Positions 1-36,963 of a stretch of DNA of 36,963 nt are shown here, piece after piece. Under the pieces are notes generated by a model. The model had not been told where the DNA came from and did no database searches. It saw nothing but the letters and a program-made list of their open reading frames with translations. Positions within the stretch are counted from its first letter, which is position 1; each line of letters opens with the position of its first letter. Source of the DNA: Pseudomonadota bacterium. Its GTDB lineage: Bacteria; Pseudomonadota; Alphaproteobacteria; Acetobacterales; Acetobacteraceae. The position numbers were made by a program, and so were the translations under genes. The stretch covers positions 1 to 36,963 of the forward strand of contig JAGXAE010000006.1 of NCBI GenBank assembly GCA_018971725.1. Reading direction: 5' to 3'.

Positions 1-36
1 GGATTTCGCATGGGTCGTTGTCCGGTCTCCCACCTG
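1..36 (+). ncRNA. ffs: 3' end of the bacterial SRP (4.5S) RNA, cut by window start
   Basis: The first bases (CATGGGTCGTTGTCC then GGTCTCCCACC) resemble the 3' strand of a small-type alphaproteobacterial signal recognition particle RNA, which usually ends in CTCCCACC. Its normal place in this class is directly upstream of dnaX, as here. The diagnostic GGTCAGGTCCGGAAGGAAGCAGC apical loop would lie to the left of the window and cannot be seen, so the call rests on the tail and on synteny. The 3' boundary is approximate. Confidence 0.55.
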
Positions 37-64
37 AATTTCTGCACCAAGGTCCGCGCCGCAC

Positions 65-1837
65 ATGGGTTTGTTCGACGACGAAGCGCCAGACGCCCCG
101 CCGCCGGGCCCCAACCTCTTTGGCGACGAGCCCGCGCAGGAGGCCCCCAAAGCCGCCGCGTATCGGGTTTTGGCCCGCAAATACCGCCCCACCACATTCG
201 ACGATCTGATCGGCCAGGAAGCCCTAGTGCGCACGCTGCGCAACGCTTTCGCCATGAATCGCATCGCCCATGCCTTCATGCTCACCGGTGTGCGCGGGGT
301 GGGTAAAACCACAACGGCGCGCATTCTGGCCCGCGCCCTCAACTGCACCGGGCCGGATGGCACCGGCGGCCCCACGCCGGACCCATGCGGCGTCTGCGAT
401 AATTGCAAAGCCATCCTGGCCGACCGCCACCCGGACGTGGTGGAGATGGACGCCGCCTCCAATACCGGCGTGGACGATGTGCGCGAGATCATCGAGGCCA
501 CGCGCTTCAAACCGCTCTCGGCGCGCGTGAAAGTGTTCATCATCGACGAGGTGCACATGCTCTCCAAGGCGGCGTTCAACGCGCTGCTGAAAACGCTGGA
601 GGAGCCGCCGCCCCACATTAAATTCGTGCTGGCCACCACCGAGATCCGCAAGGTGCCCATCACCGTGCTCTCGCGCTGCCAGCGTTACGACCTGCGACGC
701 GTGCCAGTGGAAATGCTCACCGCGCATTTCACCCGCATCGCGCAGCAGGAACAGGTGGCGATTTCCGAAGCCGCCCTCACCCATATCGCCCGCGCTGCGG
801 ATGGTTCGGTGCGCGACGGTCTTTCCCTGCTGGACCAAGCCATTGCGCGCGGTGCCGAGGGTGGCGGCGAAATCTCCGCACCCATGGTGGCGGAGATGCT
901 CGGCCTCGCGGATCGCGGTTTCGTGTTCGACCTGATGGACGCCGTGGTGAAAGGCGACGTCCAGGCCGCCTTGAAAATCTCCGATGATTCCTACGAACGC
1001 GGCGCCGATCCCGGCGTGCTGCTCTCTGATTTGCTCGGTCTCGCGCATCTCATCACGCGCATGAAATCCGTGCCCGCTTTGGCCAAAAGCACCGCCTTGC
1101 CGGAGATGGAGCGCACGCGCGGCACCGCATTCGCGGACCTGCTTTCCATCCCCTTCCTCGGCCGGCTCTGGCAAATGTTGTTGAAAGGCTTGCAGGAAGT
1201 TGAAACCGCGCCGGACCGCCGCGCGGGTGCGGAGATGATTCTCATTCGCCTCTGCCATGTCTCGGATTTGCCGCCGCCGGGCGAACTGGTGAAGAAGCTA
1301 ACCGAAAACCCCACCGCCACGCTTGGCGGCACGCCCTCCGGCGGCCCTGGCGGCGGCGGGGCGCGCGCGGTCGCCAACGGCAATGTGGTGATGCAGGAGG
1401 CCGCCCCGCGCTCCCTCAGCTTCCGCGATGTGGTGGCGCTCGCGCAGGTGAAACGGGACGTGATGCTGTACGCGCATCTGCGCCAATCCGTGCATCTGGT
1501 GCGCTTTGCCCCGCCGGTGATCGAGATGCGTCTGGCCGAGGATCATCCGCGCGATCTCATTGCCAAACTCTCCCGCATGCTGGAGGAGGAAACCGGGCGG
1601 CGCTGGACCATCGCCCTCTCCAACCTGCCGGGCGAACCCACCATCGACGAACAGGAAGGTGTGGCCACCGCCAAAGCGCGGGACGAAGCCCTGGCGCATC
1701 CTCTGGTGCAGGCCATTCTGGCGCAATTCCCGGGCGCCAAGGCGGAAACGCCGCACGAACCCGAAGCGGAACCCGACCTGCCCGCCGATTGGGCGGCACT
1801 GGTTCCGCCCGACGAGCTTTATGAAGGAGATGAGTAA
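65..1837 (+). CDS. dnaX: DNA polymerase III subunit gamma/tau
   Basis: This is the clamp-loader ATPase of the replicative polymerase; it loads the beta clamp and, through its tau tail, ties polymerase to the replisome. The AAA+ core is intact: Walker A GVRGVGKT at residues 75-82, zinc-binding cysteines around 94-114 (CGVCDNC), Walker B VFIIDE at 157-162, and the SRC sensor motif at 203-205. Residues ~430-590 form the variable tail, with a Gly/Pro-rich linker (GGTPSGGPGGGG) at about 422-433. At 590 aa it has normal tau length. I saw no slippery A-rich heptamer that would give a gamma form by frameshifting, but I did not scan exhaustively. It heads a dnaX-ybaB-recR cluster, and its TAA stop directly abuts the ybaB ATG. 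Confidence 0.97.
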   Translation: MGLFDDEAPDAPPPGPNLFGDEPAQEAPKAAAYRVLARKYRPTTFDDLIGQEALVRTLRNAFAMNRIAHAFMLTGVRGVGKTTTARILARALNCTGPDGTGGPTPDPCGVCDNCKAILADRHPDVVEMDAASNTGVDDVREIIEATRFKPLSARVKVFIIDEVHMLSKAAFNALLKTLEEPPPHIKFVLATTEIRKVPITVLSRCQRYDLRRVPVEMLTAHFTRIAQQEQVAISEAALTHIARAADGSVRDGLSLLDQAIARGAEGGGEISAPMVAEMLGLADRGFVFDLMDAVVKGDVQAALKISDDSYERGADPGVLLSDLLGLAHLITRMKSVPALAKSTALPEMERTRGTAFADLLSIPFLGRLWQMLLKGLQEVETAPDRRAGAEMILIRLCHVSDLPPPGELVKKLTENPTATLGGTPSGGPGGGGARAVANGNVVMQEAAPRSLSFRDVVALAQVKRDVMLYAHLRQSVHLVRFAPPVIEMRLAEDHPRDLIAKLSRMLEEETGRRWTIALSNLPGEPTIDEQEGVATAKARDEALAHPLVQAILAQFPGAKAETPHEPEAEPDLPADWAALVPPDELYEGDE

Positions 1838-2161
1838 ATGAAGAACATCGCCGGCCTGATGAAACAGGCCCAGCAGATGCAGCAGAAAATGGCCGACATG
1901 CAGGCCAAGATGGAGGCCACCGAGATGGAAGGCGTGGCCGGCGCGGGCCTCGTGAAAATTGTGCTCTCCGGCAAGGGCGCGCTGAGAAGCGTGAAGATCG
2001 ACCCCAAGCTGATCGACCCCGCCGAGACGGAGATGCTGGAAGACCTCATCGCCGCCGCCCATGCGGATGCCAAATCCAAGCTGGACGCGATGATGGAATC
2101 CGAGACCAAGAACGCCATGGGCGGCATGAGCCTGCCGCCGGGAATGAAACTTCCCTTCTAA
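1838..2161 (+). CDS. ybaB: YbaB/EbfC family nucleoid-associated protein
   Basis: This is a small DNA-binding protein of the YbaB/EbfC family, which forms tweezer-like dimers and is usually encoded between dnaX and recR. The 107-aa product has the family pattern: a Met/Gln-rich N-terminal helix ([22 protein letters not shown]), a central beta region containing [21 protein letters not shown], and a C-terminal helix ending in [13 protein letters not shown]. The ATG follows the dnaX stop with no gap, and a GAAGGAG Shine-Dalgarno lies inside the dnaX 3' end, so translational coupling is likely. The precise cellular role of the family is not settled. Confidence 0.95.
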
Positions 2162-2177
2162 ACCAGCCACGGGACAG

Positions 2178-2768
2178 ATGGGCGGACCTGAACTCGAAAA
2201 CCTGATCGGCTTGTTTGCGCGTCTGCCGGGGCTTGGCCCCCGCAGCGCGCGGCGCATTGTGCTGAAGCTGCTGCGGGAGCGAGAAAACGGCCTGCTGCCG
2301 CTGGCCGAGGCGCTGCGCTCGGCCGCCGCCTCGGTCCGCACCTGCACAAACTGCGGCAATCTCGATTCATCCGACCCCTGCGCCATCTGCGCCGAGCCCC
2401 TGCGCGAGTCCCGCATCTGCGTGGTCGAAAATATCGCGGATCTTTGGGCGCTGGAACGCGCGCATGTCTATCGCGGCAAATACCATGTGCTGGGCGGCAC
2501 GCTCTCGGCGCTTTCAGGGCGCGGACCGGAAGATCTCGCCATCGCCCCGCTGCTGAAACGGCTGGAACAAGGTGGCATCGAGGAAATCATCCTCGCTTTG
2601 CCCGCCACCGTGGAAGGTGCGGCCACCGCCCACTACCTCACTGAACGGCTGCGCCGCTTCGCCATTCCCCTATCCCGCCTCGCCCAGGGCGTTCCCATCG
2701 GCGGCGCCATCGAAATTTTGGACGAAGGCACGCTGGCAACCGCCCTGCGCGCCAGAGGAGCCGCTTAA
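2178..2768 (+). CDS. recR: Recombination mediator protein RecR
   Basis: RecR works with RecO and RecF to load RecA on gapped DNA. The 196-aa protein has the standard order: a helix-hairpin-helix (PGLGPRSARRI, residues 17-27), a four-cysteine zinc finger (C56, C59, C68, C71 in CTNCGNLDSSDPCAIC), a Toprim domain starting around residue 80 (VVENIADLWALE), and a Walker-like C-terminal region with GGAIE. Length is typical. It follows ybaB by 16 nt in the same direction, the usual dnaX-ybaB-recR operon. Confidence 0.97.
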   Translation: MGGPELENLIGLFARLPGLGPRSARRIVLKLLRERENGLLPLAEALRSAAASVRTCTNCGNLDSSDPCAICAEPLRESRICVVENIADLWALERAHVYRGKYHVLGGTLSALSGRGPEDLAIAPLLKRLEQGGIEEIILALPATVEGAATAHYLTERLRRFAIPLSRLAQGVPIGGAIEILDEGTLATALRARGAA

Positions 2769-2774
2769 CCGCCT

Positions 2775-4199
2775 ATGAATACCCTCGACAACACCCTCGA
2801 CGATACCCTCGACCCCGCCGACTGGTCCGCCCTTCGCGCCCTCGGCCATAAAATGCTGGACGACATGGTGGACCACCTCGCCACCATTCGCGAACAACCC
2901 GTCTGGCGCCCAATGCCGGAGGCTGTGCGGCAATCCTTCGCCGCCCCCCTGTCCAGCACCGGCACGGATGTGGAAACCCTCTACACCCGCTTCACGGCGG
3001 AGATTCAGCCTTATGTCACTGGCAATCTCCACCCCCGCTTCATGGGCTGGGTGCATGGCGGCGGCAACCCGGTTTCCATGCTGGCGGAATTGCTGGCCGG
3101 CGCCATGAACGCGAATTGCGGCGGGCGAAACCATATCGGCATCGTGGTGGAACGGCAGGTAATCGCCTGGGCGGCTGAAATGCTGGGCATGCCCGCGCAA
3201 ACCTCCGGCGTGCTGCTCACCGGCTCCTCCATGGCGAATTTCTGCGCCGTGCTCTGCGCCAAGCAGAAGGCGCTGGGCGAGGCCGGGCACGAAACCGGCG
3301 TCAACGGCGCCAAACTCACGGCCTATGCCTCGGCGGGCGTGCATCGCTGTGTCACCGGCGCGTTGGACATGGCTGGTTTTGGCCGCTCCGTCCTGCGCAA
3401 AATCCCCGTCGATGCCGATTGCCGCACGGATATGGCCAAGCTCCGCGCGGCCATCGCGGCGGACAAGGCGGCGGGCTTCACCCCGTTCCTCATCGCCGCC
3501 ACCGCCGGCAGCGTGGATACAGGCGCGTTCGACGATCTGAACGCAGCCGCGGACATCGCCGCCGCTGAAAACGCCTGGTTCCATGTGGACGGCGCCTTTG
3601 GCGCGCTAGCCGCCCTCTCCCCAGCCAAGCGCCACCTCACCGCGGGGCTGGGCCGGGCGGATTCCATCGCTTTCGATTTCCATAAATGGGCGCAGGTCAC
3701 CTATTCTTGCGGCTGCTTGCTGGTGCGCGACCCGGCCATCCACAACGCCACCTTCGCCCAACCCACCAATTATCTCGCCGCCGCCCCGCGCGGCCTGGCT
3801 GGTGGCTTCCCCTGGCCGTGCGATCTGGGGCCGGACCTCTCACGCGGTTTCTCAGCCTTGAAAGTGTGGATGACCCTCTCCGCCTACGGCACGGAAGGCT
3901 TGGCGAAGGTCGTGGATAATAGCTGCGCCCTGGCCAGCCGCCTCGCCGAAAAGGTGCAGGCAACCCCCCGTCTCATTTTGCTGGCCCCGGCGGCGCTCAA
4001 CATCGTCTGTTTCGGGATCGAGGGTAAAACCAGCCAGGAGATTCTGGACCTGGTGGCCGACCTACAGGAAGACGGGCTATTCGCCCCCTCCACCACCATT
4101 ATCAATGGACAAACCGCCATACGCTGCGCCATCGTGAACCACCGCACCACGGCGGATGACATCGACGCGCTGGTGGCGGAGATTTTACGGCGTCTTTAG
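2775..4199 (+). CDS. Group II PLP-dependent amino-acid decarboxylase
   Basis: This is a fold-type I pyridoxal-phosphate enzyme of the aromatic-L-amino-acid/glutamate/tyrosine decarboxylase superfamily. The PLP-binding lysine is K304 in FDFHKWAQVTYSCG, and the cofactor-contacting Asp is D272 in HVDGAFGAL. The HPRFMGWVHGGGNP segment near residue 75 and the SSMANFCAV loop near 155 are also characteristic. At 474 aa it is full length. The substrate cannot be read from the sequence; aromatic amino acids or a related amine precursor are most likely for this subgroup. It starts 6 nt after the recR stop, so it may be co-transcribed, although there is no obvious functional link. Its TAG stop lies within the left arm of the 61-bp palindrome. 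Confidence 0.88.
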   Translation: MNTLDNTLDDTLDPADWSALRALGHKMLDDMVDHLATIREQPVWRPMPEAVRQSFAAPLSSTGTDVETLYTRFTAEIQPYVTGNLHPRFMGWVHGGGNPVSMLAELLAGAMNANCGGRNHIGIVVERQVIAWAAEMLGMPAQTSGVLLTGSSMANFCAVLCAKQKALGEAGHETGVNGAKLTAYASAGVHRCVTGALDMAGFGRSVLRKIPVDADCRTDMAKLRAAIAADKAAGFTPFLIAATAGSVDTGAFDDLNAAADIAAAENAWFHVDGAFGALAALSPAKRHLTAGLGRADSIAFDFHKWAQVTYSCGCLLVRDPAIHNATFAQPTNYLAAAPRGLAGGFPWPCDLGPDLSRGFSALKVWMTLSAYGTEGLAKVVDNSCALASRLAEKVQATPRLILLAPAALNIVCFGIEGKTSQEILDLVADLQEDGLFAPSTTIINGQTAIRCAIVNHRTTADDIDALVAEILRRL

Positions 4200-4257
4200 A
4201 GCGCGATGACTTTAGGTTCGCTCGCTTTGCGAGCGAACCTAAAGTCATCGCGCTCTA
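4197..4257. repeat. Perfect 61-bp palindrome (29-bp arms, 3-nt loop)
   Basis: The left arm 4197-4225 (TAGAGCGCGATGACTTTAGG...) is exactly the reverse complement of the right arm 4229-4257, with TTT between. The left end overlaps the last codon and stop of the decarboxylase gene. The hairpin lies between convergent genes (decarboxylase +, hisD -), so it could end transcription from both sides. It has no long T-tract, so it is not a classical intrinsic terminator. Its perfection and its shared end motif with the neighbouring hairpin suggest a dispersed palindromic repeat family. Confidence 0.9.
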
Positions 4258-4279
4258 ATTCATTGATTCAGAGACGGAT

Positions 4280-5608
4280 TCAGACATGAGAGCGATCGCT
4301 GGGGCGATTCGATCTCATGTCATCCGGCTCTAGCCGCACCGCGACGCTCTGCGCATGGGCGTCCAGCCCCTCGGCCTGCGCCAGCGTAACCGCCATCGCC
4401 CCCAACCGGCCCAAGCCCTGGGCCGGAACATGGGCGTATGTGGTGCGCTTCATGAAATCATAAACGGACAGGCCCGAGGCGAAACGGGCGGTGCCGGATG
4501 TGGGCAGCACATGGTTCGGCCCGATGATATAGTCGCCCATCGCTTCCGGCGTATTGCGGCCCAAAAACACCGCCCCGGCATGGCGAACCTTGGCGAAAAC
4601 CGGCTCCGGGTCCGCCAGCATCAATTGTAGATGTTCCGGCGCCACGCGGTTTGAAATCTCAACCGCCTCGTCCCAGTTTCGCACCAGGATAATCGCGCCA
4701 TGGCGGCGCCAGCTCGTCCCGGCGATCTCCTTGCGCGGCAGGGTTTCCAGCGCCTGCGCCACAGATTTTTCCACCGCTTCGGCCAGCGTGGCGCTATTCG
4801 TCACCAGAATGGACTGCGCGTCCTCGTCATGCTCGGCCTGGGCCAGAAGGTCATAAGCCAACTGCTCCGGGTCGCAGCCTTCATCCGCGATGATCAGCAC
4901 CTCGGACGGCCCGGCGATGGAGTCGATCCCCACCTGCCCGAACACCTGGCGCTTGGCTTCCGCCACATAGGCGTTTCCGGGGCCCACAATCCGGTCCACC
5001 CGCTGGATGGTCGCGGTGCCATAGGCCAAGGCCGCCACCGCTTGCGCCCCGCCCACACGGTAAATCTCGGTAATTCCGGCCACATTCGCCGCCGTGAGCA
5101 CATAAGGGTTCAGCACGCCATCCGGTGCGGGCACCACCATCGCGATGCGCTCCACCCCGGCCACCTTGGCGGGAACGGCGTTCATCAGCACCGAGGACGG
5201 ATACGCGGCTTTACCGCCGGGCACATAAAGCCCCACCGCATCCAGGGCACCCCAGCGCATGCCGCAGGTAATGCCCTCGTCATCGGTATAAGCGATGTCT
5301 TGGGGCAATTGCGCCTTGTGAAACGTCTCGATCCGCCGCGCCGCCACGGCCAATGCCTCGCGCAGCGCCGGGGGGGTTTGCGCCTCGGCCTCGGCCAGTT
5401 CATCGGCGGTCACGCGCAGCTCGGCAGCATTCAGCTCCAACCGGTCGAAACGCGCGGTATATTCCAACAACGCCGCATCGCCTTGCGAACGCACGCGCCC
5501 GATAATCTCGCCCACCGCCCCAGAAAGCTCCGGCGCCACCGTGGCGCGGGAGAGCAGCTTTTCAAAAGCCGCCTCAAAATCCGGTTGCGCCGTCGCCAGC
5601 GTTCTCAT
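4280..5608 (-). CDS. hisD: Histidinol dehydrogenase
   Basis: HisD catalyses the last two steps of histidine synthesis, oxidising L-histidinol to L-histidine with two NAD+. Family motifs present include IVGPGNAYVAEAKRQVFGQVGID and GPSEVLIIAD, the zinc-site segment LLAQAEHDEDAQS, and the catalytic region RVAPEHLQL followed by GPNHVLPTSGTARFASGLSVYDFMKR. The ATG overlaps the hisG stop as ATGA. At 442 aa it is slightly long. The family-like end is at about SVAVRLE; the last 15 residues (PDDMRSNRPSDRSHV) are encoded by the palindromic repeat at 4283-4333, so the C-terminus seems to have been replaced or extended by repeat insertion. Confidence 0.97.
   Translation of the reverse strand: MRTLATAQPDFEAAFEKLLSRATVAPELSGAVGEIIGRVRSQGDAALLEYTARFDRLELNAAELRVTADELAEAEAQTPPALREALAVAARRIETFHKAQLPQDIAYTDDEGITCGMRWGALDAVGLYVPGGKAAYPSSVLMNAVPAKVAGVERIAMVVPAPDGVLNPYVLTAANVAGITEIYRVGGAQAVAALAYGTATIQRVDRIVGPGNAYVAEAKRQVFGQVGIDSIAGPSEVLIIADEGCDPEQLAYDLLAQAEHDEDAQSILVTNSATLAEAVEKSVAQALETLPRKEIAGTSWRRHGAIILVRNWDEAVEISNRVAPEHLQLMLADPEPVFAKVRHAGAVFLGRNTPEAMGDYIIGPNHVLPTSGTARFASGLSVYDFMKRTTYAHVPAQGLGRLGAMAVTLAQAEGLDAHAQSVAVRLEPDDMRSNRPSDRSHV
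4283..4333. repeat. Second palindromic repeat unit overlapping the hisD 3' end
   Basis: Arms GACATGAGA (4283-4291) and TCTCATGTC (4313-4321) form a 9-bp inverted repeat around a loop that itself contains the palindrome AGCGATCGCT. The unit then reads GTCATCCGGCTCTAG. The preceding 61-bp palindrome ends in GTCATCGCGCTCTAA, so the two units share a GTCATC[GC][CG]GCTCTA[AG] end motif. The unit encodes the last residues of HisD. Confidence 0.65.
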
Positions 5609-6252
5609 GCTTCCAGCGCCTTCCTGAATGCCTCGATCCAGGCGCCAATTTCATCCGGTCTCGTCTTCAGAGCAACACGATTCACGATGAGTTTGGAGGA
5701 GACCTGCGCGATCACATCCGTCTCCACCAGCCCGTTCGCCTTCAACGTGCTGCCGGTCTGCACCAGATCCACGATCAGCCGTGACAAGCCCAGCCCCGGC
5801 GCCAGTTCCATGGAGCCAGAAAGCTCCACGATTTCCGCCTGGATGCCCCGCCGCGCGAAATGCCGCTTGGCGGTGTTGGGGTATTTGCTGGCCACGCGAA
5901 TGGCCGAAACCCGGCAAAGATCCGTCTGGCCGGCGTCATCCTTCGGCTCGGCCACCGAAATGCGGCATTTGCCGATGCCCATATCCAGCGGCGCGTAAAC
6001 CTCGGGATAGTCAAATTCCATCAGCACGTCGCCGCCGCAAATGCCGATCTCCGCCGCACCGAAGGCCACGAAGGTCGCCACATCGAAGGAGCGTACGCGG
6101 ATCACGTCCACATCCGGATGGCTGGTGCCAAACCGCAGCTTGCGGGAGTTTTCGTCTGTATATTCCGCCTCCGGAACCAAGCCGGCGCGGGCCAGCACGG
6201 GGCCGGCTTCGTTCAAAATACGCCCCTTGGGCAATGCGAGCACGATGGACAT
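5605..6252 (-). CDS. hisG: ATP phosphoribosyltransferase, short form
   Basis: HisG joins ATP and PRPP in the first committed step of histidine synthesis. The protein starts MSIVLALPKGRIL and contains the PRPP-binding segment DLVQTGSTLKANGL. At 215 aa it is the short (HisGS) form, which lacks the C-terminal ACT-like regulatory domain of the ~290-aa long form. Short HisG normally needs the HisRS-like partner HisZ for activity and feedback control; hisZ is not in this window. It is followed directly by hisD with a 4-nt overlap. Confidence 0.96.
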   Translation of the reverse strand: MSIVLALPKGRILNEAGPVLARAGLVPEAEYTDENSRKLRFGTSHPDVDVIRVRSFDVATFVAFGAAEIGICGGDVLMEFDYPEVYAPLDMGIGKCRISVAEPKDDAGQTDLCRVSAIRVASKYPNTAKRHFARRGIQAEIVELSGSMELAPGLGLSRLIVDLVQTGSTLKANGLVETDVIAQVSSKLIVNRVALKTRPDEIGAWIEAFRKALEA

Positions 6253-6294
6253 GGCCGGGCCATTACCATCCGCCCGCCAGCGAGGCTAGGCCAC

Positions 6295-7038
6295 TCAGCT
6301 CAGGTTCAACAGCCGGCCCAGCAGCTTTTGCGTCCAGTCCAGGCTCAGCCGATCCGCCAGCTTCTCATACCCCGTGCCGGGCGGCACTTCCTGGTGCAGC
6401 TTCAGCCCCAGCGCCGGCACCAGAACCCGCAAGGCGATGTTCACATCCTCCTCGAAATCCTCATAGACGAGCCGCAGCGGCGAAATGCCCTGGGCCGCGA
6501 ACCAACCCGCCCAGCCGCGCCGGTCCATTATATGAAGCCCGTGGATGGTCAGGATGCGTTGCATCGAAAAATCCGCTTCCGTGAGGGGCCGCGCGGGCGC
6601 GTCCCCCTGGCGGCGGTGCCATTGCCCGTTTACCTCTGCCTTGAACGCGGAAACGGCCTGCGCGGCATCGTTCCGGCGGGTCAGGTAAACAACATGCAAA
6701 TCCGGGAATAGGCGGGTGAGTGCCGGTGCCAGCGGCGCCACATCCTGCCAGCAGGTTTTGAAAATGAAGGTTTCATCCGGCCCTGCGGCGAAACTCGCGA
6801 TATAATCACTAAACAACGACACCTTGCGGCGCTGGCTTTCCTGCCGTGCCGGGCCTCGCGGATTGAAAATTTCATTGGGCTCGGCAAGTTGCCCCGCCTG
6901 GTGCAGCGCCGCGCAAAGATGCGTGCTGCCGGCGCGCGGGGTAAAGGCGATCATCACCGTGCGCCTGGGGCAGCAAAGTCCGGCGAACCCAGCCGCAGCG
7001 TGCGCCGCATAGTCAGGAAACACCTCCTCCAACGCCAT
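6295..7038 (-). CDS. Stf0/NodH-like sulfotransferase
   Basis: This is a predicted PAPS-dependent sulfotransferase of the Stf0 family, whose known members sulfate trehalose or glycolipid head groups. The N-terminal TPRAGSTHLCAAL resembles the 5'-phosphosulfate-binding loop of this family, followed by EPNEIFNP; the mid-protein LHVVYLTRRNDAAQAVSAFKAE resembles the 3'-phosphate-binding segment with its conserved Arg and Ser. I chose the ATG at 7038 over the tracked TTG at 7050 because GGAGG lies 5 nt upstream of it. That gives 247 aa. It sits between hisG and a GST gene with no clear pathway partner; the acceptor is unknown, with a surface lipid or saccharide the obvious guess. Confidence 0.8.
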   Translation of the reverse strand: MALEEVFPDYAAHAAAGFAGLCCPRRTVMIAFTPRAGSTHLCAALHQAGQLAEPNEIFNPRGPARQESQRRKVSLFSDYIASFAAGPDETFIFKTCWQDVAPLAPALTRLFPDLHVVYLTRRNDAAQAVSAFKAEVNGQWHRRQGDAPARPLTEADFSMQRILTIHGLHIMDRRGWAGWFAAQGISPLRLVYEDFEEDVNIALRVLVPALGLKLHQEVPPGTGYEKLADRLSLDWTQKLLGRLLNLS

Positions 7039-7128
7039 GCCCGCCTCCAAAATCCTGCCTTGCGGTTAGAGGACAACGGCGCGCCCGCCAAGGCGGATGG
7101 CGGATTTTTTTGTGGCGGCGGCGCCCGG

Positions 7129-7743
7129 TTAACCCGGCAGCGCGCCATCCAGCACATTGGCGCGGATAAAAGCCGGGCGGGCTTGCAGCCGCGCCACATA
7201 GGACTGGAACGCCGGCCTCGGCTCGATGGATTTGAACATCAGCCCGAAGCCAAGCTGCCCGCCCACATAAATATCGGCGGCGGAGAACGCCCCGCCCAGC
7301 AGATAAGGGCCTGGGGTTATCGCTGCCTCCAGAACATCCAGCACTTCGGATTGGCTGGCCCCAAAGCCGCACATGCGCGCCCGCTCCGGCGGCACACTGA
7401 ACCCTAACGCCTTCATGGTTGTGGCAGCTTCGTATGGCCCGGCGGTGAAGAACAGCCAGCGGTAATATGCCCCCCGCGCAGGATCACCCGGCGGCGGTGC
7501 GAGCTGCACTTCGGGAAACGCATCGGCGAGATAGGTGATGATGGCGGCGGTCTCGGTCACCACAACATCGCCATGCCTCAGCGCCGGCACCTTCCCCATG
7601 GGGTTTATCGCGGTATAGGCCGGAGACTTCATCTCCGGCCCGTAGCCAATAATTTCCGTACGGTACGGTTGGCCTGTCTCCTCCAGCGCCCAACGGGCCA
7701 TACGCGCCCGTGACATAGGATTGGTATAGAAAACCAGCTCCAC
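7129..7743 (-). CDS. Glutathione S-transferase family protein
   Basis: A 204-aa cytosolic GST with an N-terminal thioredoxin-like domain (MELVFYTNPMSRARMARWALEETG; cis-Pro segment MGKVPALRHGDVVVTETAAIITYLAD, where the T/E-T/S pair binds glutathione) and a C-terminal helical domain ending near residue 200 (SYVARLQARPAF). The start is GTG at 7743 with GGGAG 8 nt upstream. The class is uncertain; the FYTNPMSRARM start resembles beta/theta-like proteobacterial GSTs. Likely roles are detoxification or thiol transfer; no specific substrate can be inferred. Confidence 0.9.
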   Translation of the reverse strand: MELVFYTNPMSRARMARWALEETGQPYRTEIIGYGPEMKSPAYTAINPMGKVPALRHGDVVVTETAAIITYLADAFPEVQLAPPPGDPARGAYYRWLFFTAGPYEAATTMKALGFSVPPERARMCGFGASQSEVLDVLEAAITPGPYLLGGAFSAADIYVGGQLGFGLMFKSIEPRPAFQSYVARLQARPAFIRANVLDGALPG

Positions 7744-7786
7744 GCGGCGTCTCCCTCGGTTTGAGGAGAAGCTACCCCGGCGGGGC

Positions 7787-8041
7787 TTAATGCACCAGCG
7801 TCGGCGTCATATCATTCTGGATGATCGCGGCTGCGGCAAGCTGCTGGTCGGCGGCGATGGCTATGGGCGTTCCATCCGCCGCATGGATGGCGAAGGCCGG
7901 GCCGGTCTCGGTCATCACCGGCTTCACGAAGGCAATCTCCTCCAGCCCCAGCAATGCCAGCTGCGCGGCGGAGATGTGATGAATATCCAGCATGGTGCCA
8001 GGGCTGAAATTGGCAGTGCCGTCATGGTTTTTGATGTTCAT
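7787..8041 (-). CDS. DUF1150 family protein
   Basis: An 84-aa soluble protein (MNIKNHDGTANFSPGT...LALLGLEEIAFVKPV...FAIHAADGTPIAIAADQQLAAAAIIQNDM). The LGLEEIAYVKPV-like centre followed by a 'G...IHAADGTP..vA..r..A.a...N.M.p' pattern is what I know as DUF1150, a family found beside small heat-shock genes in alphaproteobacteria. It lies 108 nt downstream of hsp20 on the same strand. Function is not established; the constant pairing with hsp20 suggests a stress-linked role. AAGGAC lies about 7 nt before the ATG. Confidence 0.75.
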   Translation of the reverse strand: MNIKNHDGTANFSPGTMLDIHHISAAQLALLGLEEIAFVKPVMTETGPAFAIHAADGTPIAIAADQQLAAAAIIQNDMTPTLVH

Positions 8042-8149
8042 CGTCTGTCCTTTCAGGCCCTTCTAGCGGGAAATCCCCAGCCTGAAGTCCCATTATGTCT
8101 GAATTAGGGAGAAACTGCGATTTTGCCAGTCAGTTCCCGTAATTGATAT

Positions 8150-8602
8150 TTAGTCCCCGTCCACTGTCTTGGTGGGGGCCGGCACTTTGGTCTGGCCGCG
8201 GGAAATGGGAATGGTCTTCACCACCGGCTGCGGCACCGGGCGGATCAAATCCACATGCAGCAAGCCGTTATCAAGCCAGGCACCCTTTACCTCGATCCCT
8301 TCCGCGATCACGAAAGCCCGCTGGAACTGCCGTGCCGCGATGCCCCTGTGCAGAAACACCCGCCCTTGGGCATCGTCATTCTGCCGGCCTCTTATCACCA
8401 ATTGGTTATCTTCCAGGGTGATTTGCAGGTCATCCATGGTGAACCCCGCCACGGCGAGGGTGATTCTCAGCGAAACCGGGCTGAGCTGTTCGATGTTATA
8501 GGGCGGGTAGCCGTCCGAGGAGTTTTTCGCGGCGCGTTCGATCATCTGCTCCAAATGGTCGAAACCGAGAAAAAGCGGCGAGGCAAAAACGCGGGTCGTC
8601 AT
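8150..8602 (-). CDS. Hsp20/alpha-crystallin family small heat-shock protein
   Basis: An ATP-independent holdase of the IbpA type. The 150-aa protein has an N-terminal region with the alphaproteobacterial signature (SPLFLGFDHLEQMIERA...YPPYNIEQL), an alpha-crystallin domain at roughly residues 35-130 (VSLRITLAVAGFTMDDLQITLEDNQLVIRGR; GLLHVDLIRP near the end), and the C-terminal I-x-I motif (IPI) needed for oligomer assembly. GGGGGAG lies ~8 nt before the ATG. The 128-bp spacer to the divergent def gene should hold its promoter; I looked for an RpoH-type CTTG...CCCAT pattern and found only a weak, badly spaced match. Confidence 0.93.
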   Translation of the reverse strand: MTTRVFASPLFLGFDHLEQMIERAAKNSSDGYPPYNIEQLSPVSLRITLAVAGFTMDDLQITLEDNQLVIRGRQNDDAQGRVFLHRGIAARQFQRAFVIAEGIEVKGAWLDNGLLHVDLIRPVPQPVVKTIPISRGQTKVPAPTKTVDGD

Positions 8603-8730
8603 CTAAATAGCTCCCCCATATGAGCGAAGCAGGTTAAGGACCCTCCGTTGAGGCATCCGGGTCTCCATGTTGGCATGGTTTCACAGCGATGCAAGAGGGG
8701 CGCGTTGCAGCTTCGGTCCGGGGAGATTAC

Positions 8731-9279
8731 ATGCTTGGCATGTCCGAGACACAAACCAGCGCCAAGTTGCTGCCAATCCTCATCTATCCGGACGCCGTGC
8801 TGCGTAAGCAGGCGCGTCTGGTCACCCGCGCCGACGCCGACGAAGTGCGAGCGCTCGTACCCTCCATGTTCGCCACAATGTACAAGGCGCCGGGAATCGG
8901 TCTCGCCGCCAACCAGATCGGCAGCCTGCTACGGGTGATCGTGGTGGATGTGGCGCCCAAGGAAACGCCAGCCCCGATCGCGCTGATCAACCCCGAGATC
9001 ATCGCCAAATCCGACGAATTGGCCACTCAGGAGGAAGGCTGCCTTTCCATCCCCGACCAATACGCCGAGGTGACACGCCCGGCCCGGGTGAAGGTGCGCT
9101 ACCAGGATGTGCAGGGCGTCAAGAAGGAAATCGACGCGGATGGGCTGCTCTCCGCCTGCTTACAGCACGAGATCGACCATCTGAATGGCGTGCTGTTTGT
9201 GGATTATCTCTCGCCGCTAAAGCGTAACATGCTGCTGCGTAAGCTGGCCAAGGCCGTGAAGGAACAGAAAGCGCGTTGA
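8731..9279 (+). CDS. def: Peptide deformylase
   Basis: Removes the formyl group from the N-terminal methionine of new proteins. All three metal-site motifs are present: GIGLAANQ (55-62), EGCLS (102-106, the Cys ligand) and QHEIDHLNG (145-153, two His ligands and the catalytic Glu). I use the ATG at 8731 rather than the tracked 8689 start because GGGGAG lies 5 nt upstream; a further ATG at 8740 (MSETQT) cannot be excluded. Length is then 182 aa, normal for the type I enzyme. It runs into fmt, so the enzyme that adds formyl to Met-tRNA and the one that removes it share an operon. Confidence 0.96.
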   Translation: MLGMSETQTSAKLLPILIYPDAVLRKQARLVTRADADEVRALVPSMFATMYKAPGIGLAANQIGSLLRVIVVDVAPKETPAPIALINPEIIAKSDELATQEEGCLSIPDQYAEVTRPARVKVRYQDVQGVKKEIDADGLLSACLQHEIDHLNGVLFVDYLSPLKRNMLLRKLAKAVKEQKAR

Positions 9280-10196
9280 TGCAGACGCAGTTGAAACTCG
9301 CCGTCATGGGCTCGCCGGATTTCGCCGTTCCAGCACTAAAGACGCTGGTGGCGGCGGGACATGAGGTGGCGGCAGTGTACGCCCAGCCCCCCAAGCCCGC
9401 CGGGCGCGGCCAGAAGGAGCAACCCTGCCCCGTGCATGCCGCAGCGTTGGAGCTTGGCCTGAATGTGCGCACGCCATCCAAGTTGCGCAAAAATGAGGAG
9501 GAGCTGGAATATTTCTGCTCCTTGAACCTGGATGCCGCGGTGGTGGCCGCTTACGGGCTGATTTTGCCGCAGGAATTTCTGGATGCGCCAAAACGCGGCT
9601 GCCTCAACATCCACGGCTCGCTGCTGCCGCGCTGGCGGGGTGCCGCACCCATCCAGGCCGCCATTGCGGCGGGCGATGTGGAAACTGGGATCACCATCAT
9701 GCAGATGGAAGCCGGGCTGGATACCGGCCCCATGCTGCGCCGGGAGGCCCTGCCCATCCGCGCGGAAGACACCTCCGCCGACCTGCACGACCGCTTGGCT
9801 GAGCTGGGTGCAAAACTGATCGTGCAGGAGTTGGCCCATCCCAGCGCGCCGGTCGCACAGAACGACGCGCTCTCCAACTATGCCCCCAAACTCTCGCGCG
9901 AGGATGCGCGGCTGGATTTCCGCCTGCCAGCCGCCGTGCTGGAACGGCGCATCCGCGCCTTTTACCCTTGGCCCGGCGCGCTGAGCCTGCTGGGCGATGT
10001 GGTTATCAAAATCCTCGCCGCCGAGGTGGTGCAGGGCGACGCCATTCCGGGCACGCTGCTGCAAGGCGGCCTCACCATCGCTTGCGGCGAAGGTGCCTTG
10101 CGCGTCACCCGCCTGCAACGCGCCGGCAAGGCCGCGATGAGCGCTGAGGATTTTCTGCGCGGCTACAAGCTGCCCGAGGGAGCGCGGTTTTATTGA
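9279..10196 (+). CDS. fmt: Methionyl-tRNA formyltransferase
   Basis: Transfers formyl from 10-formyl-tetrahydrofolate to initiator Met-tRNA. The catalytic triad is visible: N110 and H112 in CLNIHGSLLPRWRG, and D148 in MEAGLDTGPML. The SLLPRWRG loop is the family signature. The C-terminal OB-like domain covers about residues 205-305 (RIRAFYPWPGALSLLGDVVIKILAAE). The start is best taken as the ATG at 9279, whose A is the last base of the def TGA (TGATG); the tracked start is a TTG one codon earlier. Length is 305 aa. Confidence 0.97.
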   Translation: MQTQLKLAVMGSPDFAVPALKTLVAAGHEVAAVYAQPPKPAGRGQKEQPCPVHAAALELGLNVRTPSKLRKNEEELEYFCSLNLDAAVVAAYGLILPQEFLDAPKRGCLNIHGSLLPRWRGAAPIQAAIAAGDVETGITIMQMEAGLDTGPMLRREALPIRAEDTSADLHDRLAELGAKLIVQELAHPSAPVAQNDALSNYAPKLSREDARLDFRLPAAVLERRIRAFYPWPGALSLLGDVVIKILAAEVVQGDAIPGTLLQGGLTIACGEGALRVTRLQRAGKAAMSAEDFLRGYKLPEGARFY

Positions 10197-10954
10197 CCCT
10201 TTGGGCCCTGGAAATCGAGTATGATGGCACGCCCTTCATGGGCTGGCAGCGCCAGAAGCACGGCCTCGCCATTCAGCAGGTGATCGAGGAAGCCGCCGCG
10301 CGCATCCGCGGCGGGGCGGAAATTACCGAGGCCGTTTCCGCCGGACGGACGGATGCCGGGGTGCATGCGCTGGCGATGATCGTGCAGATCGAACTGCCGG
10401 ATTTCACGCCCTACCGCATTCGCGAGGCGATGAATTTTCACTTGAAGCCCCACCCCATCGCCGTGCTGCGCTGCTGCCTGGCGCCAGAGGGCTGGAGTGC
10501 CCGCTTCTCCGCCCGGGCACGCAGCTACCGATACGTGATTCTCAACCGACCGCAGCCGCCAACGCTGGAGGTGAACCGCGTCTGGCACGTGAAGGTGAAA
10601 CTGGACGAACACGCCATGCACCGCGCCGCGCAGCTTTTGCTCGGCCACCACGATTTCTCCTCCTTCCGCGCCTCCGCCTGCCAGGCCAAAACCCCCATGC
10701 GCACGCTGGATTTTTGCGCCGTCCGCCGCGAGGGGGAAAAAGTGATCCTAGAGACCAAGGCCCGCAGCTTCCTTCATCATCAGGTCCGCAACATGGTGGG
10801 TAGTTTGAAAATGGTCGGCGAAGGCCATTGGCCAGAAACGCGCATCACCGAGATTCTGGCCGCCAAATCTCGCCCCAAGGCAGGCCAAACCGCCCCCGCC
10901 GAAGGGCTGTATTTCACCGGGGTGGAATATGATCCACCGCTTGAATTGGTTTGA
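10193..10954 (+). CDS. truA: tRNA pseudouridine(38-40) synthase
   Basis: Isomerises uridines 38-40 in the anticodon arm. The catalytic aspartate is D54 in GRTDAGVHA; other family segments are YDGTPFMGWQRQ near the start, RSYRYVILNRPQPP mid-protein, and FLHHQVRNMVGSL towards the end. The N-terminus (MTLWALEIEYDG) matches the family only if translation begins at the TTG at 10193, which overlaps the fmt TGA as TTGA. Coupling to fmt would compensate for the poor start codon. Length is 253 aa. Confidence 0.96.
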   Translation: MTLWALEIEYDGTPFMGWQRQKHGLAIQQVIEEAAARIRGGAEITEAVSAGRTDAGVHALAMIVQIELPDFTPYRIREAMNFHLKPHPIAVLRCCLAPEGWSARFSARARSYRYVILNRPQPPTLEVNRVWHVKVKLDEHAMHRAAQLLLGHHDFSSFRASACQAKTPMRTLDFCAVRREGEKVILETKARSFLHHQVRNMVGSLKMVGEGHWPETRITEILAAKSRPKAGQTAPAEGLYFTGVEYDPPLELV

Positions 10955-10992
10955 GCCTCAGCCCAAACTGCCCTGCGCCTGAGGAGTCCCGC

Positions 10993-13900
10993 ATGCCCCA
11001 CGCCGATTTTGTGCATTTGCGCGTCCATTCCGCCTATTCGCTCTCGGAAGGCGCGATTAAGCCCGACAAACTCGCCGGACTGGCGGCGGCGGACAACATG
11101 CCGGCAGTGGCCATCACCGACACCTCCAACATGTTCGGTACACTGGAATTCACCCAATATTGCACCAAATCCGGCGTGCAGCCCATCATCGGCTGCCAGC
11201 TTGGCCTGGCACGCATTGGCATCAATCTGGCGCCGGATTACGTCGTGCTCTTGGCGCAGAACGAGGCAGGTTACGCCAACCTCCAGCGCCTCACCTCGCT
11301 GTCCTTTCTCTCTGGCGATGCCGTTAAACCACAAATCACCCGCGAGCAGCTTTGCGAACATGCGGGTGGCCTGTTCCTGCTTACCGGCGGCGCGCATGGC
11401 CCCATCGGCCGGTTGCTGGCGGAAGGCCAGATGGACGACGCCAATGCCTATCTCTCTATTCTGAAGGAGGCTTTCCCCAAACGCATCGCCATTGAGCTCC
11501 AGCGCCACGGCGAACCGCTGGAAGCCGCCACCGAACCCGGCTTCCTGCAACTGGCGGAAGAGTTCGACCTTCCTCTCGCCGCCACCAACGAATGCTTCTT
11601 CGCCAAACGCGAAATGTACGAGGCGCATGACGCGCTGCTCTGCATTGCCGATGGCCGCGTGCTGGCGGAAAAAGACCGCCGCCGCGTCACGCCCGAACAC
11701 TGGTTCAAACCCGCCGCGATGATGCGGGAGCTTTTCAAAGATCTGCCCGACGCCTGCGACAATACCATCGCCATCGCGCAAAGCTGCGCGGTGATGACTA
11801 CCACGCGCAAACCCCTGCTGCCGCGCTGCCCGAAAGTGCGCGCCGGCGCCACGGAAGCGGAAACCTTGCGTGCGTTATCGGAGGAAGGTTTGCGCGCCCG
11901 CCTCGCCTTCGAAAATATCGAGGGCGACGCGCAAAAGGAATATTGGGAACGGCTGGAATTCGAAATCGGCATCATCATCCAGATGGGCTTCCCCGGCTAC
12001 TTCCTCATCGTGGCGGATTTCATTCAGTGGTCGAAGGACCATAACATTCCCGTCGGCCCTGGGCGCGGTTCGGGGGCCGGTTCGCTCGTCGCATGGGCGC
12101 TGCGAATCACGGACCTCAACCCGCTGCGCTACGCCCTGCTGTTCGAGCGCTTCTTGAATCCCGAACGCGTTTCCATGCCGGATTTCGATATCGATTTCTG
12201 CCAGGAGCGGCGCGATGAAGTCATCAAATACGTAGTGCGGGAATATGGCTCGGACCAGGTCGCGCAGATCATCACCTTCGGTAAGCTGCAAGCCCGCGCC
12301 GCGGTGCGCGATGTGGGCCGCGTGCTCGGCCTGCCCTATGGCCAGGTGAACAAGGTGGCGGAGCTCATCCCCAACAACCCGGCCAAGCCAGTGACGCTGA
12401 AGGAAGCCATAGAGGGCGAGGTGAAACTTCGCGAGATGCGCGATTCCGATGAAAGTCTGGCTCGCCTTATGGAAATCGCCCAGCAGATCGAGGGCCTGTA
12501 CCGCCACGCCTCCACCCATGCGGCGGGTGTCGTTATCGGGGACCGCGAGCTGGTGAAGCTGGTGCCACTTTATAAAGATCCGCGCTCGGATCTTCTCGTC
12601 ACCCAATATTCGATGAAATATGTCGAGCAGGTCGGACTGGTGAAGTTCGACTTCCTCGGCCTCACCACCCTCACCATCATCGACCGCGCACTGAAATTCC
12701 TGCAAGGCCAGGGCATCACGCTGGATATTTCGAAAATCCCGCTGGACGACACGAAAACCTACGAGATGATCAGCCGGGGCGATACCGCCGGCGTGTTCAC
12801 CTTCGAAACCAATACATTCCGCGGCGCATTGTTGCAGATGCGGCCGGACAGGTTTGAGGATCTCGTCGCCGCCCAGGCGCTCTGCCGCCCCGGCCCGATG
12901 GCGAACATCCCGGATTATTGCGAGCGCAAGCGCGGCGCGAAATGGGAAGCGCCAGACCCCTCCATCCATCACATCCTTGAAGAAACCAACGGCATCATCG
13001 TCTATCAGGAACAGGTGATGCAGATCGCCCAGGTGATGGCGGGCTACACGCTGGCCGGGGCGGATTTGCTGCGTCGTGCCATGGGCAAGAAAATCCGCGC
13101 GGAGATGGACACGCAGCGCGAAATTTTCCTGAAAGGCGCTTTGGAAAAAGGCTTTACCGCCGAAAAGGCCAACGAGATTTTCGACCTGATGGCGAAGTTC
13201 GCTGATTACGGCTTCAACAAATCCCACGCGGCGGCCTATGCGCTGGTCTCCTACCAAACCGCTTATCTGCGCGCCAATCACCCCGTCGCATTCCTTGCCG
13301 CCTGCATGTCGCTTTCCATCGCCAACACGGACAAAGTGGCGCTACTGCGCGCGGACGCCATGCGCAATGGCATCAAAGTTCTACCCCCTGACGTGAACAA
13401 ATCCGGCGCGGATTTCATGGTGGAATTACAGGAGGACGGCTCTTACGCCATCCGTTTCGCGCTGGGCGCCATCAAGCGCATCGGCATGGGCGCGATGGAC
13501 GAGCTGGTGAAGGCCCGGGGCGGCAAACCCTTCCGCGACATCGACGATTTCGCGGCGCGCATCGACCCGAAAACCCTCACCCGCGCGCAGATCGAAATTC
13601 TGGCGAAAGCCGGCGCCTTCGAATGCCTGGACAACAACCGCGCGCGCATTTTCAACGCGGCCGAGGCCATCATGCGCACGGCCCAAACCGGACTTGCCGA
13701 GCGGGAAAGCGGGCAGATCGGCCTGTTCGGCGGCGGCGAGCCGGAAAAAATCCGCCTGCCCCAAGGGCCGGACTGGCCGGAGACCGAGCGCCTCGCCTTC
13801 GAGGCCGAGGCCATCGGCTTCCACATCTCCGCCCACCCGCTGGACATGTACGCCCAGGCGCTGAAGCGGCTAGACGTCACCCCTTCCGCTTCCGTTCAAC

Positions 13901-14403
13901 GCAAGGCCGAATCCGGCGCCACGAGGGTCAAGCTGGCGGGCACCGTGGGTGCGAAGAAGGAACGCACCACCCGCACTGGCAGCCGCATGATGTGGCTCAC
14001 CTTGTCGGATATTCAGGGCAGCATCGAGGTCACGCTGTTCTCCGAAGTGCTAAACCGCTCCCGCGAGATCCTGCAGGAAGGCACCGCTCTGCTCGTTACG
14101 GCGGATGCGAAGGTCGACGGTGAATCATTGCGCATCACGGCGTCAGACATTGTATTGCTTGATGATGCCGCGCGCGAGGCCGGGGCTGGCCTGAAAATCT
14201 GGCTGGACCGCGAGGACGCCGTGCCGTCCTTGAAGGCTTTGTTCGACCGCGAGGGACGCGGCAAGGGCCGCATCATCCTGGTGCCCAAAACCGGCACCGA
14301 AAGACGGCTGGAACTGCGCCTGCCCGGTGGCTTCAATGTTTCCCCGCGCTTGGCGCAAGCCGCCAAGCTGGTGCCGGGTGTAGAATTGGTCGAGGACGCC
14401 TGA
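10993..14403 (+). CDS. dnaE: DNA polymerase III subunit alpha
   Basis: The replicative polymerase. It has an N-terminal PHP domain (FVHLRVHSAYSLSEGAIK), the palm catalytic aspartates D397/D399/D401 region in MPDFDIDFCQERR, the GPGRGSGAGSLVAW segment just before it, a fingers/thumb region with YQEQVMQIAQVMAGY and FNKSHAAAYALVSYQTAYL, and a C-terminal OB fold (VKLAGTVGAKKERTTRTGSRMMWLTLSDIQGSIEVTLF). The start is set at the ATG at 10993, with GAGGAG 6 nt upstream; the tracked TTG at 10951 lies inside the truA end. Length is 1136 aa, typical for DnaE1. It follows truA by 38 nt. Confidence 0.98.
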   Translation: MPHADFVHLRVHSAYSLSEGAIKPDKLAGLAAADNMPAVAITDTSNMFGTLEFTQYCTKSGVQPIIGCQLGLARIGINLAPDYVVLLAQNEAGYANLQRLTSLSFLSGDAVKPQITREQLCEHAGGLFLLTGGAHGPIGRLLAEGQMDDANAYLSILKEAFPKRIAIELQRHGEPLEAATEPGFLQLAEEFDLPLAATNECFFAKREMYEAHDALLCIADGRVLAEKDRRRVTPEHWFKPAAMMRELFKDLPDACDNTIAIAQSCAVMTTTRKPLLPRCPKVRAGATEAETLRALSEEGLRARLAFENIEGDAQKEYWERLEFEIGIIIQMGFPGYFLIVADFIQWSKDHNIPVGPGRGSGAGSLVAWALRITDLNPLRYALLFERFLNPERVSMPDFDIDFCQERRDEVIKYVVREYGSDQVAQIITFGKLQARAAVRDVGRVLGLPYGQVNKVAELIPNNPAKPVTLKEAIEGEVKLREMRDSDESLARLMEIAQQIEGLYRHASTHAAGVVIGDRELVKLVPLYKDPRSDLLVTQYSMKYVEQVGLVKFDFLGLTTLTIIDRALKFLQGQGITLDISKIPLDDTKTYEMISRGDTAGVFTFETNTFRGALLQMRPDRFEDLVAAQALCRPGPMANIPDYCERKRGAKWEAPDPSIHHILEETNGIIVYQEQVMQIAQVMAGYTLAGADLLRRAMGKKIRAEMDTQREIFLKGALEKGFTAEKANEIFDLMAKFADYGFNKSHAAAYALVSYQTAYLRANHPVAFLAACMSLSIANTDKVALLRADAMRNGIKVLPPDVNKSGADFMVELQEDGSYAIRFALGAIKRIGMGAMDELVKARGGKPFRDIDDFAARIDPKTLTRAQIEILAKAGAFECLDNNRARIFNAAEAIMRTAQTGLAERESGQIGLFGGGEPEKIRLPQGPDWPETERLAFEAEAIGFHISAHPLDMYAQALKRLDVTPSASVQRKAESGATRVKLAGTVGAKKERTTRTGSRMMWLTLSDIQGSIEVTLFSEVLNRSREILQEGTALLVTADAKVDGESLRITASDIVLLDDAAREAGAGLKIWLDREDAVPSLKALFDREGRGKGRIILVPKTGTERRLELRLPGGFNVSPRLAQAAKLVPGVELVEDA

Positions 14404-14511
14404 GCCGCCGCCCTCCTTACCCGGTTTTTATGTGAAATTACCCCGCTCTCGCCAGCACCTCTTCTTTAAGCTAAAATAAATCGCCTAAATAAAAATCATA
14501 AGAGGTGAGAA

Positions 14512-15003
14512 ATGCCGCGCTACCTGCCCAAACAGGGCGCTTCCAAGAAAGCGCCGGATACTGTGGTGCCTTGGCTTCAACGCTTTAATCCTTTGAAAAT
14601 AAAAACTGTTTCCGCTCCCGCGCCAGACCCCAGGCTGGTGCAGGGGGGTATGCCCGGGCTCTCATATCTGGTGGCGATTATCGCGGCGGCGGGGCTGGTT
14701 GTCTGCGCACATATGAACAACGCCGCACCCAACCCTGGCGACGGCTTCGTCTTGCGTGCCGCAAGCCCGATTTCCCCGCCCATCGCCGCCCAGGCGCTCA
14801 ACACCGTGCTCGCCGCTTCCGGCCCCGCCTGCGCCTTGACGCCCGGCGGACAAAACGCCAGCTCCCGCCTCGCGGTTCTCGCGCACCGGCCAGATGGCGT
14901 GGTGCTTAGCTTGGCCGGCGCGTACGAAGCCGCACCCCATGCCTGCCCAACGGACACCCCGCTCCTCGTCTCGCAGGCCGATTACGAAACCCTCAGGAAC
15001 TAG
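14512..15003 (+). CDS. Hypothetical protein with one membrane segment
   Basis: I do not recognise this 163-aa protein. It has a basic, Pro-rich N-terminal ~45 residues, one hydrophobic segment at about 50-67 (LSYLVAIIAAAGLVVCAH), and a periplasmic-looking Ala/Pro-rich tail with two cysteines (GPACALTPGG and HACPTDTP), which could form a disulfide. The ATG is preceded by AGAGGTGAG, a strong ribosome site, and by an AT-rich stretch (CTAAAATAAATCG...) suited to a promoter, so it is likely expressed on its own. It stands between dnaE and the S9 peptidase gene, 64 nt before the latter. Confidence 0.7.
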   Translation: MPRYLPKQGASKKAPDTVVPWLQRFNPLKIKTVSAPAPDPRLVQGGMPGLSYLVAIIAAAGLVVCAHMNNAAPNPGDGFVLRAASPISPPIAAQALNTVLAASGPACALTPGGQNASSRLAVLAHRPDGVVLSLAGAYEAAPHACPTDTPLLVSQADYETLRN

Positions 15004-15067
15004 CGGCCACACAAGCTTGACGCTCGCCCGCTTGGCGCGATGATAGCACCGCCTTCAGGAGCTTATC

Positions 15068-17266
15068 ATGGCCTGCCTTTCCCGCCGCGCGCTGCTTGCA
15101 GCCTCCACCGCCTTGGCTGCATGCGGGACCGCACGCGCCGCCAGCCGCCCCGCCGGGCCGCACCCCATCCGCATCGACGGCGGCCCGCCCAAAGCGCCAG
15201 TCAGGCCGGTGCGGGAGATGTATTACGGCCAGCTCGTCACCGACCCGTACCGCTGGATGGAGTCCGAGGATGCCGAATGGCGCGCCTATGTCCGCGCCGA
15301 GGGCGATTACGCCAGGGCCGTGCTGGACAAAATTCCCGGACGGGACAAGCTCGCCGCCGCCATCGATAAAAATTCGAAGGCCGTCACCTCCGTGGACATG
15401 CTGCAAATCGCCGGGCCGCATATCTTCACCCAGCGCCGCCCACCCGATGCGGACATCGGCCGGCTTTATGTGCGGGATGGCCTCTCCGGCACAGACAGAC
15501 TCCTCATCGATCCAGAACATTTTTCCGAACCCGGCACCCATGCGGCGCTGGATTGGTGGGCGGCCTCGCCGGACGGCGCCTCGGTCGCCTTCGGCATCTC
15601 CCAGGGTGGCTCAGAACATTCCGTGCTACACGTGCTGGCCACCGCCACCGGCGCAGTCTCACCCCTGGCCATCACCCGCACGGACGACGCCAACCCAAGC
15701 TGGCTGCCGGATAGCTCCGGCTTCTTCTACAACCGCTATCAGGATGTGCCCGCGGACAATCTGCATTACGAGGAAAACTCCAGCGCCTGGCTGCATCTTC
15801 TGGGCAGCGACCCGGCACGGGACATACGCCTGATCGGCCCGGGCATCGAAAACGGTATCCCCCTCACGCCGATCGACGAACCCGCGATTGTCGCCACTCC
15901 CGGCTCGGACATCCTCATCGCCCAAATCTCCTCGGGCGTGCAGAACGAGGTCTCGCTGTTCATGGCCAGCCTGCAGGATACGCTCGCGGGCAAGCCGGCA
16001 TGGACCCGCATTTGCGGCCCGGCTGACCAGGTGACGGATTTTACCGTGCGGGGCACGGAAATTTTCCTGCTCACACATAAGCACGCTTCGCATTACCGCG
16101 TGCTGAAGATGTCCGCCGGCAACCCACAACTCTTCACAGCAAAGATGGTGGTGCCACAAAGCCGCGCCATCATCCAAACGCTCGCCGCGGCGCAAGACGG
16201 GATTTACCTGCTGGACCTTGACGCCGGATTGGGACGGCTGCGCCGGCTTGGGATGGACGGCAAGGTGACCGAACTCAAACTGCCCTTTGCCGGCGCCATT
16301 GATACGGACAGCTTCTACGCCGATACGCTGCACGCAGGCGCATGGTTTCAGCTGCAAGGCTGGGTCCGCCCGCCGGTGATCTGCCAGGCGCATGCTGATG
16401 GCCGCGTGAGCGAAACCAATCTCGCCCCACAGCCGGATATCGATGTAGCGCCCTATACGTCAAAGGAAATCCTCGCTCCGGCGCGAGATGGCGCGCGCGT
16501 GCCGCTATCCGTCATCTACCGCAAGGGGCTGCAGCGCAACGGCAACGCCACGCTGCTGATGGAAGCCTATGGCGCTTACGGCATCACGCTCGATCCCAGT
16601 TTCATGGCGCGCTGGCTGCCGTTTCTGGATGAGGGCGCGGTGTTCGCCGTGGCGCATGTGCGCGGCGGCGGAGAGCTGGGCGAGGATTGGCACCTCGCGG
16701 GGCAGAAAGCCGCCAAATACCATAGCTGGCAGGATGCCGAAGACTGCGCCCTGCATCTCATCCGCCTGGGCTACACCTCGCATCGCAGCCTCGGGGTGGT
16801 GGGCGGCTCGGCCGGCGGCATCACCGTGGGGCGGCTGATGACGGAGCGGCCAGAACTTGCCGCCGTGGTCGTATCCCTGGTCGGCGTATCAGACCCGCTG
16901 CGCAGCGAGTTCTCGCCCAACGGCCCGCCAAATATTCCTGAATTCGGCAGCGTGAAAACCGAACGCGGTTTTCACGACCTGTTCGCGATGGATGCTTACC
17001 AGCATGTGCATAACGGAGTGGACTATCCCTCGGTGCTGCTCACCACCGGGCTGCACGACCCGCGTGTCTCACCCTGGGAAGCCACCAAAATGACCGCGCG
17101 GCTGCAGGCCGCCACCGCCAGCAAAAACCCCGTGCTGCTGCGGGTGGAGGCCGATGCCGGGCATGGCTTCGGCTCAACCCGCGCCCAACGCGTTCAGGAA
17201 ACCACCGACGTCATGGCCTTCACCCTCTGGCGTACCGGCCATGCGGGCTTTCAGCCGCCGGGCTGA
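15068..17266 (+). CDS. S9 family prolyl oligopeptidase-like peptidase, probably exported
   Basis: A 732-aa serine peptidase of the prolyl oligopeptidase/oligopeptidase B family. The N-terminal part opens with the family stretch DPYRWMESEDAEWRAYVRAE, followed by the beta-propeller. The C-terminal alpha/beta hydrolase has S581 in GGSAGG, D664 in LHDPRVSPWE and H699 in DAGHGFG, with AHVRGGGELGEDWH ahead of the nucleophile. The leader MACLSRRALLAASTALAACGTARA has a twin-arginine-like SRRALL and a lipobox-like LAAC ending at C19, so it may be a Tat-exported lipoprotein, unlike cytosolic POPs. AGGAG lies 7 nt before the ATG. Peptide specificity is unknown. Confidence 0.92.
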   Translation: MACLSRRALLAASTALAACGTARAASRPAGPHPIRIDGGPPKAPVRPVREMYYGQLVTDPYRWMESEDAEWRAYVRAEGDYARAVLDKIPGRDKLAAAIDKNSKAVTSVDMLQIAGPHIFTQRRPPDADIGRLYVRDGLSGTDRLLIDPEHFSEPGTHAALDWWAASPDGASVAFGISQGGSEHSVLHVLATATGAVSPLAITRTDDANPSWLPDSSGFFYNRYQDVPADNLHYEENSSAWLHLLGSDPARDIRLIGPGIENGIPLTPIDEPAIVATPGSDILIAQISSGVQNEVSLFMASLQDTLAGKPAWTRICGPADQVTDFTVRGTEIFLLTHKHASHYRVLKMSAGNPQLFTAKMVVPQSRAIIQTLAAAQDGIYLLDLDAGLGRLRRLGMDGKVTELKLPFAGAIDTDSFYADTLHAGAWFQLQGWVRPPVICQAHADGRVSETNLAPQPDIDVAPYTSKEILAPARDGARVPLSVIYRKGLQRNGNATLLMEAYGAYGITLDPSFMARWLPFLDEGAVFAVAHVRGGGELGEDWHLAGQKAAKYHSWQDAEDCALHLIRLGYTSHRSLGVVGGSAGGITVGRLMTERPELAAVVVSLVGVSDPLRSEFSPNGPPNIPEFGSVKTERGFHDLFAMDAYQHVHNGVDYPSVLLTTGLHDPRVSPWEATKMTARLQAATASKNPVLLRVEADAGHGFGSTRAQRVQETTDVMAFTLWRTGHAGFQPPG

Positions 17267-17346
17267 AACGGGCTGAGCAACCCGACCAGCAGCGTCTTGC
17301 TATTATCCACGAAGCTTTCGGTTTCGGAATAAAATGCTGTGAACCG

Positions 17347-18675
17347 TCACGCCGGCTCGTCCTGCCCGCCGGGGCGGCGCAGCGTTATGTGCTGCTGCTG
17401 CAAAAATCCGTGCGCGAGTTCGTGGTAGAGCGGGCGCGGACAGACCAGACGCGAGGTGCCAAGCCCCAGCATCGCCGCCACCATCACCGGAATGGCGGCG
17501 CCGGTGTTGCCTGTCATCTCCAGGATGATCACGAAGGCCGTCATCGGCGCCTGCACCACGCCGGCGAAATAACCGGCCATGCCCAGCATCGCGCCGAGGC
17601 TGGCCGCGTGGCCGCCGGCACCCGCGATCCACGCCCCAAGCCCAGCGCCGACAGATAGCGACGGCGCGAATATGCCGCCTGGCATGCCGGAAATGGCGGT
17701 AATCAGCGTGGTCAGGAACTTCGCCGGCCAGAAATACCAGTGCGGGGCAACGCCTTCCACCGCCGCGCGGGCAGTCTGGTAGCCGGTACCGAAACTATCG
17801 CCTTTGGTGACAATACCGATCCCCGCGACAAGCAATCCACAACAAAACGGATAGATCAGCCGACGGAATTTCGGATTGGCAGACATCCAGCCCCGCGCCC
17901 AGGCGCTGAGATCCATCATCAGTCGGCTGAACAACCCGCCCAGAAGCCCGCCTGCCGAGCCGCAAAAGGCCGTGAGCACCCAGCCGCCCAGGCCCCGCAC
18001 CGCCGCGTCGCTGCTGCCGAAATAGGTATAGTCGCCGGTAAGCCCCAGCGAGACGAGACCGCCGATGATCACGGTGGTCAGCACCAGGCCATTGGTTTTT
18101 ACCTCGAAGCTGCGGCTCATCTCCTCGATGGCGAACACCACGCCGGCCAACGGCGCGTTAAACGCCGCGGCGATACCAGCGGCGGAGCCCGCCAGGATCA
18201 ACCCACGCTCATTTTGCAGCCCGCGCATCCGCGCCACTTGCAGCATAATCGTGGCCCCCACCTGCACGGTCGGGCCTTCGCGCCCCACAGAGGCGCCGCA
18301 AAGCAGCCCCACCACCGTCAGCCCGATCTTGGCGAAGCATAACCGCACCGAAAGCAGCCGGCGGCGGGCGACACCGCGGGGCAATTGCCGCGCCGCGATG
18401 GCCTGCGGAATGCCACTGCCTTGCGAACCCGGAAACACGCTGGCCGCCGCCCAGGCACAAAAAAGAAAACCAAGCGGCGTGATGATCAACGGCAACGCCC
18501 AAAACTTATGCGTGGCATGGAAGAATATTTGCTCTGCGCCATCTGCGGCCTGGGCGAACAACACGCTCACCGCGCCCACCGCCACCGCTCCGCTCCAAAA
18601 CGCCACGCGCCGCCGCCAGATCCGACTCGCCAAGCGCGGCAAATGCCGCACCGGCGTCTTCAACCTGCTTTTCAA
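17347..18675 (-). CDS. ClC family chloride channel or H+/Cl- antiporter
   Basis: A polytopic membrane protein of 442 aa. ClC signatures are in order: GSGIP at 86-90 (anion-site serine loop), GREGPTVQ from 131, with E133 as the gating glutamate, then FAIEEM near 181-186, and GGIFAPSLSVGAGLG in the second half. There are no CBS domains after the transmembrane part. The gating Glu is retained. Whether it is a channel or an exchanger cannot be decided here; bacterial members with a similar core (CLC-ec1 type) exchange 2 Cl- for H+ and aid acid resistance. It is convergent with the S9 peptidase gene and stands alone. Confidence 0.93.
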   Translation of the reverse strand: MKSRLKTPVRHLPRLASRIWRRRVAFWSGAVAVGAVSVLFAQAADGAEQIFFHATHKFWALPLIITPLGFLFCAWAAASVFPGSQGSGIPQAIAARQLPRGVARRRLLSVRLCFAKIGLTVVGLLCGASVGREGPTVQVGATIMLQVARMRGLQNERGLILAGSAAGIAAAFNAPLAGVVFAIEEMSRSFEVKTNGLVLTTVIIGGLVSLGLTGDYTYFGSSDAAVRGLGGWVLTAFCGSAGGLLGGLFSRLMMDLSAWARGWMSANPKFRRLIYPFCCGLLVAGIGIVTKGDSFGTGYQTARAAVEGVAPHWYFWPAKFLTTLITAISGMPGGIFAPSLSVGAGLGAWIAGAGGHAASLGAMLGMAGYFAGVVQAPMTAFVIILEMTGNTGAAIPVMVAAMLGLGTSRLVCPRPLYHELAHGFLQQQHITLRRPGGQDEPA

Positions 18676-18716
18676 ACCCCTTGCCTCCTGTGCCCAACGC
18701 CGCTAGTAACCCGGCA

Positions 18717-18804
18717 CGGATATGGGCACTTAGCTCAGCGGTAGAGCATCACCTTGACATGGTGGGGGTCACAGGTTCAATCCCTGTAGTGCCCACCATA
18801 TCCG
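18717..18804 (+). other. Inverted repeat flanking the tRNA-Val gene
   Basis: CGGATAT (18717-18723) immediately precedes the tRNA 5' end, and ATATCCG (18798-18804) overlaps the last A of the encoded CCA. In a precursor RNA these would pair and extend the acceptor stem past an ACC bulge. What is seen is the 7-bp complementarity; any role in processing is inference. Confidence 0.6.
18724..18798 (+). tRNA. tRNA-Val (anticodon GAC)
   Basis: A full cloverleaf folds by hand: acceptor GGGCACT/AGTGCCC, D arm GCTC-AGCGGTA-GAGC, anticodon stem TCACC/GGTGG with loop TTGACAT (anticodon GAC, reading GUC/GUU), T arm ACAGG-TTCAATC-CCTGT, discriminator A and encoded CCA. It lies in the spacer between the divergent ClC and infA genes. 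Confidence 0.97.
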
Positions 18805-18963
18805 GATTTCTCTTGAAAATCATGTGGTTAATATAGAAGCTGGCGCACTGCCTCAATGCCGCCAGGGTGCCCCCCGCACCGGGCACAGAGCAGAAAGCCT
18901 TGACGGCAAAACAATCCCGGCCCATTTGGGCGCCAGTTTCCTTCATTCTCAGCCGAGGTGTGT

Positions 18964-19182
18964 TTGTCTAAAGAAGATATGATCGAATTCAGCGGCATGG
19001 TGACCGAGCTGCTGCCCAACGCCATGTTCCGCGTGAAGCTGGATAATGAGCACGAGATTCTCGCCCATACCAGCGGCAAGATGCGCAAAAACCGCATCCG
19101 CGTTCTGGCCGGCGACCGTGTGAATGTCGAAATGACTCCATACGACCTCACCAAGGGCCGGATCACATTCCGCTTCAAGTAA
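18964..19182 (+). CDS. infA: Translation initiation factor IF-1
   Basis: A 72-aa S1/OB-fold protein that binds the ribosomal A site during initiation. The sequence ([10 protein letters not shown]...[50 protein letters not shown]...) is near-canonical for alphaproteobacteria. The canonical N-terminus MSKED is reached only from the TTG at 18964; the tracked GTG at 18958 would add MC- and also lies within the GAGGTG ribosome site. It heads an infA-maf-rng-yacG cluster in which each gene touches the next. Confidence 0.97.
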
Positions 19183-19727
19183 TTCTGGCTTCGGCCAGCC
19201 CGCGCCGCCTGGCGTTGCTGCGGCAGATCGGCATCGAGCCTTACCGGATCGCCGCCCCCGAGATCGATGAATCGCCACGTTCGGACGAATTGCCCCGCGT
19301 TTACGCGCGCCGGATGGCATTGGAAAAACTCACCCCCACGCCGGACGCCTTCGTGATCGCGGCGGATACGGTGGTCGCCGCCGGACGGCGCATATTGCAT
19401 AAAACTGAATCGCGCGAGGATGCCGAGCGTTATCTGCGCCTGCTCTCCGGCCGCCGCCACAAGGTTTACAGCGCCGTGGCCGTTTCAGCGCCCGGGGGCC
19501 GTATTTCCTGCCGCGTGGTGGAATCGGTGGTCAGTTTCACAAGGCTGGATGAACCGCAATTGCGTGCCTATCTCGAAAGCGGTGAATGGCAGGGCAAGGC
19601 CGGAGGCTATGCCATTCAGGGCCAAGCGGCGCGCTTCATCGATTTTATCTCCGGTTCCTATTCTGGTGTGGTGGGGCTGCCCTTGCACGAAACCACCACC
19701 CTGCTGCGCGGCCTAGGCTGGCATTGA
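19182..19727 (+). CDS. maf: Maf-like nucleotide pyrophosphatase; start codon non-canonical
   Basis: Maf/YceF proteins hydrolyse non-canonical or other nucleoside triphosphates. The in-frame sequence ATT-CTG-GCT... gives (I)LASASPRRLALLRQIGIEP, the conserved Maf N-terminus; later motifs are AADTVV (catalytic Asp), SGRRHKVYSAVAV and GKAGGYAIQGQAARFI. No ATG, GTG or TTG precedes the SASPRR motif in this frame; the first one is the TTG at 19215, which would delete it and probably inactivate the enzyme. The likely start is therefore ATT 19182, overlapping the infA TAA (TAATT), or CTG 19185. I report the ATT. Length is then 181 aa, slightly short for the family. Confidence 0.85.
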   Translation: MLASASPRRLALLRQIGIEPYRIAAPEIDESPRSDELPRVYARRMALEKLTPTPDAFVIAADTVVAAGRRILHKTESREDAERYLRLLSGRRHKVYSAVAVSAPGGRISCRVVESVVSFTRLDEPQLRAYLESGEWQGKAGGYAIQGQAARFIDFISGSYSGVVGLPLHETTTLLRGLGWH

Positions 19728-20578
19728 TCGCCGCTTCCCTGCGTAACGGGCTGGTGCGCGTCGCGTTGCTGCACGGCGATGAACTGGCGGAATTCTACCT
19801 TTGGAACCCACAGGCGCCGGATGGCGTGGGTGATTTATACACGGGCCGTGTGGATGCCGTGGAAAAAGCCCTGGCCGGGCGTTTCATGGCGCTCGGCGCG
19901 GAGGTCTCGGGTTTCCTGCCGGACAGCGCCGGAGGCAAATCCCTCAGCATCGGCCAATATGTCAGCGTCCGCGTCACCCGCGCCGCGCAAGGCGGCAAGG
20001 GCCCACGTCTGGCGCTGGACAGCACCACGCCCGGCGATTCCCCTGGCCTAACCCGCACCGGCCCTGGCCCGCTTGTTGAGCTTGCACAGCGCTTCCCCGG
20101 GTATGAGATCGTTCTGGATGATCACGCGCTCATGGCCGAACTCCGCCCTGCGCTGGAAGGGCGGATGCGCTATGACGCCCGCGCCTTCGACCCGGTGCTG
20201 GAGGACGAGATCGCCACCCTGGCCGATCCGCTGGCACCCCTGCCCCACGGCGCCCGCCTGCATATCACCGCCGCTCAGGCGGCCACGCTCTTGGATGTTG
20301 ACGCGGCGGCCGCGAGCCATATGCCACCGCTCGCGCTCAACACCGCCGTCATCCCGGAAATTTGCCGGCAGATCGTCCTGCGCAACATCTCCGGCGGCAT
20401 CCTCATCGATTTCGCGGGGCTTAAAGCGGCGCAGCGGCAAAAGCTGGTGCCGCCATTGCGCGAGGCGTTGACACGCGACCCGCTCTCACCAAATCTTCTT
20501 GGCATCTCGCATCTCGGCTTCGCCGAGATCAACCGGCGGCGCATCCGTCCGCCATTGCATGAAATTTTAAACGGATGA
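19724..20578 (+). CDS. Short ribonuclease E/G family protein
   Basis: A 284-aa protein related to RNase E/G, against about 490 aa for RNase G. An S1-like region is recognisable (DLYTGRVDAVEKALAGRFMALGAEVSGFLP; IGQYVSVRVTRAAQGGKGPRLAL), then the catalytic region NISGGILIDFAGLK...ALTRDPLSPNLLGISHLGFAEINRRRIRPPL. D229 and D252 align with the two Mg-binding aspartates of E. coli RNase E (D303, D346). The CPxC zinc-link and the small domain that follows it are absent. The start is the TTG at 19724, overlapping the maf TGA as TTGA; the tracked upstream start lies inside maf. The reading is supported by the usual infA-maf-rng-yacG order. Confidence 0.88.
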   Translation: MIAASLRNGLVRVALLHGDELAEFYLWNPQAPDGVGDLYTGRVDAVEKALAGRFMALGAEVSGFLPDSAGGKSLSIGQYVSVRVTRAAQGGKGPRLALDSTTPGDSPGLTRTGPGPLVELAQRFPGYEIVLDDHALMAELRPALEGRMRYDARAFDPVLEDEIATLADPLAPLPHGARLHITAAQAATLLDVDAAAASHMPPLALNTAVIPEICRQIVLRNISGGILIDFAGLKAAQRQKLVPPLREALTRDPLSPNLLGISHLGFAEINRRRIRPPLHEILNG

Positions 20579-20727
20579 AATGTCCCATTTGCGGCAAACC
20601 TGCCGCGCCAGAACATAAACCTTTTTGCTCCCGCCGCTGCGCGGAGATCGATCTCGGCCGCTGGCTGAACGACAGCTACAAGCTGCCCGCGCCGCCGGAG
20701 GATGAAGACGAGGAAGAGGCGGAATAA
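20575..20727 (+). CDS. yacG: DNA gyrase inhibitor YacG (zinc-ribbon), absent from ORF track
   Basis: A 50-aa ORF too short for the track: MKCPICGKPA...KPFCSRRCAEIDLGRWLNDSYKLP with an acidic tail. C3, C6, C18 and C22 form the C-x2-C-x11-C-x3-C zinc site, and the 'FCS.RC..iDLG.WL...Y..P' block is the YacG signature. E. coli YacG binds GyrB and inhibits gyrase. The ATG overlaps the RNase E/G stop as ATGA, so the two are translationally coupled. Confidence 0.95.
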   Translation: MKCPICGKPAAPEHKPFCSRRCAEIDLGRWLNDSYKLPAPPEDEDEEEAE

Positions 20728-20758
20728 CCTTCCTTCTGCCCTGTCCTAAAGCCAGGGC

Positions 20759-21664
20759 TCACCTACCTCCGCGCTGGGCGATGAACACCGAGCCCAGGAT
20801 CATCGCCCCTCCCGCCAGCTCGGCCAAAGTTAACGGCTCGTCCAGCAGCCAAAACCCGCCCAACGCGCTGAACACCGGCAACAAATACAGGAACCAGCTG
20901 GCACTCTGCGCGCCCAGCACAGCAACGCCCTTGTTCCAGGCAATCAACGCCACCACTGAAATGCCAATGCTCATGACCAGCATGAGTTGCCATTCCTGCT
21001 GGGGCATTGCCGCCATCATTTGCCTCAGGCCGGGTCCGCCTGCGACAAGCAGCGGCAACGTGCCCAGAAACATCGTAACCGCCGAACTTTGCAGCGCGCC
21101 GTGCTTCCTGATGAGCGGTGGGATGGCCACGCAATAAACCGCCCAGCCGCATGCGCCTAGAAGCAGCAGCAATATGCCGCGCAGATCACCTTCGGCGGGG
21201 CCTGCGGAGGTGGCCAGCAACGCGATGCCGCCCACGCCGAGCAAGGCGGCAAGAATGCTCCTCCCATTCGGCGCACGGCGGGCGACAAGGCAGGACAGCA
21301 GCAGGATGATCAGCGATTCAGACGCGTTAAGCAGTCCTGTCATTCCGGCGGACACGGTCCGCGCCGCCACGCCGGCAAGCAGGTTGTAACCCGCCACACC
21401 AGCCAGCCCGCAGAAGCCGCCGCGCAGCCAGTCCTGCCAGGACCAGCGCCGCAAGGCCGCCGCCACGCCCGGCAAAAAGCAAATAGAGGCAATGGCATAG
21501 CGTAATGCCATATAGGTTGCCCCGGGCATTGCCAGATGGCTGTTGCCAATGAAATAGCGGTTGCCAACGGGAGCCATTCCCCACAGCACCACCGATACCA
21601 ACAAGAGCAGGAACGCCCGTGTCCGAGGCGCCAAAAACCGACCGGAAACGACTGACAGGCTCAT
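20759..21664 (-). CDS. EamA/DMT family permease
   Basis: A ten-helix drug/metabolite transporter of about 301 aa with the internal two-EamA-repeat structure. The first half starts LLLLVSVVLWGMAPVGNRYFIG; the second starts LRGILLLLLGACGWAVYCVAIPPLIRKHG and ends LAELAGGAMILGSVFIAQR. The start is placed at the ATG at 21664 (MSLSVVSGRFLAPRTRAF); the tracked start adds 27 residues with no membrane character. The substrate is unknown; relatives export amino acids or metabolites. It is convergent with yacG and downstream of pgk on the same strand, but a terminator separates it from pgk. Confidence 0.9.
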   Translation of the reverse strand: MSLSVVSGRFLAPRTRAFLLLLVSVVLWGMAPVGNRYFIGNSHLAMPGATYMALRYAIASICFLPGVAAALRRWSWQDWLRGGFCGLAGVAGYNLLAGVAARTVSAGMTGLLNASESLIILLLSCLVARRAPNGRSILAALLGVGGIALLATSAGPAEGDLRGILLLLLGACGWAVYCVAIPPLIRKHGALQSSAVTMFLGTLPLLVAGGPGLRQMMAAMPQQEWQLMLVMSIGISVVALIAWNKGVAVLGAQSASWFLYLLPVFSALGGFWLLDEPLTLAELAGGAMILGSVFIAQRGGR

Positions 21665-21766
21665 GCACGCCGCCGCGAGTGATGGGGAGGAAAATATAGC
21701 AGGGCTGGAGTAACCGCCCCCAGTCACGCCGTCCATCCGCGCCAAACGCTGGGCAAATATGCGCGC

Positions 21767-21801
21767 AAAAAAGCCGCCTTCCGGGGGGGGAAAGCGGCTT
21801 T
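21767..21801 (-). terminator. Intrinsic terminator of the tkt-gap-pgk operon
   Basis: On the minus strand the RNA reads AAAGCCGCTTTCC, a loop of six C, then GGAAGGCGGCTTT and a run of T. The stem is 13 bp with one G-U pair. It begins 16 nt after the pgk stop. Confidence 0.92.
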
Positions 21802-21817
21802 GTAAATCGCCTCTTGG

Positions 21818-23023
21818 TCAACCGAGGTTGGAGAAGCCCTTGCTCAGCACTTCCACGCCAGGAAGAATCTTGCCCTCCATCCATTCCAGGAATGCGCCCC
21901 CAGCGGAAGAAAGATAGGTCAGGTCATGATGCACGCCGGCCAACTTCAAGGCTGAAACAGTATCGCCACCGCCGCCAACCGAGATCACTTTGCCCTCTTT
22001 GGTCGCCTGGGCAATGGCACTGGCGAGGGTATTGGTCGAGGCATCGAAGGGCTTGGTCTCGAACGCGCCGAGCGGACCGTTCCAGATGATGGTTTTGATC
22101 TCTGGCAGGCGCTTGATAAAGGCATCCACCGTCGCGGGGCCGACATCCAGCGCCATAGCGTTGGCCGGAATGGCATTGACCTTCACCACCTGTGTCGGTG
22201 CGCCGGCCTCGAATTTCTCCGCCACCACCACATCCTGCGGCAGCAGGATCTCGCAGCCCTTGGCGGCGGCGGTTTTCAGTATCTCCAGAGCGGTGGCATG
22301 CAGATCGGCCTCCTGCAAGGATTTGCCGACATTATACCCTTGCGCGGCGAGGAAGGTATTCGCCATGGCGCCGCCAATCACCAGAATATCCACTTTAGTG
22401 ACCAGGTTGTTCAAAAGCTCGAGCTTGGTGGAGACCTTGGAACCCGCGACGATGGCCGCCACCGGGCGCTGCGGATTACCCAGCGCCGCTTCCAGCGCGT
22501 GCAATTCCGCCTGCATCAACCGCCCCGCAAAGGATGGCAGATGCTTCGCCACGCCCTCGGTGCTGGCATGGGCGCGGTGCGCGGCGGAGAAGGCGTCGTT
22601 CACGAAAATATCGCCGAGCTTGGCCAAAGCAGCGGCAAATGCGGGATCGTTGGCTTCTTCACCGGCGTGGAAACGGGTGTTTTCCAACACCAGCACATCG
22701 CCATTGTTCAACCCAGCGACCGCGTTTTCCGCCTCCGCCCCCACGCAATCCGCGGCGAACGCAACAGGCTTGCCCAGGATGCGGCCCAGTGCTTCAGCCA
22801 CGGGCTTCAACGACAGCTCCGGCACGAATATGCCCTTTGGCCGATCGAAATGGCTAAGCACGATCACCTTGGCGCCCTTTTCGGACAGCTCGCGGATGGT
22901 CGGCATCAGGCGCTCAAGCCGGGTGGCGTCCGCTACCCTCCCATCCTGTACGGGAACGTTCAGGTCGGCGCGGAGCAGCACGCGCTGCCCAGCGACGTTC
23001 ACATCGTCAAGGGTTCTGCTCAT
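21818..23023 (-). CDS. pgk: Phosphoglycerate kinase
   Basis: Interconverts 1,3-bisphosphoglycerate plus ADP and 3-phosphoglycerate plus ATP. Motifs: [12 protein letters not shown] near the N-terminus, [12 protein letters not shown] (substrate-binding basic region), [26 protein letters not shown], and the nucleotide-binding [10 protein letters not shown] near the C-terminus. The start is the ATG at 23023, whose ATGA overlaps the gap stop; the tracked start extends into gap. Length is 401 aa. It is the last gene of tkt-gap-pgk. Confidence 0.98.
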
Positions 23024-24033
23024 AGCGCACCGAAATAGGCAGCGGTGTCGGACATGCGGCTGGAAAAGCCCCATTCATTGTCGTACCAGCCCATAACGCG
23101 GACGAGCCCCTTATCAACCACCGCGGTCTGCGGCGCATCGAAGGTGCAGGATTCCGGCTGGTGGATGAAATCGGTGGAGACCAGCGCCTCTGTGGAGTAG
23201 CCCAATATACCCTTCAGCTCACCTTCGGCGGCGGCCTTCATGGCGGCATTCACTTCGTCTTTGGTCGCCTGCTTTTTCAGCACAACGTCGAAGGAGACGA
23301 GGGAAACATCAGGCGTCGGCACACGGATCGAGGTGCCGTCAAGCTTGCCGGCCAGTTCCGGCAGCACCAGGCCAACGGCCTTGGCGGCACCGGTGGAGGT
23401 CGGGATCATGGAGAGTGCGGCGGCGCGGGCACGGTGACGGTCCTTGTGCAGGGTATCCACCGTTTTTTGGTCGCCGGTGTAGGAGTGGATGGTGACCATG
23501 TAGCCTCGCTCGATCCCGAAGGCATCATGCAGCACTTTGGCCATCGGCACCAGGCAATTGGTGGTGCAGGACGCGTTGGAGATCACCTGCATGTCACTGG
23601 TCAGCGTCTTGTGGTTAACACCGTAAACGATGGTGGCATCCACGCCATCCGCCGGGGCGGAGACGATAACCTTGCGGGCACCGGCGGTAAGCAGCTGGGC
23701 GGCGGCCTCACGCTTGGTGAACAGGCCGGTGCATTCCATCGCCACATCCACGCCTTGCAGAGGCAACTTAGCAGGGTCGCGCTCGGCCACCACTTTAATC
23801 GGCGCGTAGCTGCGGCCGCCACAGCTGATGACAAGGCTGTCGCCTTCAACCACCACGGTGCCGGGGAAGCGGCCATGAACCGAATCATAGCGGAGCAAAT
23901 GCGCGTTATCCTCGACCGAACCAAGGTCGTTAATCAGCACCGGCACCACATCCGTGCGGCCGCTCTCGATCAGCGCGCGCAAAACCAGGCGGCCAATGCG
24001 GCCAAAGCCGTTAATCGCGATTTTCACAGCCAC
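23020..24033 (-). CDS. gap: Glyceraldehyde-3-phosphate dehydrogenase, type I
   Basis: Oxidises glyceraldehyde-3-phosphate to 1,3-bisphosphoglycerate with NAD(P). The Rossmann start is INGFGRIGR; the catalytic cysteine is C156 in [10 protein letters not shown], with H183 as its partner; the C-terminus has [12 protein letters not shown]. Asn35-Asp36 (LINDLGS) favours NAD. The start codon is GTG at 24033, two bases after the tkt stop, with AAGGAAGGA upstream. Length is 337 aa. In a tkt-gap-pgk operon it may serve glycolysis, gluconeogenesis or a pentose cycle. Confidence 0.98.
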
Positions 24034-24035
24034 GT

Positions 24036-26069
24036 TCAGTTTCCTTCCTTCTTGACTGCGGCTATGATCGCCGCTTCCGTTATGCCGAAATGCTCGTATA
24101 GGATTTCAGCCGGGGCGCTAGCGCCGAAGCCATGCATGCCGATGAACATTCCGTCAGGGCCCAGCCAGCGTTCCCAGCCGAAACCCGAGGCGGCTTCCAC
24201 GCCAATGCGCGGCGCGGTACCCAGAACCTCTTTTTGATACTCAGGCGCCTGCTGAGCGAATAGCTCGAAGCAGGGGGCAGAAACCACCGCTACTTCGATG
24301 CCCTGCTCCGCCAGCTTCTTCTTTGCCCCCATAGCCAGAGACACTTCCGTGCCAGTGGCAATGATGGTGGCGGCGCGGGGGCCGTTGGCCTCCGCCAGCA
24401 CATAAGCACCGCGAGCGGCCTTGTTGCCATTGGCGGCATCGCGCAAGGCAGGCACGCCCTGGCGGGAAAGCACCAGCAGGCTTGGCCCCTTGGCGTTCTT
24501 GATGGCGATTTCCCAGACTTCGGCTGTCTCGATGGCATCCGCCGGGCGCAGCACCAGCACGTTCGGCATGGCGCGCAGCGAGGCCAGATGCTCGATGGGC
24601 TGGTGGGTCGGGCCATCTTCACCCAAGCCGATGGAATCATGCGTGAGCACATGGATGGCGCGCGTACCCATCAGCGCCGCCAAACGAATGGCCGGGCGCA
24701 TATAGTCTGAGAACACGAAGAACGTGCCGCCATAGGGGATGAGGCCCCCATGCAGGGCAATGCCGTTCATCGCCGCCGCCATGCCGAACTCGCGGATGCC
24801 GTAATAGATGTAGCGCCCAGCATAGTTACCCGGGGTGACATCGCCCATGCCCTTGATGAGGGTGAGGTTGGAGCCAGTAAGATCCGCCGAGCCGCCAACC
24901 AGCTCCGGCACCGCCTGCACCAGCACCTCCAGCGCCTTCTGGCTAGACTGGCGGGTAGCGAGTTTGGGCTTGGTTTCGGCCAGGCCGGCCTTGTAGGCAC
25001 TCATCGCCTCGGCCCAGCCTTCCGGCAGCTTGCCCTGCATCACGCGCTCAAACTCGGCACGCATCGGATGCTTGGCCAGGCGCTTCAGCCAAGCGCGGCG
25101 GGTTGACGCACCCCGGCTGCCGGCCTCGCGCCAGGGGGCGTAAATTTCTTCCGGCACCACGAAGGGCAGATGGTTCCAGCCCAGCGCCTTCTTTGCGGCC
25201 TCGGCCTCGGCCCCGCCCAGCGCTGAACCATGCACACCGGCCGTACCCGCCTTGGTGGGGGCGCCGAAGCCGATGATGGTCTTGCAGGCGATGATGGTGG
25301 GTTTGGCGGATTTCTGTGCAAAGGCCAGGGCTGCGGCCAGTTCCTCGACATTATGGCCATCGATGCGCCGCGTGGCCCAGCCATAGGCGGCGAAGCGCTT
25401 CAGCGTGTCCTCCGAGGTGGACATGCTGGTGGCGCCGTCGATGGAGATGGAATTATCGTCCCACAGCACCGTCAGCTTGTTCAGCTTCAGATGGCCCGCC
25501 AGTGCCGCGGCCTCGTGCGAGACGCCTTCCATCAGGCAACCATCCCCGGCGACAACCCAGGTGCGGTGATCGACCAGCGACTTGCCGAACTTGGCAGCCA
25601 GCATCCGCTCCGCCAGCGCCATGCCGACAGAGGTGGCGAAGCCCTGGCCAAGCGGGCCGGTGGTCATCTCAATGGCAGGATGCTCATGGTACTCCGGGTG
25701 TCCGGCGGCGCGGGAATGCAGCTGGCGGAAGGTCTTGAGCTGCTCGATGCCCATACCCTCATGGCCGGTGAGGTGCAGCAGCGCGTAAAGCAGCATGGAG
25801 CCATGCCCGGCGGAGAGCACGAAACGGTCCCGGTCGAACCAATCTGGCGCGGCTGCGTCGAATTTCAGGAATTTGCGATAGAGCACGGTGGCGGCATCGG
25901 CCATGCCCATAGGCATGCCGGGGTGGCCAGACTTGGCGGCCTCCACCGCATCAATCGCCAAGGCCCTGATGGCATTCGCCATCACCCGGTCCTCGCCGGA
26001 CTGCTGGGCCAGGAGTTCCGCCTGGCGCCTCAGCGCCGCCTCGTTCCTCGAATCCGCAATGCTCGCCAT
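24036..26069 (-). CDS. tkt: Transketolase
   Basis: ThDP enzyme moving two-carbon units between sugar phosphates. The ThDP-binding stretch is GDGCLMEGVSHEAAALAGHLKLNKLTVLWDDN; an active-site His lies in the SAGHGSMLLYALLHLTG region; the pyrimidine-domain motif is EDGPTHQPIEHLASLRAMPN. I use the ATG at 26069 (MASIADSRNEAALRRQ); the tracked start is a TTG 33 nt upstream. Length is 677 aa, normal. It is the first gene of the operon, preceded by ~290 bp of non-coding sequence. Confidence 0.97.
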   Translation of the reverse strand: MASIADSRNEAALRRQAELLAQQSGEDRVMANAIRALAIDAVEAAKSGHPGMPMGMADAATVLYRKFLKFDAAAPDWFDRDRFVLSAGHGSMLLYALLHLTGHEGMGIEQLKTFRQLHSRAAGHPEYHEHPAIEMTTGPLGQGFATSVGMALAERMLAAKFGKSLVDHRTWVVAGDGCLMEGVSHEAAALAGHLKLNKLTVLWDDNSISIDGATSMSTSEDTLKRFAAYGWATRRIDGHNVEELAAALAFAQKSAKPTIIACKTIIGFGAPTKAGTAGVHGSALGGAEAEAAKKALGWNHLPFVVPEEIYAPWREAGSRGASTRRAWLKRLAKHPMRAEFERVMQGKLPEGWAEAMSAYKAGLAETKPKLATRQSSQKALEVLVQAVPELVGGSADLTGSNLTLIKGMGDVTPGNYAGRYIYYGIREFGMAAAMNGIALHGGLIPYGGTFFVFSDYMRPAIRLAALMGTRAIHVLTHDSIGLGEDGPTHQPIEHLASLRAMPNVLVLRPADAIETAEVWEIAIKNAKGPSLLVLSRQGVPALRDAANGNKAARGAYVLAEANGPRAATIIATGTEVSLAMGAKKKLAEQGIEVAVVSAPCFELFAQQAPEYQKEVLGTAPRIGVEAASGFGWERWLGPDGMFIGMHGFGASAPAEILYEHFGITEAAIIAAVKKEGN

Positions 26070-26360
26070 CTTCCGCCAATCCTCAGAGCAGACATGATCC
26101 AATCCGCCTCAGCCACCTTGGCCGGGCCTGAACCGTGCCTCCCCCTCTCACAGGTTGCGCGGGCGATTCACGCCCGGGGGTTCGCCGAGCCCAGCTCCAC
26201 CCAGACTGATCGCACGCTTGGTAATCGGCGCGTGCATAATACTACACGTGCCTGTCATCAACCCGGCGGTGCAAGAAGCAGGGCTGCGATGGCGGTGCCC
26301 CGCCCAACGTAGCGCGCATGGCTGTACCCCATCTCGGGGCATCCTGGCGGCGCATACAAG
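26070..26360. other. Non-coding region between tkt and the amt terminator
   Basis: No convincing gene lies here; the tracked 64- and 74-codon ORFs overlap each other, are Pro/Arg-rich and lack ribosome sites. The region must carry the tkt promoter. Visible structure is a 6-bp hairpin CGGGCG-ATTCA-CGCCCG (26160-26176) and the inverted repeat listed separately. Confidence 0.6.
26227..26252 (-). promoter_or_regulatory. Candidate tkt promoter -10 within an inverted repeat
   Basis: GGCGCGTG (26227-26234) and CACGTGCC (26245-26252) are inverted with one mismatch around ATAATACTA. On the minus strand the centre contains TATTAT, a plausible -10 hexamer for tkt; no good -35 TTGACA lies 17 nt upstream. 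A regulator bound to the repeat would cover the -10. This is a pattern call only. Confidence 0.3.
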
Positions 26361-26392
26361 AAAAAACCCTCCCGGCTAGGCCGGGAGGGTTC
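26361..26392 (-). terminator. Intrinsic terminator of the minus-strand amt gene
   Basis: AACCCTCCCGGC (26365-26376) and GCCGGGAGGGTT (26380-26391) are perfectly complementary around TAG, with an A6 run on the plus strand that becomes a U-tract in the minus-strand transcript. It lies about 25 nt after the amt stop. Confidence 0.93.
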
Positions 26393-26415
26393 GAAAGCGA
26401 TCCTACGGGACCGGT

Positions 26416-27729
26416 TTAACCGTGGGAGACAACCTCGCCATGCTGGGTGATGTCGAGCCCCTCGATCTCGTCTTCCTTGGTAACCCGCAGGCCCATGGTG
26501 AGATCGATCAGCTTCAGGATGACATAGCTGACAACAGCGTCGTACACGATGGTGGTGATGATGCCCTCGAGCTGGATGAGAACCTGGCCCGCGTTGCCCT
26601 CGATCAGGCCGGAGTGGCCACCAACAGCCTTGAGCGCGAACACGCCGGTAAGCAGCGCGCCCAGGATGCCGCCGAGGCCGTGCACGCCCCAGACGTCCAG
26701 CGCGTCGTCATAACCGAACATGCCCTTGAAGCCGGTGACGCCCCAGAAGCAGACCACGCCCGCGGCCAGGCCGATGACCAGCGCGCCGCCAACCCCAACG
26801 AAACCGCAAGCCGGGGTGATGGCGACAAGACCGGCAACGGCGCCGGAAACGCCACCCAGCATGCTGGGCTTACCCTTCACCATCCATTCCACGATCACCC
26901 AGGAGAGCACAGCGGCGGAGGTGGCGAGCTGGGTATTGATGGCGGCCATACCAGCCAGACCACCGGCGGTGAGGGCGGAACCAGCATTGAAACCGAACCA
27001 GCCAACCCACAGCAGAGAGGCGCCGATCATGGTGTAAGCCATGTTGGCGGGCGCCATGTTGTCACGGCCATAACCTCCGCGCTTGCCAACCATGATCGCG
27101 GCGATCAGGCCGGGCACAGCGCTGTCGATATGCACGACGGTACCACCGGCGAAATCCAGCACGCCAAGATTGGCCAGGAAGCCGCCAGGACCCCAGACCA
27201 TATGCGCGATCGGGCAGTACACCGCGAGCAGCCAGATACCTACGAACACCATGGAGGAGGAGAACTTCAGGCGGTCAGCCGGGCCGCCCAGGAACAGGGC
27301 AGGAGTGATGATGGCGAAGGTGCACTGGAAGAAGGCAAACACCGTCTCGGGAATGGTGCCGGAAAGGCCGTTCAGCCCCGTTCCCATCAGCATCACGCGG
27401 GAGAAGCCACCAAACAGCGGTGCCAACGGACCGGAACCCTGGGTGAAGGCCAGGCTGTAACCGACGATGCACCACAGAACGGTGACCAGCGCCGTGGTGA
27501 AGAAGCACTGCATCAGCATGGCGAGCATGTTCTTCTTCCGCAGCAGGCCAGCGTAATACAAGGCCAGCCCTGGCACCGTCATCATCAGCACGAGGGCGGA
27601 AGAGGTCAGCATCCAGGCGGTGTCGCCCGAGTTAAGGGTCGGGGCAGCGGTCTGCGCCATGGCGGGCGCGCAGCCGAACGCTGTCAGGCCGAGGCCTACA
27701 GGCACGCCTAAAAGGGATCTTTTCGTCAT
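26416..27729 (-). CDS. amt: Ammonium transporter (AmtB type) with signal peptide
   Basis: A trimeric Amt/Rh channel for NH4+/NH3 uptake. The leader MTKRSLLGVPVGLGLTAFGCAPAMAQ looks cleavable, as in AmtB. The pore histidines are in GGTVVHIDSAVPGL and WGVHGLGGILGALLTGVFA; the AmtB-like GWFGFNAGSALTA and the C-terminal tail (LRVTKEDEIEGLDITQHGEVVSHG), which in AmtB contacts PII, are present. The start is set at the ATG at 27729 (GAGG 5 nt upstream) rather than the tracked 27798, giving 437 aa. No glnK adjoins it, although amtB normally follows glnK. A sigma-54-like promoter lies upstream. Confidence 0.95.
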   Translation of the reverse strand: MTKRSLLGVPVGLGLTAFGCAPAMAQTAAPTLNSGDTAWMLTSSALVLMMTVPGLALYYAGLLRKKNMLAMLMQCFFTTALVTVLWCIVGYSLAFTQGSGPLAPLFGGFSRVMLMGTGLNGLSGTIPETVFAFFQCTFAIITPALFLGGPADRLKFSSSMVFVGIWLLAVYCPIAHMVWGPGGFLANLGVLDFAGGTVVHIDSAVPGLIAAIMVGKRGGYGRDNMAPANMAYTMIGASLLWVGWFGFNAGSALTAGGLAGMAAINTQLATSAAVLSWVIVEWMVKGKPSMLGGVSGAVAGLVAITPACGFVGVGGALVIGLAAGVVCFWGVTGFKGMFGYDDALDVWGVHGLGGILGALLTGVFALKAVGGHSGLIEGNAGQVLIQLEGIITTIVYDAVVSYVILKLIDLTMGLRVTKEDEIEGLDITQHGEVVSHG

Positions 27730-27831
27730 CAAGTCCTCGTTCCTCATTGCGTTGCCTTGACGGCCCGGAGCCCGAACAGGCCGGCAGCGCGTGATCATGA
27801 AAGCTCAGTGCGTTACAAGCGCAGGAAACGA

Positions 27832-27847
27832 AGCAAGGAGCATGCCA
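27832..27847 (-). promoter_or_regulatory. Sigma-54 -24/-12 promoter for the minus-strand amt
   Basis: The minus strand reads TGGCATGCTCCTTGCT. Against TGGCACRNNNNTTGCW this has GG and GC with exactly 10 nt between and one mismatch (T for C in the -24 box). Predicted transcription start is about 27821, giving a ~92-nt leader before the ATG at 27729. Confidence 0.78.
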
Positions 27848-27879
27848 TCCGAAAAAATAAAATCTTTCGGAAATTTTAT
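27848..27879. repeat. Interleaved AT-rich inverted repeats upstream of the amt promoter
   Basis: TCCGAAA (27848-27854) pairs with TTTCGGA (27865-27871), and ATAAAAT (27857-27863) pairs with ATTTTAT (27873-27879). The two overlapping dyads lie just upstream of the -24 box, where IHF or a bending protein would act in a sigma-54 promoter. No protein can be assigned. Confidence 0.5.
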
Positions 27880-28161
27880 CCGCTCAAACGCGGCGTGGTG
27901 GCGTCGCGCTAAAATTCTGGCCACAGCAATGGCACACGTTGCGCAACATTTCTGCACAAAAAATACGCAAATGTTCCAGAAAAGCATGCGAACACCCGGC
28001 GATCCCGGCCCGCGCGCACCGCCATATTGCCAGCGAAACAAGTTCCTTGCCTTGCTTTTTGCTGCAATTTTAAGCGACGGCTTTGCGAAACCCAGCCTTT
28101 TGGGCGGGCGCGGCCGTATGATCTCGCGCTTTGGGCTGAACAATGAACGGCCCGTAAGTCA

Positions 28162-28177
28162 TGGCACAAAACATGCT
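28162..28177 (+). promoter_or_regulatory. Sigma-54 -24/-12 promoter for the plus-strand amt
   Basis: TGGCACAAAACATGCT matches TGGCACRNNNNTTGCW at all but one position (A for the first T of the -12 box), with GG and GC 10 nt apart. Predicted transcription start is about 28188. The tracked ORF start (ATG at 28161) lies inside this element, so the true start must be downstream, at 28263. Confidence 0.85.
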
Positions 28178-28262
28178 TGAATTTTTCACGGATGCCGCGC
28201 GAAACATTGTGGCGTGGCGCCATGTGCAACTGACTTTGGCTGGGACGCATGGAGACGCAACA

Positions 28263-29657
28263 ATGACAATCGTACAAGCTTTGCCGGGCAACTGGCTGGA
28301 TACAGGAGACAACGCCTGGCAGCTTACCGCCGCCACTTTTGTCGGCATAATGAGCATTCCGGGCCTGGCGCTGCTCTATGGCGGTGCAGTGAAGAAAAAA
28401 TGGGCCGTTAACTCGGCCTTCATGGTGTTTTATGCCTTCTCGGCGGTTCTAATTGCCTGGGTGCTGTGGGCCTATAATATGTCCTTCGGCAAACCATGGT
28501 TGAACCTGCCATTCGGCCTTGGGCCTTTCGTCGGGCATCTCGATCCGACCACCTCCGCCTACAATATGGAGAAAGAGGCAATCATCCCCTCCGCCGCTGC
28601 CGCCATGCCAGCCCTTGGCTATGGCCAAGCCACGATGGTGTACTTCCAGTTCGTGTTCGCCGCCATCACGCCGATCATCCTGCTCGGCTCTCTGCTTGGC
28701 CGTGTCAGTTTCAAGGCCTGGATGATTTTCGTACCCCTGTGGACGACGTTCATCTATTCCGTCGGCGCTTATTCATTGTGGGGCGGTGGCTGGCTTTCAG
28801 GCCTGGGCGCCTGGCTTGGCTATAAGGATGCCGCAGGCGTGGTGGATTACTCCGGCGGCTACGTCATCCATCTAGCCTCCGCCGTTTCCGGCTTCACCGC
28901 CGCCGCGATCATCGGCCCGCGTCTGCCACGCGACCGTGAAAGCTTCCAGCCGAATAATCTGCTGATCACCATGGCAGGCGCCGGCCTGCTCTGGCTTGGC
29001 TGGTCCGGCTTCAATGGCGGCGACCCGTTCACCGCCAACGCCGATGCCGGCGTGGGCGTGCTGAACACCCACACCGCCACCGCCGCCGCGCTGCTTACCT
29101 GGACGCTGATGGATGTGCTGGCCTATGGCAAGCCCTCTATCCTGGGTGCGGTGAACGGCATGATCACCGGCCTCGTCGCCATCACCCCTGCCGCTGGCTA
29201 CGTAAACGGCACCGGCGCCATCATCATCGGCATCGCCGCCGCGGCACTGCCCTGGATGACCTGGAACTGGCTCGGCAAAACCAGTCCCATGCGCAAGGTG
29301 GATGACGTGCTGGGCGTGATCCACACGCACGGTGTGGCGGCGATCGTCGGCGGCCTGGGTGTCGGCCTCCTCGCTGACCCCAAGATGATTGAATGGTATG
29401 GCACCAAGAACGATGCCGTCTCCGTAACAGGCTTGTTCTACGGCGACTTCCATCAGTTCATGCTGCAGATTTACGGCGCCGTGTTCATCATCGTCTATAA
29501 CATCGTTGGCACCTTCATTCTGCTGAAGCTCATCGGTCTGCTCGTGCCCCTGCGCATGGATGATGAAACCCTGCTGATCGGTGACGACGCGGTGCATGGC
29601 GAGGAAGCCTACGCAATTTATGCCGACGGCCAGAAAGTACCGGTCCTGGGCGACTAA
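28263..29657 (+). CDS. Second ammonium transporter, divergent Amt clade
   Basis: A 464-aa Amt-family channel clearly different from its neighbour. It has no signal peptide (MTIVQALPGNWLDTGDNAWQLTAATFVG); the pore histidines are in YSGGYVIHLASAVSGF and GVIHTHGVAAIVGGLG, and GLLWLGWSGFNGGDPF replaces the GWFGFNAGS motif. The tail (LRMDDETLLIGDDAVHGEEAYAIYADGQKVPVLGD) is acidic. GGAG lies 8 nt before the ATG. The tracked extension MAQNMLEFF... is hydrophilic and covers the sigma-54 promoter. Having two non-identical Amts from one regulatory spacer suggests different affinities or PII control, which is inference. Confidence 0.94.
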   Translation: MTIVQALPGNWLDTGDNAWQLTAATFVGIMSIPGLALLYGGAVKKKWAVNSAFMVFYAFSAVLIAWVLWAYNMSFGKPWLNLPFGLGPFVGHLDPTTSAYNMEKEAIIPSAAAAMPALGYGQATMVYFQFVFAAITPIILLGSLLGRVSFKAWMIFVPLWTTFIYSVGAYSLWGGGWLSGLGAWLGYKDAAGVVDYSGGYVIHLASAVSGFTAAAIIGPRLPRDRESFQPNNLLITMAGAGLLWLGWSGFNGGDPFTANADAGVGVLNTHTATAAALLTWTLMDVLAYGKPSILGAVNGMITGLVAITPAAGYVNGTGAIIIGIAAAALPWMTWNWLGKTSPMRKVDDVLGVIHTHGVAAIVGGLGVGLLADPKMIEWYGTKNDAVSVTGLFYGDFHQFMLQIYGAVFIIVYNIVGTFILLKLIGLLVPLRMDDETLLIGDDAVHGEEAYAIYADGQKVPVLGD

Positions 29658-29678
29658 CCCCCGCCATTGGCCTACATG

Positions 29679-29711
29679 GACGGCGCCCTTCATGGGCGCC
29701 GTCTTGCGTTT
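29679..29711 (+). terminator. Intrinsic terminator after the plus-strand amt
   Basis: GACGGCGCCC (29679-29688), loop TTCAT, GGGCGCCGTC (29694-29703), then TTGCGTTT. The 10-bp perfect GC-rich stem lies 21 nt after the stop codon. Confidence 0.88.
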
Positions 29712-29758
29712 CAGCCGGTGGTGTTTCCGGCGGCGCGAAACTCTGGCAGGCTAGGCGC

Positions 29759-30940
29759 ATGACGCAAGCATGCGATATCGCGGTGGTGGGTGCTGGCCCG
29801 GTGGGCGGCACTCTGGCTCTGGCCTTGGCGGCACGGGGCCGCAAGGTTCTTTTGGTCGACAAGGCCGATCTGAAACCCATGGAGAACCCGAATTTCGACG
29901 GACGTGCCTATGCCATCGCGCATGGGTGCAAGCCTCTGCTGCAAGAGGCCGGACTGTGGGAACGCCTGCCCTTCGCCCCCTGCCCGATTCTGGATATCGA
30001 CGTGACAGACGGCAAGCCGGGCCGCGCGCCCTCGCCCCTGAAGCTGCATTTCGACCATAAAGCCGTGGGCGACGACCCGTTCGGCTGGATCATTGAGGCA
30101 CGCTCCGTGCGCGTGGCGCTGAATGCGGCTCTGGCGGAGTCAGACGTGATTGTCCGCGCCCCGGCGGAGGCTCTGGTGAGCCGCCATGCGGAGAGTGCCA
30201 TCGTGCAGGTGGGGGATGAACGGTTCAAGACGAAGCTGGTGGTGGCAGCGGAGGGCCGGCAATCTCCGTTGCGCAACCAGGCTGGTATCAGCGTGACCCG
30301 CCTGCCCTACAAGCAGACGGCGGTGATTTTTGCCGTGGCGCATGAGGTGCCGCACAACAACGTGGCGCTGGAACATTTCCTGCCAGGCGGACCATTCGCG
30401 GTGCTGCCAATGACCGGCACGGCGGAACACCCCAACCTCTCCGCCGTCGTATTCACCGAGAGCGATACGAATGCCAAGCTGCTCTATGGCATGGATGATG
30501 CCGGGCTGCTGCGGGCGGTGCAGGCGCGGCTGGGCAACCGGCTGGGTCGGCTGGAACTGGCCGGGCGGCGCTGGCTCTACCCGCTCTATGCCATGTACGC
30601 GGCGCGCTATTACGATACGCGCCTGGCCTTGGCCGGAGATGCCGCGCATGGCGTGCACCCCATCGCGGGACAGGGCTTGAATTTGGGGCTGAGGGATGCC
30701 GCCGCGCTGCTGGATCTGGCGGGTGCCGCGGATGACCCAGGCGCGGAGTCTGCGCTGCGCGCCTATCAGGCGAAGCAACGGCCTATCAACATGGCGATGC
30801 TGCTGGGCATGGACGCGTTGGACCGGCTCTTCTCCAACAATTTCCCACCGGTTCGGTTGGTGCGGGACCTCGGCCTTGCGGCGGTGGAGCGCATGCCGCG
30901 CCTGAAGCAGCGCTTTATGCTGGCGGCCATGGGGCGGTAG
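29759..30940 (+). CDS. UbiH/UbiF/COQ6-family FAD-dependent hydroxylase
   Basis: A flavoprotein monooxygenase of the ubiquinone-biosynthesis type, which hydroxylates the benzoquinone ring precursor. The N-terminal dinucleotide-binding motif is VVGAGPVGGTLALALAARG; the second FAD motif is LALAGDAAHGVHPIAGQGLNLGLRDAAALLDL, with the GD and the UbiH signature HPIAGQGLNLGLRD. At 393 aa it is full length. Which ring position it uses (UbiH, UbiF, UbiI or UbiL-like) cannot be told. It stands alone after the amt terminator and is convergent with the next gene. Confidence 0.93.
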   Translation: MTQACDIAVVGAGPVGGTLALALAARGRKVLLVDKADLKPMENPNFDGRAYAIAHGCKPLLQEAGLWERLPFAPCPILDIDVTDGKPGRAPSPLKLHFDHKAVGDDPFGWIIEARSVRVALNAALAESDVIVRAPAEALVSRHAESAIVQVGDERFKTKLVVAAEGRQSPLRNQAGISVTRLPYKQTAVIFAVAHEVPHNNVALEHFLPGGPFAVLPMTGTAEHPNLSAVVFTESDTNAKLLYGMDDAGLLRAVQARLGNRLGRLELAGRRWLYPLYAMYAARYYDTRLALAGDAAHGVHPIAGQGLNLGLRDAAALLDLAGAADDPGAESALRAYQAKQRPINMAMLLGMDALDRLFSNNFPPVRLVRDLGLAAVERMPRLKQRFMLAAMGR

Positions 30941-30948
30941 GTAACCGA

Positions 30949-31473
30949 CTAACTGCCGATAACCTTTATATCAAGAGGCTTTTCGCCCTTCATGAGTTTT
31001 GCAAGACCCTGCCTAATGGCCAATTGATCCGTGCTTTCGTCGACATGCCCTTGAGGGAAATATACTCCTCTTTTTAGACTAACGTCGTTAAAATCGTAGC
31101 CTAGTGACTTGCCCATAGCTTTCAGCAAGGAGATCAATAAGCCTGTTCCTTTTTCAAAATGGGTTCGTGCCTCGCCCTCACTTTGCGGAATTTTTTCATT
31201 AAGAAAATCAAGGTAATTTGCCCAAGCGTCTCTTACTTCTTTATCTTTTCTATTTGTCCCATCAAATAATAACTCAATCAAATTTAACGCTTGAACATGA
31301 TCATTTGATCCGCCCCTAACGGCGCGAGTTGCCATCAGAGTTTGGAACAGCATCCTTTTGCGTTCCTTTCGATTTTGTGAACGTTCAAGCCATTTTTGTG
31401 CTTGGACAGCCGCCACTGGCCCCAAAATAGTAGCTGCGATGAGCAGCCCATCTGACACAGTGATCCCAGTCAA
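30949..31473 (-). CDS. Small membrane-anchored DUF6680-like protein in AT-rich DNA
   Basis: A 174-aa protein with one N-terminal hydrophobic segment (SDGLLIAATILGPVAAVQAQ), a basic juxtamembrane stretch (KWLERSQNRKERKRMLFQTLMATRA), and a helical soluble part with HVQALNLIELLFDG and VRDAWANYLDFLN. This layout matches what I know as DUF6680, a family without established function; the assignment is from memory. The start is TTG at 31473 with GGAGAGGG 7 nt upstream. Base composition is visibly more AT-rich than its neighbours and codon use differs (many AAA, AAT, TTT). It ends 8 nt from the hydroxylase stop, in convergent orientation. Recent horizontal gain is likely. Confidence 0.8.
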   Translation of the reverse strand: MTGITVSDGLLIAATILGPVAAVQAQKWLERSQNRKERKRMLFQTLMATRAVRGGSNDHVQALNLIELLFDGTNRKDKEVRDAWANYLDFLNEKIPQSEGEARTHFEKGTGLLISLLKAMGKSLGYDFNDVSLKRGVYFPQGHVDESTDQLAIRQGLAKLMKGEKPLDIKVIGS

Positions 31474-31578
31474 CGTTCAACCCTCTCCTGAAACGAGAAA
31501 GCAACGATCGGCTTTTTCCACCTAAGCCTCCTCAACCCCCACAATATTTTTATTATTACACTTCTGCAATTCATTCTC

Positions 31579-31619
31579 CTAGATAACAAATTGCAAAATA
31601 CATCAATGCGTTATCCTAG
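31579..31619. repeat. 41-bp imperfect inverted repeat upstream of the antiporter gene
   Basis: CTAGATAAC-AA-ATTG pairs with CAAT-GC-GTTATCCTAG around CAAAATACAT, with one bulged C and a 2-nt internal loop. It lies in the AT-rich spacer between the divergent DUF6680-like and CPA2 genes, 30 nt before the CPA2 ATG. It may be an operator or the mark of an insertion; no T-tract makes it a terminator. Confidence 0.6.
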
Positions 31620-31648
31620 AAGCTCCTTTCTGTAGTAAATAACCTATC

Positions 31649-33445
31649 ATGTTCCTGACTCTTCTCATTCTTCTGGCCGCCATCGTGCTGGCCGTCCCGC
31701 TCTCCCGTTATGCGGGGCTGGGAAGCATTCTGGGCTATCTCGTCGCGGGGGTGGTCATCGGCCCTTCCGTGCTGGGGCTGGTGACCAATGTAAACGAGAT
31801 CAGCGATGTGTCGGAACTCGGCGTGACCATGCTGCTGTTCCTGATCGGGCTGGAACTGCGGCCGCATCGGCTATGGGTGCTGCGCAAGGCGGTGTTTGGC
31901 CTCGGGCTGGGGCAGATGGTGCCCACCTCCCTGGTGCTGGCTGGCATTTTGATACTGTTCGAGGTGCCACTGCGCGATGCCGTGGTGCTGGGCATCGGGC
32001 TGGCGCTGTCCTCCACCGCCATCACCCTGCCCTTGCTGTCTGAACGCAATCTGCTGCCCACCATACCGGGACGCGACGCTTTTGCCGTGCTGCTGTTCCA
32101 GGATATGGCGGCGATTCCGGTGCTAGCCCTGCTGCCAATTTTAGCAGGCGGCGGCACGGAACATTTCTCCTGGCTGGCGGTGGCGCGGGGGGCGGCCGTG
32201 GTGGCGGCCATTCTGGCGGGCGGTTATTTGCTGGTGCCCTATGTGTTCCGCATGGTGGCGGCGGCCAAAGTGCCGGAAGTATTCACCGCCACCGCGCTGC
32301 TGCTGGTGGTGGGTACGGCGGCGCTGGCGCACTGGGCGGAGCTCTCGGCCTCTCTGGGCGCGTTCCTGGCCGGGGTGATGGTTTCGGATTCGGAATACCG
32401 GCACGAGTTGCAGGCTGACATCGAACCCTTCGAGGGGCTGTTGCTGGGGTTCTTCTTCATCTCCGTCGGCATGTCAGCCGACCTGGGGCTGCTGGAGCAC
32501 AGGCCGCTGGAAATTCTGCTGCTGGTAATCGGGCTTTCCGTGGTGAAAGCGGGCATTGCCTTCGTGGTCAGCTATCTGCGCCGCCGCCTGTCCGGCGCGG
32601 CCCTGCGCTTTGCTCTGGCCTTGCCGGAGGGCAGCGAATTCAGTTTTGTGCTGTTCGCGGCGGCAGTGGCGGCGGGCACGCTGGACAAAGTTCTGGCGGC
32701 GGAAGCCACGCTGGTGGTAGCGCTCTCAATGATGGTGGCGCCGATCCTGTTCGCCGGATCGGAACGCTTCGTGATGCCGAAGCTGGAAGCAAAGAAGAAA
32801 CAGCGCCCGTTCGACAAGTTCGAGGACACGCAATCCGCCCCGGTGATCATCTGCGGGTTCGGGCGCGTGGGGCAGATTGTCGGGCGCGTGCTGGCGATGC
32901 AGAATATCCGCTTCACGGCCTTGGACCGCAGCTCATCCCAGGTGGATTTCGTTCGCCGCTTCGGCGTGAAAGTGTTTTACGGCGACCCTGCGCGCGAGGA
33001 GGTAATGCGTTCAGCCGGCGCGGAAAGCGCGAAGGTGCTGGTGATCGCGCTGGATGACATGGCTGCCGGCGTGGCGGTGGCGGAAATGGTGCGGCGTAAA
33101 TTTCCACAGCTGCGGGTGGTGGCCAGAGCGCGCAACCGCCACCATGTGCATCTGCTGATGGGGGCAGGCGTTGACTTGTTCGTGCGCGAAACGTTTTTCT
33201 CATCTCTACGGTTGACCGAAATCGTTCTGGATGAACTGGAAGTTCCCCAGGAGCAGACCCGGCACGCCATCGAATTGTTCCGCAAGCATGACGAGAGAAT
33301 CCTGAATGAAAGCTATGGCTTCGGGAATGACGAGGCCAAGTTGATCCAGACCGTTCAGGAAGCCGCGAAGGACCTGCAGGAAGTGTTCGAGGCGGATATG
33401 AGTGACTTCAACAAGGGCAAAAGCCAGGACGGCGCGGCAGCGTGA
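31649..33445 (+). CDS. CPA2-family K+/H+ antiporter (KefB/C-like) with RCK domain
   Basis: A 598-aa monovalent cation:proton antiporter. The first ~385 residues are a multi-helix Na+/H+-exchanger-type domain (LGSILGYLVAGVVIGPSVLGL; MLLFLIGLELRP; LALSSTAITLPLLSERNLL; LGAFLAGVMVSDSEYRHEL). The C-terminal part is a Rossmann TrkA-N/RCK domain (VIICGFGRVGQIVGRVLA) able to bind nucleotide or glutathione. It resembles KefB/KefC, which expel K+ and acidify the cell during electrophile stress. No KefF/G partner is adjacent. The ribosome site before the ATG is poor. Its TGA is one base from the pbp stop on the other strand. Confidence 0.94.
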   Translation: MFLTLLILLAAIVLAVPLSRYAGLGSILGYLVAGVVIGPSVLGLVTNVNEISDVSELGVTMLLFLIGLELRPHRLWVLRKAVFGLGLGQMVPTSLVLAGILILFEVPLRDAVVLGIGLALSSTAITLPLLSERNLLPTIPGRDAFAVLLFQDMAAIPVLALLPILAGGGTEHFSWLAVARGAAVVAAILAGGYLLVPYVFRMVAAAKVPEVFTATALLLVVGTAALAHWAELSASLGAFLAGVMVSDSEYRHELQADIEPFEGLLLGFFFISVGMSADLGLLEHRPLEILLLVIGLSVVKAGIAFVVSYLRRRLSGAALRFALALPEGSEFSFVLFAAAVAAGTLDKVLAAEATLVVALSMMVAPILFAGSERFVMPKLEAKKKQRPFDKFEDTQSAPVIICGFGRVGQIVGRVLAMQNIRFTALDRSSSQVDFVRRFGVKVFYGDPAREEVMRSAGAESAKVLVIALDDMAAGVAVAEMVRRKFPQLRVVARARNRHHVHLLMGAGVDLFVRETFFSSLRLTEIVLDELEVPQEQTRHAIELFRKHDERILNESYGFGNDEAKLIQTVQEAAKDLQEVFEADMSDFNKGKSQDGAAA

Positions 33446-33446
33446 A

Positions 33447-35213
33447 TTACAATGCTTGCGCCACTTGCCTGAAGATTTGCGCGGGCAGCGTGCCGCCCAG
33501 AAGCTCCTTGCCGGGCGTGTTGTTGTCGTTCCCCAACCAGACGGCGATGATGTCCCCTTTGGCATAGCCGACGAACCAGCCGTCCCGGTAATCCTGCGTG
33601 GTGCCGGTTTTGCCCGCCGTATAAACGCCCGGAATGAATGCCGCCTTGCCAGTGCCGGAAAGCACCACTTGGCGCATCATATTGCCCACCGCATAAGCAT
33701 CCCCCGCTGGAACAACCCGCTCCGGCGGGGTGATGGCGGCGGGCACGCCGTTGATGGCTGTGATGCCATAGGGTGTGACACGCTCGCCGCCATTGAAGAA
33801 AGCGGCATAAGCAGCAGCAAGCTGAATCACCCCCACACCACCCGTGCCCAGCGCCATGGTGGCGTCGTCGGGAAAATGATCATCCAGCCCCAGCGTGCGC
33901 GCCACGGCAATCACACGGCGCGGCCCGCCGGCGCGCAGCAGAATGCGGATAGCGGCGGTGTTCATGGAATCCGCCAGCGCCTCGGTCATGCTCACCTCGC
34001 CGCGATAGCCGCGCTCATAATCATGCGGACGATAGCCGCGCAGATCCAACGGCGCGTCCAGCACCGTGCTGTCAGGCGACATCCCGGCCATCAGCCCGGC
34101 TAGCCAGACAACGGGCTTGATGGCCGAGCCTGTTTGGCGACGCGCCAGCACGGCGCGGTTATAGCCCTCGCGGTCGCCTACCCCACCCACCATGGCGCGC
34201 ACCGCACCGGTTCGCGCATCCAGCACCACCACAGCACCTTGTGAGACACCGTATTTGGCACCCTGTGTCTCGATGGCGGAATCCAGCGCGGCCTGAGCCA
34301 CTATCTGCGCCCCCGGGTTCATCGTGGTGGTAAAGCTGATATCCTCGCCCTCCGGGATCAGCGCCGCCTCGCGCTGCATGGTCCAGAGCGCGAACCAGGA
34401 AGTGCGGGAAACCGGCGAAGCGGCATCGTCAAGCTGCGCGGTCGCCACGTTCTCCTGCCCGGGTGAGATGACGCCGGTGGCGACCATTGCGTTCAAAACC
34501 TCCGTGGCACGGCTTGCCGCGGCCTGGGAGTTCGCCAGCGGGTTAAGGCTGGAGGGCGCCTTGGGCAAACCGGCCAGAATGGCGGCCTGGGCCAAAGTGA
34601 GACGCGACGCCGGTTCGTTGAAGTAAAGCCGCGCCGCGGCATCCACCCCGTAAGCGCCACCGCCGAGATAAACGCGGTTGAGATAGATGCCGAGGATTTG
34701 CGCCCGGCTGTAATGGCGCCAGAGCCAGAGCGAAAGAAACGCCTCCTGCACTTTGCGCCGCAGCGTGCGCTGGTTGCCCAGGAACAGAGTTTTGGCCACC
34801 TGCTGGGTGAGGGTGGACCCACCCTGCACCACGCGGCGGTGAATGACATCCGAGAGCAGAGCGCGGAAAATACCCCATCCGTCAAACGCGCCATGCTCGT
34901 AGAAACGCCGGTCCTCGATGGCGATGAAGGCGGCCGGAACATAAGGTGGCAGCTCAGACGGCAACACCACGCGGCCAGACACATCCCCGAATCGAGCCAC
35001 GAGATGGCCTTGCGGGTCGAGAAGCCGGATCGCCGGGCGGCGTGGCTGAGTGACCGCGATGGCGGGATTCGGCAGGTTCCAGGTGAACCAGAGCGCAACC
35101 AGCCCCACCCCCACCGCGCTCCAGATTCCCAGCATGACAAGCACCCGCGCCACCGCCCAGGCGCTGTCAAGGCGGCGCTTAAGCTCGGGGGACGGCTTGG
35201 GGATCGATGGCAT
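33447..35213 (-). CDS. Class A penicillin-binding protein (PBP1-type)
   Basis: A bifunctional peptidoglycan synthase of 588 aa. After a membrane anchor (VARVLVMLGIWSAVGVGLVALWF) comes the glycosyltransferase domain: catalytic Glu in AIEDRRFYEHGAFDGWG, then GGSTLTQQVAKTLFL, RRKVQEAFLSLWLW and YLNRVYLGGGAYGVDAAA. The transpeptidase domain has SxxK in TGSAIKPVVW, SxN in ADSMNTAAI and KTGTTQDYRDGWFVGY. It is shorter than the ~800-aa PBP1a because it lacks the OB insert and C-terminal tail. I use the ATG at 35213, 9 nt after GGGGGA; the tracked ATG at 35222 abuts that site. Confidence 0.94.
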   Translation of the reverse strand: MPSIPKPSPELKRRLDSAWAVARVLVMLGIWSAVGVGLVALWFTWNLPNPAIAVTQPRRPAIRLLDPQGHLVARFGDVSGRVVLPSELPPYVPAAFIAIEDRRFYEHGAFDGWGIFRALLSDVIHRRVVQGGSTLTQQVAKTLFLGNQRTLRRKVQEAFLSLWLWRHYSRAQILGIYLNRVYLGGGAYGVDAAARLYFNEPASRLTLAQAAILAGLPKAPSSLNPLANSQAAASRATEVLNAMVATGVISPGQENVATAQLDDAASPVSRTSWFALWTMQREAALIPEGEDISFTTTMNPGAQIVAQAALDSAIETQGAKYGVSQGAVVVLDARTGAVRAMVGGVGDREGYNRAVLARRQTGSAIKPVVWLAGLMAGMSPDSTVLDAPLDLRGYRPHDYERGYRGEVSMTEALADSMNTAAIRILLRAGGPRRVIAVARTLGLDDHFPDDATMALGTGGVGVIQLAAAYAAFFNGGERVTPYGITAINGVPAAITPPERVVPAGDAYAVGNMMRQVVLSGTGKAAFIPGVYTAGKTGTTQDYRDGWFVGYAKGDIIAVWLGNDNNTPGKELLGGTLPAQIFRQVAQAL

Positions 35214-35301
35214 CGTCGGCATTCCCCCTGCTGCCCAGCTTGGCCCCGTGGCGTCAACCGTGGTTTGACCAGGGCGCCAGAATCGCTAAACAGGCCCCAG
35301 T

Positions 35302-35388
35302 GCGGGCGTGGCGAAATCGGTAGACGCAACGGACTTAAAATCCGTTGGGAGCAATCCCGTGCCGGTTCAAGTCCGGCCGCCCGCACCA
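35302..35388 (+). tRNA. tRNA-Leu (anticodon TAA)
   Basis: Acceptor GCGGGCG/CGCCCGC, anticodon stem ACGGA/TCCGT with loop CTTAAAA (anticodon TAA, codons UUA and UUG), a long class II variable arm (TGGGAGCAATCCCG), T arm GCCGG-TTCAAGT-CCGGC, discriminator A and encoded CCA. It lies between the divergent pbp and ABC permease genes. Confidence 0.97.
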
Positions 35389-35567
35389 ATATCCGGTACA
35401 CAAAGCCGCCGTCTGGCAAATTCCCACTTGGAACGAAATTCAAAGCTAGCCTTCGACCAGCCAGGTCGCGTCTCCCGCCCGTTTTAGCCTTGAACCAGCC
35501 CGGCTTTCCGGCAAAGGTGGCAGGGTGGCTATAAACCTTGGGCGCCACGGCTCCATAGGAGGCAAGA
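35389..35567. other. Spacer between tRNA-Leu and the ABC transporter genes
   Basis: 179 bp without a gene. It begins ATATCCGG, the same eight bases that follow the tRNA-Val 3' end. A TATAAA at about 35530 could be a -10 for the transporter, but the hexamer 17 nt upstream is poor. No direct repeat of the tRNA end that would mark an integration site was seen. Confidence 0.5.
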
Positions 35568-36407
35568 TTGGCGGGTGAGGAACCAGCCTTGGACGAGGCC
35601 GGCCCGCGCAGCCGTGCGGTTCCCGCGCCAGGCGGCAAGGTGGCGCATGCTGGCTGGCTCACAACCACCGTCGTGCTGCTGGCGGCCATCGGGCTGTGGC
35701 AGCTTTGCTCGGTCCTCCAGCTTTTTCCGCCGATTGCCCTGCCCTCACCCGCCAAAGTGTGGAGTGCCTTCGTAACCTTGTTCACTATCGGTTATGGCGG
35801 GCATACGATCTGGGTGGATATCGGCATCAGTTCTCTGCGCGTGGCGGTGGGCTTTATCGGCGCGGTGATCATCGGCGTACCACTGGGGCTGATGATGGCG
35901 CGGGTTCAGGTTATCTTCCGCATTATCGACCCATTTCTGCAGTTCATACGGCCCGTGCCGCCCTTAGCCTATATTCCGCTGCTGGTGGTGTGGTTCGGCA
36001 TCGGGGAGCTGCCGAAAATATTACTGATCCTCGTCGGCACCATTCCGGTGATCATCATCGGCACCATTTCCGGCGTGAAGGCCACGCCGCCCTTGCGGCT
36101 TTCCGTGGCGCGCACGCTGGGCGCCACGGAAGGGCAGATTTTCCGCCATGTCATTCTGCCTTCCGCCTTGCCGGAAATTTTCACCGCGGCGCGGGTGGGC
36201 ATTGGCGTGGCGTGGTCGTGCCTCGTCGCGGCGGAACTCATCGCCGCGGATCAGGGGCTTGGCTGGCTGGTGCAATATGCCGGGCAGGCCTTGCAGGTTG
36301 CCGTGGTGATCGCAGGGATCATTGTCATCGGTATTCTTGGCTACGCGATGGAGCTGGTGATCCGGCTCGCCGAAAGCCGCTCCGTGCCCTGGCGCGGGCG
36401 GGAATGA
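35568..36407 (+). CDS. ABC transporter permease, nitrate/sulfonate/taurine type
   Basis: A 279-aa inner-membrane subunit of the SsuC/TauC/NrtB class. Six or so hydrophobic segments follow a hydrophilic N-terminal ~28 residues, and the binding-protein-dependent transport loop is TLGATEGQIFRHVILPSALPEIFTAARVGIGVAW, the EAA motif that docks the ATPase. The C-terminus is EVVIRLAE-like (MELVIRLAESRSVPWRGRE). The start is TTG at 35568, with AGGAGG 5 nt upstream. It precedes a substrate-binding protein by 22 nt; no ATPase gene is inside the window and it probably lies to the right. Confidence 0.92.
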   Translation: MAGEEPALDEAGPRSRAVPAPGGKVAHAGWLTTTVVLLAAIGLWQLCSVLQLFPPIALPSPAKVWSAFVTLFTIGYGGHTIWVDIGISSLRVAVGFIGAVIIGVPLGLMMARVQVIFRIIDPFLQFIRPVPPLAYIPLLVVWFGIGELPKILLILVGTIPVIIIGTISGVKATPPLRLSVARTLGATEGQIFRHVILPSALPEIFTAARVGIGVAWSCLVAAELIAADQGLGWLVQYAGQALQVAVVIAGIIVIGILGYAMELVIRLAESRSVPWRGRE

Positions 36408-36429
36408 ACCACATAGCAAAGGGGGCATC

Positions 36430-36963
36430 ATGTTGAAGAAACTTCTCCGCGCCGGGCTTCTGGGCGCCAGCGCTTTGGCCGTTACAGCGCCGCTGGCCAA
36501 GGCCGCGCAGCCGGATATCGTCATCGGCTACGAGAATAACGGCGCTGATCCGTATATGGTCACGCAAGGGCTGGGACTGTTCCAGAAAGACATCGCCGGC
36601 AATGTCACACTGAAGTTTTTCGATTCCGGCCCGGCGGCGATGAGCGCCCTGGCTTCCAACTCCCTGCAATTCATGTGCGGGCTGGGCATTCCACCTTTCG
36701 TGGCGGCAGTGTCTCAGGGCTTGCCGCTGGCCATCATCTATAACCAAGAGCGTTACACCACTGCCGCCGGGATTGCCGTGCGCCCTGGCACCGGCATCAA
36801 CTCCATCGCCGACCTGAAGGGCAAGAAAATCGCCATCGTGCAGGGCTCTCAAGCCAGCTTCGAGCTTGCCACCTTCCTGCAACAGGCGAATGTGCCGTTC
36901 GACTCCGTCCGGCAGATCAACATGTCCCCGCCCGAGATGCGGGTGGCCTACTCCACCAACAGC
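36430..36963 (+). CDS. ABC substrate-binding protein, SsuA/TauA/NMT1-like (partial)
   Basis: The ORF starts ATG at 36430 with AAAGGGGG about 5 nt upstream and runs open to the window edge (178 codons seen), so it is absent from the ORF track. The leader MLKKLLRAGLLGASALAVTAPLAKA-AQPD looks Sec-type, cleaved after AKA. The mature part (DIVIGYENNGADPYMVTQGLGLFQKDI, then GPAAMSALASNSLQFMCGLGIPPFVAAVSQGLPLAIIY and LKGKKIAIVQGSQASFELATFL) has the type II binding-protein pattern of sulfonate, taurine or pyrimidine transporters. The ligand is not decidable. It forms an operon with the permease. Confidence 0.9.
   Translation, partial: MLKKLLRAGLLGASALAVTAPLAKAAQPDIVIGYENNGADPYMVTQGLGLFQKDIAGNVTLKFFDSGPAAMSALASNSLQFMCGLGIPPFVAAVSQGLPLAIIYNQERYTTAAGIAVRPGTGINSIADLKGKKIAIVQGSQASFELATFLQQANVPFDSVRQINMSPPEMRVAYSTNS

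What the first reader, a model, noticed from the sequence alone, without database searches (positions are those of the whole stretch)
27730..28262. Two different ammonium transporters fired from one spacer by back-to-back sigma-54 promoters
On the minus strand TGGCATGCTCCTTGCT (27832-27847) and on the plus strand TGGCACAAAACATGCT (28162-28177) each match the sigma-54 consensus TGGCACRNNNNTTGCW with one mismatch and exact 10-nt GG/GC spacing, each correctly oriented upstream of an amt gene. The amt genes are not duplicates: one has a signal peptide and AmtB-like tail, the other lacks a leader and has a different tail. Neither has a glnK neighbour. The ~315 bp between the promoters would then be a shared enhancer region serving two transporters.
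Basis: partly seen in the sequence, partly recalled or inferred. Interest (0 to 1): 0.62.

Follow-up and report, generated by a model that had tools for sequence, protein, structure and literature searches.

The report
Twin nitrogen-starvation promoters for ammonium transporters
In an Acidocella bacterium two different ammonium-transporter genes point away from one DNA spacer, and comparison with related species shows that each has a genuine nitrogen-starvation (sigma-54) promoter with an NtrC-type enhancer site beside it, while one of the messages also starts with a conserved folded RNA that matches no known RNA family.

Summary
The window comes from an Acidocella MAG. In the window alone they are no more than chance (2 found, 0.91 expected), but the genus settles it: 22/22 amt A genes and 19/21 amt B genes carry the element in the same place (null about 0.2). 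A 17-bp NtrC-type dyad precedes A. A matrix trained on those A sites finds the dyad 99-102 bp above all 24 sigma-54 elements of PII (glnB) promoters; a matrix trained on glnB ranks three spacer sites 1st, 4th and 5th in 37 kb: 27953-27969 (A's), 28060-28076 (B's, at glnB's spacing) and 27940-27956. So the spacer holds one enhancer module per promoter, within mutual reach; real sharing is not shown. The genome has rpoN and an NtrC with GAFTGA. The back-to-back layout is derived: three close relatives have it, others have A->B in tandem or one gene. New here: A's leader (27738-27810) folds into a covarying hairpin, possibly a pseudoknot, found only in Acidocella and not in Rfam. No expression data exist; start sites, NtrC binding and leader function are inferred.

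The parts
26416..27729 (-). amt A, AmtB-like ammonium transporter with a signal-peptide-like N terminus; true start most likely 27729 (the longest ORF starts at 27798)
   Evidence: the upstream extension of the ORF is broken by 1-nt indels in relatives G007 and G024
28263..29657 (+). amt B, second Amt-family transporter, no signal peptide, different C-terminal tail
   Evidence: about 35% identical to A
27832..27847 (-). sigma-54 -24/-12 element of amt A; predicted start near 27821
28162..28177 (+). sigma-54 -24/-12 element of amt B; predicted start near 28188
27953..27969 (.). NtrC-type dyad TGCACAAAAAATACGCA, main enhancer site of A (starts 122 bp above A's -24)
   Evidence: best of 36947 positions in the window with a glnB-trained matrix;
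27940..27956 (.). second dyad TGCGCAACATTTCTGCA overlapping the first by 4 bp
   Evidence: rank 5 of 36947
28060..28076 (.). dyad TGCTGCAATTTTAAGCG, probable enhancer site of B, 102 bp above B's -24, the same spacing as at glnB
   Evidence: rank 4 of 36947; kept in G004 and G025
27738..27810 (-). structured leader RNA of amt A: P1 (27783-27789 with 27750-27756), P2 (27777-27782 with 27762-27767), loop GGCTC (27768-27772), possible pseudoknot partner GAGCT (27802-27806), Shine-Dalgarno AGGAA (27740-27744)

Best explanation
The spacer between the two amt genes is a double NtrC/sigma-54 control region. Under nitrogen limitation phosphorylated NtrC binds the dyads at 27953-27969 (with 27940-27956) and at 28060-28076, loops the DNA and opens sigma-54 polymerase waiting at 27832-27847 (towards A) and 28162-28177 (towards B), so both transporters are induced together with glnBA. 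Each promoter has its own enhancer site at the usual distance, and because all sites lie within about 350 bp each may also help the other. Transcripts of A start with a roughly 92-nt leader containing a conserved hairpin just before the ribosome-binding site, which probably adds a second, post-transcriptional control. Shown: the sequence elements, their conservation and spacing, presence of rpoN and ntrC, covariation of the hairpin. Inferred: binding, transcription starts, nitrogen response, sharing, and any function of the leader.
For: sigma-54 elements conserved in 22/22 A and 19/21 B genes against a null near 0.2, surviving tandem, divergent and single-gene layouts. NtrC-type dyad in front of A throughout the genus, 68-146 bp above the -24. 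Cross-test: a matrix from A sites of species outside the window clade finds dyads scoring 14.7-25.2, 99-102 bp above the sigma-54 element of all 24 PII genes that have one, and only low scores (up to 9.5) at the 6 PII paralogues without one. The reverse matrix, from glnB only, ranks the three spacer sites 1st, 4th and 5th of 36947. rpoN present; ntrC over its curated cut-off, next to ntrB, with GAFTGA in its sequence.
Against: No transcript, start-site or binding data. Site 28060 is moderate (12.0) and its conservation rests on three close genomes. Five of six tandem species show no good dyad within 220 bp of B, so B's promoter may work there from A's distant dyad or under another activator. 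The shuffle null for the spacer has a long tail (best score of 16 or more in 2 of 1000). The sequences compared are related, so counts are not independent events. Other sigma-54 activator-type proteins exist in the genome.
Confidence: 0.87

Rival explanations
1. Both promoters depend on sigma-54, but the activator is not NtrC, or differs between the two genes (for example the NtrX-like or other enhancer-binding proteins encoded in the same genome).
For: At least three further AAA+ activator-type proteins in the genome; B in most tandem loci lacks a nearby dyad.
Against: The same dyad stands at glnB promoters at nearly the same spacing in 24 genomes, the classical NtrC target.
Confidence: 0.1
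2. One truly shared enhancer: only the double dyad at 27940-27969 is active and serves both promoters; 28060-28076 is a decayed or chance site.
For: 27953 is by far the best site; it lies about 193 bp from B's -24, within looping range.
Against: 28060-28076 ranks 4th of 36947, is kept in G004 and G025, and has glnB's 102-bp spacing.
Confidence: 0.3
3. The -24/-12 matches are chance or relics and both genes run from ordinary sigma-70 promoters.
For: Two such matches are not unusual for 37 kb of this composition.
Against: Conservation in position and core across the genus.
Confidence: 0.03

Closest known systems
NtrC/sigma-54 control of glnK-amtB (E. coli and other proteobacteria; from general knowledge)
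   Same: amt gene behind a -24/-12 promoter with upstream 17-bp dyads of TGC...GCA type
   Different: no glnK beside the amt genes; two unlike amt genes face away from each other; dyad arms here are TGCCTA...TAGGCA rather than TGCACC...GGTGCA
Divergent sigma-54 operons orp1/orp2 of Desulfovibrio vulgaris (PMC3897727)
   Same: two divergently transcribed operons, both sigma-54 dependent with one cognate enhancer-binding protein
   Different: different activator and genes; IHF shown to be required there, not examined here
Caulobacter and Rhodobacter NtrC (PMC10274813)
   Same: alphaproteobacterial NtrC; in Caulobacter it controls glnBA
   Different: those NtrC proteins lack GAFTGA and act on sigma-70 promoters; Acidocella NtrC keeps GAFTGA
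glnA and Downstream-peptide RNAs of cyanobacteria (PMC2864571)
   Same: structured leaders in front of nitrogen genes, ammonium transporters included
   Different: no match of A's leader to any Rfam family; different architecture and host group

Membership tests
sigma-54 (RpoN) promoter | GG and GC 10 nt apart in TGGCACRNNNNTTGCW context | tested here: met
sigma-54 (RpoN) promoter | element kept in relatives at the same place | tested here: met
sigma-54 (RpoN) promoter | rpoN encoded in the genome | tested here: met
sigma-54 (RpoN) promoter | RpoN-dependent transcription start about 12 nt downstream | not testable with these tools
   needs RNA from wild type and rpoN mutant
NtrC regulon | upstream dyad of the type found at glnBA, about 100 bp above -24 | tested here: met
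NtrC regulon | sigma-54-competent NtrC (GAFTGA) encoded | tested here: met
NtrC regulon | NtrC binding and nitrogen response | not testable with these tools
   needs ChIP-seq or expression data
Amt/AmtB transporters | match to PF00909 / TIGR00836 over the curated cut-off | tested here: met
   A 432 and B 351 bits against 343 for TIGR00836
AmtB equivalog (NF007947) | score over 657 bits | tested here: not met
   A 464, B 224 bits
Single shared enhancer for both promoters | one enhancer serving two promoters | tested here: inconclusive
   two separate candidate modules found; function needs mutants
Known Rfam leader or riboswitch family (A's leader) | covariance-model match | tested here: not met

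The most novel reading that the evidence does not exclude
The amt A leader is a new class of cis-acting RNA, an H-type pseudoknot or two-part hairpin next to the ribosome-binding site, that lets Acidocella adjust translation or stability of a transporter message already induced by NtrC, by sensing a small molecule or binding a protein.
Probability: 0.35. Interest if true: 0.66.

Novelty: new variant of a known kind. Interest (0 to 1): 0.5.

Why it matters
It gives a sequence-level definition of the NtrC/sigma-54 regulon (promoter, dyad, spacing) for an acidophile genus for which no paper with NtrC was found in the library searched, and it links two unlike transporters to one starvation signal. 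The leader RNA is a directly testable candidate for a second layer of control of ammonium uptake.

Tried and rejected
A classical TGCACC-N4-GGTGCA NtrC search gave no significant sites in most genomes; the genus uses a TGCCTA/TAGGCA form. B's leader has a very conserved GGCTGGGA...GGAGA stretch, but the long-range GCCG:YGGC pairing proposed by RNAalifold gets no covariation support. A GAGC:GCTC hairpin upstream of P1 fits only some species. Single-sequence folding energies of A's leader are mostly not below shuffles, the window's included, so the support is covariation, not stability. Sequestration of the Shine-Dalgarno by the 5' end is seen in some species only. Leader-RNA hits outside Acidocella (E 0.02-0.04) have no amt gene beside them and were dismissed as chance. 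A coding extension of A to 27798 was rejected because of indels in relatives.

Full report
WHAT IS THERE. The window belongs to a 2.4-Mb, 86% complete MAG; its nearest relatives in named collections are Acidocella MAGs and isolates. In the window alone they prove little: two sites with at most one mismatch against 0.91 expected, and 25 of 100 shuffles reach two.

CONSERVATION OF THE PROMOTERS. A search of 60 relatives found amt DNA related to this region in all but one of the 36 other genus members searched. A sigma-54 element stands before every one of 22 A genes examined and before 19 of 21 B genes, about 83-138 bp before B's start codon; one more B gene (G029) has a weaker TGGTATAAAATCAGCA. 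Shuffled regions give about 0.2 genes with such a site. Outside the window's own clade the DNA above the elements is mostly unalignable, so they stand out as islands.

GENE ORDER. ubiH and, where the contig reaches it, transketolase flank the amt genes. Tandem species have ubiH <- -> A -> B -> tkt; others have only one amt gene next to ubiH; only the window, G004 and G025 have B on the ubiH side and turned round, which makes the promoters back to back. The layout therefore looks derived, and the promoters did not arise as a pair: each gene carries its own.

ENHANCER SITES. In front of A nearly every species has a 17-bp dyad close to TGCCTAAAATTTAGGCA, 68-146 bp above the -24. That matrix was trained on the sites it scored, so I tested it elsewhere. 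A matrix from A sites outside the window clade was run on up to 450 bp before the PII genes of the genus. All 24 PII genes with a sigma-54 element have a dyad scoring 14.7-25.2 that starts 99-102 bp above the -24; the six without a sigma-54 element have none above 9.5. In the window's own genome that PII gene is followed by glnA, the classical NtrC target (general knowledge). In the other direction, a matrix trained on glnB sites alone ranks 27953-27969 first, 28060-28076 fourth and 27940-27956 fifth of 36947 positions in the window. The 28060 site starts 102 bp above B's -24, the spacing seen at glnB and at several other B loci. The spacer thus holds one module per promoter.

MACHINERY. rpoN and ntrB-ntrC are present. 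NtrC contains GAFTGA, unlike Caulobacter and Rhodobacter NtrC, which lack it and act on sigma-70 promoters (PMC10274813). One PII gene was found in this incomplete genome, not beside any amt gene. A third amt gene is on contig C194.

THE TRANSPORTERS. A is AmtB-like (412 bits to a solved AmtB); B is a more distant Amt (198 bits); they are about 35% identical. Both keep, by eye, the Asp and twin-His motifs of the family (A: DFAGGTVVH, WGVHG; B: DYSGGYVIH, HTHG).

A STRUCTURED LEADER. Between A's sigma-54 element and its start codon lies a conserved RNA, 27738-27810 (-). It has P1 (7 bp) stacked on P2 (6 bp), a 9-nt loop ending in invariant GGCTC, an A-containing 3' bulge, and AGGAA (Shine-Dalgarno) a few nt after P1. 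Over 21 distinct sequences 97.6% of cells pair, 8 pairs have changes on both sides, 36 cells change on both sides against 13 in shuffles (0 of 500 reach it), and sliding the partners destroys it. That alignment was fitted to the structure, which favours it, but RNAalifold on an alignment made without any structure found the same two helices, with 7 pairs changed on both sides. GAGCY upstream can pair with the loop GGCTC in every sequence, but these columns hardly vary, so the pseudoknot is only possible. The model finds one copy per genome in 24 of 38 Acidocella genomes; in all the loci read it lies before A. It finds nothing credible in 385 genomes drawn from the class or 300 from the family outside Acidocella, and Rfam has no match. 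It has no run of T after the hairpin, so attenuation is unlikely; its position beside the ribosome-binding site suggests control of translation or message stability, which is inference.

VERDICT. The circuit is an ordinary NtrC/sigma-54 one in an unusual, derived layout; the leader RNA is the less expected part. Sharing of the enhancers, start sites and nitrogen response remain to be shown at the bench.

Noticed in passing
window 27738-27810 (-): Covarying structured leader RNA of amt A, one copy per genome, Acidocella only, not in Rfam.
   Followed up: yes
window 28178-28262 (+): Leader of amt B holds a strongly conserved GGCTGGGA...GGAGA stretch (CACACGGCTGGGA in many relatives); no convincing covarying structure was found.
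   Followed up: partly
window 29657-29759: In the divergent clade B lies about 100 bp before ubiH in the same direction, so the sigma-54 transcript might run into ubiH; in other species ubiH points away from the amt genes.
   Followed up: no
L001:3936-3952: A strong NtrC-type dyad (CGCCCAAAATTTGGGCC, score 16.3) stands before a gene for a periplasmic amino-acid/amide-type binding protein next to the third amt gene; no sigma-54 element was found in L001.
   Followed up: no
L040, L043, L044, L045: Some species carry a second B copy downstream of the first, also behind a sigma-54 element.
   Followed up: partly
window 14482 and 18496: Two further dyad-like sites rank 3rd and 2nd in the window with the glnB matrix; their neighbourhood was not examined.
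   Followed up: no

Follow-up and report, generated by a model that had tools for sequence, protein, structure and literature searches.

A solitary DUF6680 gene acquired between ubiH and kefB, a candidate one-gene anti-phage factor from mobile elements

The window analysed here is a stretch of 36,963 nucleotides of DNA from an Acetobacteraceae genome (contig JAGXAE010000006.1). At positions 30949..31473, its minus strand encodes a protein of 174 amino acids that begins at a TTG codon. A putative ribosome-binding site, AGGAGAGG (31482..31489, minus strand), is located about 8 nt upstream of this start and reads as a good one. The protein matches the Pfam family DUF6680 (PF20385; E=4.4e-49) with 166.9 bits over profile positions 3-162 of 170, compared with a curated cut-off of 23.2 bits, and is a true member of this family. 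The sequence-only reading had called the protein DUF6680-like and had named a missing Pfam hit as the outcome against it; the HMM search placed it in the family far above the cut-off. The reading frame is full length and all five invariant residues of the family are kept. It is the sole copy in its genome (assembly about 86% complete).

Both neighbours are host core genes on the plus strand. A UbiH-type FAD monooxygenase gene (29759..30940; PF01494) adjoins kefB in nine congeners, and the KefB-type antiporter gene (31649..33445; PF00999 and PF02254) is present in 18 congeners. The DUF6680 gene diverges from kefB (head-to-head) and converges on ubiH (tail-to-tail). The 8 nt between two stop codons, described from the sequence earlier, were found at the ubiH-like gene, which ends at 30940. 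Between the start codons of DUF6680 and kefB, positions 31562-31620 contain imperfect repeats, both inverted and direct (CCTAGATAAC / GTTATCCTAG), which may serve as an operator or form a hairpin.

The composition of the gene is foreign to its surroundings. Stretches of 525 bp across the window have a mean GC of 0.627 (SD 0.037). The minimum, 0.417 at 31126, lies in the DUF6680 gene, and the minimum outside it is 0.526. The whole gene has a GC of 0.44 and a GC3 of 0.40, compared with a GC3 of 0.68-0.87 in ORFs that are clearly genes. Two doubtful ORFs have values of 0.58 (7790-8107) and 0.53 (27791-28180). These numbers bear out the AT-richness and foreign codon use noted before. Elsewhere in the window, two ammonium transporter genes stand head-to-head (26416-29657) with an AT-richer spacer of GC ~0.53-0.54.

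The history of the locus was studied in the 37 other genomes of the genus. The kefB locus was obtained from 18 of them, and 17 loci were informative, each with up to 1.5 kb of upstream DNA; L030 covers the 3' part of kefB only. DUF6680 was detected by tblastn at none of the 18 loci (17 with upstream DNA), and the family HMM found no DUF6680 in 15 congeners. In nine loci, ubiH lies directly before kefB, with a spacer of 44-193 bp. The closest relative (L013/G318) has 98% identity in KefB, 96% in UbiH and a spacer of 88 bp. In place of this spacer, the window has a tract of 708 bp (30941..31648), without detectable similarity, between the stop of ubiH and the start of kefB. Because the nearest relative has 88 bp instead of 708 bp and no congeneric kefB locus studied holds the gene, the presence of DUF6680 between ubiH and kefB is, judged by sequence comparison, a gain and not a loss. 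The sequence-only reading had proposed a gene acquired between core genes at 30949-31648, in agreement with the inserted tract of 30941-31648. Homologues at this locus in all relatives, its stated counter-case, are not what the presence/absence comparison revealed, since the congeneric kefB loci obtained and the 15 congeners scanned are without DUF6680.

Traces of a vehicle were sought at the site: there is no integrase and no tRNA, and the repeats are short and imperfect only. Recombination through the flanks is one possible route of arrival. Between ubiH and kefB, no phage or satellite genes accompany the window copy, which thus lies outside any recognisable element. Among seven nearby window proteins scanned, no defence genes were recognised.

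The protein layout is constant in 49 sequences of the family: a hydrophobic stretch is followed in most by a basic one and then by the motifs FxTLMATR, HVxALNxI and YxP. P19, R50, N64, Y138 and P140 are invariant. In the window protein, with all positions on the minus strand, a membrane helix is predicted for residues 9-25 (31399..31449; hydropathy 1.84 over 17 residues), oriented N-out. The basic stretch covers residues 26-40 (31354..31398) with 7 K/R versus 2 D/E in 15 residues. Column counts over the 49 sequences define FQTLMATR at residues 43-50 (31324..31347) with the invariant R50, HVQALNLI at residues 59-66 (31276..31299) with N64, and YxP at residues 138-140 (31054..31062) with Y138 and P140. 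The positive-inside rule predicts an N-terminus outside and a cytoplasmic domain. The AlphaFold2 model is all-helical without strands, with a mean pLDDT of 92.4, and one helix of residues 6-48 includes the membrane segment. Hydropathy, charge counts and model agree with the single membrane segment, basic patch and helical domain recognised in the sequence-only reading. A structure search with the model gave no match at E<=0.001 in PDB or BFVD (viral), and a sequence profile search against PDB stayed at chance level (best E=0.15). An identification as phage holin was rejected: the window protein has no PHROG match at E<=0.01, and one of 20 relatives matches a holin PHROG weakly (E=0.0033).

DUF6680 is rare and scattered. 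Among 299 genomes sampled from the order, 8 carry it; the counts are 12 for 399 genomes of the phylum and 6 for 369 of a second class. Broken or partial copies occur in several genomes (G485, G598, G744, G1010 and G1027). The GC of chromosomal copies is often far below that of the surroundings, for example 0.32 versus 0.52, 0.44 versus 0.61 and 0.49 versus 0.62. Viral and chromosomal sequences are intermingled in the tree built from 49 copies. The nearest kin of the window copy, at ~40% identity, belongs to another genus of the same family, and no DUF6680 copy exceeds 45%; with best identities of ~40-45%, no recent donor is known. The window protein as single query retrieved only one weak relative from the genome contigs. 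The Klebsiella and satellite copies, used as DNA queries, gave no match in E. coli genomes. L050, L051 and L052 form a divergent branch of DUF6680 inside the family to which the window belongs. In two of them, L051 and L052, DUF6680 is directly preceded by similar small genes that look EGxY/GrlR-like by eye, and a resolvase-like gene is located nearby in L050 and L051.

The scan of viral contigs with the DUF6680 alignment yielded 40 loci, near-duplicates among them. Nine are P4-like satellites, defined by an alpha primase with Psu, Ogr/Delta and AlpA; psu is present in eight of them, all but L110, whose contig is short. The nine share the order alpha, DUF6680, small ribbon-helix-helix gene (PF05534), the last being on the strand opposite to DUF6680. 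A scan for this second gene detected 25 contigs, with DUF6680 nearby in 8 and not in 17. The two genes are therefore not an obligate pair. A toxin-antitoxin module was also discarded: the window gene has no partner gene, and the satellite ribbon-helix-helix gene is without a nearby DUF6680 in the 17 contigs. Two sister satellites carry other cargo beside the ribbon-helix-helix gene: a SIR2_2 gene in L128 (479-2273; PADLOC PDC-S25, E=2e-182), and a PDC-M11A gene (E=5e-132) together with an ASCH gene in L126 (475-2900). From the cargo of L128 and L126 follows that DUF6680 alternates with PADLOC defence candidates. According to the tree, two separate DUF6680 lineages occupy the satellite slot, L114 and the group of L093, L101, L105 and L110. 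The slot itself, from the alpha primase to the small ribbon-helix-helix gene, was seen in L126, L128, L093, L101, L105 and L114. A known defence hotspot of P4-like satellites is psu-int (Rousset et al. 2022, PMC9122126). In L105, psu-int is occupied by a CAP12/Pycsar-type TIR gene, and the DUF6680 slot behind alpha is distinct from the published hotspot.

Temperate phages and genomic islands carry the gene as well. In the P2-like Yersinia phage vB_YenM_31.17, DUF6680 is located between gpA and the portal gene gpQ. The gpA-gpQ stretch of P2 carries tin and old. Anti-phage activity of both has been confirmed (PMC9122126). In 28 viral contigs, ten integrase proteins were among the DUF6680 neighbours within 4 kb; an integrase near DUF6680 was checked singly for viral L082, L084, L090, L117 and L118 and chromosomal L060. 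In 6 of 23 chromosomal loci, a tRNA or tmRNA 3' end is immediately followed by DUF6680. Three of the six are selC loci from genomes of a single family, with two of the DUF6680 copies decayed, and the others involve a tRNA-Pro, a tRNA-His and a tmRNA. By chance, this would occur with a probability of ~3e-7, or ~1e-4 for 4 of 21 with selC counted once, if a tRNA immediately precedes ~1.2% of genes, which is our estimate. In L076 (140-3161), the tmRNA gene is followed by a frameshifted DUF6680, integrase remnants and, 2.6 kb on, a 26-bp duplicate of the 3' end of the tmRNA; from these features, the stretch is recognised as a small dead element of 2.6 kb. Judged by genomic context, DUF6680 is a family of mobile-element cargo, carried by prophages, P4-like satellites and tRNA islands.

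The neighbourhood survey of homologues, a check proposed beforehand, met defence-type genes near several of them in an uncontrolled listing. It includes EcoO109I, GmrSD-type and DUF6602 genes, AAA_15 ATPases close to AriA and PtuA, DUF3644 (PDC-S19) and, near L052, type I restriction. Prophage ends are rich in defence-type genes anyway and hold non-defence cargo too. In L100 (7538-9975), a downstream ApeA-type HEPN gene, assigned by Pfam without a PADLOC call, overlaps DUF6680 by 4 nt, which suggests an occasional two-gene operon.

Other interpretations of the window gene were weighed against these observations. Its placement between kefB and ubiH, in the head-to-head and tail-to-tail orientations given above, would suit a protein that cooperates with, or regulates, the KefB-type antiporter or ubiquinone metabolism. 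Yet DUF6680 is absent from all congeneric kefB loci with upstream DNA, other Pfam-scanned DUF6680 loci have no antiporter neighbour and contexts differ everywhere. Such a role is very improbable, the occurrence data ruling it out for the most part. A neutral or decaying passenger without present function in this genome would have the foreign composition, the rarity and the broken copies seen in several genomes, but the window copy is full length and retains a good ribosome-binding site and the five invariant residues. This interpretation is rather improbable.

The regular association with integrating elements and att sites, and the frequent decay of chromosomal copies, can also be explained by a gene that serves the mobile element itself, in maintenance, lysogeny control or satellite-helper interference. 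It would have no general anti-phage role and the window copy would be a stranded remnant. An element function does not sit easily with a gene that is optional in satellites (8 of the 25 contigs with the neighbouring backbone gene) and alternates there with defence candidates, nor with intact solo copies without an element, such as that of the window. We consider it somewhat unlikely.

The interpretation favoured here, with modest confidence, is an acquired, solitary piece of mobile-element cargo that encodes a small inner-membrane protein, most likely acting alone as an anti-phage factor. The window gene is probably a one-gene phage-defence factor because its relatives sit where anti-phage genes are kept. 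The sequence-only reading had suggested a phage-defence or stress effector. The defence part gains support from relatives in cargo slots, at att sites and near defence genes, and nothing favours a stress role. Anti-phage activity, trigger and effect are deduced by association, from the location of the relatives. By itself, the window gene looks like an ordinary acquired gene; it is the family that appears as a good defence candidate by association. No protein model of PADLOC-DB 2.0 matches the window protein at E<=1, no mention of DUF6680 or PF20385 was found in the papers searched, and the PDB, BFVD and profile searches revealed no sequence or fold match to a known effector.

Comparison with described systems outlines how such a protein might work. 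The window protein resembles PF20385 members in its full-length match, invariant residues and N-terminal membrane helix, and differs in a C-terminal tail shorter than that of many members and in its solo location in a core region rather than in a recognisable element. As with the defence genes of P4-like satellites and P2-like phages (PMC9122126), its relatives are carried by some of these elements and not by others; the satellite slot, however, lies behind alpha, not at psu-int, and the window gene itself is outside both kinds of element. PdpSau and AbiP are single-gene abortive-infection proteins of prophages or plasmids with an N-terminal membrane anchor and a cytoplasmic domain (PMC10127798). 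DUF6680, with an anchor predicted from hydropathy and charge, has a similar plan, a comparison of how the proteins may work. There is no sequence link, and the OB-like nucleic-acid-binding domain of PdpSau and AbiP contrasts with the all-helical DUF6680 model. The N-terminus is predicted N-in for PdpSau (PMC10127798) and N-out for DUF6680. Superinfection-exclusion proteins of the P22 SieA type are likewise inner-membrane proteins supplied by prophages (PMC10883804), the location of DUF6680 being a prediction, but no sequence or fold link between SieA and DUF6680 was found.

In the proposed anti-phage mechanism, the N-terminal helix would cross the inner membrane, extend as a basic helix and bear the helical domain in the cytoplasm. 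This domain would encounter either a signal of infection or a component of the incoming phage. The protein might then block the infection or disturb the membrane, like single-gene superinfection-exclusion or abortive-infection proteins. Candidate actions are phage DNA exclusion, the block of a phage step or cell killing.

We tentatively propose that the family as a whole is an unrecognised group of anti-phage proteins, each encoded by a single gene and anchored in the membrane, whose predicted helical fold has no solved relative in the searches made here. P4-like satellites, temperate phages and tRNA islands would disperse them, and once in a chromosome, as in the window, they could function by themselves. 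An uncharacterised Pfam family becomes a concrete candidate, with solo genes of ~170-250 codons in alternation with defence candidates behind alpha. The satellite slot behind alpha may harbour further unrecognised defence genes.
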